From Couchioplanes azureus (GTDB lineage Bacteria > Actinomycetota > Actinomycetes > Mycobacteriales > Micromonosporaceae): a DNA stretch of 64,000 bases. The notes beneath the pieces were generated by a model. The model did no database searches. It saw only the letters and a list, made by a program, of their open reading frames with translations, and had not been told where the DNA came from. Numbering within the stretch: the stretch's first letter is position 1; every line of letters starts with the position of its first letter. Location of the stretch: the NCBI RefSeq assembly GCF_014648355.1, contig NZ_BMQY01000002.1, forward strand, positions 124,001 through 188,000, in the 5' to 3' direction. This document shows, piece after piece, positions 1 through 64,000 of the stretch. The translations under genes and the position numbers were made by a program.

Positions 1-997
1 CGATCCGGCCGCTCGCGGTGCCCGACCGCTGCACCGCCACGAGATCGAGGCGGCCGTCGCCGTTCCAGTCCGCCATCGAGAACGCGTGCCGCTCGTCCGT
101 GGCGCCCAGCGCGGTGCCCGTGTGCAGGAGCAGGTGCTGGAAGCTCGACGCCTGCTGGGGAAGGCTCGACGTCGCGTCCAGGATGAACAGCTCGGTGCGG
201 CCGCTGCCGGTCCCGGAGCGCTGCACCACCACCAGATCGGGGCGGCGGTCGCCGTTCCAGTCGGCCATGGACATGTCGTGCCGGTTGTCGGCCGGCCCCT
301 GGCCGGTCGCGGTCGCCATCAGCGAGCGCTGGAACGGCCCGGCCGGCTTGGCCGGCTTCGGCGGGGCGGCTTCCGGCCCGGCCGGGGCGGCCGCAGTGCC
401 GCTCCGGTCGCGCCACAGCGCGGCCACGATCAGGTGGGCGTCGTGCTCCTCCGGGGCGTACGCCAGCGGAAAGGCCGAACCCTGCACCCGCTGGCAGATC
501 TGTCCGATGTCGCCGCTCTGCCAGCTTCCCGCGGGGTGCTTGCGGATCATCGCGTTGAGGAAGGCGTGGGTGGCATGGCGCGGGTCCGCGAGCTGGCCGG
601 GCTGGCCCCAGCCCTGCGACGGGCGCTGCTGGAAGAGCCCCAGGCTGTCGTGGTCGACCGCGACGGTGTAGTTGTGCAGGGTGCTCTCGGCGATGGCCGC
701 GGTCACGGCGATCACCGCCGCCCGCTCACCCAGCCCGCGGGTCCGCACGTTGCTCACGATGGCGCGGGCACAGGAGATGTTGTAGCCGGTCACGGAGGCA
801 CCGAGCCGCGGACCGTTCATCAGCGGCCGCAGCTGGTCCGCGATGGCCGTGTCCGCCGCGGCGACGCCGGCGGGCTGGCACGGTGCGGACGGGATCGCCG
901 CCCGCGAGCTGCCGGCGTAGGCGAAGGCGGACGACAGCAGCGATCCCGCGGCGAGCACAGCGACCATCAGGGCGGGTCTCCGGCCCGGACGCCTCAT
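1..997 (-). CDS. secreted protein with lytic-transglycosylase-like domain and FG-GAP/VCBS repeats (3' end outside window)
   Basis: Partial gene: 332 codons are visible and the frame stays open across the left edge. The ATG at 997 is preceded by GAGG at nine bases; an in-frame ATG at 1006 has no such site. Residues 1-28 form a Sec signal (basic MRRPGRRPA, hydrophobic core, AFAYA). Residues about 65-200 look like the lysozyme/transglycosylase-like domain of actinobacterial cell-wall proteins, with a Glu in AAIAEST (residue 104) and LGLFQQRPSQGW at 120-130. After an Ala/Pro/Lys linker come two repeats starting MADWNGD (residues about 244 and 308), each with DLVxVQRSGT, typical of FG-GAP/VCBS beta-propeller blades. 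It is probably exported and acts on or binds the cell wall. The fold assignment is from family knowledge; the substrate is unknown. Confidence 0.8.
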   Translation of the reverse strand, partial: MRRPGRRPALMVAVLAAGSLLSSAFAYAGSSRAAIPSAPCQPAGVAAADTAIADQLRPLMNGPRLGASVTGYNISCARAIVSNVRTRGLGERAAVIAVTAAIAESTLHNYTVAVDHDSLGLFQQRPSQGWGQPGQLADPRHATHAFLNAMIRKHPAGSWQSGDIGQICQRVQGSAFPLAYAPEEHDAHLIVAALWRDRSGTAAAPAGPEAAPPKPAKPAGPFQRSLMATATGQGPADNRHDMSMADWNGDRRPDLVVVQRSGTGSGRTELFILDATSSLPQQASSFQHLLLHTGTALGATDERHAFSMADWNGDGRLDLVAVQRSGTASGRI

Positions 998-1163
998 GCC
1001 GCACATCCTCGGCGGTGCAGGTCCTGAGGATGCGCCGCATCAACTGCCATGTTCCGGTCCCCTTGCCCGATGACGGTGTCGCTGCCCCAACCTGCCACAT
1101 GCGACGCCGGCAGGGAAGGACGGTCCGGCTGGGAGCTGGCTGAGAAGTTCATCCACTGTGCCG

Positions 1164-1625
1164 TCAGCCGGTCGCTGCTCCGGCCACGCGGTCCAGCTCC
1201 GCGGCCATCTCCCGCACCAGCGCGGTGAGGCCGACCGCCACGGCCTCCCGCTCCGCCGGGGTCAGGGCGGCGAGGATCCGCTCATGCCGTGCCCGCATCA
1301 CCGCGGCGACCTCGGCGGCGGTCCGCACGCCCGCCTCGGTGAGCCGCACCTGCGCGAAACGACGATTCGCCGGGTCCCGCTCCTTGGTCACCCAGCCCTT
1401 GGCGGCCAGGGCGTCGACCAGGCGACTGACCGTACTCTTCTCCAGGCCGAGGAAGTCTCCGAGCTCCCATTGCGAGGCTCGCCCGCGGGCATGCAGCTCC
1501 TGCAGCGTCATCGCCTCCGACAGCGAGGCGCCCAGGCCGGGAATCGCCCGGGTGGGGTCGAGGACGCCCCGCAGCCGGAACAGCAGCCCGAGACCTTGCC
1601 GCAGCGAGTCGGGTTCGTCCACCAC
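1164..1625 (-). CDS. MarR-family winged-helix transcriptional regulator
   Basis: 153 residues, a usual MarR length. The DNA-binding segment runs from about 50 to 100: WELGDFLGLEKSTVSRLVDA is the recognition helix region and ERDPANRRFAQV the wing. An ATG eight codons upstream (1649) lies inside a perfect palindrome and has no ribosome site. The GTG at 1625 has GGAGG six bases before it, so I start there. It is divergent from the nitrate-reductase-like gene, and two GTTGCAT...CAAC palindromes lie between them. The distal one overlaps a TATCAT -10-like element for marR, so autoregulation plus control of the oxidoreductase is likely (inference). The ligand cannot be told. Confidence 0.85.
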   Translation of the reverse strand: MVDEPDSLRQGLGLLFRLRGVLDPTRAIPGLGASLSEAMTLQELHARGRASQWELGDFLGLEKSTVSRLVDALAAKGWVTKERDPANRRFAQVRLTEAGVRTAAEVAAVMRARHERILAALTPAEREAVAVGLTALVREMAAELDRVAGAATG

Positions 1626-1642
1626 CCACGACCTCCACGGTT

Positions 1643-1654
1643 GTTGCATGCAAC
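1643..1654. promoter_or_regulatory. perfect 12-bp palindrome, probable MarR operator (proximal)
   Basis: GTTGCATGCAAC is its own reverse complement. It lies 18 bases upstream of the chosen marR GTG, in the 5' leader, and shares its half-site GTTGCAT with the palindrome 38 bases away. The arrangement is what MarR dimers usually bind. Binding is inferred. Confidence 0.6.
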
Positions 1655-1680
1655 CATGCCGGGGCCACACCTCCGGCTGA

Positions 1681-1695
1681 GTTGCATGATACAAC
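1681..1695. promoter_or_regulatory. 15-bp inverted repeat, probable MarR operator (distal)
   Basis: GTTGCATGATACAAC has matching ends GTTG.AT / AT.CAAC. On the minus strand it contains TATCAT, a good -10 for marR, so a bound regulator would block its own promoter. It also sits 50-100 bases before the possible starts of the oxidoreductase gene. Confidence 0.6.
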
Positions 1696-1746
1696 CGTGG
1701 GCAGGGTCCCCTCGCCGGGAGGCGTCCGGCACGGGACAGCGCCACC

Positions 1747-4005
1747 ATGATCTTCGGCGTACGCTGCCGGGCCGGGGGGTGCGCGGTGGTGGGGGTTGTC
1801 GGCGGAAGCGACGCGACGCGGATTCGGACGGTGTGCTCGTACTGCGGTGTCGGATGTGGAATGGTGCTGGAGGTCGGCCCGGGCCCGGACGGGCGCCGCA
1901 CGGTGCTCAGAGCCGATGGTGACCGGGCGCATCCGGCGAACGCCGGCCGGTTGTGCGCCAAGGGCGCGACCAGCGCCGACCTGCTCGCCGCACCCGGGCG
2001 GCTGACCACCGCGAAGGTACGCCGGGAGCGCGACGCCGCGCCGTCCGACCTGGACGTGGACGCCGCGATCACCGAGACCGCCCGGCGGCTACGGTCCATC
2101 GTCGACACCCACGGCCCCGACGCCGTCGCCGTGTACGTCTCCGGGCAGCTGACCCTCCAGGCCCAGTATCTGGCCACCAAACTGGTCAAGGGCTTCATCG
2201 GCACGAACCAGATCGAGTCGAACTCGCGGCTGTGCATGGCCAGCGCCGCCTCGGGCTACAAGCTGTCGCTCGGCGCGGACGGGCCGCCCGGCTCGTACGA
2301 CGACTTCGACCACGCCGACGTCTTCCTCGTCATCGGTGCCAACATGGCCGACTGCCATCCGGTCCTGTTCCTGCGCCTGCGGGACCGGCTCAAGGCCGGC
2401 GCCAAGCTGATCGTCGCGGATCCGCGGCGCACCGCCACCGCGGACCGGGCGGACCTGTTCCTGCAGCTCCGGCCCGGCACCGATCTGGCCCTGCTGAACG
2501 GCCTGCTGCACCTGATCGTGGCCGGCGGGCACCTCGACGAGGAGTTCGTCGCCGCCCACACCGAGGGCTGGGAGGCGATGCCCGCGTTCCTGGCCGGCTA
2601 CCCGCCCGAGCGGGTCGCCGGGATCACCGGGATCGCCGAGGCCGACCTGCGCCGCGCCGCCGAGCTGATCGGGACGGCGCGCACCTGGATGAGCTGCTGG
2701 ACGATGGGCCTCAACCAGTCCACCCACGGCACCTGGAACACCAACGCCCTGATCAACCTGCACCTGGCCACCGGTGCGATCTGCCGGCCCGGCTCGGGAC
2801 CGTTCTCGCTGACCGGCCAGCCCAACGCGATGGGCGGCCGGGAGATGGGCTACCTGGGATCCGGCCTGCCCGGCCAGCGGTCCGTCCTCGTGCCGCAGGA
2901 CCGGGCGTTCACCGAGACCGTGTGGGGCCTGCCCGCGGGGACGCTGCGCGCCGAGGCCGGCAAGGGCACGGTGGAGATGTTCTCCCGCATGGCCCAGGGG
3001 CGGATCAAGGCCTGCTGGATCATCTGCACCAACCCGGTCGCCTCGGTCGGCAACCGCAGGACCGTCATCGAGGCGCTGGAGGCCGCCGAGCTCGTCGTCG
3101 TCCAGGACGCGTTCGCCGAGACGGAGACCACCGCGTACGCCGACATCGTCCTGCCCGCGGCGACGTGGCCGGAGACCGACGGCGTCATGGTCAGCTCCGA
3201 GCGGACCCTCACCCGGCTCGCGAGCGTCGCCGACCCGCCCGGGCAGGCCCTGCCGGACTGGCGGCTGATCGCCCGGGTCGCGGCGGAGATGGGCTACGGC
3301 GAGGCGTTCACGTACGCGGACGCCGCCGAGGTCTTCGCCGAGATCCAGCGCTTCGCGAACCCGCAGACCGGGTACGACCTGCGCGGAGTCTCGTACGAAC
3401 GGCTACAGGGCGGGCCGGTGCAGTGGCCCGCCGCACCCGGCGGCGACCGCCGCAACCCGATCCGCTACCTGCACGACGACGGCAGCGGCCCCCGGCCCAG
3501 GTTCCCCACCGCGGGCGGCCGAGCGGTCTTCTTCGCGCGCCCGCACCTGGACGCCGCGGAGCTGCCCGACGAGGACTACCCGTTCGTGCTGAACACCGGC
3601 CGGCTCCCGCACCAGTGGCACACGATGACCAAGACCGGCAAGGTCGCCAAGCTGAACCGGCTCAACCCGCGGCCGTTCGTCGAGATCAACCCGGCCGACG
3701 CGCAGGCCCTCGCCATCGCCGAGGGCGACCGGGTGGAGGTGGCCTCCCGGCGGGGGCGGGCCGTCCTGCCCGCGGTCGTCACCGACCGGGTGATGCCCGG
3801 CGCCTGCTTCGCCCCGTTCCACTTCAACGACCTGTTCGGCGAGTACCTCAGCATCAACGCCGTGACCAGCGACGCCGTCGACCCGCTCTCGTTCCAGCCG
3901 GAACTGAAGGTCTGCGCGGTCACCCTGGCCCGCGTCCCCACCCCGGACGTGCCCGGGCCCAGGCCCGCGCCGGTCGCGGCCGCCGAGCCCCGGTCGGGGG
4001 CCTAG
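1747..4005 (+). CDS. nasA: molybdopterin oxidoreductase, assimilatory nitrate reductase catalytic subunit type
   Basis: 752 residues from the ATG at 1747. A GTG at 1786 with GGGGGG six bases upstream is an equally good start and would drop 13 unconserved residues. The [4Fe-4S] motif is Cys30-x2-Cys33-x3-Cys37 with Cys70 in GRLCAKG. The molybdenum-ligating Cys163 lies in NSRLCMAS, the form seen in NarB/NasA/NapA rather than formate dehydrogenase, followed by SLGADGPPGSYDD. The C-terminal molydop-binding domain (from about 610, NTGRLPHQWHTMTKTG) is present. There is no NasB-type BFD [2Fe-2S] tail and no reductase partner nearby, so the electron donor is unknown. Expected cytoplasmic role: nitrate to nitrite. 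Its stop shares CTAG with the convergent gene. Confidence 0.85.
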   Translation: MIFGVRCRAGGCAVVGVVGGSDATRIRTVCSYCGVGCGMVLEVGPGPDGRRTVLRADGDRAHPANAGRLCAKGATSADLLAAPGRLTTAKVRRERDAAPSDLDVDAAITETARRLRSIVDTHGPDAVAVYVSGQLTLQAQYLATKLVKGFIGTNQIESNSRLCMASAASGYKLSLGADGPPGSYDDFDHADVFLVIGANMADCHPVLFLRLRDRLKAGAKLIVADPRRTATADRADLFLQLRPGTDLALLNGLLHLIVAGGHLDEEFVAAHTEGWEAMPAFLAGYPPERVAGITGIAEADLRRAAELIGTARTWMSCWTMGLNQSTHGTWNTNALINLHLATGAICRPGSGPFSLTGQPNAMGGREMGYLGSGLPGQRSVLVPQDRAFTETVWGLPAGTLRAEAGKGTVEMFSRMAQGRIKACWIICTNPVASVGNRRTVIEALEAAELVVVQDAFAETETTAYADIVLPAATWPETDGVMVSSERTLTRLASVADPPGQALPDWRLIARVAAEMGYGEAFTYADAAEVFAEIQRFANPQTGYDLRGVSYERLQGGPVQWPAAPGGDRRNPIRYLHDDGSGPRPRFPTAGGRAVFFARPHLDAAELPDEDYPFVLNTGRLPHQWHTMTKTGKVAKLNRLNPRPFVEINPADAQALAIAEGDRVEVASRRGRAVLPAVVTDRVMPGACFAPFHFNDLFGEYLSINAVTSDAVDPLSFQPELKVCAVTLARVPTPDVPGPRPAPVAAAEPRSGA

Positions 4006-4862
4006 ACCCCGCCGTCGATGGCGGCGGTGGTCAGCGCCTCGGCGCCCAGCCCCCACTTGTCGAGCACCTTGGCGTACGTGCCGTTGGCGATGATCTCGCG
4101 CAGCGCGAGCTGGACGGCGTGGCGCAGCTCCAGCCGGTCCTTGGCCAGGCCGATGCCCATGGGGCTGGCCTCCAGCTGGACGCCGACCAGCTCGAACGCG
4201 CCCTGGCCCTCCTCGACCTGGGCGGCGGCGCTGGTGTAGCCGTCCACGACGGCGTCCACGGTGCCCTTCTCCAGCATCGGGTAGGCCTCCCCCGAGCCGA
4301 CGGCGCTCACCCGCGGGGCCGGGCGGCCGGCGCCGGTGCACAGCTTGGCCTGGGCCTGGACCAGCTCGTCCTGGGTCGTCTCGGCCTGGAACGCGACCCG
4401 GCGGCCGCAGATGGACTCGAGGCCCTCGATCCCCTTCGGGTTGCCCTGCGCCACCACGACCTGGGAGCCCTCGACGAGGTAGTCGACGTAGGTCAGCTTC
4501 TGCTGCCGTTCGGCGTTGTCGGTCATCCCGGACATGACGGCGTCGGCCTTGTGCTCGGCGACGGTGGGGATGATGTCGTCCCAGGCGACGTTGCGGAAGT
4601 CCAGGCGCAGGTTCATCCGCTCGGTCAGCGCCACGGCGAGGTCGTAGTCGACGCCCTGCGGGTTCTTCTGGTCGTCGTAGAACTCGAACGGCGGGTAGGC
4701 GATCTCCGAGGCCACCACGAGCACGCCGGCCTCGCGGACGTCGGCCGGTACCGCGGCGGCCGCCGTGCTCTGCCCGCTCGGCGCCGCGCCGGAGTAGCTC
4801 GCACCGCCGATGGTGACAGCGGCCGCGACGGCCAGTGCCGTCATGACACGGATCGCGCGCAT
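4002..4862 (-). CDS. family-3 extracellular solute-binding protein (amino-acid type), orphan
   Basis: 286 residues. The ATG has GGGAG six bases upstream. A Sec signal (residues 1-27) has no lipobox Cys, so the protein is probably released or held non-covalently. The mature part has the SBP_bac_3 signature: VASEIAYPPFEF, then GVDYDLAVALTERM, a Thr/Asp-rich middle (VMSGMTDNAERQQKLTYVDY) and the closing DKWGLG. No permease or ATPase gene is adjacent. Instead it is divergent from a chemoreceptor, and both have CTCA-N16-GCCGAT promoters. I infer a role as ligand-presenting protein for chemotaxis; an ordinary transport role with a distant permease is possible. It ends in the CTAG shared with the nitrate-reductase-type gene. 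Confidence 0.88.
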   Translation of the reverse strand: MRAIRVMTALAVAAAVTIGGASYSGAAPSGQSTAAAAVPADVREAGVLVVASEIAYPPFEFYDDQKNPQGVDYDLAVALTERMNLRLDFRNVAWDDIIPTVAEHKADAVMSGMTDNAERQQKLTYVDYLVEGSQVVVAQGNPKGIEGLESICGRRVAFQAETTQDELVQAQAKLCTGAGRPAPRVSAVGSGEAYPMLEKGTVDAVVDGYTSAAAQVEEGQGAFELVGVQLEASPMGIGLAKDRLELRHAVQLALREIIANGTYAKVLDKWGLGAEALTTAAIDGGV

Positions 4863-4902
4863 GAGCTTCTCCCTGGTACGTGAATTGTTTCCGAACCCTC
4901 TG

Positions 4903-4928
4903 ATCGGCCGGCACCCGGGCGAGATGAG
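4903..4928 (-). promoter_or_regulatory. FliA-type (flagellar sigma) promoter of the solute-binding protein gene
   Basis: On the minus strand CTCA (4928-4925) is followed by 16 bases and GCCGAT (4908-4903). The FliA consensus I recall for Actinoplanes missouriensis is CTCA-N15-17-GCCGAA, so this matches 9 of 10 fixed bases. A start near 4893 would give a leader of about 30 bases carrying the ribosome site. Confidence 0.6.
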
Positions 4929-4940
4929 ATTCGGTCACGA

Positions 4941-4966
4941 CTCAGATTCCGCTCAAGTCGGCCGAT
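4941..4966 (+). promoter_or_regulatory. FliA-type (flagellar sigma) promoter of chemoreceptor 1
   Basis: CTCA (4941-4944), 16 bases, then GCCGAT (4961-4966): the same hexamer and spacing as the minus-strand site 13 bases away. A start near 4976 gives a 23-base leader with GAAAGG before the ATG at 4999. Two matched sites in divergent orientation argue against chance. Confidence 0.62.
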
Positions 4967-4998
4967 TCGAAGAACAAGCTGTCTGACGAAAGGTCACC

Positions 4999-6597
4999 AT
5001 GCTCCGCGTTACGCCCCGCCTGACTCTCGGCCGCAAGATCGTCGCCCTGGCGACAGCCGGCCTGGCGCTGGTCCTGGCCGTCGGCGGGATCGGTCTGCTC
5101 GCGGCCGCCCAGCAGCAGCATGCGCAGGACCGCCTGGTGCGCGCCACGGACGCCGTGCGGGCGGACCGGGCCGTCGCCGCCGCCCAGGCGGTGCTGCGGG
5201 GCGACGTGCTGGCGGCCATGGTCGCCCGCACCGCGGAGCAGCGCCGCGCCGCGCTGGACAGCCTCGGCGGCGACGCCGCGACGCTGCGGGACAGCATCGC
5301 GGCCCTGCACGCCGAGAGCGCACCGGCCCCGGTACGGGCCGCCGCCGCCGGCGTGGACGACAAGGTCGAGCAGCTGATCACGCTGAGCCAGCGGGTGGTG
5401 AGCCTGGCCAACCTCGGCGTCACGGACCCCGGCCAGGACCGCGCGCGGGCCGCGCTGCCCGAGTTCCAGAAGTCCTCCGAGGCGCTCGGCGCCGCGCTGG
5501 AGCCGGTCGAGGTGGCCATCACCGCCGAGGCCCGCCAGGCCCGCCTCGACGCCGACGCCGCACAGCGCTCCGCCCGTACGCTCACGATCGCCGGCAGCAT
5601 TGTCGCCGCCGTGCTGCTGCTGGGCTCCGCCATCGTGCTGGCCCGGCACACCAGCCGCCGCCTCAAGGACTGCCTGGCCGTGGCCAACGCCATCGCCGAC
5701 AAGAACCTGACCGTGCAGCCGCACGTCACCGGCTCCGACGAGCTGACCGAGCTGTCGCTGGCGATGGGCCGGGCCACCGAGAACGTCCGCACGGCCATCA
5801 CCGAGCTCGACGAGGCGGCCGCCACCCTGGCCAGCGCCTCCGAGGAGATGCACGCCACGAGCGGCAGCATGACCCAGGGCGCCGAGACGACGGTGGAGCG
5901 CACCTCCGTGCTGTCCACCGCGGCCGAGACGGTGCACGAGGCGGTGAACGGGGCGGCGTCCAGCGTCACCCACATCGGCGACTCGATCGAGGAGATCGCC
6001 GCCCGTACCGTCGAGGCCCGGCGGATCGCCGCCGACGCCGCCGGCGCGGCCGCGACCTCGGGCGACCTCGCGCAGCGCCTCGACACGTCGAGCGCCGCGA
6101 TCGGCGACGTGGTCAAGCTGATCACCTCGATCGCCGAGCAGACCAACCTGCTCGCGCTCAACGCCACCATCGAGGCGGCCCGGGCGGGCGAGTCCGGCAA
6201 GGGCTTCTCCGTCGTCGCCGGTGAGGTCAAGGACCTGGCCCGGGAGACCGCCGCGGCCACCGAGGACATCTCCCGGCAGATCGACGCCATCCAGCGCGAC
6301 TCGCAGGCGATGCGCGACGCCATCGCCGAGGTGGCCCGCATCGTCGGCGACATCAACGGCACCCAGGACGTCATCGGCGAGGCCGTGGAGGCGCAGAGCC
6401 GGGCGACGGCGGAGATCTCGGCCAGCGTGGAGCGGGCCGTGGCCGCCGTCGACGGCATCACGGCCAGCCTGGGCGACGTCGTCCAGGGCGCGTCGCTGAC
6501 CAGCGTCGGCGCCGGCGAGACCCAGAGCGCCGCGGTCGACCTGGCGCGGCTGGCGGTCCAGCTGCGTACGCTCGTCCGCGAGTTCCAGCTGACCTGA
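4999..6597 (+). CDS. methyl-accepting chemotaxis protein (chemoreceptor 1)
   Basis: 532 residues. Transmembrane helix 1 is at about 12-36 and helix 2 at about 196-215, enclosing a roughly 155-residue, mostly helical sensor of four-helix-bundle size. HAMP follows (about 216-270, ending near [15 protein letters not shown]). The signalling hairpin tip [19 protein letters not shown] is at about 379-398. The last residues (LVREFQLT) form no pentapeptide tether for CheR/CheB. It is a membrane receptor signalling through CheW/CheA, which are not in this window. It is divergent from a solute-binding protein under a matching flagellar-type promoter, so that protein is the likely ligand carrier (inference). 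Confidence 0.95.
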
Positions 6598-6610
6598 CGC
6601 CGCCGGCCCG

Positions 6611-7858
6611 CTATTCGCGATCCAGCAGCTTCACCGCACGGGTCTCCAGGTCGTGCGCGGCGTCGACCAGCTCGGCCAGCTCGGCGAACAGGGCGGCCCG
6701 GCCGTCGGCGCCGAGGTCGGCCACCGGCGGCAGGGCGGCGATGCGGTCGTCGAGCTCGCGGACGTCGGCGCCGGCCATCGCGAGCACCATCCGGCGCTCG
6801 CACAGGTCGCCGTACTCGCCCGCGTGGGCCTCCGCCCGTGCCGCGAGCGCCGACCAGTGGGCGCCCGACTCGCGGAACAGCCCGGCCGCGTCCGCCAGTG
6901 CCGGCCGGCCCAGCATGCCGGCCGCCTCGTCCAGGAAGTCCGCGTAGAGCGGGCGGGTGCCGCCGGGCGCGGTGTACGACAGTTCGAGGCACTCGTAGAG
7001 CCGGCGCATCGCCGCGCCGAACGCCTCCGGCGAGCCGAACCGGCGCTGCCAGCCGGACTTCGTGCGGCCGTCGCGGAGCTGGGCGGCGAGCCGCCGCATG
7101 CCGGAGAAGCCGAAGTTGGCGTCGAAGGCGTGCCCGAGGACCGGCCCGGTGAGGTGCGCGACGGTGGTCGCGATCGCGGCGCCGGGATCCGGGCGGCCGG
7201 CGCCGGCGGTCTCCACCACGATCCGGTGGTGCCGGCCCTTCTTGTGCCCGGCCCAGGCCGTCGCGAACTCGTCCATCGGCAGCCGGTGCGGCACGGCGGC
7301 GGAGTCGTCGACGAGCACGGTGTCGCCGTCGATGCCGGCCACCACGACGCCGTACGGCTCCGTCGCGAGCGCCGCCCGGCCGCTGTGCCAGGGCAGCCGC
7401 GAGCGGTCCACGCTGACGTAGACCGCCCTGCCCCGCTCGACGGCGGCGCGCAGCGCGGCCAGGGCGCGCAGCGTCGACGTGCTGTGCTCCTCGGCGAACG
7501 AGAGCGGCAGCCGGCGCAGCGCCGACTCCACCCAGGGATCCGGGTGGTGCTGGGCCACGATCGTCATGATCGGCGGCATGCCGCGGTACTCGAAGACCGC
7601 GTACATGAAGCCGATGCCTCCGGCCAGCCCGCACACCATCGCCTCGGAGCAGGCGACACCCGCCTGCCGCAGCAGGTGCACGGCGAGCGAACTGAGCCGG
7701 TGCTGCCCCGGCCCGAACTCGTCGTACCCGGGGACCAGGCCGCTCGGCAGCGCGGCCGGCTCCGGCCGGACCACATGGCGGCGGGCGGTGGTGTACGACT
7801 CGCCGGTGCGCGCCATGCGCTCGCGGACCAGCTGCTTGAGTCGGCGTCGGTCGGTCAC
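6611..7858 (-). CDS. BtrH N-terminal / DUF4872 domain protein
   Basis: 415 residues from the GTG at 7858, which has CAGGA about seven bases before it. The frame stays open further upstream, but that extension is low-complexity and unconserved. Residues 1-30 carry a basic leader (RLKQLVRERMARTGESYTTA) seen, from memory, at the front of several unrelated actinobacterial proteins. The main part has the papain-like BtrH N-terminal pattern: His in FGPGQHRLSSLA, Cys in AGVACSEAMVCGLAGGIGF, then EYRGMPPIMTI, VYVSVDRSRLPW and VLVDDSA. The rest resembles DUF4872. BtrH itself moves an acyl group from carrier protein to an antibiotic, but most relatives are uncharacterised. No carrier protein or biosynthetic partner is adjacent; chemoreceptor 1 ends 13 bases away on the other strand. 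Confidence 0.75.
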   Translation of the reverse strand: MTDRRRLKQLVRERMARTGESYTTARRHVVRPEPAALPSGLVPGYDEFGPGQHRLSSLAVHLLRQAGVACSEAMVCGLAGGIGFMYAVFEYRGMPPIMTIVAQHHPDPWVESALRRLPLSFAEEHSTSTLRALAALRAAVERGRAVYVSVDRSRLPWHSGRAALATEPYGVVVAGIDGDTVLVDDSAAVPHRLPMDEFATAWAGHKKGRHHRIVVETAGAGRPDPGAAIATTVAHLTGPVLGHAFDANFGFSGMRRLAAQLRDGRTKSGWQRRFGSPEAFGAAMRRLYECLELSYTAPGGTRPLYADFLDEAAGMLGRPALADAAGLFRESGAHWSALAARAEAHAGEYGDLCERRMVLAMAGADVRELDDRIAALPPVADLGADGRAALFAELAELVDAAHDLETRAVKLLDRE

Positions 7859-7974
7859 GTCAGGTCCTGTCCACGGACGGTGGCAGCGGCTCTGCCCCAC
7901 GCCGGCTCGCCGCACCCCGTCCGGCTGATCCGCGGCGGACATGCACGACTCCGACCCGAACTCCGCGATGGCAT

Positions 7975-8018
7975 GGTGACCACCTTCGCCCCCCGCATCG
8001 CCGGCGTGCGTGGTCACC
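7975..8018. repeat. inverted repeat GGTGACCAC / GTGGTCACC
   Basis: Perfect 9-bp arms at 7975-7983 and 8010-8018, 26 bases apart, in the leader region about 117-160 bases upstream of the BtrH-like gene. It could be an operator or a hairpin; nothing else defines it. Confidence 0.35.
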
Positions 8019-8024
8019 GGTCAG

Positions 8025-8065
8025 GGGGTACGGCGCGCGGACCGCGCCGAGCGCGACCGTACCCC
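8025..8065 (-). terminator. hairpin terminator after the dehydrogenase-ridA-tfoX operon
   Basis: GGGGTACGG (8025-8033) pairs perfectly with CCGTACCCC (8057-8065), with an inner CGCGC/GCGCG stem in the loop. It begins 20 bases past the tfoX-like stop. There is no U-tract, as is usual in high-GC actinomycetes. Confidence 0.6.
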
Positions 8066-8085
8066 TCGCACCCGACCGGCGGCAA

Positions 8086-8418
8086 TCACTTCGCCGGTAG
8101 CGAGCGGGCGTAGCCGATGCCCCGGGCCACCCACGACGTGAGCTCCCGGTCGGTGGCCAGCGCGGCCGTGTCGATGCGCAGCCAGCCGTCCATCGCCCGC
8201 CCGCGCATCTCGAACCGGCTGGCCCCGGGCCGCGCGACGAGGGCCGGCGTCTCGGCCGGGTCGACCCGCAGCAGCAGGCCGCCCTGGCCACTCGCGCTCA
8301 CCGCCATGTTGCCGTTGACGAGGAACGCCAGCCCACCGAACATCCGTTTCTCGCTCAGTCCCGGCTCGGCCTGCACGATCTCCCGGATGCGGTCGGCAAG
8401 GTCCTCGTCGTAAGCCAC
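8086..8418 (-). CDS. TfoX/Sxy N-terminal domain protein
   Basis: 110 residues, GTG start. It is a single TfoX-N domain: N-terminal helix (DEDLADRIREIVQ), then the family hallmark KRMFGGLAFLVNGNMAV and a C-terminal RELTSWVARGIGYARSL. In gamma-proteobacteria Sxy promotes competence through CRP; actinobacterial stand-alone versions have no known function. It is the third gene after the dehydrogenase and ridA-like genes, 18 bases after the latter, and the last before a hairpin, so it is probably co-transcribed. Confidence 0.85.
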   Translation of the reverse strand: MAYDEDLADRIREIVQAEPGLSEKRMFGGLAFLVNGNMAVSASGQGGLLLRVDPAETPALVARPGASRFEMRGRAMDGWLRIDTAALATDRELTSWVARGIGYARSLPAK

Positions 8419-8436
8419 GCCGACAGTGTGCCACCG

Positions 8437-8853
8437 CTAGCCCCCGTGCCCGGGTACGGCCGCGGTGACCTCCACCTCGAGCACGGCGCCGGGCAGGAAG
8501 AGCCGGCTCACCTCGACCGTCGTGCTGGCCGGCGGCACGGCCGGGAAGAGCGGCCGGCGGACGGCGGCGTAGGCGGGGAGGTCGGCGAGGTCGGTCAGGA
8601 AGGTACGGATGTGCAGCACGGTGCCGAAGCCGGCGCCGTGCGCGGCGAGGATCCCGCCGATGATCTCGAAGATCCGCCGGGCCTGCGCGCCCGCGTCGCC
8701 CGGGGCGACCACCGCGCCCTGGTCGTCGACGGCGACCTGGCCGGACAGCGTCAGCAGCGCCCCGCCGCCGGGGAAGTCCAGGCGGGCTACGTGCGCGAAG
8801 CGGTCGCCGAACGGGGCGGCGACGGTCGGCGGGTTGTCCAGGGTCAGCTTCAT
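8437..8853 (-). CDS. RidA/YjgF-YER057c-UK114 family protein lacking the catalytic arginine
   Basis: 138 residues; its ATG overlaps the upstream dehydrogenase stop as ATGA. The fold markers are there: LTLSGQVAVDDQGAVV, then RRIFEIIGGILAAHGAGFGTVLHIRTFLTD split over the usual helix and strand, and LEVEVTAA at the end. RidA enzymes that hydrolyse enamine/imine intermediates have an Arg in a PARS/T motif. Here the motif reads PPASTTVEVSRL, with Ser in its place, while the later Glu is kept. It therefore probably belongs to a Rid branch without imine deaminase activity. Pairing with an NAD(P)-dependent hydroxyacid-type dehydrogenase suggests handling of a reactive product (inference). Confidence 0.85.
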   Translation of the reverse strand: MKLTLDNPPTVAAPFGDRFAHVARLDFPGGGALLTLSGQVAVDDQGAVVAPGDAGAQARRIFEIIGGILAAHGAGFGTVLHIRTFLTDLADLPAYAAVRRPLFPAVPPASTTVEVSRLFLPGAVLEVEVTAAVPGHGG

Positions 8854-9632
8854 CGGCACTCCAGGCGGGTCAGGGCCGAGACGTCGGCCCGCGGATCGGG
8901 GTGGCCCTCGAGCAGGCCGAGGACGGCCCGGGCCACCGGGGTCGTCGTGCGGTCGCCGACGGCCAGCCGCAGATCCTTGGCGGCCAGCGCGATCGCGAAG
9001 GAGGCCGTCGTGGAGGTCGCCCGGGCGACCACGCCCTGCAGGGGCCCCGCGGCGAGGAGGTCGAGCGGTGCGCGCACGCCGAGCGCCCCGGCGACGACGA
9101 GCGCGTCCCGCAGCCCGCCGAGGGCCGTCAGCTGAGCGGTGTTGAGCACGAGTTTCGCCGCACTGCCGGCGCCGACCGGTCCGCACTCCCGGACGGTGCC
9201 GAGGTCGTCGAGCAGCTCGGGAGCGCCGCCGCCGGCCAGGATGGTGAGCCGTCCGGCCGCCGCGGCGTCGACGCTGCCGGCCACGGGAGCATCCACGAAC
9301 GCGACCCCGGCGGGGACGCGGGCGGCGATCTCGCGGATCTGGTCGGGCGTGACGGTCGACATCTGGATCACCGTCGTGCCGGGCCGCAGCGCGACCCCGT
9401 CCGCGAACAGGGCGTCCCGCACGGCCGCGGCGTCCGTCAGCATCGTGATCACCACCTCGGCGGATGCCACCGCGGCCGCCGGCGTGGGCGCGATCGAGGC
9501 GCCCCGAGCGGCCAGCGGCGCGGCCCTGGTCGGGGTGCGGTTCCACACGGTCACCCGGTGGCCGGCGGCGAGCAGACGCCGGGCGATCGCCGCGCCCATC
9601 AGTCCGGTGCCGAGCAGTGCAACGTTGATCAT
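8850..9632 (-). CDS. NAD(P)-dependent beta-hydroxyacid dehydrogenase (HIBADH / imine-reductase superfamily)
   Basis: 260 residues from the ATG at 9632. A GTG two codons upstream is possible but sits one base from a TAGCGT -10-like element; from the ATG the gap is seven bases, which suggests a leaderless transcript. The Rossmann motif is VALLGTGLMGAAIARRL (GxGxxG near residue 10), with WNRTP after strand 2 favouring NADP. The substrate-binding stretch is FVDAPVAGSV and the superfamily lysine lies in GSAAKLVLNTAQL. It is the first gene of a three-gene operon with ridA-like and tfoX-like genes, facing a LysR gene with a 9-bp inverted repeat between them. The substrate is not evident; 3-hydroxyisobutyrate is only one candidate. 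Confidence 0.85.
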   Translation of the reverse strand: MINVALLGTGLMGAAIARRLLAAGHRVTVWNRTPTRAAPLAARGASIAPTPAAAVASAEVVITMLTDAAAVRDALFADGVALRPGTTVIQMSTVTPDQIREIAARVPAGVAFVDAPVAGSVDAAAAGRLTILAGGGAPELLDDLGTVRECGPVGAGSAAKLVLNTAQLTALGGLRDALVVAGALGVRAPLDLLAAGPLQGVVARATSTTASFAIALAAKDLRLAVGDRTTTPVARAVLGLLEGHPDPRADVSALTRLECR

Positions 9633-9680
9633 GCGCACGACGCTAGGGGCTCGGGAGCCATGTCACCAGCGAATCTCTGG

Positions 9681-9715
9681 CATGCCTGACATGCCCGTCT
9701 AGCATATCAGGCATG
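9681..9715. promoter_or_regulatory. 9-bp inverted repeat between dehydrogenase operon and lysR; probable LysR site
   Basis: CATGCCTGA (9681-9689) and TCAGGCATG (9707-9715) are perfect arms 17 bases apart. The right arm contains the lysR ATG (9713) and the spacer holds TAGCAT (9700-9705), a TANNNT -10 seven bases before that ATG. Binding would repress lysR and could act on the divergent operon 50 bases away. Confidence 0.55.
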
Positions 9716-10630
9716 GACACCCATCTGCTCGACGTCTTCCGGACGGTGGCGCACCTCGGGTCGATCACCACCGCGGCGCGGCGCCTCGGCTTCACCCAGT
9801 CGGCCGTCTCCCGGCAGATCGGCGCGCTCGAGGCCGAGGTCGGGGGCAAGGTGTTCGACCGGCTGCCGCGCGGGGTCGCGCTGACCGAGACCGGGCGGGC
9901 GCTGCTTCCGTACGCGGAGGAGATCCTCGACCGGCTCGCGGCGGCCCGTCGCGCCGTCGACGACCTCCGCCGCCTCGACGCCGGCCGGCTGCGGGTGGGC
10001 GCCTTCCCGACCGCGGTCGCCGCCCTGGTGCCCCGGGCGCTGGCCGCGTTCCGCGCCGCGTACCCCTCGGTCGGCCTGTCCCTGCTCGAAGGCCTGACCC
10101 CCGCCCTGCTCGACCGCCTCGCCGCGGGCGAGGCCGACGTCGCCGTGGTGAGCACCGCGCCGTCCGCGCCGATCGACCCCGCGCGGTTCACGCTGCACCA
10201 CCTGGTCGACGAGCGGCTCCTCGTCGCCGTGGCGCGCGGGCACCGGCTGGCGGACCGGACGACGGTACGCCTGGCCGACCTGGCCGCGGACCCCTTCGTC
10301 GTCGGCTCGGCCACCGCGGAACAGGGCCTGCTCCGAGCCGGTCTGCCCCACGGCTTCCGGCCGAAGATCGACCTGGTCGCCGCCGACTGGACCGGCAAGC
10401 TCGGCTGCGTGGCCGCGGGCCTCGGCGTGGCATTGGTGCCGGCTCTCGCGGCGCGCAGCGCCCCACCCGACGTCGCCCTGCTCCACCTGCACGCCGACGA
10501 CGAGTCCGTACGCCGGATCCACGCCGCCACGCCGGCCGGGCGCACCAGCCCCGCTGCCGTGACCCACTTCCTGGCCGAGCTCAGGAAGGAGGCGCGGCAG
10601 TTCGCCGGCGCGCCCCTCCGGGGCGACTAG
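9713..10630 (+). CDS. LysR-family transcriptional regulator
   Basis: 305 residues. The N-terminal HTH covers about 1-60: MDTHLLDVFRTVAHLGSITT, then FTQSAVSRQIGALEAEVG and VFDRLPRGVALTETG. The effector domain (about 90-295) is of periplasmic-binding-protein type with LRVGAFPTAVAALVP at its start. There is no Shine-Dalgarno sequence, and TAGCAT lies seven bases before the ATG, so the mRNA is probably leaderless. It is divergent from the dehydrogenase-ridA-tfoX operon, the usual placement for a LysR target. Its stop shares the palindrome CTAG with the convergent membrane-protein gene. Confidence 0.93.
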   Translation: MDTHLLDVFRTVAHLGSITTAARRLGFTQSAVSRQIGALEAEVGGKVFDRLPRGVALTETGRALLPYAEEILDRLAAARRAVDDLRRLDAGRLRVGAFPTAVAALVPRALAAFRAAYPSVGLSLLEGLTPALLDRLAAGEADVAVVSTAPSAPIDPARFTLHHLVDERLLVAVARGHRLADRTTVRLADLAADPFVVGSATAEQGLLRAGLPHGFRPKIDLVAADWTGKLGCVAAGLGVALVPALAARSAPPDVALLHLHADDESVRRIHAATPAGRTSPAAVTHFLAELRKEARQFAGAPLRGD

Positions 10631-11679
10631 CCGTGGCGGGCGTCGGTCGCGGGCCGGGCCGGCGCCGGCAGGCGGCGCATGCCGCGAACGGCCACCCGGG
10701 TCAGGTAGCCGCCCGCGGCCAGCAGGGCGGCGCACTGCACGGCGCCGATCGTCGCCATCGCGATGTGGTTCGGGGAGTCGTAGCCGAGGTAGCCCAGCGT
10801 CGTCATCAGGCGAAGGACCAGGGCCGCCGCGACCAGCAGGGCGAGCGCCAGCGGCCAGCTCGGGATGCGCGACCCCGGGACCGCCTGCATGACGGTCGCG
10901 CCGATCAGCACCGCGCATGCCAGGGCGGGCCGGTCCACCAGGGGCAGGAACCACGCGTCCCAGTCACCGGCGAGCCGCAGGGGCAGATGGGCGGCGAGGA
11001 CGAGCGCGACGCCGGCGGGAAGGGCGATCAGCCACGGCCGGCACCGGACCGGCGGGGCGTCCCGGTGAAAGGCGGCGAGGGCGAGTACCGGCAGGACGAC
11101 GAGCAGGAGCTCATAGGCCTCGGTGGCCGTGAACTCGTCGCGGGACAGCCGCTCGGCGCCGGAGATCAGTACCGGGAGCAGGGCGATCACCGCCAGCACG
11201 TGCGCCGCGCGCCGGTGACCGAACAGGACCGACAGATACGCCGGGAGCCACAGCAGCCCGGTCAGCGCCCAGAGAGCCAGCCAGCGGTCGGCGAGCCAGC
11301 TGCCCTCCGGGATGCCCTCGGGACCGATGAAATCGTCCATGTGCCCGGCCACCCATGCCATGAACAGCGCGTCGGAGAGCGCCAGGACGGTGGGCGCCAG
11401 CAGGCCGGCGAGGGCGACCAGGCGGGTCGCCTCGCCCCAGGCGAAGCGCCGCGGGGCGGCACCGGCGCCGCCGAGGCGCAACCGCAGCGCGAGCGCCACG
11501 ATGCTGGCCACCTCGGCCTTGCCCGGGCTGCTGATCTCCACGCCCTCCGGGTCCTCCGGATCGGCGTCGTACGCCGCCTGCAGGAAGGTGTCGACCATGT
11601 CCTCCTCCCAGGCGTGCCGGTAGTCCGCCGGAAGCAGGCGCAGCACCCGGCGGTAGCGCTCCTCGAGCAGACTGGTCAT
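10627..11679 (-). CDS. multi-pass membrane protein with HAAS-like N-terminus, partner of PadR
   Basis: 350 residues. The first 70 (MTSLLEERYRRVLRLLPADY, then WEEDMVDTFLQAAYDADPED) resemble the helical HAAS-like segment found in proteins encoded beside PadR regulators. After that come about eight hydrophobic helices, separated by short polar loops, to near residue 335. Its start overlaps the padR stop as ATGA, so the two are translationally coupled. HAAS/PadR pairs are thought to couple membrane state to transcription; no enzymatic motif is visible. It converges on lysR, sharing CTAG as the two stop codons. Confidence 0.7.
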   Translation of the reverse strand: MTSLLEERYRRVLRLLPADYRHAWEEDMVDTFLQAAYDADPEDPEGVEISSPGKAEVASIVALALRLRLGGAGAAPRRFAWGEATRLVALAGLLAPTVLALSDALFMAWVAGHMDDFIGPEGIPEGSWLADRWLALWALTGLLWLPAYLSVLFGHRRAAHVLAVIALLPVLISGAERLSRDEFTATEAYELLLVVLPVLALAAFHRDAPPVRCRPWLIALPAGVALVLAAHLPLRLAGDWDAWFLPLVDRPALACAVLIGATVMQAVPGSRIPSWPLALALLVAAALVLRLMTTLGYLGYDSPNHIAMATIGAVQCAALLAAGGYLTRVAVRGMRRLPAPARPATDARHG

Positions 11680-12023
11680 CCCAGGCCTCCCGCGGTCGCG
11701 GGCCGGTAGGCGGCCAGCCGCCGGCCGGCGGCCTCGGCGTTGGCGGCCTGCCGGGCGACCTCCTCGCTCAGCGCGGCGATGCCCCGGTCGGTGAGCCGGT
11801 AGTAGCGGCGCAGCCGCCCCTGGTGCGGCTCCTCCCGGTCCAGCTCGACCAGTCCGTCGGCGACCAACCGGTCGAGGACGCCGTACAGCGTGCCGATCTT
11901 CAGCGCGACCCGGCCCTCGGAGAGCTGGTTCACCTCGCTGACGATGCCGTACCCGTGGCGGGGCGTGTCGACCAGCGCGGTGAGGATGAAGAACGCCGGC
12001 TCGGTCATGGGGCGTGCGGTCAT
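11676..12023 (-). CDS. PadR-family transcriptional regulator
   Basis: 115 residues from the ATG at 12023. Winged-helix pattern: FFILTALVDTPRHGYGI, then LKIGTLYGVLDRLVADGLVE and a basic wing (RLRRYYRLTDRG), with a short C-terminal dimer helix, as in subfamily-2 PadRs. TATATT lies six bases before the ATG with no ribosome site between, so it is probably leaderless; the frame also runs upstream to 12041 but that would place the start in the operator. The palindrome at 12031-12051 covers the -10. It is coupled to the HAAS-like membrane protein and divergent from an ABM monooxygenase. Confidence 0.92.
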   Translation of the reverse strand: MTARPMTEPAFFILTALVDTPRHGYGIVSEVNQLSEGRVALKIGTLYGVLDRLVADGLVELDREEPHQGRLRRYYRLTDRGIAALSEEVARQAANAEAAGRRLAAYRPATAGGLG

Positions 12024-12030
12024 GGGCCCA

Positions 12031-12051
12031 ATATAATGCAAGGCAAGATAT
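12031..12051. promoter_or_regulatory. palindromic PadR-type operator over the padR -10
   Basis: The 21-bp element has the symmetric form ATAT-N2-TGC-N3-GCA-N2-ATAT and includes most of the TATATT -10 of padR. It is also 32 bases before the divergent ABM gene, so both could be repressed. PadR operators commonly use ATGT/ACAT- or ATAT-type arms with a dyad spacing of this size. Confidence 0.6.
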
Positions 12052-12082
12052 CGTGCATCGGTCCGTCTGAGATCATCTCCCG

Positions 12083-12379
12083 ATGATCCTCGAGCATGCG
12101 CTGCTGCCGGTGAGGCCCGGACAGGAGGCCGCGTTCGAGGCGGCCTTCCGGCAGGCCAGGAGCATCATCGCCGGCATGCCCGGCTTCGCTCGCCTGACCT
12201 TGTCCCGGTGCGTGGAGCGGCCGGGCACGTACCTGCTGCTGGTGGAGTGGGACTCGCTGGAGGCCCACACGATCGGCTTCCGCGGCTCGGCGCAGTACCA
12301 GCGATGGCGGGAGCTGCTGCATCACTTCTACGAGCCGTTCCCGACGGTGGAACACTACGAGCAGGTCCTCACCGCCTGA
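12083..12379 (+). CDS. antibiotic biosynthesis monooxygenase (ABM) domain protein
   Basis: 98 residues, one ABM/dimeric alpha-beta-barrel domain: ILEHALLPVRPGQEAAFEAA, a central MPGFARLTLSRCVERPGTYL, then LLVEWDSLEAHTIGFR and FPTVEHYEQV. The length and pattern match YgiN/HmoA-like small proteins, which act as quinol or aromatic monooxygenases or haem degraders without cofactor binding motifs. The exact substrate cannot be told. It is divergent from padR across the ATAT palindrome, so PadR control is likely. Confidence 0.85.
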   Translation: MILEHALLPVRPGQEAAFEAAFRQARSIIAGMPGFARLTLSRCVERPGTYLLLVEWDSLEAHTIGFRGSAQYQRWRELLHHFYEPFPTVEHYEQVLTA

Positions 12380-12426
12380 CGGGCTCCGGACTGCTGGTCC
12401 GGGTCGCTTGCGAAACAGGACCGGAC

Positions 12427-13224
12427 CTAGGGACCTTCCGTGGACGCCCACCGCGGATCGGCGGCGCGCGGCGTGCCCACTCCGTGCGCCCGCAGCGCCG
12501 AGTAGGCCCGCGTGACCTCGGCCGGCACGCCCACGTGCGCGATGAAGCCACGGCCCGCCGGCCCGTAGCCCTCCCGGTCGTCGGTGAGCCGGGGAATCTC
12601 GCCCATCAGCAGGGAGACGTACCGGTCCACCGGCCACATGCCGGCGGGCGGCGACCGGAACCCGAGCTCGTCGCCGACCAGCTCGACGGGTGTCCGGTGG
12701 GCGGCGAAGTTCACCAGCCGTACGCCCGGGGCGTACCGGCGGAATCCGGCGTCCATGCGCCGCTGCATCGACCCGTCCTGGATGATCAGGATCCGCCGGT
12801 GCGGGACGTCCCGGGCGGCGAGCAGGGCCAGCGCGTTGCGGACGTTGCTGCCGCAGTTCGTCGACTCGTGCTCCAGAAGGTCGATCTGGATGCCGTACCG
12901 TTCGCGCAGGTAGCGGTCGAAGAGGGCGGCCTCCGTCCGGTCCGCCACGTCATCGCAGTCCGTGTGGCGCCGCATCGCGGCGCGCAGGACGTCGGTGGAG
13001 TGGCCCTGGCCGCCGGCGACCATGAAGCGGGCGGCCACGTCGTCCTTGACGGCCCGGGCGAACAGGTCGCCGCCGGCGAGGATGCTGCCGCCGAAGAGGA
13101 TGGCGACGTCCACCCGGCCACCGGCCGCCTCGTCGACCGCGGCACGGCTCAGCGTGCCGACGTCGCGCAGGGCGCAGAAGTCGACGAGGGTGTTCAGGTT
13201 CGCGACGACATCGGTTCCGGCCAC
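12427..13224 (-). CDS. ydcF: YdcF-like DUF218 protein
   Basis: 265 residues, GTG start; TACCCT (13237-13232) lies seven bases before it with no ribosome site, so it may be leaderless. Markers of E. coli YdcF are seen in order: DVAILFGGSILAGGDLFARA, MVAGGQGHST, the conserved ESTNCGSNVRNALALL, ILIIQDGSMQRRMDAGFRR and WPVDRYVSLLMGEIPRLTDD then GYGPAGRGFI. YdcF binds S-adenosylmethionine in vitro as I recall, but its role is unknown. It stands alone between the ABM gene and a repeated GC-rich spacer. Confidence 0.88.
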   Translation of the reverse strand: MAGTDVVANLNTLVDFCALRDVGTLSRAAVDEAAGGRVDVAILFGGSILAGGDLFARAVKDDVAARFMVAGGQGHSTDVLRAAMRRHTDCDDVADRTEAALFDRYLRERYGIQIDLLEHESTNCGSNVRNALALLAARDVPHRRILIIQDGSMQRRMDAGFRRYAPGVRLVNFAAHRTPVELVGDELGFRSPPAGMWPVDRYVSLLMGEIPRLTDDREGYGPAGRGFIAHVGVPAEVTRAYSALRAHGVGTPRAADPRWASTEGP

Positions 13225-13278
13225 GGATCCGAGGGTAGCCGTGCCCGGGCGTCACGCAGCGGCGTTCGGGGCGCTCCC

Positions 13279-13374
13279 GGCCGGGTCGGGTGCCGGGCCC
13301 GGCGGCCGGCCCCCGCCACCGGGACGAGGACCGGCCGCCGCGGCCGGGTCGGGTGCCGGGCCCGGCGGCCGGCC
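13279..13374. repeat. 33-bp direct repeat in the ydcF-SnoaL spacer
   Basis: A 33-base GC-only-rich unit beginning GGCCGGGTCGGGTGCCGGGC occurs at 13279-13311 and again at 13342-13374 with no mismatch (period 63). The unit contains GCCGGGCCCGGC, a palindrome able to form hairpins. The 187-base spacer holds no ORF with coding character; it may end transcription from the SnoaL-like gene. Confidence 0.6.
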
Positions 13375-13411
13375 ACCGCCGCGGCGGTGGAGACCGGCCG
13401 CCGCCCGGGGA

Positions 13412-13819
13412 TCAGTGCGAGGGCGGCACGGCGAAGTAGTCGCGGAGCCTGGCGATCTGCCCGTCACGCAGGCGGAAGATCTGCACCAGCGACAGAGTCG
13501 TGTGCTGTCCGCCGGCCTGCTCCAGGACGGTGTCGGTCTCGGCGATGAACACGTCGGTGTCCGCCGTTTCGTGCAGGACGAGAGTGGACAGTTCGGTGTT
13601 CACCGCGCCCAGGTCGGCCCAGTACTCGTAGGAGGCGGCGAGTCCGGACCGGATCGCGTCCCGGCCCACCAGGCGAGAAGGCAGCGGATGACCGCCGGGA
13701 ACCAGGGGCGCTTCGAACACCCCGTCCTCGGTGAACATCGCGGCGACCGCTTCCGGGTTGCGGGAGATCGCGCCGGCGTACACGTACCGTTCGAAGATTT
13801 CTCTGTGAGTGAGTGCCAC
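13412..13819 (-). CDS. SnoaL-like / NTF2-like protein
   Basis: 135 residues, GTG start. Cone-shaped NTF2 fold pattern: N-terminal helix (LTHREIFERYVYAGAISRNP), EAVAAMFTEDGVFEAPL, a polar loop, then strands TLSLVQIFRLRDGQIARLRD and YFAVPP. Members include polyketide cyclases, limonene-epoxide hydrolases and ketosteroid isomerases, but stand-alone forms are mostly uncharacterised. TATGCT sits five bases before the GTG, so a leaderless mRNA is possible, although GGAGA also falls there. It is divergent from the repeat protein at 13900. Confidence 0.8.
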   Translation of the reverse strand: MALTHREIFERYVYAGAISRNPEAVAAMFTEDGVFEAPLVPGGHPLPSRLVGRDAIRSGLAASYEYWADLGAVNTELSTLVLHETADTDVFIAETDTVLEQAGGQHTTLSLVQIFRLRDGQIARLRDYFAVPPSH

Positions 13820-13899
13820 TCTCCAGCATAGCCGGTGCGCCTTGGTCGACTCGCGACCGTCCTCGCGCGACGGTAGCCTCGGCCGAGGAGGTGAGGGTC

Positions 13900-15225
13900 G
13901 TGCGCCGACATGTCGCCGTACCGGCGGTCGCTGCCCTTCTCCGTCTGCTTCTGCTCGCCGGGGCGGTTGTCGCGGCGTACCTCGTGTTCGGTCTGCTGGA
14001 TCGTCCGGCCCGCGCCGACCTGGGCATCCGTGACGCGGCTGCCCGTCCCGCCGGTGAGGACAGAGCCCGGACTCCGGTGATTCATCGCCCGGTGGTCACC
14101 GCAACGCCGTTGCGGCCGGTCGTCGAGCGGTCGGAACCCGCGACCGAGCCGTCCCGGCCGGGCACCAGGCGCGCCGATCCCGCGGCCGAGCCACCCCGCC
14201 GAGCCACCGAGCCGCCGCCCCGGGCAGCCGAAAAGCCGCGCCGGACCGCGGAGGAACCGCGGCGGACCGGGGAACAGTCACGCCCGGCTTCGGAAAATCC
14301 ACGCTGGTCGTCGGAAAGGCCGCGCCGGGGCGCGGAGAAGTCCCGCCGAGATGCGGGAAAGCCGCGCGGGGCCATGGCAGAGCCGCGCCGGGCGGCGGGT
14401 GCGGTCCGGGACCGGGCACGCACGGTACCTCGTCCGGGGAAGGTGCGGACGGTGGCCGACATCCTGGTGCGCCCGGCGCCGCCGGCCGGGGTGGCTCGGC
14501 TGCCGCTGCCCGACCTAAATGTCGCGCTTCAGGTGCGCACGCTGCTCGACCTCAACGCCGCCCTGCGCCTGCCCGCGCATCTCGATGTGAACGCCGCTCT
14601 GCACCTGCCGGCACTGCTCGACCTCGACGCCGCCCTGCACCTGCCCGCGCTGCTCGACCTCAACGCCGCCCTGCACCTGCCGGCACTGCTCGATGTGAAC
14701 GTCGCTGTGCACCTGGCGGCGGCGCCTCGACTGACCGTCGGGTTGCACCTGCCGGCGCTGCCGGGTCGCGGCACGCCACCCCGCATGCCCGCACCGCTCC
14801 CGGCATGGGGATCCGCGGGGCATACCGTGCCGCCCGCCGTTCCCCCGGCCGCCGGGCCGGCCGCGGCCGCCGCGGCCTCGGCGGCCGCGCCGGCAACGCC
14901 GCGCAGGGCCGGTGGCGTGGTGCGGTGCCGCGGTGGGACCGGGTGCGGGCCACACGCCACGGCACCGGTCGCGGATGCCGGAACCCGCGGGGACCGGACC
15001 CGGCCCGGGTCGGCGGCGGGCCGGACGCCGCGGCCGGAGCTGCCGTCGCGGCCCACCCCGCACGGCACGAGCGAGCGGGCGGCCGGTGGAGCCGCCGGCG
15101 GCGCACCGGCCGTCGGTGCGCTGCCGTCGTCGTGGCGGCCCGGACCGGCGGCGGCATCCGTCCCGCCGGGCGAGGCGACCGCCGCCCGGGGACGCACCGT
15201 CGTCTACGCAGGACCTCCCAGCTGA
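13900..15225 (+). CDS. membrane-anchored protein with seven tandem 12-residue repeats
   Basis: I do not recognise a family. The GTG at 13900 has GAGGAGG eight bases upstream; the frame is open further 5' but that would overlap the SnoaL-like promoter. 441 residues: a basic start (VRRHVAVP), a hydrophobic helix (about 10-30) that is an anchor or uncleaved signal, then about 140 residues rich in Pro, Arg and Glu with recurring EKPRR/EEPRR/SERPRR. Residues 203-286 hold seven units of consensus LLDLNAALHLPA. The remainder is Ala/Pro/Gly/Arg-rich. Probably exported: a charged stalk could cross the wall, with the amphipathic repeats outside. It ends 157 bases before the ramR-like gene, on the same strand. 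Codon bias fits a real gene. Confidence 0.65.
   Translation: MRRHVAVPAVAALLRLLLLAGAVVAAYLVFGLLDRPARADLGIRDAAARPAGEDRARTPVIHRPVVTATPLRPVVERSEPATEPSRPGTRRADPAAEPPRRATEPPPRAAEKPRRTAEEPRRTGEQSRPASENPRWSSERPRRGAEKSRRDAGKPRGAMAEPRRAAGAVRDRARTVPRPGKVRTVADILVRPAPPAGVARLPLPDLNVALQVRTLLDLNAALRLPAHLDVNAALHLPALLDLDAALHLPALLDLNAALHLPALLDVNVAVHLAAAPRLTVGLHLPALPGRGTPPRMPAPLPAWGSAGHTVPPAVPPAAGPAAAAAASAAAPATPRRAGGVVRCRGGTGCGPHATAPVADAGTRGDRTRPGSAAGRTPRPELPSRPTPHGTSERAAGGAAGGAPAVGALPSSWRPGPAAASVPPGEATAARGRTVVYAGPPS
14506..14757 (+). repeat. seven tandem 36-bp units coding the 12-residue repeat
   Basis: The seven in-frame units (252 bases exactly) read LPDLNVALQVRT, LLDLNAALRLPA, HLDVNAALHLPA, LLDLDAALHLPA, LLDLNAALHLPA, LLDVNVAVHLAA and APRLTVGLHLPA. 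Middle units are nearly identical in DNA, so copy number may vary between strains. Alternating hydrophobic and polar residues suggest beta-strands. Confidence 0.9.
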
Positions 15226-15382
15226 GCGGGCCTCCCCTCGAGGGACAGCCAGCAGGCCGTCACCGGCGTCGCCGCTGAGGGCCGTCCGCCGCCGCCCCGC
15301 GTGATCCGGGCACCCGAGAGGTGTCCGTCGCCGGGCGCCGGCGTCCCACCGCCACGCTCTCATCCTGGCCTGGGAGGCCACC

Positions 15383-15991
15383 GTGATCCGCATACTGCTC
15401 GCCGAACCCATGAACCTTCTCCGCGGCGCCCTCGCCGCCACCCTCTCGCAAGAACAGGACCTGGACGTGGTCGCCGACCTCGGGCGGCTCGACGAGGTGC
15501 TCCCGATGGCGCGCGTCGTGTCACCCGACGTCGCCGTGATCAACACCGATCTGCTCGCCGCCCCGGAGCCGGGCGTGGTCGATCGGATGCGCCTGGAGCT
15601 GCCGCACTGCGGGATCCTCCTGCTGGCCGGTGCCGACGCGCCCGCCCGGCTGAGCCGGACCCTGGACGCCGGGGTACGCGGCTTCGTCGACAAGCAGGCC
15701 GGGCCGCACGAGCTCGCGTACGGCATCCGGCGGGCGGCCCGCGGCGAGCGCGTGATGGACGCGCGCCTCGCGGTCGCCGTGCTGGCCGCGCCGCGCAACC
15801 CGTTGTCGGCGCGCGAGCGCGACGTGCTCGTCGTGGCCGCGTCCGGCGCACCCTCGCAGGAGATCGCCGCCAAGCTGCACCTGAGCACCGGGACGGTGCG
15901 CAACTACATCTCAGCGATCCTGCGCAAGACCGGCGCCCGCAACCGGCTGGAGGCGGTCCGCATCGCCCGGGAGGCCGGCTGGCTCGACTGA
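15383..15991 (+). CDS. ramR: atypical NarL/LuxR-type response regulator, ramR-like, receiver lacking phospho-acceptor Asp
   Basis: 202 residues, GTG with GGGAGG five bases upstream. The receiver (1-120) resembles DesR-type regulators but strand 3 reads PDVAVINTDL: Asn54 occupies the phospho-acceptor place, and the acidic pair is reduced to Glu8-Pro9 (ILLAEP). The LuxR HTH covers about 136-196 (LSARERDVLVVAASGAPSQE, HLSTGTVRNYISAILRKTGA). It converges on ramB and overlaps it by 81 bases, at the end of the lanthipeptide operon. RamR and AmfR regulate such operons in Streptomyces and work independently of classical phosphorylation. I infer the same role here; binding sites near ramC need testing. 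Confidence 0.82.
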   Translation: MIRILLAEPMNLLRGALAATLSQEQDLDVVADLGRLDEVLPMARVVSPDVAVINTDLLAAPEPGVVDRMRLELPHCGILLLAGADAPARLSRTLDAGVRGFVDKQAGPHELAYGIRRAARGERVMDARLAVAVLAAPRNPLSARERDVLVVAASGAPSQEIAAKLHLSTGTVRNYISAILRKTGARNRLEAVRIAREAGWLD

Positions 15992-17734
15992 GTGCCAACG
16001 GCCGGCCAGGTCGCGGTAGAGCGGTGACGTGCGGCGCAGCGAGCCGTCGGTGCCGAGCGTCGCGGACGAGCCGTCCAGCAGCAGGATCCGGGACGCCCGC
16101 CACGCCGAGCTGACCCGGTGGGCGACGACGACCAGCGCGCCGGGCCGGGCGGCGAACGCCCGCTCGGCGCGGGCCTCACCGGCCGCGTCCAGGTGGCAGG
16201 TGGCCTCGTCGAGCAGGACCAGCCGCGCCGGCGACAGGTACGCGCGGACCAGGGCCACGAGCTGGCGTTCGCCCGCGGACAGCGCGTCCGGGGTGATGCG
16301 CGCGTCGTAGCCGCCCAGCCGCCGGACCACCGCGTCGAGACCGATCGCCTCGGCCGCCCGGTCGATGTCGGGCACGGCGGCGCCGGGACGCAGGTAGCGC
16401 AGGTTGTCGAGCAGCGTGCCGGTGAACACGTACGCCTCCTGCGGGATGAGCACGCGGTGGCGGGCGAGCGTGCGGACGTCCAGCCGGTCCGTGCGCACGC
16501 CGCCCAGGCGCACGTCGCCCTGCTGCGGTTGCAGCGTGCCCGCGAGCAGGCTCAGGAGGGTGGACTTGCCGATGCCGCTGGGCCCGATGATCGCCAGGTG
16601 GTCGCCGTCGCGGACGTCCAGGTCGAGGCCGGAGACGACGGGCTCGGCGCGCCGGCCGTAGGCGAAGGTGACGCCGCGCAGCAGCACGTCCGCGCCGCCG
16701 GGCCGCGCCGCCGGGCCGCCGCGCGCGGAGGCGCCACACGCGGCCGGCGCGGAGTCGCCGCACGCGGCCAGTGCGGAGGTGCCGCGCGCGGCCGGCGCGG
16801 AGTCGCCGCCGTGCAGGATGCGGTCGAGGGTCACCGCCAGGCGTACGCCACCGCCGCCCAGGCCGCCGACGAGCATGGTGAGCGCCGGCTGCACCCCGTG
16901 CAGCAGGTAGGTGAGCGAGCCCAGGACCGCCCCGGCCGTCAGCCCGTGGTGCACCAGCCACGGCGCCGCCGTCAGGACGACCGCCAGCGGCAGCCAGCCG
17001 CCCGCGGCCAGGCTGATCCCGCGCGCCGCGGTCGTCCGGGCCACCGCCCGTTCCGCGGCGGCTTGCGCGTCGACCGGGACGGAGATCTCGGCGGCCATCC
17101 GGCGCCCGGCTCCACAGGCGGCGATGTCGCGCAGCCCGGCGAACGCGCGGCCGGCGTGCTCGGCCAGATCCTCGCCGGCGCGCACGTACGCGCGCTGCCG
17201 GGCGGCCGCCCGCGGCACCGTCGCGGCGAACATGGCGAGCCCCGCCAGCAGCGGCGCCGCCACGAGCAGCGCCACCACCGGCGCCAGGGACGCCAGTCCG
17301 AGCAGCGCCCCCGCGACGGCGAACAGGAACCCGCGCATGGTCACGATCAGGCCGGCGAACGTGTCCCGGACGATCTCCACCTGGTGGGTGAGCCGGGCCA
17401 CCGCCGACCGGTCCGCTCCCCCACCGGCGCTCGCCGCCCGGCGCAGCGTGCCGGCGACCACGTGCGCCACCAGCTCGTCGCGCAGCGGTTCGGCCAGGTC
17501 GGCGAGGCAGCGGAAGGTGCGCCGGGTGCCGGCCGCGCCCAGCAGGACCGCCGCGGCGAGCAGGCCCAGCCAGCCGAGACCGGCGGCCGGGTCGCCGGCC
17601 AGGAAGCCGCGGTCGACCGCGCGGGCGACGGCCTGTCCGGACAGGACGGCGGGCAGCGCCTCGAGCCCGGACCAGCCGGCCAGCCGGACCAGCACGCGGG
17701 GACGGCGGCGCAGGAACGCCAGCAGGAACCTCAT
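15911..17734 (-). CDS. ramB: ABC exporter, transmembrane-ATPase half (ramB-like)
   Basis: 607 residues, type-1 exporter half: six helices in about 1-310, then the ATPase. Walker A GPSGIGKST is near 382, Q-loop in LIPQEAYVFTG, signature LSAGERQ near 481, Walker B LVLLDEATCHLD with catalytic Glu near 502, and His in VVAHRVSS. It carries the consensus catalytic Glu of the RamA/RamB pair. Between membrane domain and ATPase is a degenerate 10-residue repeat (variants of GDSAPAACG). The start overlaps ramA as ATGA. The 3' end runs 81 bases into the convergent regulator gene, adding a 27-residue tail after GRWH. Role by analogy: export of the lanthipeptide. Confidence 0.88.
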   Translation of the reverse strand: MRFLLAFLRRRPRVLVRLAGWSGLEALPAVLSGQAVARAVDRGFLAGDPAAGLGWLGLLAAAVLLGAAGTRRTFRCLADLAEPLRDELVAHVVAGTLRRAASAGGGADRSAVARLTHQVEIVRDTFAGLIVTMRGFLFAVAGALLGLASLAPVVALLVAAPLLAGLAMFAATVPRAAARQRAYVRAGEDLAEHAGRAFAGLRDIAACGAGRRMAAEISVPVDAQAAAERAVARTTAARGISLAAGGWLPLAVVLTAAPWLVHHGLTAGAVLGSLTYLLHGVQPALTMLVGGLGGGGVRLAVTLDRILHGGDSAPAARGTSALAACGDSAPAACGASARGGPAARPGGADVLLRGVTFAYGRRAEPVVSGLDLDVRDGDHLAIIGPSGIGKSTLLSLLAGTLQPQQGDVRLGGVRTDRLDVRTLARHRVLIPQEAYVFTGTLLDNLRYLRPGAAVPDIDRAAEAIGLDAVVRRLGGYDARITPDALSAGERQLVALVRAYLSPARLVLLDEATCHLDAAGEARAERAFAARPGALVVVAHRVSSAWRASRILLLDGSSATLGTDGSLRRTSPLYRDLAGRWHSVEPAGLPGDADRLQPVAGAGLAQDR

Positions 17735-19431
17735 CGCCCGGCCGCCGGGAAGAGCGCCCGGTATTCCGGGTCGGGCCGCAGCACGTCGTGCGGCGCGCAG
17801 GCGCGGACCCGCCCGCGGTCCAGCCAGACGACGAGATCGGCCCGCGCGGCGGTGCCGGCCCGGTGGGTGACCACCAGCCGGGTACGGCGGTCGCGGGTGC
17901 CCAGGAGCGCCTGGTACACCTCGTGCTCCGTGACCGTGTCCAGGCTGGAGGTGGCGTCGTCGAGCACGAGCAGCCGCTCGGCACGCAGCGCCCGGGCCAC
18001 GCCGAGCCGTTGCGCCTCGCCGCCGGACAACGGGGCCTCGCGCAGCGGGGTGTCGTAGCCGGCGGGCAGCCGCTCGACCACCGTGTCGACCCGCGCGGCG
18101 CGGGCGTCGGCGCGCACCAGCTCCGGGGTGCGGCGGTCCGGGCCGAGCCCGATGGCGGCACCGACCGTGTCGCCGACGAGCACCGGACGGGCGAAGGCGT
18201 ACCCGACGGCCCGGCGCAGGGCCTCCGGGCGCAGCCGGCGCAGCGGCACGCCGTCGAGCCGCACGTCGCCCTCGTCCGGGTCGAGCAGCCGGCCGGCCAC
18301 GGCGGCCAGGGTCGACTTGCCGGCGCCGGAGCGGCCGACCACCGCCACGGTCGCGCCGCCCGGCACCTCGAGGTCGATCCCGTCGAGCACGGGCCGGTCG
18401 CCGCCCGCGGGGTGGCGCACGGTCACCGCGCGCAGCTCCAGCCGGCCGTCCCCCGGAGGCAGACCGGCGTCGCCGTGGCGGTGCGCGGGCGCGGCGAGGA
18501 CCTCGGCGATCCGCCCGCTGCCCGCCCGGGCCCGGGCGATGCGTCCCAGCACGCCGACCACGCCGCCCAGGCCCGCGCCGAGGGTGGCGTACTGCAGGGC
18601 GGCCAGCAGCGCACCCGGCGTGAGCCGGCCGGCGGTGAGCGCCAGGCCGGCCACGGCGACGACGGCGAGCTGCGCCAGCGGGGCCACCACCGCGCCGCGC
18701 GCCGCGGCCGTCCCCAGCATGTCCCAGGTGCGGCCGCCGTGCCGGCCCAGGTCCGGCAGGGGCCGCAGGACCCGCGCGATCTCCCGCTCCACGGTGCCGG
18801 CCGCGCCGATGGTCCGGGCGCCGGCGAGCGCCTCCGTCAGCCGGGCCGCGATGTCGCTCTGGGTGCGCTGGTAGCGGGTGGTCGCCTCGGCCGCGTCGGT
18901 GACGTACGTCCGCATCAGCGCGACGAGCACCGCCAGCCCGCCCACGAACGTCGCGCCGAGCCACGGGTCGATCAGGGCGAGGGCGACCAGGCTGCCCAGT
19001 GGCGGGACGACGGCGGCGCCGGCGAGGACCACGGCCGCCGCGGCGCCTCCCGCCTCGGGGACCTGGCCGGCGAGCCGGCTGACGAGGTCGCCGGGCGGGA
19101 ACCGGCGCGCCGCCCGGGGATCGAGCGCGAGGACGTGACCGGCGAGCGTGTGCCGCAGCCGGGCGGTGGCCCGCGCACCGCTCATCCCGGCGGCGAGGTC
19201 GGTGGAGATCTCGGCGGCGGCGATCAGGGCCACGAGTCCGACGGCGACGGCCAGCCAGCGTCCCGGGCGGGCGTCCGGTGCCAGCACCGCGTCGACGGCG
19301 GCGCCCAGCGCGGCCGGCAGGAGCAGATCCGCGACGGCGGCCGTCAGGGCCGCCACCGCCAGCCCGGCCGCCCACGGGCCGCCGTGCCGGACCGAGCGGA
19401 CGAGCAGCCGATCGCCCTCCACGACGGACAT
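17731..19431 (-). CDS. ramA: ABC exporter, transmembrane-ATPase half with degenerate catalytic site (ramA-like)
   Basis: 566 residues. The ATG at 19431 has AGGAGG four bases before it; the frame extends nine codons upstream but without a ribosome site. Six membrane helices are followed by an ATPase with Walker A GRSGAGKST near 365 and signature LSGGEAQRLG near 466. Walker B reads LLVLDDATSSLD, with Asp where exporters have the catalytic Glu, and the Q-loop Gln is missing (GYAFARPVLVGD). Together with ramB this makes an asymmetric heterodimer, the RamAB arrangement. It follows the precursor gene across a strong hairpin. Confidence 0.88.
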   Translation of the reverse strand: MSVVEGDRLLVRSVRHGGPWAAGLAVAALTAAVADLLLPAALGAAVDAVLAPDARPGRWLAVAVGLVALIAAAEISTDLAAGMSGARATARLRHTLAGHVLALDPRAARRFPPGDLVSRLAGQVPEAGGAAAAVVLAGAAVVPPLGSLVALALIDPWLGATFVGGLAVLVALMRTYVTDAAEATTRYQRTQSDIAARLTEALAGARTIGAAGTVEREIARVLRPLPDLGRHGGRTWDMLGTAAARGAVVAPLAQLAVVAVAGLALTAGRLTPGALLAALQYATLGAGLGGVVGVLGRIARARAGSGRIAEVLAAPAHRHGDAGLPPGDGRLELRAVTVRHPAGGDRPVLDGIDLEVPGGATVAVVGRSGAGKSTLAAVAGRLLDPDEGDVRLDGVPLRRLRPEALRRAVGYAFARPVLVGDTVGAAIGLGPDRRTPELVRADARAARVDTVVERLPAGYDTPLREAPLSGGEAQRLGVARALRAERLLVLDDATSSLDTVTEHEVYQALLGTRDRRTRLVVTHRAGTAARADLVVWLDRGRVRACAPHDVLRPDPEYRALFPAAGR

Positions 19432-19464
19432 GGCACCTCCTGACCGCTGGGTCTGCACGGTGGG

Positions 19465-19501
19465 GCCCCGAACCGGAGCAAGGGGCAGTCCGGTTCGGGG
19501 C
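19465..19501 (-). terminator. intercistronic hairpin between precursor gene and transporter genes
   Basis: Perfect 12-bp arms GCCCCGAACCGG (19465-19476) and CCGGTTCGGGGC (19490-19501) with a 13-base loop, 26 bases past the ramS stop and 33 bases before the ramA ATG. Such stems after lanthipeptide precursor genes act as partial terminators or 3' stabilisers, giving more precursor than transporter mRNA. Confidence 0.75.
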
Positions 19502-19527
19502 GGTTCCGGTGTACCGGCTGGTGCTCG

Positions 19528-19647
19528 TCAGTCGCAGGTCGTCACACTGAGCGAGCTGTCGCCGCAGAGCAGCAGGCTGGCCCGGCTTCCACCGCCGTAC
19601 GCGGCCTCGGGGGTCAGTTCCATCCCCTGCAGGTCCATAAGTGCCAT
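19528..19647 (-). CDS. ramS: SapB/AmfS-like class III lanthipeptide precursor
   Basis: 39 residues. The ATG has AAAGGGG seven bases upstream, inside the end of ramC, and starts four bases after the ramC stop. The leader begins MALMDLQGMELTPEAAYG; the LxDLQxME box is the class III leader recognition motif (RamS: LFDLQSME). The C-terminal core is GSRASLLLCGDSSLS followed by VTTCD. SapB, as I recall it, is TGSRASLLLCGDSSLS plus ITTCN: 18 of 21 positions match counting the preceding Gly. Both Ser-x2-Ser-x3-Cys units (SRASLLLC and SSLSVTTC) are intact, so two rings are expected after dehydration and cyclisation by RamC. Predicted role: amphiphilic surface peptide for erecting aerial or sporangial structures. 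Confidence 0.93.
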   Translation of the reverse strand: MALMDLQGMELTPEAAYGGGSRASLLLCGDSSLSVTTCD

Positions 19648-19651
19648 CTCG

Positions 19652-22282
19652 TTACCCCTTTCCGTGCTCGGTGTGGATCTTCTTTCCCTCCGGCCGGAGG
19701 GAAGCTCGGGAAGTGCCCGCTGCCGGGCTCAGGAACGGCAGGTCGACGGGCTCGTGGTGCAGTGCGGCGCCGAGGGCGAGCAGGACGCCGGCGGATCCCG
19801 TCGCCAGGTCCATCGACAGCCGCAGCAACTGCTCGCCGGGAAATGCCAGCCCGCCCCGGAAGGGCACCGCGTGCCAGGCGAGGTCGCGGATCTGGGCCCG
19901 TACCGGCTCGCCGTCGCGGTCGCGCCCGGCCAGGTACCGGATGATGCCGGCCCGGCCCGCGAAGAGCCCGGACTGCGCGTAGAACGGCGACCGCGCGGCG
20001 AGGCCGATCGCGGCGCTCGCCCCGGCGAGGCGGTCGTCGTCGCGGTGGGCCAGCACCTGGTCGGCGACCGTGCCGATGCCGACGCTGCCCCGGGCCAGGT
20101 ACGGCATGGTCCGCCAGCCCTCGTCGACCTCCAGCGCGCCGTCGTCGCGCACCACGCAGCGGTCGAGGTCCCGGTGGATCGCCGTGGCGGCGCGGTCCAG
20201 CAGCGTGCCGTCGCCGGTCCGCTCGTACATCCGCAGGAACAGCAGCGCGGGACCGGTCCAGCCGTGGGTGAGCCCCGCGGGGCGCAGGCGGACGCCGCTG
20301 GTCGCGGGCGTGTCACCCGCGCCGCGGAGCCGTTCGGACAGCAGGTCGGTCGCTCTCCGGGCCCCGGCGTCGAGCGCGGCCTCACCGGTGGCGTCCGCCA
20401 GGTACGCCAGGTTGAGCCCGATGCCGGCGAGCCCGCTCATCAGGTCGGAGCCGAGCTCGTCCCACCTCTCGCGCAGGCAGCGGTCGACGATGTCGAGCGC
20501 CTCCTGCCGCCGGCCCAGCCGGTGCAGGGCGTACGCGACGCCGTGCAGCCCGTCGTAGAAGCCCAGCCGCGCTCCGGCGGGCGGGTCGACCGCCCGCCGG
20601 ACGAGCCAGTCCTCGAAGCCGGGGTGCCGGCCGGCGCCCGTGAGGTGCAGGCTGTACAGCACGCCGGCGGCGCCGTAGGCGAGGTTGAGCCCTCCCGAGC
20701 GGAACTGCTCGACGTCGCCCGGGAAGAGCCGGTCGTCGCGCTGCGGCGTGGCACTGCCCACGATGGCCTCGGCGAGTTGCCCGCGCAGCACCGGCCAGCC
20801 GGCGGTGCCGGACGGGAACTGCCGCCACCCGCCGCGCGGCCGGGTCACCGACCCCGACGACGCCGACGACGCCGACGCGATCGTGGCGACGGCGTCGGCC
20901 AGGTAGTCCTCGGGTACGCCGAACCGCTCCCGGATCACCTCGGCGAAGTGGTGGGCCTTGCCGGGTGCCAGCCGCAGCATGGCGGTGAGCGGCAGGAACA
21001 GCGCCAGTTTCAGGCAGGCCAGCGCGTACCGGTCGACGTCGCGCCCGCCGACCTCGCGGGGCGCCGCGAAGCCCTGGTTGCGCAGCCCGGGCCGGCGGTA
21101 GCCGTCGACCGGGCCGGCGACCTCGAAGTCGACCAGCGCGATCGTGTCACCCTCCGGGGTGCCGGTACGCACCAGCACGTTGAACAGGTGCAGGTCGCCG
21201 TAGACGAGGCCACGCTCGTGGATCGCCTCGACGGTCCGCTCCACCTGCCGGTGGATGTCCGTCGCCCAGGCGGCGTACGCGCGGTACCGCTGCGGGTCGG
21301 CCGTCGGGTCGACGAGCGGATAGCGCTCGACCAGCAGCTTGTTCAGGGGCGTGCCGTCGATGTACTCCAGCGCCAGGAACTCGTGCTCGCCCAGCCGGAA
21401 CCGGTCGTGCACCCGCGGCACGGCGAGGCCGGCGAGCCGCTGGAGCGCGGCGTGCTCCTGGTCGAGGCGCCACACCGCGTCCGCGCCGGTGGCGTCGAGC
21501 CCCGCGTGCGGCCGGGCCTCCTTGAGCACCACCCGGTCGCCGGAGCGGGTGTCGGTGGCGGCGTACAGGCCGCCGCCGTTGGAGAAGTGGATCACCCGGT
21601 CGATGCGGTACGGCAGATCGGCGGTGGTCGTGGCATTGCGGGCGGCGAGATCCGGGGCCAGGAACGCCGGCAGCGAGACCCACCCGGGCATCCGGAAGAC
21701 CGGGTCGCGCCGGTCCGGGACGAGCCGGCCGGACGGGTCCGCGATGGCGGGCTCGACGACGCCGTCCACGACGCAGTAGCGGGCGGCGAAGCCTCCGTAG
21801 CGCACGTGCAGCGGGCCGGAGCCGAGGCGCAGGTCGCTCAGGACGTACGGGCCGGGCTCGCCGCGCAGCAGGTCGCCGAGCTCCTTGCACACCAGCTCGA
21901 GTTCGGCCTCGTCGCGGGGGTACACCGTGACGAACTTGCCGCTCGTGCCGCGCCGGGCGTATTTGGCGTTGCGCAGCAGCAGGGCGGCCGGGCCGTGCAC
22001 GAACTTGAACGCCACGGCGTGGGCCACGCAGTAGCCGAACACCACGTCCAGTACCCGGTCGGCGTTGTGCAGGCAGGCCGACACGTGGATCTTCCAGCCC
22101 TGGTCCGGGAGGCTGCCGTCGGTCGGCGCGTACACGAGCCAGTCGTCGAGGGCCTCGCGCCGCCAGCCGGGCGGGACCGCTCGCCGGGCCGCGGCGAAGA
22201 GCCCCGCAACCGGCCGCCGGGTGCTCAGGGAGTCGTAGAAGAGCGGATCCACCACACAGAACCGCTCGTACTGCCTGTCCAC
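19652..22282 (-). CDS. ramC: class III lanthipeptide synthetase LanKC (ramC-like)
   Basis: 876 residues from the GTG at 22282, which has GGAGAGGAG about six bases before it and gives the RamC-type start VDRQYERFCVVDPLFYDS; the frame's earlier GTG at 22318 adds an unconserved leader. Three domains: N-terminal lyase-like region (1-210); Ser/Thr-kinase-like dehydratase region (about 230-500), with the ATP lysine in RVVLKEARPH near 251, catalytic loop VYGDLHLFNVLV near 360 and DFE in IALVDFEVAG near 380; C-terminal LanC-like cyclase (about 540-850), with GLHGVAYALHRLG, LAGIGLNLAYLAD and GLTHGWTGPALLF but no zinc-ligating Cys, as in class III. First gene of ramCSAB. Confidence 0.94.
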   Translation of the reverse strand: MDRQYERFCVVDPLFYDSLSTRRPVAGLFAAARRAVPPGWRREALDDWLVYAPTDGSLPDQGWKIHVSACLHNADRVLDVVFGYCVAHAVAFKFVHGPAALLLRNAKYARRGTSGKFVTVYPRDEAELELVCKELGDLLRGEPGPYVLSDLRLGSGPLHVRYGGFAARYCVVDGVVEPAIADPSGRLVPDRRDPVFRMPGWVSLPAFLAPDLAARNATTTADLPYRIDRVIHFSNGGGLYAATDTRSGDRVVLKEARPHAGLDATGADAVWRLDQEHAALQRLAGLAVPRVHDRFRLGEHEFLALEYIDGTPLNKLLVERYPLVDPTADPQRYRAYAAWATDIHRQVERTVEAIHERGLVYGDLHLFNVLVRTGTPEGDTIALVDFEVAGPVDGYRRPGLRNQGFAAPREVGGRDVDRYALACLKLALFLPLTAMLRLAPGKAHHFAEVIRERFGVPEDYLADAVATIASASSASSGSVTRPRGGWRQFPSGTAGWPVLRGQLAEAIVGSATPQRDDRLFPGDVEQFRSGGLNLAYGAAGVLYSLHLTGAGRHPGFEDWLVRRAVDPPAGARLGFYDGLHGVAYALHRLGRRQEALDIVDRCLRERWDELGSDLMSGLAGIGLNLAYLADATGEAALDAGARRATDLLSERLRGAGDTPATSGVRLRPAGLTHGWTGPALLFLRMYERTGDGTLLDRAATAIHRDLDRCVVRDDGALEVDEGWRTMPYLARGSVGIGTVADQVLAHRDDDRLAGASAAIGLAARSPFYAQSGLFAGRAGIIRYLAGRDRDGEPVRAQIRDLAWHAVPFRGGLAFPGEQLLRLSMDLATGSAGVLLALGAALHHEPVDLPFLSPAAGTSRASLRPEGKKIHTEHGKG

Positions 22283-22350
22283 GGCCCGCTCCTCTCCCGC
22301 TTCCTGGTTGCTTGCCACCAGTCTTCGGGCAGGAGGGGTCGCGCCCCAGT

Positions 22351-22377
22351 GCGCACCGTCACCGGGTGACGGTGCGC
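22351..22377. promoter_or_regulatory. 27-bp perfect odd palindrome upstream of ramC
   Basis: GCGCACCGTCACC (22351-22363), one central G, then GGTGACGGTGCGC (22365-22377). It lies 69-95 bases before the ramC GTG and 65 bases past the end of the diguanylate cyclase gene. It could be an operator of the ram operon or the terminator of the upstream gene; the one-base centre favours a protein site over a hairpin. Confidence 0.5.
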
Positions 22378-22441
22378 GGAGTCAGAACGGATTGCTGACC
22401 GCGGTCATGTTTGCACCGCGGCGCGGCAGGCCGGAGCGGTC

Positions 22442-24286
22442 CTACGCGGCGACCGTGACGGGCTCGTCCGCGGCGACGGGGGCCGGGTCGAGGGTGCCGA
22501 TCACGCCGTTGGCCTCGAGCACGAGGAACTCGTCCACGAGGTGCGGGGGGAACTGCACGCCGCGGCACCGGCGCAGCTCGGCGCGGGCCTCGCCGGCCGG
22601 CATCGCCGGCTTGCCCGGGCCGGGCGCGCGCATGACGGCCCACGCGGCGCAGAGCCCGGCGATCGCGCTGGCCGGGACCGGTACCGCGTCGGCACGGCGG
22701 CGTGCGGCCTCGCCCACCACCGCGGCCCAGTCCTGGATGGAACGGTCGAGCTCGGGCAGCTCCCCGGGGTGGGCCTCGGGCGCGGTGGCCGGTGCGAGGT
22801 CCGCCAGGCCGGTGGTCACCACCACCCGGTCGCGGCCGCCGCGCTTGGCCGCGTAGAGGGCGGTGTCGGCGGCGTTGACCAGCTCGTCCGGCGTCTGCGG
22901 CGGCTCGGCGGTGGTGCCCCCGATCGACACGGTGACCGCGACCGGAGTGTGGCCGTCCACCAGGACGGGGACCGCGTTGATCTGGGTGCGGATCCGTTCG
23001 GCCACGGCCGTCAGGTGCTGCGGGTCCGTGGCGGTGGTCAGTACGGCGAACTCCTCGCCGCCGAAGCGGGCCACGACGTCGCCGGCGCGGCAGGTGGCGC
23101 GCAGCCGCCGGGCGACCTCGACCAGGACCTGGTCGCCGGCGGGGTGGCCGTACGTGTCGTTGATCCGCTTGAAGTGGTCGACGTCGAGCAGCAGGAGGGC
23201 GAGCGGACCGCCGGACCGGGCCGCGCGCTCGCTCTCCACCCGCAGCTGCTCGGACAGGAAGCGGCGGGTGTAGAGGCCGGTCAGGGCATCGGTGATGGCC
23301 AGCCGGCGCTGCGCCGCGATGAGGCCCGCCATGCGCACCAGCACGAGCAGGAAGAGCACCGCCGAGGCGCCGACGACGACCAGGTCGGACCGGGCCGCAC
23401 CCCGCAGGTTCTGCACCACCAGCACGGCCGGGGCCATCGCGGTGGCGAAGCCGAGCAGCACCACGCGGTACGGGGTGGCGCCCGAGCGGGGCTCCGCCGG
23501 GTCGGCCAGGTGCCGCATCGACGGGTGCAGCCCGGCCGCGCCGAGCGCGACGTAGCCGAGCAGCCACAGCGCATCGGTCCACCCGCCGTCGGCGAACGAG
23601 CCGGTCAGGGTGAGCAGGCCGTAGGCGGTGTCGGCGAACAGGTTCAGGGCGAGGAAGGCCAGCAGCAGGTGGTAGGCCGGCTGGCGGACGCCGCCGCTGA
23701 GCATCAGCCGGATGGCCACGGTGAGCACGCACAGGTCCATCACCGGGTAGGCGGTGGCCGCGACCCGGTCCACCGTGTCGATGTCCGGGGCGGTGACCGT
23801 CGGGTGGATGAGGAACACCCACCACAGCACCGCGGCGCCCACGGCGAGGATCGTGGTGTCGACCAGCGCGGCCGTGTTGCGCTGCGGGGACCGCCGCCGG
23901 GTCAGCTGCACCAGGGCGGCGGCGACGAAGAAGTACTGGGCGAGGTAGAGCACGTTCGCCGCCACCGGGTAGCTGGCGTCGTGCTGGGAGGCGATGTAGT
24001 AGGTGACGTCGCCCGAGGTGTACATCACCTGGCCGGCGACGAACAGCCACCAGATCGAGCCGGGCCGCGGCCGGTGCCGCCGGATGCCCACCGCGAGCGC
24101 GACCGCGGTCGACCCGCTGACCAGGCAGTAGAGCACCGTCTGGAGCACGGCCCCGGCGTCGGTGGCCGGCACCGTGTAGTAGCCGGCGATGGGCAGCAGC
24201 GCCGCCGCCGACCAGGCGATCCAGGCCCGCGACCACGCGGACGTCGTACGCGCGGCGGCCTGTCCCGGGCGATCCACAGATGTCAC
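22442..24286 (-). CDS. membrane-bound GGDEF diguanylate cyclase
   Basis: 614 residues, GTG start. About nine or ten hydrophobic helices fill residues 20-335 without a recognised sensor motif. The GGDEF domain (about 335-500) is intact: TDALTGLYTRR, LDVDHFKRINDTYGH, and the active site GGEEF at about 409-413. An RxxD inhibitory site (RAGD) sits five residues before it, so product inhibition by c-di-GMP is likely. A tail of about 110 residues ends AELRRCRGVQFPPHLVDEFL, which resembles the last helices of HD-GYP domains without the HD or GYP motifs. c-di-GMP blocks sporulation through BldD in Streptomyces, so a link to the adjacent ram locus is conceivable but unproven. Confidence 0.93.
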   Translation of the reverse strand: MTSVDRPGQAAARTTSAWSRAWIAWSAAALLPIAGYYTVPATDAGAVLQTVLYCLVSGSTAVALAVGIRRHRPRPGSIWWLFVAGQVMYTSGDVTYYIASQHDASYPVAANVLYLAQYFFVAAALVQLTRRRSPQRNTAALVDTTILAVGAAVLWWVFLIHPTVTAPDIDTVDRVAATAYPVMDLCVLTVAIRLMLSGGVRQPAYHLLLAFLALNLFADTAYGLLTLTGSFADGGWTDALWLLGYVALGAAGLHPSMRHLADPAEPRSGATPYRVVLLGFATAMAPAVLVVQNLRGAARSDLVVVGASAVLFLLVLVRMAGLIAAQRRLAITDALTGLYTRRFLSEQLRVESERAARSGGPLALLLLDVDHFKRINDTYGHPAGDQVLVEVARRLRATCRAGDVVARFGGEEFAVLTTATDPQHLTAVAERIRTQINAVPVLVDGHTPVAVTVSIGGTTAEPPQTPDELVNAADTALYAAKRGGRDRVVVTTGLADLAPATAPEAHPGELPELDRSIQDWAAVVGEAARRRADAVPVPASAIAGLCAAWAVMRAPGPGKPAMPAGEARAELRRCRGVQFPPHLVDEFLVLEANGVIGTLDPAPVAADEPVTVAA

Positions 24287-24396
24287 GTCACCATGACATC
24301 AGCGCGGCATGCACCGGCCGGTTGTCCCAGCGTTGCCAGACGGTAGCCGTCATCGGCCGCAACAGGGCCTTCGCAAGATTGTCACATTCACAGGCA

Positions 24397-24426
24397 TTGA
24401 TGCTTTCTGGTGAATTTCTCTAGGCT
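24397..24426 (+). promoter_or_regulatory. probable promoter of the LAL regulator, with a flanking inverted repeat
   Basis: TTGATG (24397-24402), 18 bases, TAGGCT (24421-24426), in the only AT-rich patch of this divergent spacer. ATTCAC (24386-24391) and GTGAAT (24410-24415) form an inverted repeat across the -35. The predicted transcript starts near 24433, compatible with translation from 24465. Confidence 0.5.
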
Positions 24427-24464
24427 GAAGCTCCTCGAATCGCTGCGCGCGAGGGGAGACGGCC

Positions 24465-27242
24465 CTGGACACCGACGCACGGACCGCGACCGCCCTGTTC
24501 GGCAGGGCGCCCCTGCTCGCCGCCGTCGAGGCACGCCTGGCCTCGGGCGGAGGCGTGGCGCTGCACGGGCCGGAGGGCATCGGCAAGACCGCCGTGCTCG
24601 ACGCCGTGGCCGCCGCGGCCGCCGCGCGCGACGAACTGGTCGTCCGGGTGCGGCCCGCGGCGGCCGACCGGCTGCTTCCGTACGCGGGGATCGCCGATCT
24701 CGTGGCGCAGCTGCCGGAGACCGCCGTCGCGGCCCTGCCCCCGGCCCACCGTGCGGCCCTGGCGATGTTGCGCCAGGGCGCCGCCCCGCGCACCGGCGCC
24801 CCGGCGCTGGCCCGCCGCCTGGTGCTGCCGGGCCTGCTCGCGCACTGTGCCCGGGCCCGGCCGGTGCTGCTGGTGCTCGACGACGTGCAGTGGCTCGACG
24901 CCGAGTCGGCCGAGCTGGTGGGCTTTGCGATGCGCCGGCGTCCCGGGCCGCGGGTGCGGGTGGTCGCCGCGCAGCGCCTGCCGGACGACGCCGGACGGCA
25001 CCGCGCCGCCCGGCTGTGCCCGGCCCCGGTGGCGGACCTGCTGGTGCCGCCGCTGGACGCCGACGATCTCAGCGCGCTGCTGGAGGCGCGGGGCCTGCCC
25101 TGCCGGGCGGCGGCCCGCCTGCACGAGGCCAGCGGCGGCAACCCGTTCCTGGCGCTGGCCCTGGGCGCCGTCGCGCCCGGGCCGCCCTGGCGGCCGGCAC
25201 CGCTGCCCGAGGCGGCCCGGGACCTGCTGCGCCGCCGGGTGGCCGCGCTGCCCCCGCCGGTCGCCGCGACCCTGCTGGTGGCCGCGCTGGCCACCGAACC
25301 GACCCTCACGGTCCTGGTCCGGGCGGGCCACGAGGACGCGGACCGGGACCTGCGGGTCGCCGCGGCCGCCGGCGTGGTGCGGACCGACGGGGAGACGATC
25401 CGGTTCACCCCGCCCGCGCTCGCCGACGTGCTCACCGAGGACGCCGGCGCCGCCCGCCGGGCCGGGGTCCACGACGCGCTGGCCAACACCGCGCTGGACG
25501 AGACGATCGCCGTACGGCACCGGGCCCTGCGCAGCGGCCGCCCGGACGCGGACGTGGCGCGCGACCTGCTCGAGGCGGCCGAGCGGGCGGTGCGCCGCAA
25601 CGCCGCTCGCACGGCCGCCGAGCTGTACCTCCTCGCCGCCGACCGCTGCCCCCGCAGCCTCGCCGCCCAGCGCTTCGACTGGCTCGTCGCCGCGGCGCGC
25701 ACCGCCACCGCCACGGGGGTTCCCGCGGTCGCCGGGCGGGCCGCCGAGGCGGTCCTGGCCGCCGCCGACGCCCCGGCCGCCCACCGGGTCCAGGCCCGGA
25801 TCGTGCTGCTGGACCTGGCCGGACAGGCCCTCGCGGAGATGGACGAGACGTTCGCCGGCGCGCTCAACGAGGCCGGCACCGACGTGGCGCTGCTCGCCCC
25901 GGTGAAACTGCGGCTGGCCTGGGCCGCGATGCTGGGCGGTGCGGTGCGCTCGGCCGGGGTGTGCGCCGCCGAGGCGGCGCGGGCGGCCCGCGCGGCCGGC
26001 GACCCGACGACCGAGGCCATGGCGCTCAGCTCCCTCGCCCAGGTCCAGCGGCTGCGCGGCGAGCCGCAGTGGACCGGCACGCTGCGCCGGGCGCTGTCGC
26101 TGCCCGCGCCGCAGGTGCCGGGCCTGCTGCATCTGAGCCCGCGCTACCTGGCGGCCCGGTTCGCCATGATGGACGACCGGCTCGACGAGGCCCGCGCCGA
26201 GCTGCTCACCCTGCTCGCCGTCGCCGAGCACGACCGCGCCGGCGAGGCCCTGGTGGAGGTGCTGCGCAGCCTCTCCGAGGTGGCCACCCGGGCCGGCCGG
26301 TGCCGCGAGGCGCTGCGGTACGCCCACCGCGCCGTCACCGCCGCCCAGCAGGCCGGCCTGAGCCCCGGACCCACCTGGTACACGGCCGCCGTGGCCGAGC
26401 TGGCCGGGGGCAGCCTCGCCGCCGCCAGCGGGTACGCCCGCCGCGGCGTCCGCGCCTCCGAGCAGGAGGGCGACAGCCTGTATCTGCGGCGGAGCCTGCA
26501 CGCCCTCGGACAGGCCCAGCTGCGCGCCGGCGACACCCGGGGCGGCGTGGCGACCCTGCGCCGGCTGAGCGAGCTCGCCGACGGCGCCGCGGACCCGATG
26601 ATCGTGCGCTGGCAGGGCGACCTCGCGGGCGGCCTGGCCGCGCTCGGCGAGCACGACGAGGCCGCCGCGACCCTCGCGGCGGCGCGGGCCGCCGCCGACC
26701 GGCTGGGCGCCGCCCCGGGCCTGCACGGCTACCTCGACCGGGCGACCGCGGTGGTGCTCTCCGAGCGGGGCCAGGCCGACTCCGCGGTGCTGCTGTGCGC
26801 CACCGCCGCGCAGCACTTCGCGGACCTGCGCCAGCCCCTCGAGCAGGCCCATGCCCTGCTGGTACAGGGCGGGGCGGAACGGCGCCGCCGCCGGTACGCC
26901 GCCGCCCGCGCCGCCCTGGGCGCGGCGCTCGCCCTGTTCCTGGCCGCCGAGGCGAAGCCGTGGACCGAGCAGGCCCGGCACGCGTTCGCGCGTACCGAGG
27001 GAACCGCCGCGCCCCCCTCCGACCTGGGGCTGACCTCGACCGAGGCCCGCATCGCGGGACTCGTGCGCGACGGGGCCAGCAACCGCGAGATCGCCGGCCG
27101 CCTGTTCCTCAGCGTCAAGACCGTCGAGGCGACCCTGACCAGGGTGTACCGCAAGCTCGGCGTCCGCTCGCGGACCCAGCTCTCCCAGCGGCTCCCGGCG
27201 ACAAGGGTTTTCCCCGATTCGGTGACGACCGTCGATGCATAG
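24465..27242 (+). CDS. LAL-type LuxR transcriptional regulator, probable CTG start
   Basis: 925 residues if begun at the CTG at 24465, which has GAGGGG eight bases upstream. The frame has no ATG, GTG or TTG between a stop at 24426 and a GTG at 24555. Starting at 24555 would cut the protein four residues before Walker A and remove the FGRAPLLAAVEARLASG segment that normally precedes the P-loop in this family. Domains: AAA-type NTPase with Walker A GPEGIGKT (35-42) and Walker B VLLVLDDVQWLD (about 135-146), a long TPR-like helical middle (about 380-830), and a LuxR HTH (854-912; REIAGRLFLSVKTVEATLTR). LAL proteins commonly control secondary metabolism or sugar use. The signal is unknown. Confidence 0.85.
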   Translation: MDTDARTATALFGRAPLLAAVEARLASGGGVALHGPEGIGKTAVLDAVAAAAAARDELVVRVRPAAADRLLPYAGIADLVAQLPETAVAALPPAHRAALAMLRQGAAPRTGAPALARRLVLPGLLAHCARARPVLLVLDDVQWLDAESAELVGFAMRRRPGPRVRVVAAQRLPDDAGRHRAARLCPAPVADLLVPPLDADDLSALLEARGLPCRAAARLHEASGGNPFLALALGAVAPGPPWRPAPLPEAARDLLRRRVAALPPPVAATLLVAALATEPTLTVLVRAGHEDADRDLRVAAAAGVVRTDGETIRFTPPALADVLTEDAGAARRAGVHDALANTALDETIAVRHRALRSGRPDADVARDLLEAAERAVRRNAARTAAELYLLAADRCPRSLAAQRFDWLVAAARTATATGVPAVAGRAAEAVLAAADAPAAHRVQARIVLLDLAGQALAEMDETFAGALNEAGTDVALLAPVKLRLAWAAMLGGAVRSAGVCAAEAARAARAAGDPTTEAMALSSLAQVQRLRGEPQWTGTLRRALSLPAPQVPGLLHLSPRYLAARFAMMDDRLDEARAELLTLLAVAEHDRAGEALVEVLRSLSEVATRAGRCREALRYAHRAVTAAQQAGLSPGPTWYTAAVAELAGGSLAAASGYARRGVRASEQEGDSLYLRRSLHALGQAQLRAGDTRGGVATLRRLSELADGAADPMIVRWQGDLAGGLAALGEHDEAAATLAAARAAADRLGAAPGLHGYLDRATAVVLSERGQADSAVLLCATAAQHFADLRQPLEQAHALLVQGGAERRRRRYAAARAALGAALALFLAAEAKPWTEQARHAFARTEGTAAPPSDLGLTSTEARIAGLVRDGASNREIAGRLFLSVKTVEATLTRVYRKLGVRSRTQLSQRLPATRVFPDSVTTVDA

Positions 27243-27257
27243 CGTCACTGCTCGACA

Positions 27258-27293
27258 GCCTGGTTCCTCCCGACCCCGGGAGAGCACCCAGGC
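27258..27293 (+). terminator. hairpin after the LAL gene
   Basis: GCCTGG (27258-27263) pairs with CCAGGC (27288-27293), with an inner CTCCC/GGGAG stem (27267-27271, 27278-27282). It starts 15 bases after the LAL stop and ends 36 bases before the protease start, so it could end the first transcript or fold in the leader of the second. Confidence 0.5.
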
Positions 27294-27329
27294 CTGGCCC
27301 GGACCGGGTCGAGAGAAGGAGTGATGAGC

Positions 27330-29555
27330 GTGGGACGCAGAAAACTCATCTCAGCATCGGCGGCGCTCGCCACCGGGGCCGCGCTGACGCTGGCCGCGGC
27401 GCCGGCCTCGGCCCAGCCGCAGCGCGCGCCCGGCCCGCCGTCCGGTCCGGCCCTGGCCGCGGCGGCCGCCGACCGGCTCGTGCACAGCGCCGGCACCGCG
27501 TCGCTGCTGCGCCGCTCCGACGGCGACACGCTCGAGCGGACCGGCGTCGTGCAGGGCACCCGCGGGCTGCAGTACGTGACGTACGCCCGGACGTTCCGGG
27601 GGCTGCCGGTGGTCGGCGGCGACGTCGTGGTGACCACGGACGCGGCCGGCACGGTCAAGGACACCGCGGTCGCCCAGACCGCACCGATCGCGGTCGGCAC
27701 CACCGCGACCGTCACCGCCGCGCAGGCCGCCGCGGCCGCCCGCGGCCGGCTGGCCAGCGTGGACCGCGCGACCGCGCCGCGGCTCGAGGTGCTCGCCTGG
27801 GGCACGCCCACGCTCGTGTACGAGGCCGTCGTCGAGGGCCGTACGGCGCAGCACAAGCCCAGCAACCTGCACGTCTTCGTGGACGCGCACACCGGCAAGG
27901 TCGTCGAGCAGGTCGACTACGTGCGCGAGGGCACCGGCACCGGCTACTACTACGGCAACGTCACGATCAGCACCTCCGGCTCCGGCTCGTCGTGGTCGAT
28001 GACCGACCCCACCCGCCCCGGCCTCAAGTGCGGCGGGCAGAACGGCAGCGCGTACACCGGCACCGACGACGTGTGGGGCAACGGCTCCGGGACGAACCTG
28101 GAGACCGCCTGCGTCGACGCGCTGTGGGGCGCCCAGCGTGAGGCCGACATGCTCAGCGCCTGGTTCAACCGCAACGGCATCAACGGCAACGGCAACAACC
28201 CGCCGATCCGGGTCGGGCTGAACGACGTCAACGCCTACTGGAACGGGTCCTACACGAACTTCGGCCACAACCAGGCCAACACCCGCCAGGCGACGCCGAT
28301 CGACGTGGTGGCGCACGAGATGGGTCACGCGATCTTCCAGTACACGCCGGGCGGGGCCGGCGGCGGCAACGAGAACGGCGGCATCAACGAGGCCACCGGC
28401 GACATCTTCGGCGCGCTGACCGAGGCGTACGCCAACAGCCCGCTCGACCCGCCGGACTACCAGGTGGGCGAGGAAGTGGACCTGGTCGGCGACGGCCCGA
28501 TCCGCTACATGTACAACCCGTCGCTGGCCGGCGACCCCAACTGCTGGTCCACCTCGATCCCCTCGACCGAGGTGCACGCCGCGGCGGGCCCGCTGAACCA
28601 CTGGTTCTACCTGGTCGCCGAGGGCTCCGCGCCGACCAACGGCCAGCCCGCCAGCCCGACCTGCAACTCGAGCTCGGTCACCGGCATCTCCATCCGCAAG
28701 GCCGGCGAGATCTACTACAACGCGTTGCAGGCCAAGACCTCCACCTGGAAGTACGCCAACGTCCGTACGGCGTCGCTGACCGCGGCGAAGAACCTGTACC
28801 CGAACAGCTGCACCGAGTTCAACACGGTCAAGGCGGCCTGGAACGCGATCAGCGTCCCGGCGCAGCCGGGCGAGGCGACCTGCACGGGCACCCCGGGCAA
28901 CGACTTCTCGGTCTCGGCCTCGCCGGCGTCCGGCAGCGTCGCCGCGGGCGCGGCGGCCACCACCACGATCGCCACCGCCACCACCTCCGGTGCGGCGCAG
29001 ACCGTCGCGCTGAGCGCCTCGGGGCTGCCCGGCGGAGCCACGGCGACGTTCAACCCGGCGTCGGTGACCTCGGGATCCTCCGCCACGCTGACGATCTCGA
29101 CCAGCGCGTCGACCCCGTCGGGCAGCTACCCGATCACGGTGACCGGCACCGGCTCGGCCACCCACTCGGTGACGTACACGCTGACCGTGACCGGCGGCCC
29201 CGGCGGCAGCTGCACCGCCAGCAACGGCACCGACGTCTCCATCCCGGACGCGGGCGCCGCGGTGACCAGCACGATCACGGTCAGCGGCTGCGGGCGCAAC
29301 GCGTCGGCGACCTCCACGGTGGCGGTGAACATCGTCCACACCTACCGCGGTGACCTGGTGATCGACCTGGTCGCGCCGGACGGCACGGCCTACCGGCTGA
29401 AGAACAGCAGCATCTCCGACGGCGCCGACAACGTGAACGCCACCTACACGGCCAACCTCTCGGCCGAGGCCGGCAACGGCGCCTGGAAGCTGCAGGTCCG
29501 CGACGTGTACAGCGCGGACACGGGCCACCTCGACACCTGGACGCTGACCCTCTGA
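27330..29555 (+). CDS. secreted M4 (thermolysin-like) metalloprotease with P-domain
   Basis: 741 residues from the GTG at 27330: AAGGAG ends eight bases before it, whereas the ATG at 27324 is only two bases away. Signal peptide 1-28 (RRKLISASAALATG...APASA), then an FTP/PepSY-type propeptide (to about 200). The catalytic domain has the zinc motif His329-Glu330-x2-His333 (VAHEMGH), the downstream Glu in GINEATGDIFG (about 354) and a late His in STEVHAAAGPLNHWFYLV. A Ser/Thr/Ala-rich Ig-like linker (about 530-620) leads to a P/Homo-B domain (about 628-741; RGDLVIDLVAPDGTAYRLKN, GTWTLTL-like DTWTLTL end). Extracellular protein degradation. The gene follows the LAL regulator, but control by it is only a guess. 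Confidence 0.95.
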   Translation: MGRRKLISASAALATGAALTLAAAPASAQPQRAPGPPSGPALAAAAADRLVHSAGTASLLRRSDGDTLERTGVVQGTRGLQYVTYARTFRGLPVVGGDVVVTTDAAGTVKDTAVAQTAPIAVGTTATVTAAQAAAAARGRLASVDRATAPRLEVLAWGTPTLVYEAVVEGRTAQHKPSNLHVFVDAHTGKVVEQVDYVREGTGTGYYYGNVTISTSGSGSSWSMTDPTRPGLKCGGQNGSAYTGTDDVWGNGSGTNLETACVDALWGAQREADMLSAWFNRNGINGNGNNPPIRVGLNDVNAYWNGSYTNFGHNQANTRQATPIDVVAHEMGHAIFQYTPGGAGGGNENGGINEATGDIFGALTEAYANSPLDPPDYQVGEEVDLVGDGPIRYMYNPSLAGDPNCWSTSIPSTEVHAAAGPLNHWFYLVAEGSAPTNGQPASPTCNSSSVTGISIRKAGEIYYNALQAKTSTWKYANVRTASLTAAKNLYPNSCTEFNTVKAAWNAISVPAQPGEATCTGTPGNDFSVSASPASGSVAAGAAATTTIATATTSGAAQTVALSASGLPGGATATFNPASVTSGSSATLTISTSASTPSGSYPITVTGTGSATHSVTYTLTVTGGPGGSCTASNGTDVSIPDAGAAVTSTITVSGCGRNASATSTVAVNIVHTYRGDLVIDLVAPDGTAYRLKNSSISDGADNVNATYTANLSAEAGNGAWKLQVRDVYSADTGHLDTWTLTL

Positions 29556-29583
29556 CCCACTGACCCCCCCCGCCTCGCCCGGC

Positions 29584-29616
29584 GACCCGGGCCGCCGGAC
29601 TCCGGTGGCCCGGGTC
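29584..29616 (+). terminator. strong hairpin terminator after the protease gene
   Basis: GACCCGGGCC (29584-29593) pairs perfectly with GGCCCGGGTC (29607-29616), extended inward by CCGGA/TCCGG. It begins 28 bases after the stop. It also reaches the 3' end of the MFS remnant on the other strand, so it may serve both directions. Confidence 0.75.
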
Positions 29617-30018
29617 ATCGCCGTCCGGAGAGCAGGTGACTCACCTGGGGCGGGCCCTCGGCGAGCGCCTGGGCCCGCTGCTCGACCGCCTGATCCGCAC
29701 CGGTCAGCCGGCCGGTGTGCTGGCGCAGGTGCTCGTCCCGGCTGGGCACCACGTACGCCTCCACGAAGCGGCCCGGATTCTCACCGTCGCGGTCGGGCCG
29801 CACCACGAGGACGCGTTCGCCGAGGCGATGCAGCAGGTACGGCCCGTCGTGGTCGTCGGGGTCCAGCTCCAGATGGGGCTCGGGCCAGAAGCCGTCTGCA
29901 TCCACGTACCGACGTTGCTGGCCAGCAGGGCCAGCCACAGGCTGCGGAAGGCCGCGATCCGCAACGGCGCCCACGCCGACGGCGCGGCCGGTACGGCGGC
30001 GGGTGCGGGGACGGTCAC
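29615..30018 (-). pseudogene. remnant of an MFS_3 (EntS-like) transporter with large internal deletions
   Basis: From a GTG at 30018 one frame reads VPAAPSAWAPLRIAAFRSLW and LALLASNVGTWMQT, the standard first helix of MFS_3 (transmembrane secretion effector) transporters. It then leaves the family. In another frame, from about 29895 on, the sequence reads FWPEPHLELDPDDHDGP, then GENPGRFVEAYVVPSRDEHL, RQHTGRLTGADQAVEQRAQA and GPPQVSHLL, which is the C-terminal cytoplasmic part of the same family. The junction is directly after WMQT. About 400 residues, all other membrane helices, are missing, and the C-terminal part is also shortened near GPYLLHRL. It cannot make a transporter. Confidence 0.75.
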
Positions 30019-30160
30019 CGGCGATGTCTAACCACCACCGAGACGATCTACCACCGTCCGGTGCCCGCATGCCGCCGTGTGTCGTTCGGCCGATCGGTGC
30101 CTCCCCCTCGCGACGCCCGGGGCGTAGCGTGAGTAACCGGACATGCGGAGAGGGGCGCTT

Positions 30161-30490
30161 GTGCGGACAGTCTCGATGGACACGAGCGTCGACGGCCGGC
30201 TGGATGTGGTGCTGCGCGGGGAGCTGGACTTCACCAACGCCTCGCAGGTCGCCAAGGTGGTGAAGGAAGCGATCGTCGGCGGCCGGCCGCGTGCGGTACG
30301 GGTGCGCCTGGCAGAGGTCACCTTCCTGGACTCGTCCGGCATCGGCCTGCTGGTGCGGGCCATGAAGGCCGCCGGCGAGGTCGGCGCCGACTTCCGCGTC
30401 GAGGAGCCCACCGACAAGGTGCTCGACCAGCTGCGGATGTCCGGCCTGCTGGAGGCGTTCGGTCTGCCCCAGCCGCCGCCGGAAACCTGA
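30161..30490 (+). CDS. STAS-domain anti-anti-sigma factor
   Basis: 109 residues from the GTG at 30161, which has GGAGAGGGG five bases upstream; an in-frame ATG at 30143 has none. STAS fold: VVLRGELDFTNASQVAKVVK, then the phosphorylation loop VTFLDSSGIGLLVRAMKAAG with the target Ser, and a C-terminal helix (DKVLDQLRMSGLLEAFGL). Unphosphorylated STAS proteins sequester HATPase anti-sigma factors. Its stop overlaps the next start as TGATG, and the operon supplies the phosphatase and the kinase, so the three probably form one partner-switching circuit. TAGCGT in the spacer (near 30126) is a candidate -10. Confidence 0.94.
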   Translation: MRTVSMDTSVDGRLDVVLRGELDFTNASQVAKVVKEAIVGGRPRAVRVRLAEVTFLDSSGIGLLVRAMKAAGEVGADFRVEEPTDKVLDQLRMSGLLEAFGLPQPPPET

Positions 30491-32418
30491 TGATGGACGG
30501 GACTCCGGGCTATCTGCAGCGCCTGGCCGAGCTGGAGCAACAGATCGGCAGTGCCCGGCTGAGTCCCGACGTGGTGGTCGAGCGGGCCGCGGGGCTGCTC
30601 GCCGGGCGGATCGGCTGCCGCATCGACGAGGCCCTCGCCCACCTGCGGACCCTCGCGCGCCAGCAGGACCAGGACCTCGCTGCCGTGGCGGCGGGGATCA
30701 TCTCCGTGCTGGAGACCCGGCAGGCGACGCCCTCCGGGCGGCTGCGCCGCACCGCCGAGGAAGTGCTCCGGGTGGCCCACCAGTCGCCGACGCCACGTCA
30801 GCGTCACCGACCGGCGCCGCCCGACGATGCGGCGCCCGGCTGGGCCGACGTCGTGCAACAGGTCCTGGACGCCATGCCGGGCAACCACATCGTGCTGGTC
30901 CCGATGCGCGACGACGCCGGGCGGCTGGTCGACTACCGGCTCGTCGCGGTGACCCACTCCCTCGTGGACCTGTCCGGCAACACCGGCTCGCGGCTGGTCG
31001 GCCGGCGGGTGAGCGAGTCCTATCCGACGATCGTCGGCGGGCCCGTGTGGCAGGCGTGGGCCGACGCCCTCGCCGACGGCCAGCAGCGTCAGGTCGGGCC
31101 CTTCCCCTACGTGCACCGCGACGACGACCAGGCCTCCGAGCACCTGTTGTCCGTACGCGTCCAGCCGGTCGGGCCCGGCCTGCTGAACACCTGGGTCCGC
31201 TCCGACGAGCAGACCCGCCTGGCCGAGCGCATCGCACAGACCGAACGGCTGGGCAACCTCGGATGGGGCGAATGGGACCTGGTCACCGACGAGACCGTGT
31301 GGTCCGACGAGTTGTACCGGATCTACGAACGGGACCCCGCCGACGGCCCCCTGCCCCGCGAGGAGTCGGACGCGCTCGGCCTGCCCGAGGACGAGCCGCT
31401 GCGCCGGGAGGCCGCGGACGCCTTCGGGCGCGGCGAGACGGTCGACCTCACCGCCCGCGCCATGATCAACGGCAAGATCAAGTATCTGCGCGCGGTGATC
31501 GACGCGGTCCGTGACGTGGACGGCCGCCCGATCAAGATCTACGGGATCATCCAGGACGTCACCGCCCGGGAGACGAGCCGCCTCAAGCTCGCCGAGGTGC
31601 AGGAGGAGCTCCGCGCACAGCAGGAGAGCCTGCTCGCCGAGCACCGCCTGGCCGCGCAGCTGCAGCACATCGTGCTGCCCATCCCGGACGGCCCGATCGA
31701 GCTCGACGGGCTGCGGGCGGCGGTCCGCTACCTGCCGGCCGAGCAGGCCAGCCGGGTCGGCGGCGACTGGTACCACGCGGCCGCGGCGGGCGACGGCAGC
31801 ATCGTCCTGGCCGTGGGCGACGTCGCCGGGCACGGCCTGCAGGCCGCCGCCACCATGGCCCAGCTGCGCCACGCCCTCGCCGCCCTGGCCGTGACGACCA
31901 CGTCGGACCCGGCCGATCTCCTCGCCCACCTCAACCGGCTGCTCTACGCCGCGGACGCCGAGACGGGCACCGCCGCGGTCGCCCGCTTCGACCCGGCCAC
32001 CGGCGACCTCACCTGGGCCCGGGCCGGACACCCCGCGCCGCTGGTCGCCCGGGCCGGGGCCGTCACCGAGCTGTCCGGCCGGCCGGGGCCGCTGCTCGGC
32101 GCGATCCGGAGCGCGAGCTACGACACCTCCACCACGCGCCTGGATCTCGCCGACGTCCTGCTGCTCTACACCGACGGTCTCATCGAGCACCGCTCGCAGA
32201 CGCTCGACGAGGGCCTGGCCCCCCTGCTCGCCGTCCTCCGGCGGGTCACCGCCGCGCCCGGCCCCCCTCCGCTGGAGGACCTGCTCAGCGCGCTGCGCCG
32301 CGCCAACCCCGACGACGACACCTGCATCCTCGCCGCCCGCCGGCACGCCGGGCAGGCACCCCCGGAGCCGGGAAGCCCGCCGCGGCCGGCTCGTCCGACG
32401 AGGCTCGTACCGCGATGA
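30490..32418 (+). CDS. SpoIIE-type PP2C phosphatase with N-terminal ANTAR and PAS domains
   Basis: 642 residues. Residues about 10-78 match ANTAR, the RNA-binding three-helix domain: LAELEQQIGSARLSPDVVVE, RAAGLLAGRIGCRIDEALAH, LRTLARQQDQDLAAVAAGI. Two PAS-like regions follow; the second (about 250-365) contains NLGWGEWDLVTDETVWSDEL and ends at IIQDVTARE. A coiled-coil linker leads to the PP2C/SpoIIE domain (about 395-615) with metal-binding Asp residues in RVGGDWYHA (near 425), LAVGDVAGHG, LYTDGLIEHR and NPDDDTCIL. It should dephosphorylate the STAS protein encoded just upstream. An ANTAR fused directly to a phosphatase is unusual. It overlaps both neighbours. Confidence 0.93.
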   Translation: MMDGTPGYLQRLAELEQQIGSARLSPDVVVERAAGLLAGRIGCRIDEALAHLRTLARQQDQDLAAVAAGIISVLETRQATPSGRLRRTAEEVLRVAHQSPTPRQRHRPAPPDDAAPGWADVVQQVLDAMPGNHIVLVPMRDDAGRLVDYRLVAVTHSLVDLSGNTGSRLVGRRVSESYPTIVGGPVWQAWADALADGQQRQVGPFPYVHRDDDQASEHLLSVRVQPVGPGLLNTWVRSDEQTRLAERIAQTERLGNLGWGEWDLVTDETVWSDELYRIYERDPADGPLPREESDALGLPEDEPLRREAADAFGRGETVDLTARAMINGKIKYLRAVIDAVRDVDGRPIKIYGIIQDVTARETSRLKLAEVQEELRAQQESLLAEHRLAAQLQHIVLPIPDGPIELDGLRAAVRYLPAEQASRVGGDWYHAAAAGDGSIVLAVGDVAGHGLQAAATMAQLRHALAALAVTTTSDPADLLAHLNRLLYAADAETGTAAVARFDPATGDLTWARAGHPAPLVARAGAVTELSGRPGPLLGAIRSASYDTSTTRLDLADVLLLYTDGLIEHRSQTLDEGLAPLLAVLRRVTAAPGPPPLEDLLSALRRANPDDDTCILAARRHAGQAPPEPGSPPRPARPTRLVPR

Positions 32419-32810
32419 TCCCCCAGCGACCGCAACCGCTCACCCGGGACTTCGACCTCGCCACGCTGGTCGCTCTCCGCCACGAGGTGCACCGCTGGGC
32501 CCAGCGCCACGGCCTGGCCGACCTCGCCCTGTACCGCTTCGTCGTCGCCGTCAACGAGATCACCACGAACGCCGTACGGCACGGCGGCGGCCGGGGCCGC
32601 ATCGAGCTGTGGCGCACCGGCGACCGGCTGCACTGCCGGGTCACCGACCGGGGCACCGGCCTGCCCGCCGACCGGCGCCGCCCCGGCCGCCCCGACCCGC
32701 AGGCCGTCGGCGGCCGCGGACTCTGGCTGGCCACCGCCGGCATCGACGACCTCCTCATCGACACCGGCCGGCACGGCACGAAGATCACACTCTCCTGCCT
32801 CGCCTCCTAG
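32415..32810 (+). CDS. HATPase_c anti-sigma factor / serine kinase (RsbW-SpoIIAB-like)
   Basis: 131 residues, ATGA overlap with the phosphatase gene. GHKL ATPase motifs: N-box VVAVNEITTNAVRHGGG, G1 VTDRGTGLP, G2 GGRGLWLA and a final GTKITLSC. It is the single-domain kinase that phosphorylates a STAS partner and binds a sigma factor. The sigma factor is not encoded nearby. With the two preceding genes it completes a partner-switching module. Confidence 0.93.
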   Translation: MIPQRPQPLTRDFDLATLVALRHEVHRWAQRHGLADLALYRFVVAVNEITTNAVRHGGGRGRIELWRTGDRLHCRVTDRGTGLPADRRRPGRPDPQAVGGRGLWLATAGIDDLLIDTGRHGTKITLSCLAS

Positions 32811-33055
32811 CGCCCGAGCCGGCTCACCGGCGGAACCCCCCGGAAGCGTGCCCCGTCGCGATCCGTCCGCCGGTCGGTGAACTCGAGGACCGCACCGAGG
32901 CTACGGCTTCTCCTCGGCATCGTCGGACCGGCGTCCGTCCACGATGGCGGATCAGGAGGCGGCGGTCCGTCGCTTCCTCTCCCAGGTCCACCCGGAGACG
33001 GATACCTCGGGTAGGCACCGAGGACCTGCCGCGATGCCCGCAGCCAGGCATCTCG

Positions 33056-33898
33056 TCAGATGCCCGTCCATCCGGAGAAATCGCCGCCCGAGGCGGCGGA
33101 CCGGGCAGCGGACGCGGCCTGGCGCTCGGCCCGGCGCTCGGCCCGCCGTTCCGCCCGGCGCCGCCGGTCGTGAGCGCACCAATCGGCGTGCGTCTGCGCC
33201 CAGAACCGGCACCACTGCGGGTTGTCGCCGTTCATCCGCAGGCGAGCCTCGAACTCCCGCGGCCCATAGTGGAAGGACTCCCGCAACTCCCGCGCGATCT
33301 TGCTCCGGTCCGCGGACCACCACCGGTCCATCAGGCGCAACGTCCGGCCCCGCCAGCCCGCACTCGCGTAGGCGGCGCTGACCGGCACGCCGTCCGTACG
33401 CGCGGCCGATGATCCGGTGTCCACGGGTGACCCGCTGACGGGGTCGCCCGCAGCGGCGGCTGAGCTGGCGGCAACCCCGTCGGCCGGCCGGGGGGCCGGT
33501 CCGCCTTCCGCACCGTTCGGCGTCCCCGGACGGCCGTAGTCGAGGTAGGAGCCGCCGTCGAGGGGCGGGACGGGGGCGGAGAGCACGTCCGGGGGTGGCG
33601 CCGCCGTGCTGTCCGCGATCGGCTCCACGGGGGTGGCTGACTGCGCCAGCTGCCACTGGGCCCCGGCCGGGTCGCGACCGACCAGGCCTTCCAGGTCGGC
33701 CAGCCGGTACTCGATCTCGTTCACCCTGGCCAGCAGGCCGTTCGACCAGGCGATGCGCCGGTCGGCGAGGGCGCGGCCGACGGCCTCCTTGAACGCGATC
33801 TGCAGCGGTCCTCCGACGCCGGGAACGGCGGAGATGGCCATCTCCGTGATCAACGTCAGTGACGCGCGGCGGTCGGGGTCCTCGGGATACTGGTCCAT
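33056..33898 (-). CDS. uncharacterised cytoplasmic protein with basic RRAE-repeat tail
   Basis: 280 residues from an ATG at 33898 with no clear ribosome site. I do not recognise a family. Residues 10-75 are helical (LTLITEMAISAVPGVGGPLQ, then AFKEAVGRALADRR and RVNEIEYRLADLEGLVG), like the N-terminus of small actinobacterial proteins with no known role. The middle (85-185) is Pro/Ser/Gly/Asp-rich and disordered. Residues about 195-250 look folded, with many aromatics (RELRESFHYGPREFEARLRM, QWCRFWAQTHADWCAHD). The tail repeats RRAE three times. There is no membrane segment or signal. It is divergent from the DUF4360 gene, 81 bases away. The 245 bases between it and the anti-sigma gene show no feature. 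Confidence 0.7.
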   Translation of the reverse strand: MDQYPEDPDRRASLTLITEMAISAVPGVGGPLQIAFKEAVGRALADRRIAWSNGLLARVNEIEYRLADLEGLVGRDPAGAQWQLAQSATPVEPIADSTAAPPPDVLSAPVPPLDGGSYLDYGRPGTPNGAEGGPAPRPADGVAASSAAAAGDPVSGSPVDTGSSAARTDGVPVSAAYASAGWRGRTLRLMDRWWSADRSKIARELRESFHYGPREFEARLRMNGDNPQWCRFWAQTHADWCAHDRRRRAERRAERRAERQAASAARSAASGGDFSGWTGI

Positions 33899-33979
33899 GG
33901 GAGAATCGTGCCCGACGGTGTCCCGTCGATAAATCCCACGATCGAGCGGGCGCACTGTGGACCGTCGATGGAGGCCTGC

Positions 33980-34603
33980 ATGCCGGGGATGCCCGCGATC
34001 GCGGCACTGCTCCTGTCCGCCACGATGCCGACGCCGGCTCCGCCGCCGTCGGCCGTCCCGCCCGGTGACCAGGTCACCATCGAGAAGCTGACGGTGAACG
34101 GCAGCGGCTGCCGGGCGGACACGGTCGCGGTCGCGCTGTCGAGCGACAAGGCGGCGTTCACCGTGATGTACAGCGCCTACCTCGCCCAGGCCGGCAGCGG
34201 CGCCCGGAACCAGGATCAACGCCGGACCTGCAGCCTCACCGTCCGGCTCGACGTTCCCCCGACCCTGCGGTACGCCATCACCGCCGTGGACTACCGCGGG
34301 TTCGCCCACCTCGAACCGGGTGCTTCGGCCACCCTTGCGGCGCGCTACCACTTCCAGGGTTCCGGTGCGCCGGCCCACAGCGTCCACTCCTTCGCCGGTG
34401 GACTGGACGACAACTGGCAGGTCACCGACTCGGCCGGCAGCGGCATCGTGTTCAGCTCGTGCGGTCAGGGCCGCAAGGTCGACATCGACACCGAGCTCCG
34501 CGCGAGCGCCCACCGGGCCGACGCACCCATCAGCCACATCACCATGGATTCCACCGACAGCGAGGTTGCCAGCACCTATCACCTCGCCTACCGCAGCTGC
34601 TGA
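33980..34603 (+). CDS. secreted DUF4360 protein
   Basis: 207 residues from the ATG at 33980, which has GGAGG five bases upstream. A short signal (MPGMPAIAALLLSATMPTPA) is followed by the DUF4360 pattern: VTIEKLTVNGSGCRADTVAV, the conserved FTVMYSAYLAQAG, CSLTVRLDVPPTLRYAITAV and DYRGFAHLEPGASATLAARY. Three well spaced Cys in the mature region (SGC, RTCSL, FSSCGQG) plus the last residue Cys can form two disulfides. The family occurs in secreted proteins of actinobacteria and fungi, function unknown. Its last 16 bases overlap the convergent kinase gene. Confidence 0.82.
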   Translation: MPGMPAIAALLLSATMPTPAPPPSAVPPGDQVTIEKLTVNGSGCRADTVAVALSSDKAAFTVMYSAYLAQAGSGARNQDQRRTCSLTVRLDVPPTLRYAITAVDYRGFAHLEPGASATLAARYHFQGSGAPAHSVHSFAGGLDDNWQVTDSAGSGIVFSSCGQGRKVDIDTELRASAHRADAPISHITMDSTDSEVASTYHLAYRSC

Positions 34604-36102
34604 CCCCGCGGGCCGGTCCGTCGGTCGCGCAGCAGCGAGTCGTACACCGCGGCGAACCGCGCGCGCCGGTCCGCGTAGTGCTCCACATGCGCGGGCCGGG
34701 GCTCGTACGTCGCCCCGGTGGCCCGGGGCGCGCGCGGGACGCCGGGTGCCAGCACGTCGAGCGCCAGCAGCGCCGTACCGCGCTGGGTGGCGCGCTGCCG
34801 GGTCACATGCGTCACGGGCCGCCCGAGGACGTCCGCCAGGACCTGGAGCCACTCGGGCCGGTCGTTGCTGACCCGCCCCGCCGCCGCGACCTCCACGACC
34901 CGCGGGGCGGCCGGATACAGCTCGTCGGCGACCCGCGCGTAGGTGATGGCCACGCCCTCGACGATCCCCCGGAACAGGGCGTCGGCGTCCGTGGCCGCCG
35001 ACACTCCGCCGAGCACGGCGCGTGCCCCGCCGACCCAGCCGGGCGCGCGTTCACCGGTGAGGTACGGCAGCACGAGCGGCGTGGCGTCGCTCGGCGGCGC
35101 AGTGAGGACGGCCGCGAGCGCCGGGCCGAGGCGCAACGTGCTCTGCGCCCAGCTCACGGCGCGACCGACGTCGTTGATGGCCCCGCCGAGCAGCGTGCGT
35201 CCCGCGTCGACGCGGTAGTTCCACAACCCGGGCGGCAGGGGATCGGCGGGGCCGTCGAGCAGGACCCGCAGCGCGCCGCTGGTGGCTGTCGCCGCGGTGA
35301 GCACCGTGGCGTCGGTGGCCCCGGACCCGATGTTGCTGGCGAAGCCGTCGGTGACGGCGGGGAACCACACGGCTCGGGCGAGGGCGGGCCAGCGCGCCGG
35401 GGCCGCCGGGGGTGCCGGCTCGGTCAGGTCCCGCGGCGGGGAGAGCTGCTCGGGGCCCACGCCCGCGGCGGCGAGCAGCTCGGCGTCGAGCGCGCCGGTG
35501 CGCCGGTCGAGCAGGCCGGTCCAGGCCACCGTGGACGTCCCGGCGAGGGGCTGCCCGGCGAGCCGGGCCAGGACGTACTCGCCGAGGGACCACCAGTGCG
35601 CGGCCCGGGCGGCCAGGCGTGGTTCCGCGGCCGCGAGCCAGCGCAGGCGCGGGGCGTGGTAGCTGGTGTGCAGGCGGGTGCCGGTGCGCTGCTGCACCGC
35701 GTGCTCGTCCAGCTCCTCCCGCAGCGCGGTGACGGCACCGGCGCTGCGCGAGTCGGCGTAGGTCAGGCAGGGGGTGAGCGCCCGCCCGGCCGCGTCCACC
35801 GCGATCAGCGAGGCGGCGAAGGTGTCCATCGCGACGCCGGCGACGCGGGTCCCCAGCCGCCGGCCGCCGGTCACCGCGTCGAGGACCTGCGCGACCTCCG
35901 CGGTCACCTGGTCCGGATCGATGACCGAGGTGCCGTCGGGCGCGACCGTGAAGGCGTGCGGCACCTTGTGCTGCAGGCCGTGGACCCGCCGGCCCGACGC
36001 GTCGTGCACGCCGCCCCGGGTGGCGGTGGACCCGATGTCCAGCGCGAGGACCAGCGGGTCCAGCGCGGCGTCGAGGGTGACGTCGTCGTCGGTCCGGCTC
36101 AT
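34588..36102 (-). CDS. FGGY-family carbohydrate kinase (gluconokinase/xylulokinase-like)
   Basis: 504 residues. N-terminal domain: LVLALDIGSTATRGGVHD (phosphate 1), then DTFAASLIAVDAAG and TYADSRSAGAVTAL. The C-terminal domain has FASNIGSGATDATVLTAATA, the ribosomal-type LGGAINDVGRAVSWAQ, LPYLTGERAPGW (conserved GERxP) and the adenosine motif VVEVAAAGRVSNDRPEWLQV. The closest subfamily seems to be gluconokinase-like FGGY enzymes, but sugar specificity cannot be read from the sequence. It stands alone: no isomerase, transporter or regulator is adjacent. pntB ends 74 bases upstream on the same strand. Confidence 0.88.
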   Translation of the reverse strand: MSRTDDDVTLDAALDPLVLALDIGSTATRGGVHDASGRRVHGLQHKVPHAFTVAPDGTSVIDPDQVTAEVAQVLDAVTGGRRLGTRVAGVAMDTFAASLIAVDAAGRALTPCLTYADSRSAGAVTALREELDEHAVQQRTGTRLHTSYHAPRLRWLAAAEPRLAARAAHWWSLGEYVLARLAGQPLAGTSTVAWTGLLDRRTGALDAELLAAAGVGPEQLSPPRDLTEPAPPAAPARWPALARAVWFPAVTDGFASNIGSGATDATVLTAATATSGALRVLLDGPADPLPPGLWNYRVDAGRTLLGGAINDVGRAVSWAQSTLRLGPALAAVLTAPPSDATPLVLPYLTGERAPGWVGGARAVLGGVSAATDADALFRGIVEGVAITYARVADELYPAAPRVVEVAAAGRVSNDRPEWLQVLADVLGRPVTHVTRQRATQRGTALLALDVLAPGVPRAPRATGATYEPRPAHVEHYADRRARFAAVYDSLLRDRRTGPRGQQLR

Positions 36103-36176
36103 CGCAGTCCTCGTCGTCGGCGGCGCGGGTCTCCGGCGAGACCTAGCCGACCTTAACCCCGAACGGCCGCCACGGC

Positions 36177-37625
36177 TCAGTGGCGTGCCGCCACGGGTGC
36201 GGCGGCCGTCACCGCGCGGAGGATGTCGTCCACGCGCTCCTTCGCGTCGCCGAAGAGCATGGCGCAGTTGTCCCGGAAGAACAGCGGGTTCTGCACGCCG
36301 GCGTACCCGGAGGCCATCGACCGCTTGAAGACGACGACCTCGTCGGCCTCCCAGACGGTGAGCACCGGCATGCCGGCGATCGGGCTGCCCGGGTCCTCGG
36401 TGGCCGCCGGGTTGACCGTGTCGTTGGCGCCGATCACCAGCACCACCGAGGTACCCGCGAAGTCGTCGTTGATCTCGTCCATCTCGCACACGATGTCGTA
36501 CGGCACCCGCGCCTCGGCGAGCAGCACGTTCATGTGACCGGGCAGGCGGCCCGCCACCGGGTGGATGCCGAAGCGCACGTTCACGCCGCGCTCGCGCAGG
36601 ACCCGGGTGAGCTCGGCGATGCCGTGCTGCGCCTGGGCGACGGCCATGCCGTACCCGGGGGTGATGATCACCGATTCGGCGCTGGTGAGCAGCTCGGCGA
36701 CGCCCTCGGCGCTGGTCTCGCGGTGCTCGCCGTAGTCCTTGTCGCCGGCGGGGCCGGCCTCGATGCCGAAGCCGCCGGCGATCACGGACAGGAAGGACCG
36801 GTTCATCGCCTTGCACATCACGTACGACAGGTAGGCGCCGGACGAACCGACAAGGGCGCCGGTGACGATGAGCAGGTCGTTCTCGAGCAGGAACCCGGCG
36901 GCCGCGGCGGCCCAGCCGGAGTAGCTGTTGAGCATCGACACCACCACCGGCATGTCGCCGCCGCCGATCGAGGCGACCAGGTGCCAGCCGAGCAGCAGGG
37001 CCACCACGGTGGCCACGACCAGCATCCAGAGCTGCGACGACACCACGAACCCGGCGGTGAGCGCGGCGAACGCCACCAGCGCGCCGACGTTGAGCAGGTT
37101 CTTGCCGGGCAGCGTCAGCGGGCTCGACTTGATCCGGGCGGAGAGCTTGAGGAACGCCACGATCGAGCCGGTGAAGGTGACGGCGCCGATGAAGACACCG
37201 ATGACCACCTCGGCGCTGTGGATGCCGAGCATGCCGAGAGCGTCCAGCGACCGAGCCTCGGCGCCGTCCGGGTGCGCCTCGACGTGCAGGTAGCCGTTCC
37301 AGCCCACGAGCACCGCGGCGAGGCCGACGAAGCTGTGCAGCACGGCGATCAGCTCCGGCATGCCCGTCATCTCGACTTTGCCGGCCCGGTACACGCCGAT
37401 CGCGGCACCGATCAGGACGGCCACGACCAGCAGGATCAGGCCGGTGCTGCTGATCTGGCGGGCGACCGCGAGGGCGATGGTGGCGGCCAGCGCGACGGCC
37501 ATCCCGGCGATGCCGAAGGTGTTGCCGGCCTTGGCGGTCTCGTGCTTCGACAGACCGGCCAGCGCGAGGATGAAGAGCAGGGCGGCGACGATGTACGCCG
37601 CCTGCGCCGCGGTTTCGACGGTCAT
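36177..37625 (-). CDS. pntB: NAD(P) transhydrogenase subunit beta
   Basis: 482 residues, the usual PntB length. Residues 1-265 hold about eight or nine membrane helices (domain II); residues about 300-482 form the NADP-binding domain III with [20 protein letters not shown], then [40 protein letters not shown] and [17 protein letters not shown]. Together with PntA it couples proton entry to hydride transfer from NADH to NADP+, supplying NADPH. It starts four bases after pntA. Confidence 0.97.
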
Positions 37626-37629
37626 CAGA

Positions 37630-39153
37630 TCAGCTCCTGGAGAACATGGCGAGCATGCGGCGCGTCACCGCGAAGCCCCCGACGACGTTGATGCTGGCCA
37701 GCAGGATTGCGACGAACGCCAGTCCGGTCACCAGGTCGTCGCCGTGCCCGAGTTGCAGCAGGGCGCCGACGACGATGATCCCGGAGATCGCGTTGGTCAC
37801 CGACATCAGCGGCGTGTGCAGGGCGTGGTGCACGTGCCCGATGACGTAGTAGCCGATGACGATCGCCAGGGCGAAGACGGTGAGGTGACCGCGCAGGGCC
37901 CCCGGCGCCAGCGCGGTGAGCAGGAAGAGCGCGGCCGCGGCGGCGCCCACCATCGCCAGCTGACGTCCCGGCCGCCGCGGCGCGGGGGCGGGTGCCACGG
38001 GTGCGGCGACGGCCGGCGCCGCGGCGGGCGCGGCGGAGACCGCGACCGGGGGCGGCGGCCAGGTCAGCTCGCCGTCGCGCACCACGGTCATCGAGCGCTG
38101 GACGACGTCGTCGAAGTCGAGGACGAGCTGACCGTCCTTCTCGGGCGTCATCAGCTTCATGAGGTTCACCAGGTTGGTGCCGTACAGCTGGGAGGCCTGC
38201 GCGGGGAGCCGGCCGGGCAGGTCGGTGTAGCCGATGATGGTCACGCCGTTCGCGGTGACCACCACCTCGCCCGCGACGGTGCCCTCGACGTTGCCCCCGT
38301 TGGCCGCGGCCATGTCGACGATCACGCTGCCCGGCTTCATGGTCGCCACCATCGCCGCGGTGATCAGGCGCGGCGCCGGCCTCCCGGGGATCAGTGCGGT
38401 GGTGATGATGATGTCGACCTCGCCGGCCTGCGTGGCGTAGAGCCGGGCGGCGCGCTCGTTGTAGTCGTCGGACATCTCCTTGGCGTAGCCGGTCGAGGAG
38501 ACCTCGACGTCCGCGGCCTCGATCGACAGGTACTCCCCGCCGAGGGACCTGACCTGGTCGGCCACCTCGGGCCGCGGGTCGGTCGCGCGGACGATCGCGC
38601 CCAGGCTGCCCGCGGCGCCGATGGCCGCGAGTCCGGCGACGCCCGCGCCCGCGACCAGCACCTTGGCCGGTGGCACCTTGCCGGCCGCGGTCACCTGCCC
38701 GGTGAAGAACCGGCCGAAGGCGTGCGCGGCCTCGACGACCGCGCGGTAGCCGGCGATGTTGGCCATCGACGACAGCACGTCGAGGGACTGGGCCCGGGAG
38801 ATCCGCGGCACCGCGTCCATCGACAGCGCCGTGATCGGGCGGCGGGCGAGGTCCGCGACCAGGTCCGGGTCCAGGCGCGGGTTCAGCATCCCGATCAGCG
38901 TGGTCCCGGCGCCGAGCCGGTCGAGCTTCTCCGCGGGCGGCGGGTTGATGGTGAAGAGGACGTCCGCCGCCAGGGGGTCGCCGATGGTCGCCCCGGCGCC
39001 GGCGTACGCCTCGTCGGAGAACGAGGAGCCGGCCCCGGCGCCCGCTTCCACCACCACGTCGTAGCCGAGCTTGACCAGCTGTGTCACGGTGGCGGGTGTC
39101 GCCGCGACGCGCCGCTCACCCGGATGCGGGTCCCGCGGTACACCGATGATCAT
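37630..39153 (-). CDS. pntA: Re/Si-specific NAD(P) transhydrogenase subunit alpha
   Basis: 507 residues, fused alpha1-alpha2 form. The ATG has GGGGAG six bases upstream. Domain I (1-375): [20 protein letters not shown], the NAD site [34 protein letters not shown] and [16 protein letters not shown]. An Ala/Pro linker (380-410) precedes four helices (about 412-505) of domain II with the conserved [17 protein letters not shown]. It is the first gene of pntAB. The upstream spacer has a CCTACT-CGCC-AGTAGG palindrome that is a candidate operator. Confidence 0.97.
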
Positions 39154-39513
39154 CCTTGACTCCCCTATTGAACTTGACCATGGAAACGTGGGATCCGACC
39201 GGCCGGTTCAACGCCTCAGCGATTTCCTACTCGCCAGTAGGGATGTTGGTCAATCCCGGTCCCACCTCCCGGGCCCGGCGGTCACTGTGCCGTGGGCCGA
39301 TCGGATGAGCGGCCAGAGACGCTCGAGAGCTGCCCGGCCACCTTCCGGCAGGCGGGCTACCTGCGTCGCCGCCCGGCCGGAGGAAGCCGGTCCGCTTCCG
39401 TAGGGCCCACGCCGGGGACGCCGTACCGGCCGGACAAGTTCGCGCCGGTTCGGCGGATCTTCGGCGCGAAAGTATGGAATCGTTCGGATACCGCCACCTT
39501 TACGGAGGATCTC
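39154..39513. other. 360-base divergent spacer between pntAB and the chemoreceptor-2 operon
   Basis: No convincing gene. It holds the pntA ribosome site, the CCTACT/AGTAGG palindrome (39226-39241), and at its right end GGAGG for the chemoreceptor start. I looked for a CTCA-N15-17-GCCGA flagellar promoter as found upstream of chemoreceptor 1 and did not find one. The longer open frames here are not supported by composition. Confidence 0.6.
39226..39241. promoter_or_regulatory. 16-bp palindrome CCTACT-CGCC-AGTAGG, candidate operator of pntAB
   Basis: Perfect 6-bp arms separated by CGCC, 73-88 bases upstream of the pntA ATG, in an AT-richer patch. The shape resembles TetR-family sites; the regulator is not in the window. 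Confidence 0.45.
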
Positions 39514-41157
39514 GTGCGGATTCCATTGCGTGAGCTCGGCACGCGGGCCCGGGGCCTGCGGGTCGTGGCCGCCCGGGCCACGGGTGGCCGGGCCATGGGG
39601 GTACGGGCCAAGCTGCTCCTGGTCGCGGCAGTGGCCGGCCTCGCCACGGTGGGCGTCGGGGTGGGCGGCATGGTGCAACTGGACTCCGTGGCCGACACCG
39701 CGACCCGGATCGCCGACCACCGGGTGCAGCAGGCGCTGCGCCTGGAGGCGGCCCGGACGTCGTTGCTGGAGTCGGACACCACCCTGCTGGAGCACGTCGC
39801 GCTGACCGACGACGTCTCCCGCCGGCGTGCGGAGGACGACATCAAGGCCGCCGACGCCGCGTACGACCAGGCGTGGGCCGCGTTCACGAAGGCCGGCGGC
39901 GACCGGTACGGCACGATCCGAGCCACCGAGAGCGCGCTCGCCACGTACCGGCAGTTCCGCGACACGACGATGCTGCCGGCCAGCCGGAAGGGCGACCTCG
40001 GCGCCTTCCAGAACGCCCGGTTCACCCAGATCGCGGTGCTGCGCGTCGCCAAGGGCAACCTCGACGAGCTGGCGACGGCCGAGACCGACGCGGTGACGGC
40101 CGGCGGCCGCAGCATCCGCGACGCCCGGACCGACGCCACCCGGCTGATGCTGGCGGCCACGGCGCTCGGGGTGCTGCTCGCGGCCGCGTGGGCGTTGCTC
40201 ACCGCCTCGTCGATCCTGCGGCCGGTGCGCCGGGTGGAGACCGCCCTGGAGGCCATGGCCGGCGGCGACCTCACCGCGACCGTCGAGGTCGACAGCCAGG
40301 ACGAGATCGGCCGCATGGCCGGCTGGTACGAGCGCGCCCGGCAGGGCATGCGCGACACCGTGACCGCTTTGACGACGGCGGCGAACGCGGTCAGCGAGGC
40401 GTCCGAGCAGGTGTCCGCCTCCAGCGCCAGCATCGCCAGCTCCACGGCCAGCGCGGCGGAGCAGGCGGTGAGCGCGACCTCCACCGCGCAGCTCGTCTCC
40501 CAGAACGTGCTCACCCTCGCCGCGGGCGGCGAGGAGATGGAGGCGTCGATCGGGACCATCTCGCACAGCGCCAACGAGGCGGTCCGGGTGGCGTCGGACG
40601 CGGTCGCCGTCGTCGCGGAGACCACGACGTCCGTCGCGAAGCTGGGCCACTCCTCGGCCGAGATCGGCGACGTCGTCAAGGTGATCACCGCCATCGCCGA
40701 GCAGACCAACCTGCTGGCGCTGAACGCCACCATCGAGGCCGCCCGGGCCGGCGAGGCGGGCAAGGGCTTCTCCGTGGTGGCCGGCGAGGTGAAGGAGCTC
40801 GCCCAGGAGACCGCGCGGGCCACCGAGGACATCGCCCGGCGCGTCGACGCCATCCAGTCGGACAGTTCGGGCGCGGTGACCGCGATCAACCGGATCAGCG
40901 GGATCATCGAACAGATGAACGACTTCCAGTTGTCCATCGCCTCGTCCGTCGAGGAGCAGACCGCGACGACCAACGAGATGAACCGCAACGTCGGCGAGGC
41001 GGCCACCGGCACGCGCGAGATCGCGGGCACCATCCAGGTCCTCGCCGACGCGGTCGGCAGCGCGGCGGACGACGGCGCGCGGGCCCGGGTCGCCGCCGAG
41101 AACCTCGCCGGTACGGCCGACGAGCTGCGCCAGGCCGTACGCCGGTTCCGGGCGTGA
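39514..41157 (+). CDS. methyl-accepting chemotaxis protein (chemoreceptor 2)
   Basis: 547 residues from the GTG at 39514, with GGAGG five bases upstream. A basic stretch of about 34 residues precedes helix 1 (about 35-56); the sensor of about 150 residues has a four-helix-bundle MCP pattern ([37 protein letters not shown]), and helix 2 is at about 210-233. HAMP follows ([20 protein letters not shown]), then the signalling hairpin with tip [19 protein letters not shown] near 395. It is the first gene of an operon with a lipoprotein solute-binding protein 11 bases downstream, suggesting that this protein delivers its ligand. Confidence 0.95.
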
Positions 41158-41168
41158 GGAGGGACGTC

Positions 41169-42515
41169 ATGGTGGGCTACGGAGGCCGGCGCCGCCGGCG
41201 GGCACTGGCGGGCGTGCTGGCGACGGCTCTGCTCGCCGCGGGGTGCGGCGGTGGCGCCGCCGAGGAGGAGAGCTTCGCCGAATCGGCGCAGTGCCAGCCC
41301 TACCGGGACTACCAGGGCAACAGCGGCACGACCGTCTCGGTCTTCTCGTCGATCCGCGACGTCGAGGGCGTCCACCTGGAGCAGGCCTGGCGCCTGTTCT
41401 CCGACTGCACGGGCATCAAGGTCGCGTACGCGGCGAGCGGAGACTTCGAGAAGGAGTTCCAGGCCCGCGTGGCCGGCGGCGACGCCCCGGACATCGCGTT
41501 CCTCCCGCAGCCCGGCATGATCCCCAAGCTGGCGGCGGACGGCGCGGCCAAGCCCGCGTCGGCCGCCACCAAACAGCTCGCGTCGCAGAACTGGTCCGCG
41601 GACTGGCTGGCCTACGGCACCGTCAAGGACACCTTCTACGCCGCACCGCTCGGGGCGAACGTCAAGTCCTTCGTCTGGTACTCCCCCACCACCTTCGAGA
41701 AGAAGGGGTACGCCGTACCGGACACCTGGGATGATCTGATCGCGCTCAGCAAGAAGATCGCAGCCGACGGCGTGAAACCGTGGTGCGCCGGCATCGAGTC
41801 GGGCGGCGCCACCGGCTGGACCGCCACCGACTGGCTCGAGGACGTGATGCTGCGTACCCAGGGTCCCGAGGTCTACGACAAGTGGGTCTCCCACGACCTG
41901 CCGTTCAACGATCCCGCGGTCGTCGACGCGCTGGACAAGGCCGGCTCGATCCTGAAGAACCCGCGGTTCGTCAACGGCGGCTTCGGCGGCGTGACCAGTG
42001 TGGCCAGTACGCCGTTCCAGACGGCGGGGCTGCCGGTCCTGCAGGGCCGCTGCGCCCTGCACCGGCAGGCGTCGTTCTACGCCACCCAGTGGCCGTCCGG
42101 CACGAAGGTGGCCGAGGACGGCGACGTCTACGCGTTCTACTTCCCGGCCGTCGACCCGGCCAAGGGCAAGCCGGTGCTCGTCGGCGGCGAGTTCGCCGTC
42201 GCCTTCGCGGACCGCCCCGAGGTGCAGGCGTTCCAGACCTTCCTGGCCAGCGCCGAGTTCGCCACCGCCCGCGTGCGGCTCGGCTCCTGGGTGTCCGCCA
42301 ACCGTGGCGTGGACCTCGGCGCCTACGCGGGCGCGATCGACCGGCTGTCGGCCGAGATCCTGCAGGACCCGAAGGCGGTGGCCCGCTTCGACGCCTCCGA
42401 CCTGATGCCCGGCGCCGTCGGCGCGGGTTCCTTCTGGACCGGCATGACCGACTGGATCAAGGGCAAGGACACGCGCGACACGCTCGACGCCATCGAGGCG
42501 TCCTGGAAGGACTAA
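41169..42515 (+). CDS. family-1 solute-binding lipoprotein (carbohydrate type), in operon with a chemoreceptor
   Basis: 448 residues; the ATG has GAGGAGGG six bases upstream. Lipobox LLAAGC with lipidated Cys26. The mature protein has the SBP_bac_1/AglE-like pattern: YRDYQGNSGTTVSVFSSIRD, then GIKVAYAASGDFEKEFQARV, GGDAPDIAFLPQPGMI, YGTVKDTFYAAPLGANVKSF, VPDTWDDLIALSKKI and GATGWTATDWLEDVMLR. No permease or ATPase gene follows; the next gene is a regulatory STAS/HATPase protein. Placed directly behind a chemoreceptor, it is the second such pair in the window and is best read as a sugar-sensing partner, although transport with permeases encoded elsewhere is not excluded. Confidence 0.92.
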   Translation: MVGYGGRRRRRALAGVLATALLAAGCGGGAAEEESFAESAQCQPYRDYQGNSGTTVSVFSSIRDVEGVHLEQAWRLFSDCTGIKVAYAASGDFEKEFQARVAGGDAPDIAFLPQPGMIPKLAADGAAKPASAATKQLASQNWSADWLAYGTVKDTFYAAPLGANVKSFVWYSPTTFEKKGYAVPDTWDDLIALSKKIAADGVKPWCAGIESGGATGWTATDWLEDVMLRTQGPEVYDKWVSHDLPFNDPAVVDALDKAGSILKNPRFVNGGFGGVTSVASTPFQTAGLPVLQGRCALHRQASFYATQWPSGTKVAEDGDVYAFYFPAVDPAKGKPVLVGGEFAVAFADRPEVQAFQTFLASAEFATARVRLGSWVSANRGVDLGAYAGAIDRLSAEILQDPKAVARFDASDLMPGAVGAGSFWTGMTDWIKGKDTRDTLDAIEASWKD

Positions 42516-42607
42516 GTGTGAACAGCTTGTGACCATGCATGCGCATTTGGGACGCTGGGCGGGACACCGCCGCCAGCGAGGCGGCGGTCCGACGAAGCGG
42601 GTCCACC

Positions 42608-43531
42608 GTGAATCGTCCACGGAGCGGGGGAAACGACAACCCGCCTGCGCGCGAGGTGCCGGGCGCGCAGCCGCCGTATCTGTTCGTCCGGCGTGATGCC
42701 CTGCACACGGGGGTCGACGTCACCATGGACATGGAGTCGTCGATGGTGACGTTCGCCGTCCACGGCACCTGGGAGCCCCGCCTGCGGCACAAGACCTACG
42801 CCGCGTTGGTGAAGTGCCTGAGCGAGCATCCCGTGACGCTGCTCATCGACCTGCGGGACCTGACGGATCCGTACGCCGCCAGCGTGGCGACGTGGATCAC
42901 CGCCCGGCGCCTCGGCGACGGCATGGAGCCACCGGTCCAGATCCTGGCCTGCGTTCCGCCGGGCGCCGCGGTCGCGGCCCGGCTCCAGCGGCTGGGCGCC
43001 GCGCGGTTCCTGCCCGTCTACCCCACCATCGAGCGGGCGCGGACGGCGGCCGGGCAGCGGCCGTTGACCGACCGCCTGGTGGTGCACCTCCATCCCAGCG
43101 CGAGGGCCCCGGCCCGGGCGCGCGCCGCGGTCACCGACGCCTGCGCCGCGTGGCAGCTGCCCGAGCTGCACGACCGTGCCCGCATGGTGGTCTCCGAGCT
43201 GGTCAGCAACGCCGTCCAGCACGCCGGCACCGCGATCACCGTGATCCTTTCCCGCCGCGGCTCCGGCATGCACCTCGCCGTCGGCGACGACGATCCGGGG
43301 CTGCCCCGGCTCTGCGACACCTTTCCGGCGCCGCTGGACGTGCTGCCGTACCAGCGCGGGCTCGAGCTGCACATCGTGCACGCGGCCGCGACCCTGTGGG
43401 GTGCGACGCCGACGGCCAGCGGCAAGGTGGTCTGGGCCACGGTCGGCCCCCGCACCGGCCGGCACGACCACCGTCTCCCTACCGGCCCGGTGCACGACGC
43501 GTCCGCGGCGCGGCGGACCTCCGACAGGTAG
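42608..43531 (+). CDS. STAS-like plus HATPase_c regulatory protein
   Basis: About 307 residues from the GTG at 42608. The start is uncertain: ATGs at 42539 and 42725 are in frame and none has a strong ribosome site. Residues about 40-145 are STAS-like: MVTFAVHGTWEPRLRHKTY, then PVTLLIDLRDLTDPYAASVA. Residues about 165-295 form a GHKL ATPase with N-box RMVVSELVSNAVQHAGT, G1 AVGDDDPGLPRL, and a final SGKVVWATVG. The glycine-rich G2 loop is weak (YQRGLELHIVHAA). A STAS and a kinase in one chain suggests a self-contained anti-sigma or antagonist switch. It lies 92 bases after the sugar-binding lipoprotein. Confidence 0.85.
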   Translation: MNRPRSGGNDNPPAREVPGAQPPYLFVRRDALHTGVDVTMDMESSMVTFAVHGTWEPRLRHKTYAALVKCLSEHPVTLLIDLRDLTDPYAASVATWITARRLGDGMEPPVQILACVPPGAAVAARLQRLGAARFLPVYPTIERARTAAGQRPLTDRLVVHLHPSARAPARARAAVTDACAAWQLPELHDRARMVVSELVSNAVQHAGTAITVILSRRGSGMHLAVGDDDPGLPRLCDTFPAPLDVLPYQRGLELHIVHAAATLWGATPTASGKVVWATVGPRTGRHDHRLPTGPVHDASAARRTSDR

Positions 43532-43655
43532 CGCGGGCAGCCGTGAGTCCGGCGTCGCCCGGCCCGGTCACGATCGCGCCGGGCACCGTCGCCCCGTGAA
43601 GCGCGCGCGTGGTCGTGGTCGGCATCATCCGGCCGGCGCTCACCGGCACCGAGCT

Positions 43656-43689
43656 GGCCGGCGGCGTCACGCCGGTGGCGCCGCCGGCC
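43656..43689. terminator. bidirectional hairpin between convergent genes
   Basis: Perfect 11-bp arms GGCCGGCGGCG (43656-43666) and CGCCGCCGGCC (43679-43689) with a 12-base loop, seven bases before the end of the minus-strand secreted-protein gene and about 125 bases after the STAS/HATPase gene. Confidence 0.55.
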
Positions 43690-43695
43690 CGCGGC

Positions 43696-44346
43696 TCACG
43701 CGATCGTGGTGCTGGTGAAGGTCGGCGAGGGCGTGGGGTAGCACGCGGTCGGCACGTTCAGGGTGAGCGGGCCGGCCCGTACGCCGGCGGTGAAGGTCAG
43801 GCTCGGGTCGGCGTAACCGGTGCCGGCCAGGGTGGTGACGACGGCCGTGCCGGCGGCCCCGGTGGCGGTCAGCCGCAGGTGCAGCGCGGGCAGCTGGAAG
43901 GTGCTCCCGCCGGCGATGGGGCCGGGCACGGTGGCCGTGACCAGGTTGCCGGCGTGGCTGACGGCCGGCGTGCCGGAGCCGAGGTTGGAGCCGCCGCTGA
44001 GGGTGGCCGACCGGACCGTGGCGCCGGGCGACACGGCGACGCGCAGCACGAGCGTACGGAGGTTGTCGACGGTGAACCCGCCGGCGGTGGGCGGCGCGGT
44101 CATCGGATCGGGCGCGAGCGCCACCTCGAAGTCGGTGCCCGCGCCGACCGTGGCCGGGGCGTCGGCCTGGATGGAGGTCGACAGGGTCAGCTGCTGCGGC
44201 GGGCCCAGCGGGGGCCGGCCCTGACAGTCGAGCGTGACCGGGACGGTGGCCGCGGCGTGGGCGGCGGGGACCGCCCCCAGCAGGCCGGCCAGCAGCAGAC
44301 CTCCGGTGGCGCAGAGCAGACCCGCGGTTCGGACGAGGCGTCTCAT
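43696..44346 (-). CDS. secreted protein of unknown function, DUF6801-like
   Basis: 216 residues from the ATG at 44346, which has GGGGAG five bases upstream; the frame is open far beyond, through the divergent promoter. Signal peptide 1-34 (MRRLVRTAGLLCATGGLLLA, cleaved near AAHA). The mature part is Thr/Ala/Gly/Val-rich beta-type: VPVTLDCQGRPPLGPPQQLT, SIQADAPATVGAGTDFEVAL, then two similar Ig-like stretches ending at PTACYPTPSPTF. Two Cys could form one disulfide. The opening VPVxLxCxxxPP is like secreted actinobacterial proteins grouped as DUF6801, from memory. No catalytic motif. Confidence 0.72.
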   Translation of the reverse strand: MRRLVRTAGLLCATGGLLLAGLLGAVPAAHAAATVPVTLDCQGRPPLGPPQQLTLSTSIQADAPATVGAGTDFEVALAPDPMTAPPTAGGFTVDNLRTLVLRVAVSPGATVRSATLSGGSNLGSGTPAVSHAGNLVTATVPGPIAGGSTFQLPALHLRLTATGAAGTAVVTTLAGTGYADPSLTFTAGVRAGPLTLNVPTACYPTPSPTFTSTTIA

Positions 44347-44388
44347 CCGGACTCCCCTCATGAGAGACATGGATGCAGATAGACCACC

Positions 44389-44444
44389 ATCAATTGATCG
44401 GTCCGCGGGGAGCGACGTGAAATGTTCTCGTAATGAGTGAGAAC
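44389..44444 (-). promoter_or_regulatory. palindromes in the leader of the secreted-protein gene
   Basis: ATCAATTGAT (44389-44398) is a perfect 10-bp palindrome and GTTCTC/GAGAAC (44424-44429, 44439-44444) a second dyad. Both lie 43-98 bases upstream of the ATG at 44346, in an AT-rich patch. They could be regulator sites; nothing identifies the protein. Confidence 0.4.
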
Positions 44445-44453
44445 GGCCGAAGG

Positions 44454-44504
44454 TGATGCCATACGGGGTTGCCATGGCATCACGGTGATGCCATAGTGGC
44501 ATCA
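44454..44504. promoter_or_regulatory. four-copy TGATGCCA(T) operator array, probable RHH autoregulatory site
   Basis: TGATGCCAT at 44454-44462 and 44486-44494, and the reverse copies ATGGCATCA at 44474-44482 and TGGCATCA at 44497-44504: two inverted pairs with spacers of 11 and 2 bases. The array covers the -35, -10 and first base of the RHH gene. RHH regulators bind tandem short sites as multiple dimers, so self-repression is expected. Confidence 0.75.
44469..44497 (+). promoter_or_regulatory. promoter of the RHH-DUF4097-ABC operon
   Basis: TTGCCA (44469-44474), 17 bases, CATAGT (44492-44497); the ATG follows after six bases, so the message is probably leaderless. Both hexamers lie within the TGATGCCAT array. 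Confidence 0.6.
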
Positions 44505-45019
44505 TGGAATTGCGCCCCTACATCGACGCCCTGCGCCACGAGCTCGCGCTCGCCGCCGCGGCCGGCGGCGAGGACGCCCGCGAGCTGGCCGAGCGGCTCA
44601 CCGCGCCGCTGGAGTCGGCGGCCCGGCTGGCCCTGCTCGACGCCCTCTCCGAGGCGGCCGCCGAGATCACCCGCGAGCTCGCCCCCGGCTCGGTGGATCT
44701 GCGGCTGCGTCACCGCGAGCCGAGCTTCGTCGTGACCCCGGCTCCGGCCGACCCGTGGAGCGACCAGCCGGCCACGCCGGCCCCACCCGGTCCGCCACCG
44801 GCACCGGCACCGGGCGAGGACGAGGCGACCGTGCGGATCAGCCTGCGCCTGCCGGAACACCTGAAGACGCGGGTCGAGCAGGCCGCCGCCGCCGCCGGCG
44901 TCTCGATCAACACCTGGCTGATCCGCGCCGCGGCCGCCGCGGCCGACGACGACCACGCCCGTCCCGCGACCGGGACCGCGTCCAGCGGCGGCCAGCGCTT
45001 CACTGGCTGGGTCCGCTGA
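44504..45019 (+). CDS. ribbon-helix-helix DNA-binding protein (HicB-like annotation)
   Basis: 171 residues. N-terminal 75 are helical (MELRPYIDALRHELALAAAA, LTAPLESAARLALLDALSEA) and may oligomerise; a Pro-rich linker (80-105) follows; residues 108-150 form the RHH fold (EDEATVRISLRLPEHLKTRV, AGVSINTWLIRAAAAA). RISLRLP is the beta-strand that enters the major groove. It is often called a HicB antitoxin, but no toxin gene is adjacent. It heads an operon with a DUF4097 protein and a DrrAB-like transporter and sits behind four TGATGCCA boxes, so it is more likely the operon repressor. Confidence 0.85.
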   Translation: MELRPYIDALRHELALAAAAGGEDARELAERLTAPLESAARLALLDALSEAAAEITRELAPGSVDLRLRHREPSFVVTPAPADPWSDQPATPAPPGPPPAPAPGEDEATVRISLRLPEHLKTRVEQAAAAAGVSINTWLIRAAAAAADDDHARPATGTASSGGQRFTGWVR

Positions 45020-45045
45020 ACCCCGACCAGAACGGAGAGACCCCC

Positions 45046-45891
45046 ATGCCCACCTTCGACACTCCCGGACCCGTCACCGCCGCCGTCGAGCTCGCCGTCG
45101 GCGACCTGCGGGTGGTGGCGAGCGAGCGGCCGGACACCGTCGTGCACGTACGCCCGGCGGACGAGACCGAGACCCGCGACGTCCGCGCCGCCGAGCAGAC
45201 CCGCGTCGAGTTCGCGTCCGGCACCCTGACCGTGCGCGGCCCCCGCCAGCCCGGGCTCGGGATGTTCGGCCGGGTCGGCGCCGTCGACGTGGTCGTCGAG
45301 CTGCCGGCCGGCTCCGGCGTCGAGGCCAAGCTCGGCGCCGGCGGGATCCGCTGCACCGGGGCGCTGGGTGACTGCCGGCTGCGCAGCGGCGCCGGCGACC
45401 TGCAGGTCGAGCACGCCGACACCCTGGCGGTGACGACCGGGATGGGGCTCGTGGCAGCGGAGACCGTCACCGGCGATGCCAGGCTGACCACCGGATCGGG
45501 CACGCTGCAGGTGCGCTCGGTCACCGGTGCGGCCGTGCTGAAGAACGGCAACGGCGAGACCTGGGTCGGGCACGCGGGCAGCGAGCTGAAGATCAACTCG
45601 GCCAACGGCAACATCACGGCCGACCACGCCGCCGCGTCGCTGACCGCGAACACCGCCAACGGCGACATCCGCGTCCGCGAGCTGGTCCGCGGGTCCGCGA
45701 CCCTGCGCAGCGCCGCCGGCCGCATCGAGATCGGCATCCGGCCCGGCACCGCGGCCCGCCTCGACGTGCACACCCAGTACGGCAAGATCCGCAACGAGAT
45801 GACGGCCACCGATGCTCCGGCCGAGACCGACGAGCAGGCCGAGGTGCGCGCGCGTACCGCCTTCGGCGACATCCTGATCCGCCGCTGCTGA
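45046..45891 (+). CDS. DUF4097-family beta-strand repeat protein
   Basis: 281 residues, no signal peptide and no membrane helix. From about residue 80 the chain is a right-handed beta-solenoid type repeat: KLGAGGIRCTGALGDCRLRS, GAGDLQVEHADTLAVTTG, TGDARLTTGSGTLQVRSVTG, NGNITADHAAASLTANTANG, each turn with the G(S/N)G or ANG corner motif of DUF4097. The function of the family is unknown; it recurs next to ABC exporters and transcription factors in actinobacteria and may be a scaffold. It lies 26 bases after the RHH gene and 80 bases before the ATPase gene. Confidence 0.9.
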   Translation: MPTFDTPGPVTAAVELAVGDLRVVASERPDTVVHVRPADETETRDVRAAEQTRVEFASGTLTVRGPRQPGLGMFGRVGAVDVVVELPAGSGVEAKLGAGGIRCTGALGDCRLRSGAGDLQVEHADTLAVTTGMGLVAAETVTGDARLTTGSGTLQVRSVTGAAVLKNGNGETWVGHAGSELKINSANGNITADHAAASLTANTANGDIRVRELVRGSATLRSAAGRIEIGIRPGTAARLDVHTQYGKIRNEMTATDAPAETDEQAEVRARTAFGDILIRRC

Positions 45892-45971
45892 CCCGTCCCG
45901 CCGTCCTCCGGCCGGGCCCGTGGCCCGGCCGGCGACGGCCCCTGCCCGCCGAACACCCCCAGGAGGCGTCG

Positions 45972-46940
45972 ATGACAGCGACACTCACCACCCGGCCCGC
46001 CATCTCGGCGGCCGGCCTGCGCAAGACCTTCGGCTCGACGGTGGTCCTCGACGACGTCGACCTGACCGTCACCGAGGGCACGGTCTTCGCGCTGCTCGGC
46101 CCGAACGGCGCCGGCAAGACGACCATGGTGCGCATCCTCGCCACGCTGCTGCCGGCCGACGGAGGCTCGATCCGCGTGGCGGGGCACGACCTGGCCCGCG
46201 ACCCCGACGGCGTACGGGCGGCGATCGGGCTCACCGGCCAGTTCGCGGCCGTCGACCGGCTGCTGACCGTGCGGGAGAACCTGTGGTTGATGGCCCGCCT
46301 GCACCGGCTCGGCCGGGCCGAGGCCGGCCGGCGGGTGGCCCGCCTGATCGAGCGTCTCGACCTCGGCGCGTCGGCGCGCAAGCCGGCGTCGCTGCTCTCC
46401 GGCGGCCAGCAGCGCCGCCTGGACTTGGCGATGACGCTGGTCGGCGACCCCCGTCTGCTCTTCCTGGACGAACCCACCACCGGCCTGGACCCGCGCAGCC
46501 GGCACGCGATGTGGCAGATCGTCCGGGAGCTGGTCGCCGAGGGCGTCACGGTGTTCCTGACCACCCAGTACCTCGACGAGGCGGACCAGCTCGCCGACCG
46601 GATCGCCGTGCTCGACCACGGCCGCGTGGTCGTCGAGGGCACCCCGGACGAGCTCAAACGCCGGATCCCCGGCGGGCACCTGCTGCTGCGCTTCACCGAC
46701 CCGGCCGCGTGGCGCGCCGCGGCCGCCGCCCTGGCCACGGCGCACCGCGACGAGGACGCGCTGACCCTGCAGGTGCCCGGCGACGGCGACGTCGCCTCGC
46801 TGCGCGCGGTGCTGGGCACGCTCGACCGCGTCCGGGCCGAGCCGGGCAGCCTGACGATCCACACCCCCGACCTGGACGACGTGTTCTTCGCCTTCACCGG
46901 CGCACCGGCCGCGGACGCGGCCCTCGAGGAGACCCGATGA
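45972..46940 (+). CDS. DrrA-like ABC transporter ATP-binding protein
   Basis: 322 residues; GGAGG five bases before the ATG. Walker A GPNGAGKTT (43-51), Q-loop in IGLTGQFAAVD, signature LSGGQQRRLDLAM (about 139-151), Walker B LLFLDEPTTGLDP and H-loop Gln variant (FLTTQYLDEADQL) as in the daunorubicin-resistance subfamily. The C-terminal extension (230-310) with TIHTPDLDDVFFAFTG is the DrrA-type regulatory tail. It energises the permease encoded by the overlapping next gene. Drug efflux is suggested by family only. Confidence 0.93.
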   Translation: MTATLTTRPAISAAGLRKTFGSTVVLDDVDLTVTEGTVFALLGPNGAGKTTMVRILATLLPADGGSIRVAGHDLARDPDGVRAAIGLTGQFAAVDRLLTVRENLWLMARLHRLGRAEAGRRVARLIERLDLGASARKPASLLSGGQQRRLDLAMTLVGDPRLLFLDEPTTGLDPRSRHAMWQIVRELVAEGVTVFLTTQYLDEADQLADRIAVLDHGRVVVEGTPDELKRRIPGGHLLLRFTDPAAWRAAAAALATAHRDEDALTLQVPGDGDVASLRAVLGTLDRVRAEPGSLTIHTPDLDDVFFAFTGAPAADAALEETR

Positions 46941-47719
46941 CGACCCTGGCCCACACCCTCGCCGACTCCCGGACGATGCTGCACCGGCAGCTGCTGCACC
47001 TGCGGCGCTACCCGTCGCTGACCGTGATGCTGATCGGCCTGCCGGTGATCTTCCTGCTGCTCTTCGTCTACGTCTTCGGCGGCACGCTCGGCGCCGGCAT
47101 CGGCGGCGGCCGCGCCGCGTACGTCAACTACCTGACCCCGGGCATCCTGCTGTTCACCGTGGCCGGCGTCGCCACCGGCACCGCCGTCTCGGTGGCGATG
47201 GACATGACCGAGGGCATCGTCGACCGGTTCCGCAGCCTGGCCATCGCCCGGTCCGCGCTGCTGACCGGGCACGTGCTCGGCAGCCTGGTGCAGAACCTGC
47301 TGGCGCTGGCCGCCGTCCTCGGGGTCGCCCTGCTCGCCGGCTTCCGCCCGGACGCCACCCCGCTCGAATGGCTCGCCGCGCTCGGCGTGCTGACCGCGAC
47401 GGCGTTCGCCCTGACCTGGTTCGCCGTCGCGCTCGGGATGGTCGCCGACAGCGTCGAGACGGCCAGCAACACCCCGATGTTCCTGAGCCTGCTGCCGTTC
47501 CTCGGCAGCGGGTTCGTGCCCACCCAGACGATGCCCGCCGGGCTGCGCACCTTCGCCGAGTACCAGCCCTTCACGCCGATCATCGAGACCCTGCGCGGGC
47601 TGCTGCTCGGCTCCGGGATCGGCACCGCCGCGGTCACCGCGCTGGCCTGGTGCGCCGGGATCTCGCTGCTGTCGTACCTGTGGGCCAGGCGCAGGTACCG
47701 GCGGCGCGCGACGGCCTGA
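46937..47719 (+). CDS. DrrB-like ABC-2 type permease
   Basis: 260 residues, ATGA overlap with the ATPase gene. Six membrane helices with the ABC2 pattern: MLIGLPVIFLLLFVYVFGG, YVNYLTPGILLFTVAG, then DMTEGIVDRFRSLAIARSAL (conserved coupling region), FLSLLPFLGSGFVP and the PF-x-P loop in EYQPFTPIIETLRGLLLG, ending in a basic tail. It pairs with the DrrA-like ATPase; substrate unknown. Confidence 0.93.
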   Translation: MTTLAHTLADSRTMLHRQLLHLRRYPSLTVMLIGLPVIFLLLFVYVFGGTLGAGIGGGRAAYVNYLTPGILLFTVAGVATGTAVSVAMDMTEGIVDRFRSLAIARSALLTGHVLGSLVQNLLALAAVLGVALLAGFRPDATPLEWLAALGVLTATAFALTWFAVALGMVADSVETASNTPMFLSLLPFLGSGFVPTQTMPAGLRTFAEYQPFTPIIETLRGLLLGSGIGTAAVTALAWCAGISLLSYLWARRRYRRRATA

Positions 47720-47734
47720 CCGGAGGGTCGCCGC

Positions 47735-48466
47735 ATGGCTCTGATCGCGTACGACAGCACGGACGCGGCCGCGTTCGAAGCCACCCGCCACCTGAGCGAC
47801 GACGCCCTCGCCGCCTGGCGTGCGGCGATCGGGCGGCACCTCGACCCGCGCCCGGGCATGCGCCTGCTCGACCTCGGATGCGGCACCGGCAGCTGGGCGC
47901 GCGCATTCCGGACCTGGTGGCCCGGCGTCGACGTCGTCGCGGTGGAACCCTCCGCGGCGATGCGCGAGCGCGCGGTGTTCCAGCCGGTCGTGCCGGGGGC
48001 CGCCGAGGACATCCCGGCCGCCGACGCCAGTCTCGACGGCGTCTGGCTCTCCACTGTGATCCATCACGTCGCGGACCTCGGTGCGGCCGCCCGGGAGATC
48101 CGGCGGGTGCTCAAGCCGGGTGCGCCGGTGCTGATCCGGTCCGCGTTCGCCGGCCGGCACGAGGCGATCAGCTTGTTCCGCTGGTTCCCGGAGGCCGTCG
48201 CGGTGCTGGACCGCTATCCGAGCATCGCCGGCGTCGAGGCGGCGTTCGCGGCCGCCGGGTTCGCGACGGCGGGCTGCGAGCCGGTTCCCCAGGTGACCGC
48301 CGCGAGCCTGGCCGAGGCCGCCGCCGGGCTCCGGCGCGCGGCGCACACCCCGCTCCAGCTGATCGGCGACGACGCGTACGCGGCCGGCGTCGCGCGGCTG
48401 CGGGAGGCCGCGCGCACGGAGTCCGGGCCGGTCGTCGACGCCCTGGATCTGTTGGTGCTCCGGTAA
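47735..48466 (+). CDS. class I SAM-dependent methyltransferase
   Basis: 243 residues; GGAGG lies eight bases before the ATG. Motif I LLDLGCGTGSWARAF (about 45-59), post-I DVVAVEPSAAMRERA, motif II region ASLDGVWLSTVIHHVADLGA, and motif III EIRRVLKPGAPVLIRSAFAG. This is the methyltransf_11/UbiE-like layout. The C-terminal third gives no clue to the acceptor. It starts 15 bases after the permease gene and may be in the same transcript. Confidence 0.9.
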   Translation: MALIAYDSTDAAAFEATRHLSDDALAAWRAAIGRHLDPRPGMRLLDLGCGTGSWARAFRTWWPGVDVVAVEPSAAMRERAVFQPVVPGAAEDIPAADASLDGVWLSTVIHHVADLGAAAREIRRVLKPGAPVLIRSAFAGRHEAISLFRWFPEAVAVLDRYPSIAGVEAAFAAAGFATAGCEPVPQVTAASLAEAAAGLRRAAHTPLQLIGDDAYAAGVARLREAARTESGPVVDALDLLVLR

Positions 48467-48562
48467 GCAACTTGCCATTGTCCGGGACCTGATTCTTCGA
48501 TTTCTCCGGCGCGCCACCCGGGGTTGAGTGACCGCATCTGGCGGGACTCCCCGGGGGGCGCA

Positions 48563-51472
48563 ATGGACGCGAGACGGTGGTCGCGGAGCGCGGTGAGCCT
48601 GATCATGTGCGCTTGCACCGGCGCGGTGGTGGTCGCCACCCACCACGATGGACAGGCCGCGGCGGCGCGCGATCCGCACGCCGCGCACATCATGCCGCGG
48701 ATGGTGCCGGTCGCGGTCGCCGCGCCCGCGCCGCTGCCGCGTGCCGGGTGGACGGTCACCGCGGACAGCTCGCCGAGCGGGACGGGCGCCGGTAACGCGA
48801 TCGACGGCGATCCGGCGACGACCTGGCGTACGGCGGCGACCGCGCTCCCGCACACCCTCACCATCGACACCGGCAACGTGGTGGCGGTCGGCGGCCTGAC
48901 CTACCTGCCGCCGTCCGACTCGGCGAACGGCCGGATCGGCCGCTACCGGATCTCGGTCAGCGCCGACGGCACCGCGTACACCGACGTGGCGAGCGGGACG
49001 TTCGCCGACGACGAGGCGGTCGAGTCCGCGGCCTTCGCGACCGTGCTGACGCGGTTCGTGCGCCTCACCGCGCTCAGCGAGGCGGGCGGCCGGGGCTCGT
49101 GGTCGGCGGCGGCGGAGATCCACCTGCTCGGTGGCACCGATCCGGCGCTGGCGCGTACCGGATGGTCGGTGTCGGCGGACAGCCAGGAGACCGCGGCCGA
49201 GAACGGGGCGGCCGCCAACGTGCTCGACGGCGACACGGCGACGATCTGGCACACGGCGTGGAGCACCGCGCCGGTCCCGCCGCTACCGCACTGGATCACC
49301 GTGGACACCAAGGCGTCCCACCTGGTCTCCGGGCTGAGCTACCTGCCCCGGCAGGGCGGGAGCCGCAACGGCACCATCGGCCAGTACCGGGTGCAGACCA
49401 GCACGGACGGGGCGACGTGGGGCGCCGCGGCGGCGACCGGCCGCTTCGCCGACACCGGCACCGCGCAGACCGTCACCTTCGCGCCGCGGATCGCGCGCTA
49501 CGTCCGCCTCACCGCGCTGACCGAGGCGGGCAGCCGCGGGCCGTGGACCAGTGCCGCCGAGATCAACCTGCTCGGGCGGGCCGACCCCACCCTGGCCCGC
49601 ACCGGCTGGACGGTGACCGCCTCCGACCAGGAGACCGCCCGGGAGAACGGCGCGGCGGTCAACGTCCTGGACGGCAACGCCGCCACGATCTGGCACTCGG
49701 CCTGGAGCGGCGCCGCGCCCGTACCGTTGCCGCACTCGCTGACCGTCGACCTGAAGGCCGCCGTACGCGTGGGTGGTCTCACCTATCTGCCGCGGCCGGC
49801 CCCGTCGGCGAACGGCCGGATCGGCCGCTACAAGATCGAGACCAGCGCCGACGGTACGGCGTGGAGCGCCCGGGTGACCGGCGGCGCCTTCGCGGACGAC
49901 CCCGCACTCCAGACCGTGGTGTTCCCGCCGGCGACCGCGCGGTACGTGCGGCTGACGGCCGAGTCCGAGGCGGGCAACCGCGGACCCTGGAGCAGCGCCG
50001 CCGAGCTCGCCCTGCTGGGACCGAGCGGATCGGTGCCGGCGGCGGGCGGCAGGTGGAGCACGCCGGTCGGCTTCCCGCTCGTGCCCGTGGCGGCCGCCCA
50101 GCTGCCCGACGGCAAGCTTCTCACCTGGTCGGCGTACGCGCCGGATGCTTTCGTGGGCGGCCGCGGGCGCACCGTGACCGCCACCTACGACCCGGCGACC
50201 GGCGTGGTGACCCCGCGGACCGTCACCGAGACCGGCCACGACATGTTCTGTCCCGGGATCTCGGTGCTGCCGGACGGGCGCATCGTGGTCACCGGCGGCA
50301 ACGACAGTGCCAAGACGAGCATCTACGACCCGGGCGACGACGCGTGGACGACCGGCCCGGCGATGACCACCGCCCGGGGTTACCAGTCGAGCACCACGCT
50401 CTCCGACGGCCGCGTCTTCACCATCGGCGGGTCCTGGAGCGGCGGGATCGGCGGCACCGGCGGCACCCCGCACAAGGCCGGCGAGGTGTACTCGACGACG
50501 ACCGGCTGGACCGCCCTGCCGGACGCCCGGGTGGAACCGATGCTGACCGCGGACGCCAACCCGAACGGCGACTACCGCAAGGACAACCACGCCTGGTTGT
50601 TCGCGTGGAGCGGCGGCACGGTGCTGCAGGCCGGGCCGAGCCGGGCGATGAACTGGTACTCGACGGCGGGCACCGGAGGCACCACACCGGCCGGCAACCG
50701 GGCCGACGACGGGGACGCCATGAACGGCAACGCGGTGATGTACGACGCCGGCAAGATCCTCACGGTCGGCGGCGCGACGTCGTACGAGAACGTCGACGCC
50801 AGCACGAGCGCGTACACGTTGAGCATCTCCGGTACCACGGTGACCGCCCGCCGGACGGGCTCGATGGCGCACGCGCGCTCGTTCGCCAACAGCGTCGTCC
50901 TGCCGGACGGCAAGGTGGTGGTCCTCGGCGGGCAGAACTTCCCGGTGCCGTTCTCGGACAACACCGCGGTGCTCGGCGCCGAGATGTGGGACCCGGCCAC
51001 CGGGTCGTTCACCACCCTGGCCCCGGCGGCGGTACCGCGGACGTACCACAGCGTGGCGATCCTGATGCCGGACGCGCGGGTGTTCACCGGCGGCGGCGGG
51101 CTCTGCGGCAGCTGCGCCACCAACCACTTCGACGGCGAGATCTTCACCCCGCCGAACCTGCTGAATCCCGACGGCACCGCGGCGCCGCGGCCGGTCGTCA
51201 CGGCGGCCCCGCCCACGGCCGGCAACGGCGCGTCGATCACGGTGGCGACCGACCGGGCGGTGTCCTCGTTCGCCCTCGTCCGGATGGGTACGGCGACGCA
51301 CAGCGTGAACACGGACCAGCGCCGCATCGCCCTGACGCCGGCGGCGGTGACGGGCGGCTACCGGCTCACCGTCCCGGCCGACCGGGGTGTCGCGCTGCCC
51401 GGCTACTGGATGCTCTTCGCCATGGACGCGCGCGGCGTCCCCAGCGTCGCGAGGACCATCCGCATCGGATGA
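48563..51472 (+). CDS. secreted galactose oxidase (fungal type) with three CBM32 modules
   Basis: 969 residues from the ATG at 48563 (GGGGGG six bases upstream). An N-terminal hydrophobic segment (about 8-28) is the export signal. Three F5/8C/CBM32 modules begin near 59, 196 and 342, each with a GWxVxAxS start, an AIDGD/VLDGD/VLDGN motif and ARYVRLTAxSEAG-type end. The 7-blade Kelch domain and C-terminal Ig-like domain (about 492-969) match fungal galactose oxidase closely: Cys563 (HDMFCPGIS) and Tyr607 (ARGYQSS) for the thioether cofactor, Trp625 (GGSWSGG), copper ligands Tyr828-His829 (RTYHSV) and His913 (GTATHSVNTDQRR). Spacings Cys-Tyr 44 and Tyr-Trp 18 equal C228-Y272-W290. Predicted: oxidation of primary alcohols of galactosides with H2O2 release. 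Confidence 0.93.
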   Translation: MDARRWSRSAVSLIMCACTGAVVVATHHDGQAAAARDPHAAHIMPRMVPVAVAAPAPLPRAGWTVTADSSPSGTGAGNAIDGDPATTWRTAATALPHTLTIDTGNVVAVGGLTYLPPSDSANGRIGRYRISVSADGTAYTDVASGTFADDEAVESAAFATVLTRFVRLTALSEAGGRGSWSAAAEIHLLGGTDPALARTGWSVSADSQETAAENGAAANVLDGDTATIWHTAWSTAPVPPLPHWITVDTKASHLVSGLSYLPRQGGSRNGTIGQYRVQTSTDGATWGAAAATGRFADTGTAQTVTFAPRIARYVRLTALTEAGSRGPWTSAAEINLLGRADPTLARTGWTVTASDQETARENGAAVNVLDGNAATIWHSAWSGAAPVPLPHSLTVDLKAAVRVGGLTYLPRPAPSANGRIGRYKIETSADGTAWSARVTGGAFADDPALQTVVFPPATARYVRLTAESEAGNRGPWSSAAELALLGPSGSVPAAGGRWSTPVGFPLVPVAAAQLPDGKLLTWSAYAPDAFVGGRGRTVTATYDPATGVVTPRTVTETGHDMFCPGISVLPDGRIVVTGGNDSAKTSIYDPGDDAWTTGPAMTTARGYQSSTTLSDGRVFTIGGSWSGGIGGTGGTPHKAGEVYSTTTGWTALPDARVEPMLTADANPNGDYRKDNHAWLFAWSGGTVLQAGPSRAMNWYSTAGTGGTTPAGNRADDGDAMNGNAVMYDAGKILTVGGATSYENVDASTSAYTLSISGTTVTARRTGSMAHARSFANSVVLPDGKVVVLGGQNFPVPFSDNTAVLGAEMWDPATGSFTTLAPAAVPRTYHSVAILMPDARVFTGGGGLCGSCATNHFDGEIFTPPNLLNPDGTAAPRPVVTAAPPTAGNGASITVATDRAVSSFALVRMGTATHSVNTDQRRIALTPAAVTGGYRLTVPADRGVALPGYWMLFAMDARGVPSVARTIRIG

Positions 51473-51490
51473 TCCGCCGGGCGGCACCCA

Positions 51491-51528
51491 TTGACGGGCA
51501 TGCCCGCGTCTGACACTGTGGGCCAGTG
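51491..51528 (+). promoter_or_regulatory. promoter and dyad operator of the FadR-type regulator gene
   Basis: TTGACG (51491-51496), 17 bases, CACTGT (51514-51519) with an extended TG at 51511-51512; the GTG start follows six bases later, so the message is probably leaderless. CACTG-N5-CAGTG (51514-51528) covers the -10 and the start, a likely autoregulatory site. Confidence 0.6.
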
Positions 51529-52290
51529 GCTGATCCACTGATCCACTCTCCCGTCGCCCGCAGCTCCCTCGTCGACGAACTGGTCGAGCGGCTGCGTGCC
51601 GACGTGCTCGCCGAGCGGTACGCCCCGGGCACCCTGCTGCCACCCGAGCGGGAACTGGCCGCGGGCTACGGGGTGACCCGTACGTCGCTCAAGCACGCGC
51701 TGGTCCGCCTCGTGGAGGCGGGCCTGCTGGAGACCCGGCACGGGATCGGCACCCGGGTGCGCGACTTCCGCCGCACCGCGGGCCCGGACCTGCTGCCGTT
51801 CCTGGTCTCGCTGGACGGGCCGAGCTGGCTGGCGGAGGTGTTCGCCGTGCGCCGCGAGATCGGCGCGCTGATCGCGGCCCGGGCCGCCCGGCACGCCGGC
51901 GAGGCGGACCGGGAGCGGCTGCTCCGGCTCCGCGACGAGATCGCCGCCGCGCCGGCTCCCGGGCCGGCTCAGCGGGCCGAGGCCGAGGTCCACCGCGCCC
52001 TGGCCGTCGCCTCCGGCAACCGGGTGTACGAGCTGCTCGTCAACTCGCTGCTGCGGGCCTACGACGACGTACGGGAGCTCTTCGCCGCCCCGTTCGCCGA
52101 CGCCGGCGCGGCCGCCCGGCGGATCACCCCGCTGGTCGAGGCGGTCCACTCCGGGGACCCGGCGGCGGCGTACCCCGCCGCCGACGCTTACTACCTCTCC
52201 ACCGAACGACTCATGCTGGGAGGCGACGGTGTTCACGACGATGCGAGAAGTGATGACGGGGACGGTGCGGCTGCGCGGGGAGACCGCTGA
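51526..52290 (+). CDS. FadR-subfamily GntR transcriptional regulator (FCD domain)
   Basis: 254 residues, GTG start. N-terminal winged helix (about 12-80): SSLVDELVERLRADVLAERY, PPERELAAGYGVTRTSLKHA, LVRLVEAGLLETRHGIGTRV. C-terminal helical FCD domain with FAVRREIGALIAARAARHAG and EAEVHRALAVASGN, where the metal or ligand site usually lies; one late His is seen in LVEAVHSGD. Its last 62 bases overlap the next gene, so the three genes from here form one unit. By genome position it should respond to the lipid or alcohol substrate of the downstream oxidase. Confidence 0.92.
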   Translation: MADPLIHSPVARSSLVDELVERLRADVLAERYAPGTLLPPERELAAGYGVTRTSLKHALVRLVEAGLLETRHGIGTRVRDFRRTAGPDLLPFLVSLDGPSWLAEVFAVRREIGALIAARAARHAGEADRERLLRLRDEIAAAPAPGPAQRAEAEVHRALAVASGNRVYELLVNSLLRAYDDVRELFAAPFADAGAAARRITPLVEAVHSGDPAAAYPAADAYYLSTERLMLGGDGVHDDARSDDGDGAAARGDR

Positions 52291-53641
52291 GCGGCCCCTC
52301 CGGCTGACCTTGCGGTTCACCGCGCCGGGCGCATTGCATCCCCTTGCCGACCTGAAGGCCGAGGCGACCGGCCGGGTCCAGGTGACCGGGTTCGCCGACG
52401 ATCCCGCGGCGGCCGGCACCATGGAGATCGCGCCGCTGCGGGGCGGCCGGATCGGTTACCGGCTCGCCTTCACCGCGCGCGACGGGCGGCGGCTGTGGCT
52501 CGACGGCGCCAAGGCGGTGACCGTACGCCGCCCGCTGGCCAGCATGACCCGGCTCGATGCCCGGCTGCTGGACGCCGGGGGGACCGTGGTGGGCCAGGCC
52601 CGGCTGGTGTTCGACCTGCGCCGCGAGCTCCTGCCGTTCCTGGCCAGCATGCGGCTGCGCCGGGAGCGCCGGCCCTGGCCGGCGGCGGCGGACGCCGTCG
52701 CGCCGGACCGGCTGCTGCCCTCGCGGTGGCGGGGGCAGCCCGGGCGGCTGGAGGTCTGGTACGCCACCGTCACCGACCCGGAGACCGGCACCGGCATCTG
52801 GCTGCACCACGAGCTGGTGGCCCCGGCCGACGGCTCCCCCGCCCGGGCGCACGGCTGGGCCGCAGTCTTCCCGCGCGACGCGGCGCCGGTCTGGCACCGC
52901 TACGGCCCGGCCCCCTGGCCCGCCGAGCGCCCGGCCGACGGGTACGACGCCGCCGGGATCACGGCCACCGCGCGCGAGCTGACCGGCGCGGCCGGCGACC
53001 TGAGCTGGCAGTTGCGGGTGACCGCCGCCGGCGCGCCGCTGTTCACCTTCCCCCGCTGGGCCTGGCACCGCGAGCTGCTGCCGGCCGCCCAGATCCTCCC
53101 GGTGCCGACCGGCCGGTTCACCGGGACGGTCCGGATCGCCGATCGCGAGCTGACCCTCACCGACGCGCCGGGCAACATCGCCCGCATCTACGGCCACGGC
53201 AACGCCCGCCGGTGGGCCTGGCTGCACGCCGATCTCGGCGACGGCGACGTGTGCGAGGTGGTGGCGGCGGTCTCCACCCGGCCCGGCCTCAACCGGCTGC
53301 CCGCCCTGCCGCTCGTCCGGCTGCGCGCCGGCGGCATCGACTTCCCGGCCGGCGACCCGCTGCTGGCGGCGCTGCGCTTCCGCGCCCGCCTGAGCCGGCC
53401 ATGGTGGACGGTGACCGGGCGCAGCGGTGATCGGAGGATCTCCGTGACCGTGTCCATGCCGCCCGGACGCACCATCGCCGTGCCGTACACCGACCCGGAC
53501 GGGGCCCCGGCGGTCTGCCACAACTGCGAGGTGGCCGACGCCCTGATCCTGCTGGAGCGGCGCCACCGCGACGGCTGGCGCGAGGAGCGGCGCTGGCAGC
53601 TGACCGGCACCGCGCACGCGGAGGTGGGCGAGCGTGACTGA
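52229..53641 (+). CDS. lipocalin-like (CrtC/AttH-type) protein of unknown function, partner of a GMC oxidase
   Basis: 470 residues; the GTG has GGGAGG five bases upstream. No signal peptide. Residues 1-130 (GTVRLRGETAERPLRLTLRF, then GTMEIAPLRGGRIGYRLAFT and GARLVFDL-like QARLVFDLRR) resemble a domain that in actinobacteria is attached to cholesterol-oxidase-type GMC proteins and lipases, from memory. Residues 180-465 look like a double lipocalin: LEVWYATVTDPETGTGIWLH, GNIARIYGHGNARRWAWLHA and late VCHNCEVADALILLE. CrtC/AttH-like proteins bind or hydrate lipophilic molecules. The next gene starts inside this one, implying joint function. Confidence 0.7.
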   Translation: MFTTMREVMTGTVRLRGETAERPLRLTLRFTAPGALHPLADLKAEATGRVQVTGFADDPAAAGTMEIAPLRGGRIGYRLAFTARDGRRLWLDGAKAVTVRRPLASMTRLDARLLDAGGTVVGQARLVFDLRRELLPFLASMRLRRERRPWPAAADAVAPDRLLPSRWRGQPGRLEVWYATVTDPETGTGIWLHHELVAPADGSPARAHGWAAVFPRDAAPVWHRYGPAPWPAERPADGYDAAGITATARELTGAAGDLSWQLRVTAAGAPLFTFPRWAWHRELLPAAQILPVPTGRFTGTVRIADRELTLTDAPGNIARIYGHGNARRWAWLHADLGDGDVCEVVAAVSTRPGLNRLPALPLVRLRAGGIDFPAGDPLLAALRFRARLSRPWWTVTGRSGDRRISVTVSMPPGRTIAVPYTDPDGAPAVCHNCEVADALILLERRHRDGWREERRWQLTGTAHAEVGERD

Positions 53642-55457
53642 TCGCCTGGGAGCCCTCGCCGCCACCGTGCTCGGCACCGACGCCCGCGAGGGCCGCCGGA
53701 TCGCGACCGAGCTGGCCCGGCTGGCGGTCGCCTTCCCCCGGCCGGTACGGCTCGGGCTCGGCGCCGCCGGCGGCGGCCTGGACCTGGCCGCCCGGCTGCT
53801 GAGCGGCGGGTCGCTCGCCCGGCTCGACCCGCAGACCCGGGAGGCGGTCTGCATCGCCCTCGCCGCCCGGCCCGGCGGCCGGGCGCTGCTCGACGCGGTG
53901 AAGATGCCCCTGCTGCTGGCCGCCGCGGCGGCCGGCGGGCCGGGCGGCACGGCCGCGGACCCGGTACCGGCGACGGCCGCCCCGCCCGCGCCCGAGCCGG
54001 AGCTGACCTGTGTCGCCGCCGGCGACTGGCCGCGGCGCAGCCGCGCCGACGCGGTCGTGATCGGCTCCGGCGCCGGCGGCGCGATGGCCGCCCGGGAGCT
54101 GGCCCGGGCGGGACTGTCGGTGGTGGTGCTGGAGGAGGGCCGGCGGTTCACCGCGGCGGAGTTCCGCGACCGGCCGGCCGCCGACCGCTTCGTGGACCTG
54201 TACCGCGACGGCGGGGCGACGTTCGCGCTCGGCAACCCGCCGGTGCTGCTGCCCCAGGGGCGCGGCGTCGGCGGCACCACGCTCGTGAACTCCGGCACCT
54301 GTTACCGCACGCCCGAGCGGGTCCTGCGGCGCTGGCGCGACGTGCACGGGCTCGCCCTGGCCGACCCGGCGCGGTTCGCGCCCCTGCTGGACGAGGTGGA
54401 GCGCACCCTGCGCGTGGCACCCCAGCCACTGGACGGGCTGGGCCGTAACGGCGAGCTGGTGCTCGCCGGCGCGGCGGCGCTGGGCTGGAAGGCCGCGCCG
54501 ATGCGCCGCAACGCTCCCGGCTGCGCCGGCTCCTGCCAGTGCGTCGTCGGCTGCCCGCGTAACGCCAAGAACGGCGTCCACCTCAACGCGCTGCCGCAGG
54601 CCTGCGCCGCGGGCGCGGTCGTGGTGACCGGGGCCAGGGTGGAGCGGATCGTCACGTCCCGTGGCCGCGCCGTCGGCGTGCGCTTCGGTGGCCGGCTGAT
54701 CGCCGCGCCGCTCGTGGTGGCGGCGGCCGGGGCGGTGGAGACGCCCCGGCTGCTGGCCAGGTCCGGGCTGGGCGGGCATCCCGGGACGGGCCGCGGGCTC
54801 GCCGTGCACCCGGCGGTCAGCCTGGCCGGGCGCTTCGGCGAGCCCGTGACGGCCTGGCGAGGCGTCCTGCAGAGCGTCGGCGTCGAGCAACTGCACGACG
54901 ACGGCGTCCTCATCGAGGCGACCGCCGGCCCGCCGGGCCTGGTGTCGTTCGTCCCGCCCGGCATCGGCCGGGAGCTGCACGCCGAGCTCGCCGCCGCGGA
55001 CCGGCTGGCCACCGTGGGAGCGATGATCGCCGACCAGCCGAGCGGCCGGGTCGGCGCCCGCATGGTGCGCTACCGGCTCGCCGGCACCGACGGGGACCGG
55101 TTGCGGCTGGCCATCGTGGCCATCGGGGAGCTGCTGTTCGCCGCCGGCGCCGAGGCCGTCCTCACCGGGCTCGGCCACCGGCCGTACGCGCACAGCGTCG
55201 GCGAGCTGCGCGACGCGGTCGCCACGGCCGACACCCGGCAGCTGCACCTGGCGGCGTTCCACCCGACCGGCAGCGCGCGGATGGGCGCCGATCCCCAGCG
55301 GGCGCCGGTGGACCCGCAGGGCCGGCTGCGCGGTGTCCGGGGCGTCTGGGTGGCCGACGCCGCCGCGCTGCCCGGCTGCCCGGAGGTCAACCCGCAGCTG
55401 AGCATCATGGCACTCGCCCTGGCCGTCGGCCGCAACGCCGCCGCCGGACCGGGTTGA
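53634..55457 (+). CDS. GMC-family FAD oxidoreductase (long-chain alcohol / sterol oxidase type)
   Basis: 607 residues; its GTG lies eight bases inside the preceding gene. A helical N-terminal region (1-100; GREGRRIATELARLA-like) is shared with plant and yeast long-chain fatty alcohol oxidases. FAD motif DAVVIGSGAGGAMAARELA (GxGxxG near 143) with Glu of EEGRRF after strand 2. VGGTTLVNSGTCYRTP is the GMC loop, the Cys-rich CAGSCQCVVGCPRNAKNGV is typical of the FAO branch, and the active-site His/Asn lie in AAFHPTGSARMGADP and CPEVNPQLSIMAL. Oxidises a lipophilic alcohol with O2 or another acceptor; the substrate is open. Confidence 0.9.
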   Translation: MTDRLGALAATVLGTDAREGRRIATELARLAVAFPRPVRLGLGAAGGGLDLAARLLSGGSLARLDPQTREAVCIALAARPGGRALLDAVKMPLLLAAAAAGGPGGTAADPVPATAAPPAPEPELTCVAAGDWPRRSRADAVVIGSGAGGAMAARELARAGLSVVVLEEGRRFTAAEFRDRPAADRFVDLYRDGGATFALGNPPVLLPQGRGVGGTTLVNSGTCYRTPERVLRRWRDVHGLALADPARFAPLLDEVERTLRVAPQPLDGLGRNGELVLAGAAALGWKAAPMRRNAPGCAGSCQCVVGCPRNAKNGVHLNALPQACAAGAVVVTGARVERIVTSRGRAVGVRFGGRLIAAPLVVAAAGAVETPRLLARSGLGGHPGTGRGLAVHPAVSLAGRFGEPVTAWRGVLQSVGVEQLHDDGVLIEATAGPPGLVSFVPPGIGRELHAELAAADRLATVGAMIADQPSGRVGARMVRYRLAGTDGDRLRLAIVAIGELLFAAGAEAVLTGLGHRPYAHSVGELRDAVATADTRQLHLAAFHPTGSARMGADPQRAPVDPQGRLRGVRGVWVADAAALPGCPEVNPQLSIMALALAVGRNAAAGPG

Positions 55458-55482
55458 CCGAAAAATCTATGTTGATCAATAT
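55454..55482 (+). promoter_or_regulatory. probable promoter and palindromic operator of etfBA-etfD
   Basis: TTGACC (55454-55459), 17 bases, CAATAT (55477-55482) in the most AT-rich stretch of the region. Within it ATGTTGATCAATAT (55469-55482) is a near-perfect palindrome centred on TTGATCAA. A second dyad, TGTCG-N9-CGACA, follows (from 55484). The leader to the etfB ATG is about 45 bases. Confidence 0.45.
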
Positions 55483-55535
55483 CTGTCGGTACACTCGCGA
55501 CAGCGTCGTGCTCTTGGACGGGCGGAGGCTGTCGG

Positions 55536-56312
55536 ATGAAGATCGTGGTCCTGGTCAAACATGTGCCGTGCACGCTGCGCGGCATGACGTTCGGGGCTGA
55601 CCACACGCTGGAGCGCGCCGGCCGGCCCGGTCAGCTCAACGAGGCCGACGAGTACGCGGTCGACCAGGCCCGGCGGATCGCGCGGCGGCGGCGCGACGTG
55701 CAGATCACCGCCGTGACGATGGGCCCGCCCGCGGCCGCCGCGGCGCTGCGCAAGGCCCTGGTCCTCGGCGCCGACGACGGGGTCCACGTGCTCGACGACC
55801 GGCTGCACGGCAGTCCCGCCCTCGCCACCGCGCGGGTGCTCGCCGCCGTCGTGGACCGGCTCGGCTTCGACCTCGTGCTGGCCGGCTCGGCCTCGTCGGA
55901 CGCCGCGATGTCCGCGGTGCCGGCCATGGTCGCGGAGCTGCTCGGGGTCCCGGTGCTGTGCTTCGCCGACATCCTGCGGGTGCGGGAGCACAAGGTCGAG
56001 ATCGCCCGGGACGACGGCGCGGGTCTGCAGACGTACGCGGCCGCGCTGCCCGCCGTCGTCTCGGTCACCGAGCGCTGCGGCGAGCCCCTGCTGCCCACCC
56101 TGACGGCCAGTTTGGACGCCCACCACAAGCTCGTCCACACCTGGTCGCTGGACGACCTCGGCCGCACCGCGAGCGACGGCGGCGCCACCACCACGGTCGT
56201 CCGGGCCGTCCCCGTCCCTCCGGCCGGCCGGACCTCCGTGCTGCTCGCCGACGACCCCACGGTCGCGGCCATCCGGATGGCCGACTTCCTGGCGCTCCAC
56301 CAGTTCCTGTAG
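55536..56312 (+). CDS. etfB: electron transfer flavoprotein subunit beta
   Basis: 258 residues, typical EtfB length; GCGGAGG lies ten bases upstream. MKIVVLVKHVP start, NEADEYAVDQARRIARRR, ITAVTMGPPAAAAALRKAL, then DLVLAGSASSDAAMSAVPAM (the ADP/AMP-binding loop region) and AALPAVVSVTERCGEPLLPT with the C-terminal arm VAAIRMADFLALHQFL. First gene of etfB-etfA-etfD. It accepts electrons from flavin dehydrogenases such as acyl-CoA dehydrogenases. Confidence 0.95.
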   Translation: MKIVVLVKHVPCTLRGMTFGADHTLERAGRPGQLNEADEYAVDQARRIARRRRDVQITAVTMGPPAAAAALRKALVLGADDGVHVLDDRLHGSPALATARVLAAVVDRLGFDLVLAGSASSDAAMSAVPAMVAELLGVPVLCFADILRVREHKVEIARDDGAGLQTYAAALPAVVSVTERCGEPLLPTLTASLDAHHKLVHTWSLDDLGRTASDGGATTTVVRAVPVPPAGRTSVLLADDPTVAAIRMADFLALHQFL

Positions 56313-56338
56313 CCGCTGCCCACCCCCGGAGAGGTGTC

Positions 56339-57313
56339 ATGAGACCTGTGCTGGTGCTCGTGGATCGCACCGCGGCCGACGGGGCCGTGTGCCGCTCCGC
56401 GGGCGCGCTGCTGACCCTCGCCCGCCGGCTCGGCCCGCCCGCGGCGGTCCTCTGCGGTCCGCCCGACGCGACCGCCGTCGCGCTGCTGGGCCGGTACGGC
56501 GCCGCCACGGTCACCGCCACCGACCGCCCCGAGCTCGACGAGTATCCCGCCTCCGCCCGGGTCGAGCTGCTGTCCCACCTGGTCCGCCGGACGGGCCCCG
56601 TCGCCGTCCTCGTGGCCTCCCACCGGCTGGGCCAGGAGGTCGCCGCCCGGCTGACCGCGCGGCTGGGCTCCGGCCTGGTCAGTGACGTCGTCGACCTGCG
56701 CCGGGACGCGGACGGGCCGGTCGCGGTGCAGTCGGCGCTGCTCGGCGCGTACCGGGTGGAGTCCAGGGTGACCGGCGGCGTGCCGGTGTTCACCGTGCGC
56801 ACCGATGCCGTCGAGGCGGCGGCCGCGCCGGTGCAGCCGGCCGTCCGGCGCGCCGACCTCGCCTTCCCGCCCGGCGTCCGCGCCGTGCGCCGCATCGCCC
56901 GCCGGCCGGCCGGCGCCGAGCTGCGGCCGGGCCTGGCCACGGCGGCCGTCGTCGTCGCCGGCGGCCGGGGGCTGGGCTCCCAGCGGTCGTTCGGCCTGGT
57001 CGGCGAGCTCGCCAGGGCCCTGCACGGCACCGCCGGCGGGTCGCACACCGCGACCGAGCTCGGCTGGTGCCCGCGGTGCGACCAGATCGATCAGGTGGGC
57101 ACGATCGTCCACCCGCGGCTGTACCTGGCGCTCGGCATCTCGGGCTCGGTGCGCCACCGGGCCGCCATGCAGCACGCGGAGACGATCGTGGCGGTCGACC
57201 GCAACCCGGCCGCGCCCATCTTCGAGCTGGCCGACCTCGGCGTCGTCGGCGACGTGCACCGCGTGGTGCCCGAGCTGCTCGCCGAGATCAGCCGGCGCAA
57301 GGCCACCCGGTGA
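56339..57313 (+). CDS. etfA: electron transfer flavoprotein subunit alpha, divergent
   Basis: 324 residues. N-terminal domain (1-180) is a divergent EtfA alpha-beta domain: VLVLVDRTAADGAVCRSAGA, PVAVLVASHRLGQEVAARLT. The FAD domain (about 200-320) has VVVAGGRGLGSQRSFGLVGE, then GTIVHPRLYLALGISGSVRH, AETIVAVDRNPAAPIFELAD and VGDVHRVVPELL. Where typical EtfA reads AAVDAGW...Q, this one has TATELGWCPRCDQIDQ, with a Cys244-x2-Cys247 pair I do not associate with EtfA. The partner genes etfB (26 bases upstream) and etfD (22 bases downstream) support the call. Confidence 0.9.
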   Translation: MRPVLVLVDRTAADGAVCRSAGALLTLARRLGPPAAVLCGPPDATAVALLGRYGAATVTATDRPELDEYPASARVELLSHLVRRTGPVAVLVASHRLGQEVAARLTARLGSGLVSDVVDLRRDADGPVAVQSALLGAYRVESRVTGGVPVFTVRTDAVEAAAAPVQPAVRRADLAFPPGVRAVRRIARRPAGAELRPGLATAAVVVAGGRGLGSQRSFGLVGELARALHGTAGGSHTATELGWCPRCDQIDQVGTIVHPRLYLALGISGSVRHRAAMQHAETIVAVDRNPAAPIFELADLGVVGDVHRVVPELLAEISRRKATR

Positions 57314-57335
57314 CCCGCCACAGCGAGGAGACGAC

Positions 57336-59471
57336 GTGACGCTACGACTGGTGCTCGGCCTGACGATGACCGCGGCCGCGTTCCTCCTGGCCGGGCGGCG
57401 GGTCCGCACCCTGGTCCGGCTGGCGCGCACCGGGCAGCCGGTGGAGCCGGAACGCACCAGGGACCTGGGCACCCGCCTGTGGGCGATCGTCACCGAGGTG
57501 TTCGGCCAGCGGAAGCTGCTGAAGTGGAGCACTCCCGGCCTCGCGCACTTCGCGGTGTTCTGGGGGTTCGTGATCCTCGGCGCGACCATCGTGGAGGGCT
57601 ACGGCGCGCTGTTCGACCCCGACTTCCACATCCCGCTCATCGGCACCCACGCCTGGCTCGGTTTCCTCGAGGACTTCTTCATCGTGGCGGTGCTGCTGTC
57701 GCTCGTCGTCTTCGCCGCGATCCGCCTGCGCCACAGCCCGCGGCGCGACGGGCGCCGGTCCCGGTTCTTCGGCTCGCACGTGGGCGCCGCGTGGCTCGTC
57801 CTGTTCATGATCTTCAACGTGATGTGGACGCTGCTGCTCTGCCGTGCCGCGCAGATCAACACCGGGAACTTCCCCTTCGCCGAGGGCGCGTTCGCCTCGG
57901 AGGCGGTCGCCCGGCTGCTGGAGCCCGCCGGGCACGCCGCCAACGAGGTCATCGAGACGGCCGCTCTGCTGGCCACGCTCGGCGTCGTGCTCGCCTTCCT
58001 CGTGATCGTCGTGCACTCCAAGCACCTGCACATCGGCCTCGCGCCGCTCAACGTGCTGTTCTCCCGGCGCCCGCGGGCGCTGGGCCCGCTGCTGAGCGTG
58101 CACTCGGGCGGCGCGCCGGTGAACTTCGAGGACCCGGACGAGGACGACAAGATCGGCCGGGGGACGATCGAGGACTTCACCTGGAAGGGCATGCTGGACT
58201 TCGGCTCCTGCACGGAGTGCGGCCGGTGCCAGTCCCAGTGCCCGGCCTGGCACACCGACAAGCCGCTCAACCCCAAGCTGGTCATCATGGGCCTCCGCGA
58301 CCACGCGCTGGCGAAGGCGCCGTACCTGCTCGCGTCCTCCGACGCCGAGCGTGACGCTCTGGGCGAGGAAGCCCGCGCGGAGGCGGCCCGGCCGCTCGTC
58401 GCCCCGGCGCAGGAGGGTGGCGTCATCGACCCCGACGTGCTCTGGTCCTGTGTGACCTGCGGCGCGTGCGTCGAGCAGTGCCCGGTCGACATCGAGCACG
58501 TCGACCACATCGTCGACATGCGGCGCTACCAGGTGCTCATCGAGTCGCAGTTCCCGAAGGAGGCCAACCTCATGCTGCGCAACCTCGAGCGGGCCGGGGA
58601 CCCGTGGGGGCGCGGCGGCAAGGCGCGGCTGGAGTGGACGGCCGGGCTCCCCTTCGAGGTCCGCGTGTTCGGCACCGGCGGCGAGGACCGGCTGCCCGAC
58701 GACGTCGAATATCTCTTCTGGGTGGGTTGCGCGGGCGCGCTGGACGAGAACGCCAAGCGGACCACCCGCGCGGTCGCCCAGCTCCTGCACGAGGCCGGCG
58801 TCGAGTTCATGGTGCTCGGCAGCGGCGAGACGTGCACCGGCGACGCCGCCCGCCGCCTCGGCCAGGAGATGCTCTTCCAGGAGCTGGCCACGCAGAACGT
58901 GGAGACGCTCACCGCGGCCGGGGCGCGGAAGATCGTCGTGACCTGCGCGCACTGCTTCAACACGATCGGCAACGAGTACCGCCAGCTCGGCGGCGACTTC
59001 GAGGTCGTCCACCACACCCAGCTGCTCTCCCGGCTCGTGGCCGACGGCCGGCTGCGTCCGGCGCACCCCGTCGACACCGCGGTCACCTACCACGACCCCT
59101 GCTACCTGGGGCGACACAACCGCGTCTTCGAGCCGCCGCGCGAGCTGCTGGGCAGCGTGCCGGGACTGCGGTTCGCCGAGATGGCCCGCAGCCGCGAGAC
59201 GTCGTTCTGCTGCGGTGCGGGCGGTGCCCGCATGTGGATGGAGGAACCCCTCGGGACGCGCATCAACGAGGCCCGCACCGACCAGGCGCTGGAGACCGGG
59301 GCGAGCGTGGTCGCCGCGGCGTGCCCGTTCTGCATCAGCATGCTCACCGACGGGGTCGCCACCCGCAAGCAGCAGGGCAGGGCGGCGCAGGACGCCCGGG
59401 TCACCGACGTGTCCGAGCTGCTGCTGCGATCGGTACGCGGCGACGGCGCGGCGCCCGCGAGCCCGGAATAA
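57336..59471 (+). CDS. etfD: EtfD-like membrane iron-sulfur protein (ETF:menaquinone oxidoreductase)
   Basis: 711 residues; GTG with GAGGAG six bases upstream. About five or six membrane helices in 1-240 with several His (LAHFAVFWGFVILG, IVVHSKHLHIGLAPLNVLFS), like a NarI-type haem subunit. Two [4Fe-4S] clusters: CTECGRCQSQCP (about 292-303) and CVTCGACVEQCP (372-383). Two HdrD/CCG cysteine-rich domains follow: GCAGALDENAKR, VTCAHCFNTI, YHDPCYLGRHN, FCCGAGGARMWME. In mycobacteria EtfD links EtfBA from beta-oxidation to menaquinone. The gene order here strongly suggests the same: electrons from ETF through FeS and haem to the quinone pool. Confidence 0.92.
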   Translation: MTLRLVLGLTMTAAAFLLAGRRVRTLVRLARTGQPVEPERTRDLGTRLWAIVTEVFGQRKLLKWSTPGLAHFAVFWGFVILGATIVEGYGALFDPDFHIPLIGTHAWLGFLEDFFIVAVLLSLVVFAAIRLRHSPRRDGRRSRFFGSHVGAAWLVLFMIFNVMWTLLLCRAAQINTGNFPFAEGAFASEAVARLLEPAGHAANEVIETAALLATLGVVLAFLVIVVHSKHLHIGLAPLNVLFSRRPRALGPLLSVHSGGAPVNFEDPDEDDKIGRGTIEDFTWKGMLDFGSCTECGRCQSQCPAWHTDKPLNPKLVIMGLRDHALAKAPYLLASSDAERDALGEEARAEAARPLVAPAQEGGVIDPDVLWSCVTCGACVEQCPVDIEHVDHIVDMRRYQVLIESQFPKEANLMLRNLERAGDPWGRGGKARLEWTAGLPFEVRVFGTGGEDRLPDDVEYLFWVGCAGALDENAKRTTRAVAQLLHEAGVEFMVLGSGETCTGDAARRLGQEMLFQELATQNVETLTAAGARKIVVTCAHCFNTIGNEYRQLGGDFEVVHHTQLLSRLVADGRLRPAHPVDTAVTYHDPCYLGRHNRVFEPPRELLGSVPGLRFAEMARSRETSFCCGAGGARMWMEEPLGTRINEARTDQALETGASVVAAACPFCISMLTDGVATRKQQGRAAQDARVTDVSELLLRSVRGDGAAPASPE

Positions 59472-59548
59472 GGAAAAGCGGCGCCGCCAAGATCCCTCTG
59501 CCGCCTAGCCTGGAGGTACGAATCCCGAGGTCGAGCCAGGCGGTTGCG

Positions 59549-61477
59549 TTGTTCTCACCGGCGAGTCTGCTGCTAGGGCGGTTGCGGTACGCGTACAAGA
59601 TCGTCCTGGTGACGGTGGTGCTGTTGCTTCCGCTGGGCTTCGTCACCTGGGGTTACGTGGGAATCCAATCCAGCCAGGTCGCGTTCAGCGCCAAGGAGCG
59701 CGTCGGTGTCGCCTATCTGCGGCCGCTGTTCGGGCTGACCGCGGCCACGGTGCGGGCGCGGCACCTGGCGGTCTCCGGCGGCGATCCCGCCGAGGCCCCG
59801 GTCGGCGCGTCGATCGCCGAGGTGGACGCGGCGGACCGGGCCCACGGTGCGGAGCTCGGGGTCGGCCAGGCGTGGTCCACGGCCAAGGCCGAGCTGGCCG
59901 CCGCCGCGAACGCCGGGGCCGGGCAGGCCGCCTACGACGCCTACAGCAAGGCCTCGGCCGCGCTGCTCGACCTCATCGTCGCCGTCTCCGACGGATCGAA
60001 TCTCACCCTGGACCCGGACCTGGACTCCTACTACCTGATGGACGCGTTGGTCTTCCGGCTGCCCGGGCTGCTCGACCAGGCCGGCCGGGCGGTCGACGAG
60101 ACGGCCCTGGCGGCCGGGGGCGCCGAGGCCGCGGCCCGGACCACCCAGCTCCATCTGGCCCGGGCCGCCGGGGCGCTGGCCAGCACCCAGGAGGCGGTCG
60201 ACACCGGGATGGCCACCGCCCTCGCCAAGACCGCCCGGTCGGAGCTGGCCGGGGTGCGCCCGCTGGTCGAGGCCGAGCAGCAGGCCCTCACCGCCCTGCT
60301 CGCCCAGGTCGACGGTGCCGTCGCCTCGGGGCGGCTCGCGGATGTCACGCCCGCGGCCGGGGACGCGGCGTGGAGCGCGGTGGTGCGGCTGTCGGAAGGA
60401 CTCGTACCTCACCTGGACGCGCTGCTGACGACGAGGATCGCCGGGTTCCGGACGAAGGCCTACGTCGTCGAGGCGGCGGCGGCCGGAGCCCTGCTGCTGG
60501 TGGCCTACCTCCTGGTGGGGTTCTACCGGTCGGCGACGGTCCCGTTGCGCCGGATCGTGACCGCGCTGCGGGCCCTGGCCCAGGGCGACCTCACCCAGCA
60601 GGTGCCCGTCGACACCCGCGACGAGGTCGGTCAGATGGGCGCCGCGTTCAACGACGCTCTCGCCCGGGTCCGCGAGGCGGTACGCGCCCTGCGCGCCGAC
60701 GCCGACGAGGTCGCCACCACGTCCACCACCCTGTCCCAGGTCAGCGCCGACATGCGGACCACCGCGGAGTCGACGGCGGCCAAGGCGGGGCAGGCCGGCA
60801 CGGTCGCCGACGCCGTCTCGCAGCACCTCACCGCGGTGTCCGCCGGGGCCGAGGAGATGTCCGCGTCGATCGGGGAGATCTCGCAGGGCGCGAGCCAGGC
60901 CGCGGCGGTGGCCACCGAGGCGGTCGGGGCGGCGCGCGACACCGAGCAGACGATCGGCCGGCTCGGCACCAGCTCGGCCCAGATCGGCGAGGTGCTGAAG
61001 GTCATCACCGCAATCGCGGCACAGACCAATCTGCTCGCCCTCAACGCCACCATCGAGGCGGCCCGCGCGGGCGAGGCCGGCAAGGGCTTCGCCGTCGTCG
61101 CGGGCGAGGTCAAGGACCTGGCGCAGGAGACCGCGAAGGCCACCCAGGACATCGCGACCCGGGTCGACGCCATCCAGACCGATGCCCGGGACGCCGCTAC
61201 CGCGATCCAGCAGATCAGCGACATCATCACCCGGGTCAACGAGATCCAGTCCACCATCGCCGCCGCCGTCGAGGAGCAGTCGGCCACCACGTCGGAGATG
61301 ACCCACGGGATCAGCGAGGTGGCGGCCGGGGCCGAGCGGATCGCCGCGGGCATCGGCTCCGTCACCCAGGAGGCGAACCGGACCACGACCGGCGCGGAAT
61401 CGACGGCCCGTTCGGCCGGCGAGCTCGCGCACACCGCGGAACGGCTCCGCGGCATCGTCGCCGGCTTCACGACCTGA
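59549..61477 (+). CDS. methyl-accepting chemotaxis protein (chemoreceptor 3), probable TTG start
   Basis: 642 residues from the TTG at 59549 (MFSPASLLLGRLRYAYKI). No ATG or GTG is available in frame between the etfD stop and the first helix; AGG lies eight or nine bases upstream, so the start is weakly marked. Helix 1 about 20-41; large sensor of about 260 residues containing a repeated LTLDPDLDSYYLMDALVFRL motif, known from long four-helix or nitrate/nitrite-type sensors of bacterial MCPs; helix 2 about 304-326; HAMP (LRRIVTALRALAQGDLTQQV); signalling tip [20 protein letters not shown] near 490. No solute-binding protein gene adjoins. It lies 77 bases after etfD. Confidence 0.94.
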   Translation: MFSPASLLLGRLRYAYKIVLVTVVLLLPLGFVTWGYVGIQSSQVAFSAKERVGVAYLRPLFGLTAATVRARHLAVSGGDPAEAPVGASIAEVDAADRAHGAELGVGQAWSTAKAELAAAANAGAGQAAYDAYSKASAALLDLIVAVSDGSNLTLDPDLDSYYLMDALVFRLPGLLDQAGRAVDETALAAGGAEAAARTTQLHLARAAGALASTQEAVDTGMATALAKTARSELAGVRPLVEAEQQALTALLAQVDGAVASGRLADVTPAAGDAAWSAVVRLSEGLVPHLDALLTTRIAGFRTKAYVVEAAAAGALLLVAYLLVGFYRSATVPLRRIVTALRALAQGDLTQQVPVDTRDEVGQMGAAFNDALARVREAVRALRADADEVATTSTTLSQVSADMRTTAESTAAKAGQAGTVADAVSQHLTAVSAGAEEMSASIGEISQGASQAAAVATEAVGAARDTEQTIGRLGTSSAQIGEVLKVITAIAAQTNLLALNATIEAARAGEAGKGFAVVAGEVKDLAQETAKATQDIATRVDAIQTDARDAATAIQQISDIITRVNEIQSTIAAAVEEQSATTSEMTHGISEVAAGAERIAAGIGSVTQEANRTTTGAESTARSAGELAHTAERLRGIVAGFTT

Positions 61478-61500
61478 CGGGAGCGGCGGCGCCGCCGGGA

Positions 61501-62523
61501 CTAGGGGCGCAGGAGCACCTTGATCGCCCGGCGCTCGTCCATCGCCCGGTAGCCCTCGGCGGCCTCGTCGAGCGGAAGCTCCAGGTCGAACACCCGGCCG
61601 GGATCGATCCGGCCGCTCACGATCCGGTCCAGCAGGTCGGGCAGGAACCGGCGGACCGGCGCCGGCCCGCCGTGCAGGTGCACCCCGGAGAAGAACAGCT
61701 CCATGCCCGGCAGCGTGACCTCGTGGGCCACGCCGACGAACCCGACGTGCCCACCGGCGCGGGTGGAACGGATCGCCTGCAGCATCGACTCCTGGGTGCC
61801 GACGGCCTCGATGACCGAGTGCGCGCCGAGCCCGCCGGTGAGGTCCTTGATCCGGGCCACGCCCTCGTCGCCGCGTTCGGTGACGATGTCGGTGGCCCCG
61901 AACTCGTCGGCGAGCTTCTGCCGGTCGGCGTGGCGGCTCATCGCGATGATGCGCTCCGCGCCGAGCTCCCGGGCCGCCAGCACGCCCAGCAGCCCCACCG
62001 CGCCGTCGCCCACCACGGCGACGGTCTTGCCCGGACCGGCCTCGGCGGCCACCGCGCCGAACCAGCCGGTGCCCAGCACGTCGGAGGCGGCCAGGAACGA
62101 GGGCACCAGGTCGTCCGGCGGGACCTCCGGCAGGGGAACCAGGGTGCCGTCGGCCAGCGTGATCCGGACCCGCTCGGCCTGGGCACCGTCGGGGGCCGCC
62201 GGCTGCCGGTTCACGCAGTGCGTCTGGTAGCCGGCCCGGCAGATCTCGCAGGTGTTGTCGGAGGCGAAGAACGAGCCCACCACGAACTGGCCGGGCCGGA
62301 CCGTCGTCACCGCCGAGCCGACCTCCTCGACGATGCCGGCGTACTCGTGGCCCATCGGCCGCGGCTTGCGGAGCGCCTCGATGCCGCGGTAGGGCCACAG
62401 GTCGGATCCGCAGATGCACGTCGCGGAGAGCCGGACGATCGCGTCCGTGGGCTCGGCGATCACCGGCTCGGCGCGATCCTCGACCCGGACCTCGCCGGGC
62501 GCGGTCATCACGGCAACACGCAT
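61501..62523 (-). CDS. zinc-dependent medium-chain alcohol dehydrogenase
   Basis: 340 residues; AAGGAG eight bases before the ATG. Catalytic zinc ligands in ATCICGSDLWPYRG (Cys) and MGHEYAGIVEEVG (His-Glu). The structural-zinc lobe is a reduced form, ASDNTCEICRAGYQTHC, with three Cys. Rossmann motif VAVVGDGAVGLLGVLAA and MSRHADRQKLADEFGATDIV, where Arg/His after strand 2 favours NADP. The C-terminal EGYRAMDERRAIKVLLRP is typical of this subfamily of uncharacterised actinobacterial enzymes. Convergent with chemoreceptor 3 across 23 bases that include a CGGCGGCGCCGCCG palindrome. Confidence 0.92.
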   Translation of the reverse strand: MRVAVMTAPGEVRVEDRAEPVIAEPTDAIVRLSATCICGSDLWPYRGIEALRKPRPMGHEYAGIVEEVGSAVTTVRPGQFVVGSFFASDNTCEICRAGYQTHCVNRQPAAPDGAQAERVRITLADGTLVPLPEVPPDDLVPSFLAASDVLGTGWFGAVAAEAGPGKTVAVVGDGAVGLLGVLAARELGAERIIAMSRHADRQKLADEFGATDIVTERGDEGVARIKDLTGGLGAHSVIEAVGTQESMLQAIRSTRAGGHVGFVGVAHEVTLPGMELFFSGVHLHGGPAPVRRFLPDLLDRIVSGRIDPGRVFDLELPLDEAAEGYRAMDERRAIKVLLRP

Positions 62524-62606
62524 GAGAAGGGCTCCTTGCTGGGGCAACGGCGGAAGAGATCAGGACTGCCTACCCACTGCGGCGGCAAGAAACCACTCGA
62601 GAGCGG

Positions 62607-64000
62607 CTATTCGGCGACCTCGCCGATCAGCTCGTCCCGGCCGCCGGCCGCGCCGGCCGGCCAGTGCCGCGCCCACCGCTGGTCGTCCTCCAGCTGAGCG
62701 GCGAGCGACACCAGCAGCGGCTCGCTGTGCGCGGGACCGAGCAGCTGGGCGCCGACCGGCAGCCCGTCCGGGGTGAAGCCGGCCGGCACGTTCACCCCCG
62801 GCCAGCCGAGGACGTTCCACGGCCAGGCGTACGGGCACGCGGCGATCATCGCCCGGTCCGTGCCCCATCCGGACAGCCCGGCCCAGGCGCCGATCTTCGG
62901 GGGCGGGACGGCCGTGGTCGGCGTGAGCACCACGTCGCACCGGGTGAAGACGGCCCCGATCCGGTGGCGCAGGCGGGCGTCGGCGGCCCAGGACAGGCGC
63001 AGCGCGGCGCCGCCCAGCAGCCGCCCCTGCCGCGCGGTGTGCCGGGTCCGGGGATCCAGCACCGCCCGGTCCGGCACCCGCCGGGTCCAGTCCCGGACGC
63101 CGGCCGCCGCGCGCGGGACGAAGGCCAGCCCGATCAGCCCGTAGCGGGGATCCTCCTCGACGACGTCGTGACCCAGCCGGGCCAGGGTCGCCGCCAGGTC
63201 GGTGACGGCCCGGCGCACCTCCGGGTCCACCGGCCGGGAGATGCCGCCCGCAAAGGCGCTGCGGAACGACAACGCGATGCGCAGGCGGCCCGGATCGCGC
63301 CGCACCGCCGGCAGGACCCGCACGGGCGGCGGGCGGTGCAGGTCGCCGGCGTGGCTGCCGGCGGCCGCGTCGAGCAGCAGCGCCGCGTCGGCGACCGTAC
63401 GGGCCAGCGGCCCGTAGCCGGTGAGGCCGTGGAAGGCCTCGGGGTGCGGCCAGGTGGACACGCGCCCGCGCTGCGGCTTGATGCCGACCAGGTGGGTCCA
63501 GGCGGCCGGGATGCGCACCGAGCCCGCGCCGTCCGAACCGAGGGCCGCCGCCACCAGGCCGGCGGCGACCGCGGCCGCCGCACCGCCGGAGGAGCCCCCG
63601 GGGGTACGCTCCGGCGCCCACGGGTTGCGGGTGGCGCCGAAGGCGGGTCCCTCGGTGAACGGCCACTGCCCCAGCTCACAGGTGTTGGTCTTGCCCACGA
63701 TGACGGCGCCGGCGGCGCGTAGCCGGCGTACCGCCTCGGCGTCGGTCTGCTGGGGCGGGAACTCACCGGCACAGCCGAACGCGGTCGGGTCCCCGGCCAC
63801 GTCGATGTCGTCCTTGACGGCCACCGGAACGCCGAGCAGCGGCAGCCGTTCGCCCGCGGCCAGCCGGCGGTCGGCCGCGTCCGCCTCGGCGAGCGCCGCC
63901 TCGGCGCGTACCCGGCGGAAGGCGTTGAGGGTCGGCTGGGCCGCCTCGATGCGCCGCAGCGCCCGCTCGACGAGCGACCGCGACGTGACCTCGCCCTCGG
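62607..64000 (-). CDS. amidase signature family enzyme (5' end outside window)
   Basis: The frame remains open to the right edge, so the N-terminus is missing; 464 residues are visible and only a short piece is lost judging by family length (about 470-500). Ser-Ser-Lys triad: Lys in LLGVPVAVKDDIDVAGD, cis-Ser in PGGSSGGAAAAVAAGL, and the nucleophilic Ser in ALGSDGAGSVRIPAAW. The C-terminal WNVLGWPGVNVPAGFTPDGL and PVGAQLLGPAHSE are usual. Hydrolyses an amide bond in the cytoplasm; the substrate is unknown. It ends 83 bases before the alcohol dehydrogenase start on the same strand. Confidence 0.92.
   Translation of the reverse strand, partial: EGEVTSRSLVERALRRIEAAQPTLNAFRRVRAEAALAEADAADRRLAAGERLPLLGVPVAVKDDIDVAGDPTAFGCAGEFPPQQTDAEAVRRLRAAGAVIVGKTNTCELGQWPFTEGPAFGATRNPWAPERTPGGSSGGAAAAVAAGLVAAALGSDGAGSVRIPAAWTHLVGIKPQRGRVSTWPHPEAFHGLTGYGPLARTVADAALLLDAAAGSHAGDLHRPPPVRVLPAVRRDPGRLRIALSFRSAFAGGISRPVDPEVRRAVTDLAATLARLGHDVVEEDPRYGLIGLAFVPRAAAGVRDWTRRVPDRAVLDPRTRHTARQGRLLGGAALRLSWAADARLRHRIGAVFTRCDVVLTPTTAVPPPKIGAWAGLSGWGTDRAMIAACPYAWPWNVLGWPGVNVPAGFTPDGLPVGAQLLGPAHSEPLLVSLAAQLEDDQRWARHWPAGAAGGRDELIGEVAE

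Follow-up and report, generated by a model that had tools for sequence, protein, structure and literature searches.

An intact SapB-type lanthipeptide locus in Couchioplanes azureus with a regulator lineage and promoter element in common with a secreted-protein cassette of Actinoplanes

Genes and features of the ram locus

The DNA analysed here, referred to as the window, is a stretch of 64,000 nucleotides from the genome of Couchioplanes azureus. A ramC-ramS-ramA-ramB operon spans positions 22282 to 15911 of its minus strand; a convergent ramR-like regulator gene faces it on the plus strand at 15383-15991. An earlier sequence-only reading had described a complete ramCSAB/R locus in ram gene order. 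All five genes lie where they had been placed, and their families were confirmed by Pfam and NCBIfam profiles; the order was also right, with the refinement that the operon occupies the minus strand and the regulator alone the plus strand. The features are as follows.

19528..19647, minus strand: ramS, 39-aa SapB-type precursor with core GGSRASLLLCGDSSLSVTTCD; Pfam RamS 1.1e-15, NF033212 2.1e-16; 18-residue identity with 43 other cores
19652..22282, minus strand: ramC, class III LanKC of 876 aa with a GTG start; NF038151 1063 bits; RamC_N, kinase and LanC-like domains
17731..19431, minus strand: ramA-like ABC exporter half; Pfam ABC_tran and ABC_membrane; DD after Walker B, where DE is usual
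15911..17734, minus strand: ramB-like ABC exporter half; Pfam ABC_tran; catalytic DE; 110 of 111 conserved columns kept
15383..15991, plus strand: ramR-like NarL/LuxR regulator; Pfam GerE 6.7e-16; Asn54 at the phospho-acceptor position
22347..22407, minus strand: composite promoter element, candidate RamR operator, TGAC-N4-GTCA ... TGAC-N7-ACTG, upstream of ramC
22351..22377, no strand assigned: perfect 13-bp inverted repeat with a 1-nt spacer within the promoter element; perfect in the window only, imperfect in relatives

Signs of decay were absent from the locus, and the gene set is complete. The LanKC score lies well above the cut-off of 575 of the curated NCBIfam profile NF038151, and the alignment indicated that the enzyme keeps 198 of the 201 columns conserved at >=95% in 99 relatives; K254, E276, the GDLH motif (D363, H365), N368 and the DFE motif (385-387) were all retained. 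Further in-frame starts are available upstream of the GTG codon. The ramA-like half kept 108 of 110 conserved columns, and its DD after Walker B is common, occurring in 73 of the 88 rows compared. A whole-genome search found neither a second LanKC nor a second SapB-type precursor in the organism's own genome. Synteny with a convergent ramR was found in nearly all complete related loci.

The locus agrees with S. coelicolor ramCSAB/ramR and with S. griseus amf in gene content, gene order, convergent regulator, precursor leader and core, both S-x2-S-x3-C units and the promoter half-element TGAC-N7-ACTG. The S. coelicolor genes specify SapB, a small surface-active peptide that enables aerial growth of Streptomyces. 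Unlike most Streptomyces clusters, which have a TTA codon (PMC4255298), the cluster in the window has none. The SapB loci of Micromonospora, Plantactinospora and other Actinoplanes encode synthetases 56-86% identical to that of the window and the same core, and many of them carry the TGAC-N4-GTCA dyad. Many also have two tandem RamR-like regulators and some have two or three precursors, whereas the window has one of each. In many of the Micromonosporaceae SapB loci (L112-L131 and named ram loci) the two RamR-like regulators belong to two separate lineages, and in L113, L114, L115, L123 and L124 the two or three tandem precursors have identical or almost identical cores.

Two further arrangements were observed at the edges of the locus. 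The ramB and ramR genes overlap tail to tail by 81 bp (15911-15991), and alignments suggest an overlap also in L032, L035, L036 and L041. Directly upstream of ramC lies a GGDEF diguanylate cyclase gene (22442-24286, minus strand) that is kept in the nearest relative, G031 (77%), but was not found adjoining the ram locus in A. nipponensis or G026.

Conservation of the core and distribution of SapB loci

The precursor translated from 19528-19647 on the minus strand is MALMDLQGMELTPEAAYGGGSRASLLLCGDSSLSVTTCD. It scored 58.2 bits against Pfam RamS (PF19402; E 1.1e-15, cut-off 24.3) and 59.8 bits against NCBIfam SapB/AmfS (NF033212; E 2.1e-16, cut-off 25). Both curated family cut-offs were thus exceeded in the comparison with RamS and AmfS that the sequence-only reading had proposed, indicating that the precursor is not a chance open reading frame. 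The ramS ATG is preceded by a Shine-Dalgarno-like AAAGGGG at a distance of 8 nt and by the synthetase stop codon at 4 nt. Both S-x2-S-x3-C ring units are intact in the core (SRASLLLCGDSSLSVTTC), as had been claimed. The three differences from the SapB core that the reading had counted proved correct against the Streptomyces/Kitasatospora core TGSRASLLLCGDSSLSITTCN (loci L063, L065 and L069): T1G, I17V and N21D. Valine is also the commonest residue at position 17 in Streptomyces cores. The calculated mass of the core minus four H2O is 1968.90 Da, if it is cut as in SapB.

To survey the core more widely, 80 named loci were fetched with their synthetase and 20 more were taken from the family, which yielded 69 SapB-like cores. 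The stretch of 18 residues that begins with the first ring serine and ends with the last cysteine was identical in 44 of the 69, the window included, and was encoded by 35 different DNA sequences. Compared with its three nearest relatives, the 21-codon core of the window differed by 5, 9 and 5 synonymous changes and by a single nonsynonymous change in every case (the last residue being N or D); against the same relatives, 7-16% of nonsynonymous sites in ramC differed. Because an identical 18-residue peptide is specified by 35 DNA sequences, with an excess of synonymous change relative to the relatives, these results support strong purifying selection on the core peptide, as the earlier reading had suggested from the window's sequence. 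Cores in Streptomyces, Micromonospora, Plantactinospora and other Actinoplanes are just as invariant.

The near identity of the core to that of Streptomyces would be compatible with a recent horizontal transfer of the cluster from that genus. The synthetase contradicts such an origin: the LanKC of the window is 72-86% identical to those of the nearest Actinoplanes (72% to Amorphoplanes nipponensis, the nearest named, and 86% to G031, the nearest overall) but only about 50% identical to those of Streptomyces. In the LanKC tree most Streptomyces enzymes form a clade of their own (support 100), and the window lies inside the Micromonosporaceae clade. Recent transfer was rejected on this tree position and appears very improbable. 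The occurrence of a SapB core outside Streptomyces, which had been regarded as remarkable, is not new, as such loci are on record for Micromonospora among others (PMC5765111, PMC9011353). SapB-like precursors were reported from Micromonospora, Verrucosispora and Nocardiopsis (PMC9011353), and more than 4,000 family members are listed by NCBI (PMC13380574). The SapB cassette itself is therefore ordinary in kind.

It had further been proposed that the peptide serves the development of sporangia or spore surfaces in a sporangium-forming, motile genus. The assignment of the organism to such a genus was supported: sequence identity across the locus and precursors in common place it in Actinoplanes sensu lato, and flagellin was found in 68 of 68 genus genomes, its own included. 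Purifying selection on the core and the reputation of this flagellate genus for sporangia both favor a developmental role of this kind. When related genomes were searched for the locus, however, the core was present in only 14 of the 68, 13 of which had a typical LanKC, and the other 54 lacked it; any LanKC match was found in 31. Neither a LanKC nor a SapB core was found in G059, presumed to be A. missouriensis 431T, a strain that makes sporangia but no aerial mycelium (PMC3569393). Since A. missouriensis forms sporangia and zoospores while its presumed genome is without SapB, sporangium formation does not generally require the peptide. SapB clusters also occur in about half of Micromonospora type strains, a genus that bears single spores and in which none form aerial hyphae (PMC5765111). 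A need for SapB in sporangium or spore-surface development of this organism thus seems improbable.

The SapB core and chaplins showed no co-occurrence in the genus (chaplins in 10 of 14 genomes with the core versus 41 of 54 without; Fisher p 0.74). Pfam ChpA-C matches were present in 51 of the 68 genomes, and the organism's own genome (G000) contains a 431-codon open frame that encodes five consecutive chaplin domains (C1:1440710-1441516, L132) and a 95-codon chaplin frame (C4:347365-347481, L133).

The regulator and the promoter element

The regulator of the window belongs to a different lineage from the Streptomyces RamRs, being 38-46% identical to most of those compared, and differs from them also at its phospho-acceptor site. 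The acceptor aspartate is important in AmfR and RamR of Streptomyces. At this position, site 54 at the end of beta-3, where a phosphorylation-controlled response regulator carries the acceptor aspartate, the regulator of the window has Asn; D was found in 73 of 86 rows and E in 7 of 86. With Asn54 in place of Asp, switching by phosphorylation at site 54 is unlikely, judging from the residue itself. This fits BldM and WhiI, developmental regulators of the same type that are apparently phosphorylation-independent (PMC4125116). The gene is nevertheless constrained, with a dN/dS of 0.24-0.34.

The nearest lineage to this regulator was that of Actinoplanes regulators located beside a gene for a secreted protein, an arrangement designated the cassette. 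The lineage was present in 39 of 68 genus genomes at 60-100% identity, with the next best match at 51%, and in only four of the 39 genomes does it sit with ramCSAB: the window's own, G031, G026 and A. nipponensis (G038). In regulator trees the four SapB-locus regulators and 14 (later 21) cassette regulators formed one clade (support 100/100 and 100/99). Among the 25 regulators of this clade, site 54 was N in 18, G in 2 and D in 5. Loss of the acceptor aspartate was considered as a strict character of the clade and was rejected, as D was retained in five of the 21 cassette regulators.

Alignment of the regions preceding ramC in the four nearest loci revealed conservation in two blocks. One is the dyad TGAC-N4-GTCA; the other, TGAC-N7-ACTG, follows 46 bp further on. 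The second block was found in 58 of 97 ramC upstream regions, compared to an expectation of 0.006 per 300 bp, almost always 68-99 bp before the ramC start codon, and is common to Streptomyces and Actinoplanes ram loci; many ram loci of the Micromonosporaceae have the dyad. In the window, TGAC-N7-ACTG sits within the perfect 13-bp inverted repeat. The whole composite element is a candidate RamR operator; no published footprint for comparison with it was found in the literature. The BldM operator (TCACcCgnncGgGTGA, PMC4125116) was rejected as the identity of the element on account of a spacing mismatch.

Across the genus, a search for the composite element recovered the ramC promoter of all window-clade genomes but one (three of four), the exception having a single base difference. 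The search also matched a site in each of 14 further Actinoplanes genomes, 13 of which lack a SapB core, and in all 14 this element of about 60 bp precedes the secreted-protein gene. The few remaining matches resemble chance. The cassette of the presumed A. missouriensis genome carries a shortened form of the element, and a search for a looser form in further cassettes (L152-L157) gave no convincing match. The regulator and element of the window are thus common to a cassette that is not a lanthipeptide cluster, unlike those of Streptomyces ram and amf. As far as could be found in the literature, the sharing of a regulator and putative operator between a SapB locus and a secreted-protein cassette is apparently undescribed.

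The secreted-protein cassette and the outputs of the regulator

The Actinoplanes cassette, present in 35 of 68 genomes, combines a regulator 60-69% identical to that of the window with a secreted hydrophobic two-cysteine protein of about 181 aa, where the window encodes a lanthipeptide operon; the same promoter element accompanies it in 14 genomes. In these 14 the adjoining regulator is 63-68% identical to the window's, and the protein (181-196 aa) carries a signal sequence and two cysteines, its mature part being hydrophobic (GRAVY 0.55-0.85). It matched no Pfam or NCBIfam family and has no sequence kinship to ram genes. In 35 of the 39 genomes with the regulator lineage the secreted-protein gene lies on the same contig as the regulator, within about 1 kb, and these 35 are exactly the genomes, of 68, with an orthologue of the protein (62-100%). 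The 35/35 linkage was derived from coordinates in two match lists, and 21 of the loci were examined directly; among these 21, regulator and gene were convergent in 11 and in tandem in 10. G059 carries the cassette, with the regulator gene at C1:3524336-3524938 and the secreted-protein gene at C1:3523636-3524172.

No remnant of the secreted-protein gene was found in the window. A distant paralogue of the protein (48%) is encoded elsewhere in the organism's own genome (G000 C5:607147-607713, L150), on another contig than the only regulator of the window lineage in that genome.

The two payloads were nearly mutually exclusive. Among the 68 genomes, one had both the SapB core and the cassette, 13 the core only, 34 the cassette only and 20 neither (Fisher p 0.0002, uncorrected for kinship); the exclusion may reflect shared ancestry. 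The sole genome with both payloads is G021, and its SapB locus has two regulators of its own that belong to other lineages. There (C122:52364-57587, L145/L117) the cassette and the SapB locus, of a different lineage, are about 3 kb apart.

Within the regulator trees the cassette regulators formed a single subgroup (support 100/94 and 98/93), with the SapB-locus regulators at its base. The simplest history suggested by these trees is that a SapB-locus RamR persisted through a single replacement of its payload, in which the secreted protein took the place of ramCSAB. The reverse history, in which a cassette captured ramCSAB, is less favored, but a tree constrained to unite the four SapB-locus regulators was not rejected (p-AU 0.093).

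The locus could instead be a standard SapB cluster with a regulator that is simply a divergent RamR, the secreted-protein gene beside related regulators being a chance neighbor without functional connection. The lack of kinship of the secreted protein to any ram gene or to any family, and the variable gene order (11 convergent, 10 tandem), are consistent with chance. Linkage within about 1 kb in 35 of 35 genomes across the genus is not, nor is the element of about 60 bp that the promoters of either payload have in common, and regulator and gene stay together in tandem and convergent arrangements alike. We consider this explanation rather unlikely. Since the regulator lineage adjoins the secreted protein in most Actinoplanes, we read the window's genes as an intact class III lanthipeptide locus of SapB type that forms one of the two alternative outputs of a switch for surface molecules common to the genus, a reading to which we assign a probability of about three in four.

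Under this two-output reading, the NarL-type regulator (15383-15991) would bind the composite element before ramC and turn on ramCSAB. The LanKC would bind the helical MALMDLQ leader of RamS, phosphorylate and eliminate up to four core serines, and close the two rings. The ABC pair would then export the peptide, the leader would be removed by a protease encoded elsewhere, and the amphipathic product would coat the air-facing surface of hyphae or spores. The regulator and its putative operator would not be private to SapB, as the same lineage probably serves the secreted hydrophobic protein in most Actinoplanes. From the shared lineage and element we infer that one regulator and its operator serve either of two surface-active payloads; the functional equivalence of the payloads, like regulator binding, ring formation and the surfactant role, is predicted. 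More specifically, a single regulator and operator might drive the SapB operon or, in most regulator-bearing species, probably including A. missouriensis, the hydrophobic secreted protein, which would replace SapB as the surface-active developmental molecule. We propose this last form tentatively, at somewhat less than even odds.

The function of SapB in Micromonospora, where about half of the type strains carry the cluster and none form aerial hyphae, is a question that the common regulator and candidate operator make testable. If the same switch drives the secreted protein, SapB and that protein could be tested as interchangeable surface coats in the tractable A. missouriensis. If true, this would also provide a function for a family of secreted proteins that lacks a Pfam or NCBIfam entry.

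Follow-up and report, generated by a model that had tools for sequence, protein, structure and literature searches.

The question raised by the locus at positions 48563–51472 of the window (the whole 64,000-nt stretch of Couchioplanes azureus DNA that was analyzed) is whether a soil actinobacterium with a 7.6-Mb genome encodes a galactose oxidase of the fungal kind and, if so, how such an enzyme would be held on its substrate, provided with copper and related to its fungal counterparts. The open reading frame starts with ATG and ends on a stop codon, and no stop interrupts the frame between this ATG and a TTG further upstream, at 48524. The GC content of the gene is 74.2%, as compared to 74.8% for the window, and its GC3 is 96%. 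The large open reading frames on the opposite strand and in other frames were dismissed as artefacts of this GC3, and a lowered GC content, considered as a sign of transfer, was not seen. A Pfam search with the 969-aa protein returned three F5_F8_type_C stretches, Kelch_6 and GO-like_E_set (Table 1). The AlphaFold2 model, built from 34 sequences, had a pLDDT of 83.4 and a pTM of 0.59, with residues 1–55 below 50. Judging from its known relatives and from the N-terminus, which was read by eye, the protein would be exported.

Table 1. Features of the galactose oxidase-type gene and its product (window coordinates; FgrGalOx numbering in brackets)
Feature	Position	Strand	Basis
Galactose oxidase-type copper radical oxidase gene, 969 aa	48563..51472	+	Frame, Pfam, PDB matches
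N-terminal basic and hydrophobic stretch, residues 1–36; putative signal peptide or membrane anchor	48563..48670	+	Sequence, by eye; pLDDT <50
His/Met-rich segment DPHAAHIMPRM, residues 37–47	48671..48703	+	Sequence, HxxH counts
CBM32 module 1, residues 57–190, galactose contacts lost	48731..49132	+	Pfam, contact-residue comparison
CBM32 module 2, residues 195–338, galactose contacts kept	49145..49576	+	Contact-residue comparison
CBM32 module 3, residues 344–487, galactose contacts kept	49592..50023	+	Contact-residue comparison
Kelch beta-propeller catalytic domain, residues 491–875	50033..51187	+	Pfam, PDB, model
Cys563, predicted thioether partner (C228)	50249..50251	+	Alignment
Tyr607, predicted radical Tyr of the Tyr–Cys cofactor (Y272)	50381..50383	+	Alignment
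Trp625, stacking Trp, fungal position (W290)	50435..50437	+	Alignment
Arg672, predicted main galactose ligand (R330)	50576..50578	+	Alignment; role from the available text of PMC6519835
Tyr828–His829, predicted copper ligands (Y495, H496)	51044..51049	+	Alignment
C-terminal E-set domain, residues 876–968	51188..51466	+	Pfam
His913, predicted copper ligand (H581)	51299..51301	+	Alignment

The PDB search showed that the window protein scored highest with the bacterial enzyme 9g43/9g8h (741 bits), then with FgrGalOx, 1gof (615 bits, E 2.7e-183), far more than chance would give and in agreement with the initial annotation of the gene as a fungal-type galactose oxidase. Lower scores were obtained for 6ryx (432 bits) and 5c86 (409), which we take to be CgrAAO and CgrAlcOx, consistent with the titles of the PDB entries, and for GlxA (95). 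In the alignment to FgrGalOx, residues C228, Y272, W290, Y495, H496 and H581 corresponded to C563, Y607, W625, Y828, H829 and H913, so that all six cofactor residues listed in the initial annotation were recovered, and the spacing, there called the same, proved nearly exact (44, 18, 203, 1 and 84 residues versus 44, 18, 205, 1 and 85 in FgrGalOx). The Cys–Tyr thioether pair and the Tyr/His/His copper ligands of AA5_2 are thus present by residue, the crosslink itself being predicted. The Cys, both Tyr, both His and Trp290 were invariant in all 85 GalOx-type rows of the alignment, and the Arg330 equivalent was found in 80 of the 85.

The second-shell aromatic residue at position 290 is a Trp in the window protein, as in the fungal enzyme, while GlxA has Asp there. 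The galactose ligand Arg330 and Tyr329 are conserved as R672 and Y671, and the Phe194–Trp290 pair as F530 and W625; in the accessible part of PMC6519835 both pairs are tied to carbohydrate oxidase function. The residues Gln326 and Gln406 of FgrGalOx were not matched, the window protein having Asn668 and Glu742, but this was not treated as family-defining, because both positions vary among active AA5_2 enzymes, as far as the available sources describe them. Glu is also found at position 406 in the raffinose/galactose oxidase PruAA5_2A. The model matched 9g43 with a Z-score of 64.4 and an rmsd of 16.4 over 615 residues, which is explained by a different placement of the two domains, 5c86 with Z 61.0 (rmsd 1.3 over 463), and GlxA 4unm with Z 44.2 (rmsd 2.4 over 447). 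These comparisons support the assignment of the window protein to the fungal, AA5_2-like type rather than the GlxA type, and a comparison of catalytic domains also grouped it with AA5_2 and apart from GlxA (615 bits to 1gof versus 95, with both fungal AA5_2 rows sister to the Micromonosporaceae clade in the tree described below).

The window protein is very probably an exported AA5_2-like copper radical oxidase, and most likely a galactose 6-oxidase. Since the residue pairs of carbohydrate oxidases are kept and Glu742 is as in PruAA5_2A, galactose/raffinose 6-oxidase activity is predicted, with chemistry and substrate extrapolated from known relatives. Cys563 and Tyr607 would form the thioether cofactor, copper would be bound by Tyr607, Tyr828, His829 and His913, and the C6 alcohol of galactose residues would be oxidized to the aldehyde with production of H2O2. 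A rather unlikely alternative is that the protein is an AA5_2 enzyme for general or aryl alcohols, of the kind of CgrAAO or FgrAAO, and only resembles galactose oxidase. Oxidase activities on galactose and on general alcohols are spread across AA5_2 clades and are not monophyletic (PMC11267884, in the part available), which confounds the prediction of activity from sequence, and positions 326 and 406 are unlike those of FgrGalOx. However, Trp625, Tyr671 and Arg672 are kept, where CgrAAO has Trp at position 329 and Thr at 406, predicted galactose-binding modules are attached to the protein, and the structure of its bacterial relative has also been solved in complex with galactose, as 9G8H. It is highly improbable that the protein is a GlxA-type glyoxal oxidase of cell-wall morphogenesis: GlxA is likewise a kelch copper radical oxidase from an actinomycete, and the window protein scores 146.7 bits on the GlxA model NF052501, but this is far under the cut-off of 800 bits, the residue in the W290 column is Trp and not the Asp of GlxA, and Pfam did not report the GlxA barrel domain PF21110, while two other genes of the same genome have the GlxA Pfam domain. 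These lie on contigs G000:C2 (∼6.2–8 kb; L006) and G000:C5 (∼208.5–210.3 kb; L005), and in L006 some 450 residues precede the first GlxA match.

Bacterial galactose oxidases are already known, which tempers the practical interest claimed earlier for the window protein as a bacterial enzyme. The galactose oxidase of Pseudarthrobacter siccitolerans (9G43, and 9G8H in complex with galactose), for which no paper was found in the open-access literature, is 58–59% identical to the window protein and shares with it a CBM32 joined to an AA5 catalytic domain, all cofactor residues and the equivalents of R330 and W290. Its solved chain contains one CBM32, with numbering that starts at 143, so that more may lie upstream, while three modules and a leader are present in the window protein. 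FgrGalOx (1GOF, AA5_2) has in common with the window protein the cofactor, the stacking Trp, the Arg330 ligand and an N-terminal CBM32, but the latter is single, and Gln is found at positions 326 and 406 instead of Asn and Glu. According to the available text of PMC6519835, PruAA5_2A of Penicillium rubens, which prefers raffinose over galactose, shares Glu at 406, Arg330, Tyr329 and an N-terminal CBM32, and differs in being fungal, in Asp at 326 and in its single CBM32. GlxA of Streptomyces lividans (4UNM) likewise belongs to the kelch copper radical oxidases and comes from an actinomycete; it differs in a Trp coming from another position of the chain, an extra beta-barrel domain and low identity (PMC13094651, accessible part). 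The reference list of PMC11267884, as far as available, includes a Burkholderia AA5 alcohol oxidase.

The three tandem CBM32 modules noted in the initial annotation are present, as seen from the three Pfam stretches of F5/8C fold and a match with Z ∼26 to the CBM32 of Micromonospora viridifaciens sialidase (MvCBM32), which is 41% identical to module 2 over 145–147 residues. The galactose contacts were judged against MvCBM32, where, besides the published contacts, we take His539 and Glu522, placed by alignment, to be further ones. The published contacts are Arg572, Glu578 and Trp542 (PMC10167667, in the portion available). Modules 2 and 3 have in common with MvCBM32 the galactose contacts His539, Arg572 and Trp542, reading H, R and W in both, while module 1 reads R, P and a gap. 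Glu578 is replaced by Gly in all three modules, and MvCBM32 further differs in being attached to a sialidase. In the Actinoplanes clade, His539, Arg572 and an aromatic residue at 542 were found in 34 of 34 modules 2 and 3, while His539 was lost from module 1 in 16 of 17 proteins, the exception being Virgisporangium. The absence of galactose contacts from module 1 leads to a prediction of two working modules. Hence, the earlier view of three modules for tight binding reads better as two intact modules and one degenerate: modules 2 and 3 would keep the enzyme on galactose-ended glycans, and module 1 probably serves as a spacer now or binds a different ligand.

Exactly three N-terminal modules were found in the window protein and at all 16 Actinoplanes-clade loci compared, and one to four in the other actinobacterial relatives that have them. 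The Pseudomonadota relatives compared had no N-terminal CBM32, and five of them have modules after the catalytic domain. In three Burkholderiaceae and Acidimicrobiales relatives (L038, L042 and L067) an N-terminal ricin-type lectin takes the place of the CBM32. In a module tree, which left out modules shorter than 118 residues, modules 1 and 3 of the window protein clustered with the same-numbered modules of sister species. The Fusarium CBM32 took no clear place in a CBM32 phylogeny, for which the columns were too few and in which the CBM32 of the sialidase also fell among the modules, and for this reason the module tree was not used in the question of transfer.

Between the hydrophobic start of the window protein and module 1 lies the segment DPHAAHIMPRM. 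Histidines were counted over a stretch of 40 residues that ends at the first module, with L034 omitted for its 24-residue leader. At least two His were found in 38 of 39 proteins with an N-terminal CBM32 (mean 3.26) and HxxH in 30 of them, as compared to a mean of 0.38 and no HxxH in 45 GalOx-type proteins without this module, 0.21 and none in 14 lectin-type AA5 proteins, and 0.52 and none in 73 control open reading frames from these loci that likewise have a hydrophobic stretch at the N-terminus and were chosen by rule and not by annotation. The core D-[PEQ]-H-[AS]-x-H-[IVL]-[MLI] occurs at 15 of 16 Actinoplanes-clade loci, and in the three copies from Streptomyces plasmids HH and then Met occur at the same place. 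Two Frankiales rows, one of them incomplete, had no His in the visible segment. An ATCUN site (mature N-terminus X-X-His) was also considered, since several relatives have A-x-A followed by D-E-H, but it was dropped: in the window protein the His is preceded by Pro, with which the classic site is incompatible.

The genes around these proteins differed in another respect. Of the 45 GalOx-type proteins that lack an N-terminal CBM32, 31 had a SCO1/SenC match in the fetched flank, 30 of them in Burkholderiales, as compared to none of the 40 with this module, as judged with an HMM trained on proteobacterial Sco proteins, which could miss a far relative. L119, one of the kin of these proteins, was checked with Pfam, and six of the set show CxxxC. 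This is consistent with the co-occurrence of Gox genes with sco in certain Burkholderia, described in the available text of PMC4736821, which also reports that GlxA maturation requires Sco under low copper and calls the supply of metal to GlxA outside the cell without chaperones unknown. By Pfam PF02630, no Sco match was found in the genome of the window or in any of the 12 other Micromonosporaceae genomes with the gene, while among another eight actinobacterial genomes that carry the gene four had a match, two of them clear. Since Sco absence is common in Actinomycetota (a match in 44 of 149), the contrast between leader and Sco is confounded with ancestry. The genome of the window also carries one PCuAC gene, the product of which is another possible copper donor.

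These data suggest, less firmly than in the case of the enzyme assignment, that the leader could be a built-in copper-capture segment: the His/Met-rich stretch would collect copper near the membrane and help load the apo-enzyme, replacing the Sco chaperone whose gene neighbors those of the Burkholderiales relatives. The joint proposal, that the actinobacterial leader does in cis what the neighboring Sco does in trans for the Burkholderiales enzymes and that fungal galactose oxidases derive from this lineage, is tentative, and we regard it as possible but rather doubtful. The chances are even that the leader does no more than aid solubility or act as a linker, or that it binds zinc, nickel or the cell wall. 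Its sequence varies outside Actinoplanes, its region is of low confidence in the model (pLDDT <50), and its distribution splits with phylogeny along one deep branch, so that leader and Sco may mark ancestry and not function. On the other hand, such a role does not explain the lack of HxxH in the 73 control open reading frames or the retention of at least two His in 38 of 39 proteins despite large sequence change. As the leader can be removed or mutated in one soluble enzyme, it makes the copper supply outside the cell testable. No report of a His-rich leader was found in the accessible open-access literature, outside which most subscription journals lie.

The relation to fungi was analyzed in a tree of 76 catalytic domains, which was rooted on five lectin-type AA5 proteins, included two fungal sequences, FgrGalOx and CgrAAO, and omitted redundant Burkholderiaceae, several near-duplicate Micromonosporaceae, most lectin-type rows and GlxA. 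FgrGalOx and CgrAAO formed a pair (97/92), sister to a clade of 17 Micromonosporaceae rows (95/87), and both were nested in a nearly all actinobacterial clade of 46 rows (99/99), with Acidimicrobiales, Pseudomonadota and Nitrospira on deeper branches. The highest catalytic-domain identity of FgrGalOx in this set, 56%, was to L086, the nearest relative of the window protein. In AU tests, for which the groups were named after the tree was seen, an arrangement with the 69 bacterial rows together and the fungi outside was rejected (p-AU 0.016), also with FgrGalOx alone (p-AU 0.042), but not with twelve outgroup rows and well-filled columns only (p-AU 0.283). An arrangement with the fungi just outside the actinobacterial clade, the 44 bacterial rows of which then stay together, also passed the test (p-AU 0.161). 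A starred set did not include CgrAAO on its own. Among the bacteria compared, an N-terminal CBM32 was found only in the actinobacterial clade, and it is common to FgrGalOx and PruAA5_2A (the latter from the available description), which fits a descent of the fungal genes from this clade.

The transfer between fungi and actinomycetes raised in the initial annotation is therefore plausible, with the best trees favoring the direction from bacteria to fungus, but with the rival rooting rejected in only two of three tests. The reverse, that Actinoplanes acquired the gene from fungi, seems unlikely. It is compatible with the third test, with a grouping of the Actinoplanes clade and FgrGalOx without CgrAAO, which was not rejected (p-AU 0.259), and with a sample of just two fungal sequences, but it is at odds with the nesting of the fungi in the full tree, the two rejections, the restriction of the N-terminal CBM32 to the actinobacterial clade, and a GC content of the gene near that of the window. 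The opposite direction was argued for glxA, a different branch, in the accessible text of PMC3543389. No report of a bacterial origin of fungal galactose oxidase was found in the same open-access literature, as far as it is accessible. If the direction from bacteria to fungus is true, the fungal enzyme of the textbooks descends from a bacterial one, and glycan labeling and biocatalysis could draw on a wide range of galactose oxidases among the many bacterial copies, of which some are on plasmids.

The bacterial sample, which comprised 79 distinct loci from the best 80 of 130 stretches, is biased, having been found with patterns of the window protein. Among these best 80, the nearest named carriers were Amorphoplanes, Actinoplanes and Jidongwangia. 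A strong match (E ≤1e-199) was found in 13 of 200 Micromonosporaceae genomes, including that of the window, which was also the only one of 396 Actinomycetota genomes to pass 1e-60. Nine PLSDB plasmid records had a match, and three of these are from Streptomyces. The relatives are patchily distributed over actinobacteria, Burkholderiales and plasmids, and the contrast drawn earlier with the GlxA types usual in Streptomyces holds for the type of the window enzyme, but Streptomyces plasmids also carry GalOx-type copies.

Downstream of the gene, on the same strand (51526–55457), lie genes for a GntR/FadR regulator, a protein without Pfam match and a GMC oxidoreductase. The regulator gene and the gene after it recur in L086, adjoining the galactose oxidase gene, and another flanking gene of the window, for a methyltransferase, recurs in L017. 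Across the whole Actinoplanes clade no neighbor recurred, apart from frame-shadow open reading frames and genes of a few near relatives, and for this reason no operon partner is claimed.

Several other AA5 proteins were encountered. Fourteen rows among L099–L114, mostly from Actinoplanes relatives, form a second, ∼35% identical AA5 group. In 12 of the 14, Pro occupies the Trp290 position, and the scanned member, L102, has a C-terminal ricin-type lectin. An IMG/VR viral contig (L115, 5001–5915) encodes a 38% identical stretch of AA5-like domain. At six loci (L076, L077, L080, L081 of Sphaerotilus natans with 1801 aa, L082, and L119 of plasmid CP099607.1, locus 4812–10025) a GalOx-type domain is fused to CBM32s and a PKD domain, in most with a second beta-propeller, and to a match to di-haem cytochrome c peroxidase/MauG and a cytochrome c-like domain, with two CXXCH each; it is likely that these fusions pair a maker and a user of H2O2 in one protein. 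L060 also has two CXXCH. A small cytochrome c-like protein with one CXXCH is encoded near galactose oxidase and Sco genes at L119 (10018–11119) and in the flanks of 24 Pseudomonadota loci, which suggests a cluster of sco, galactose oxidase and cytochrome genes.
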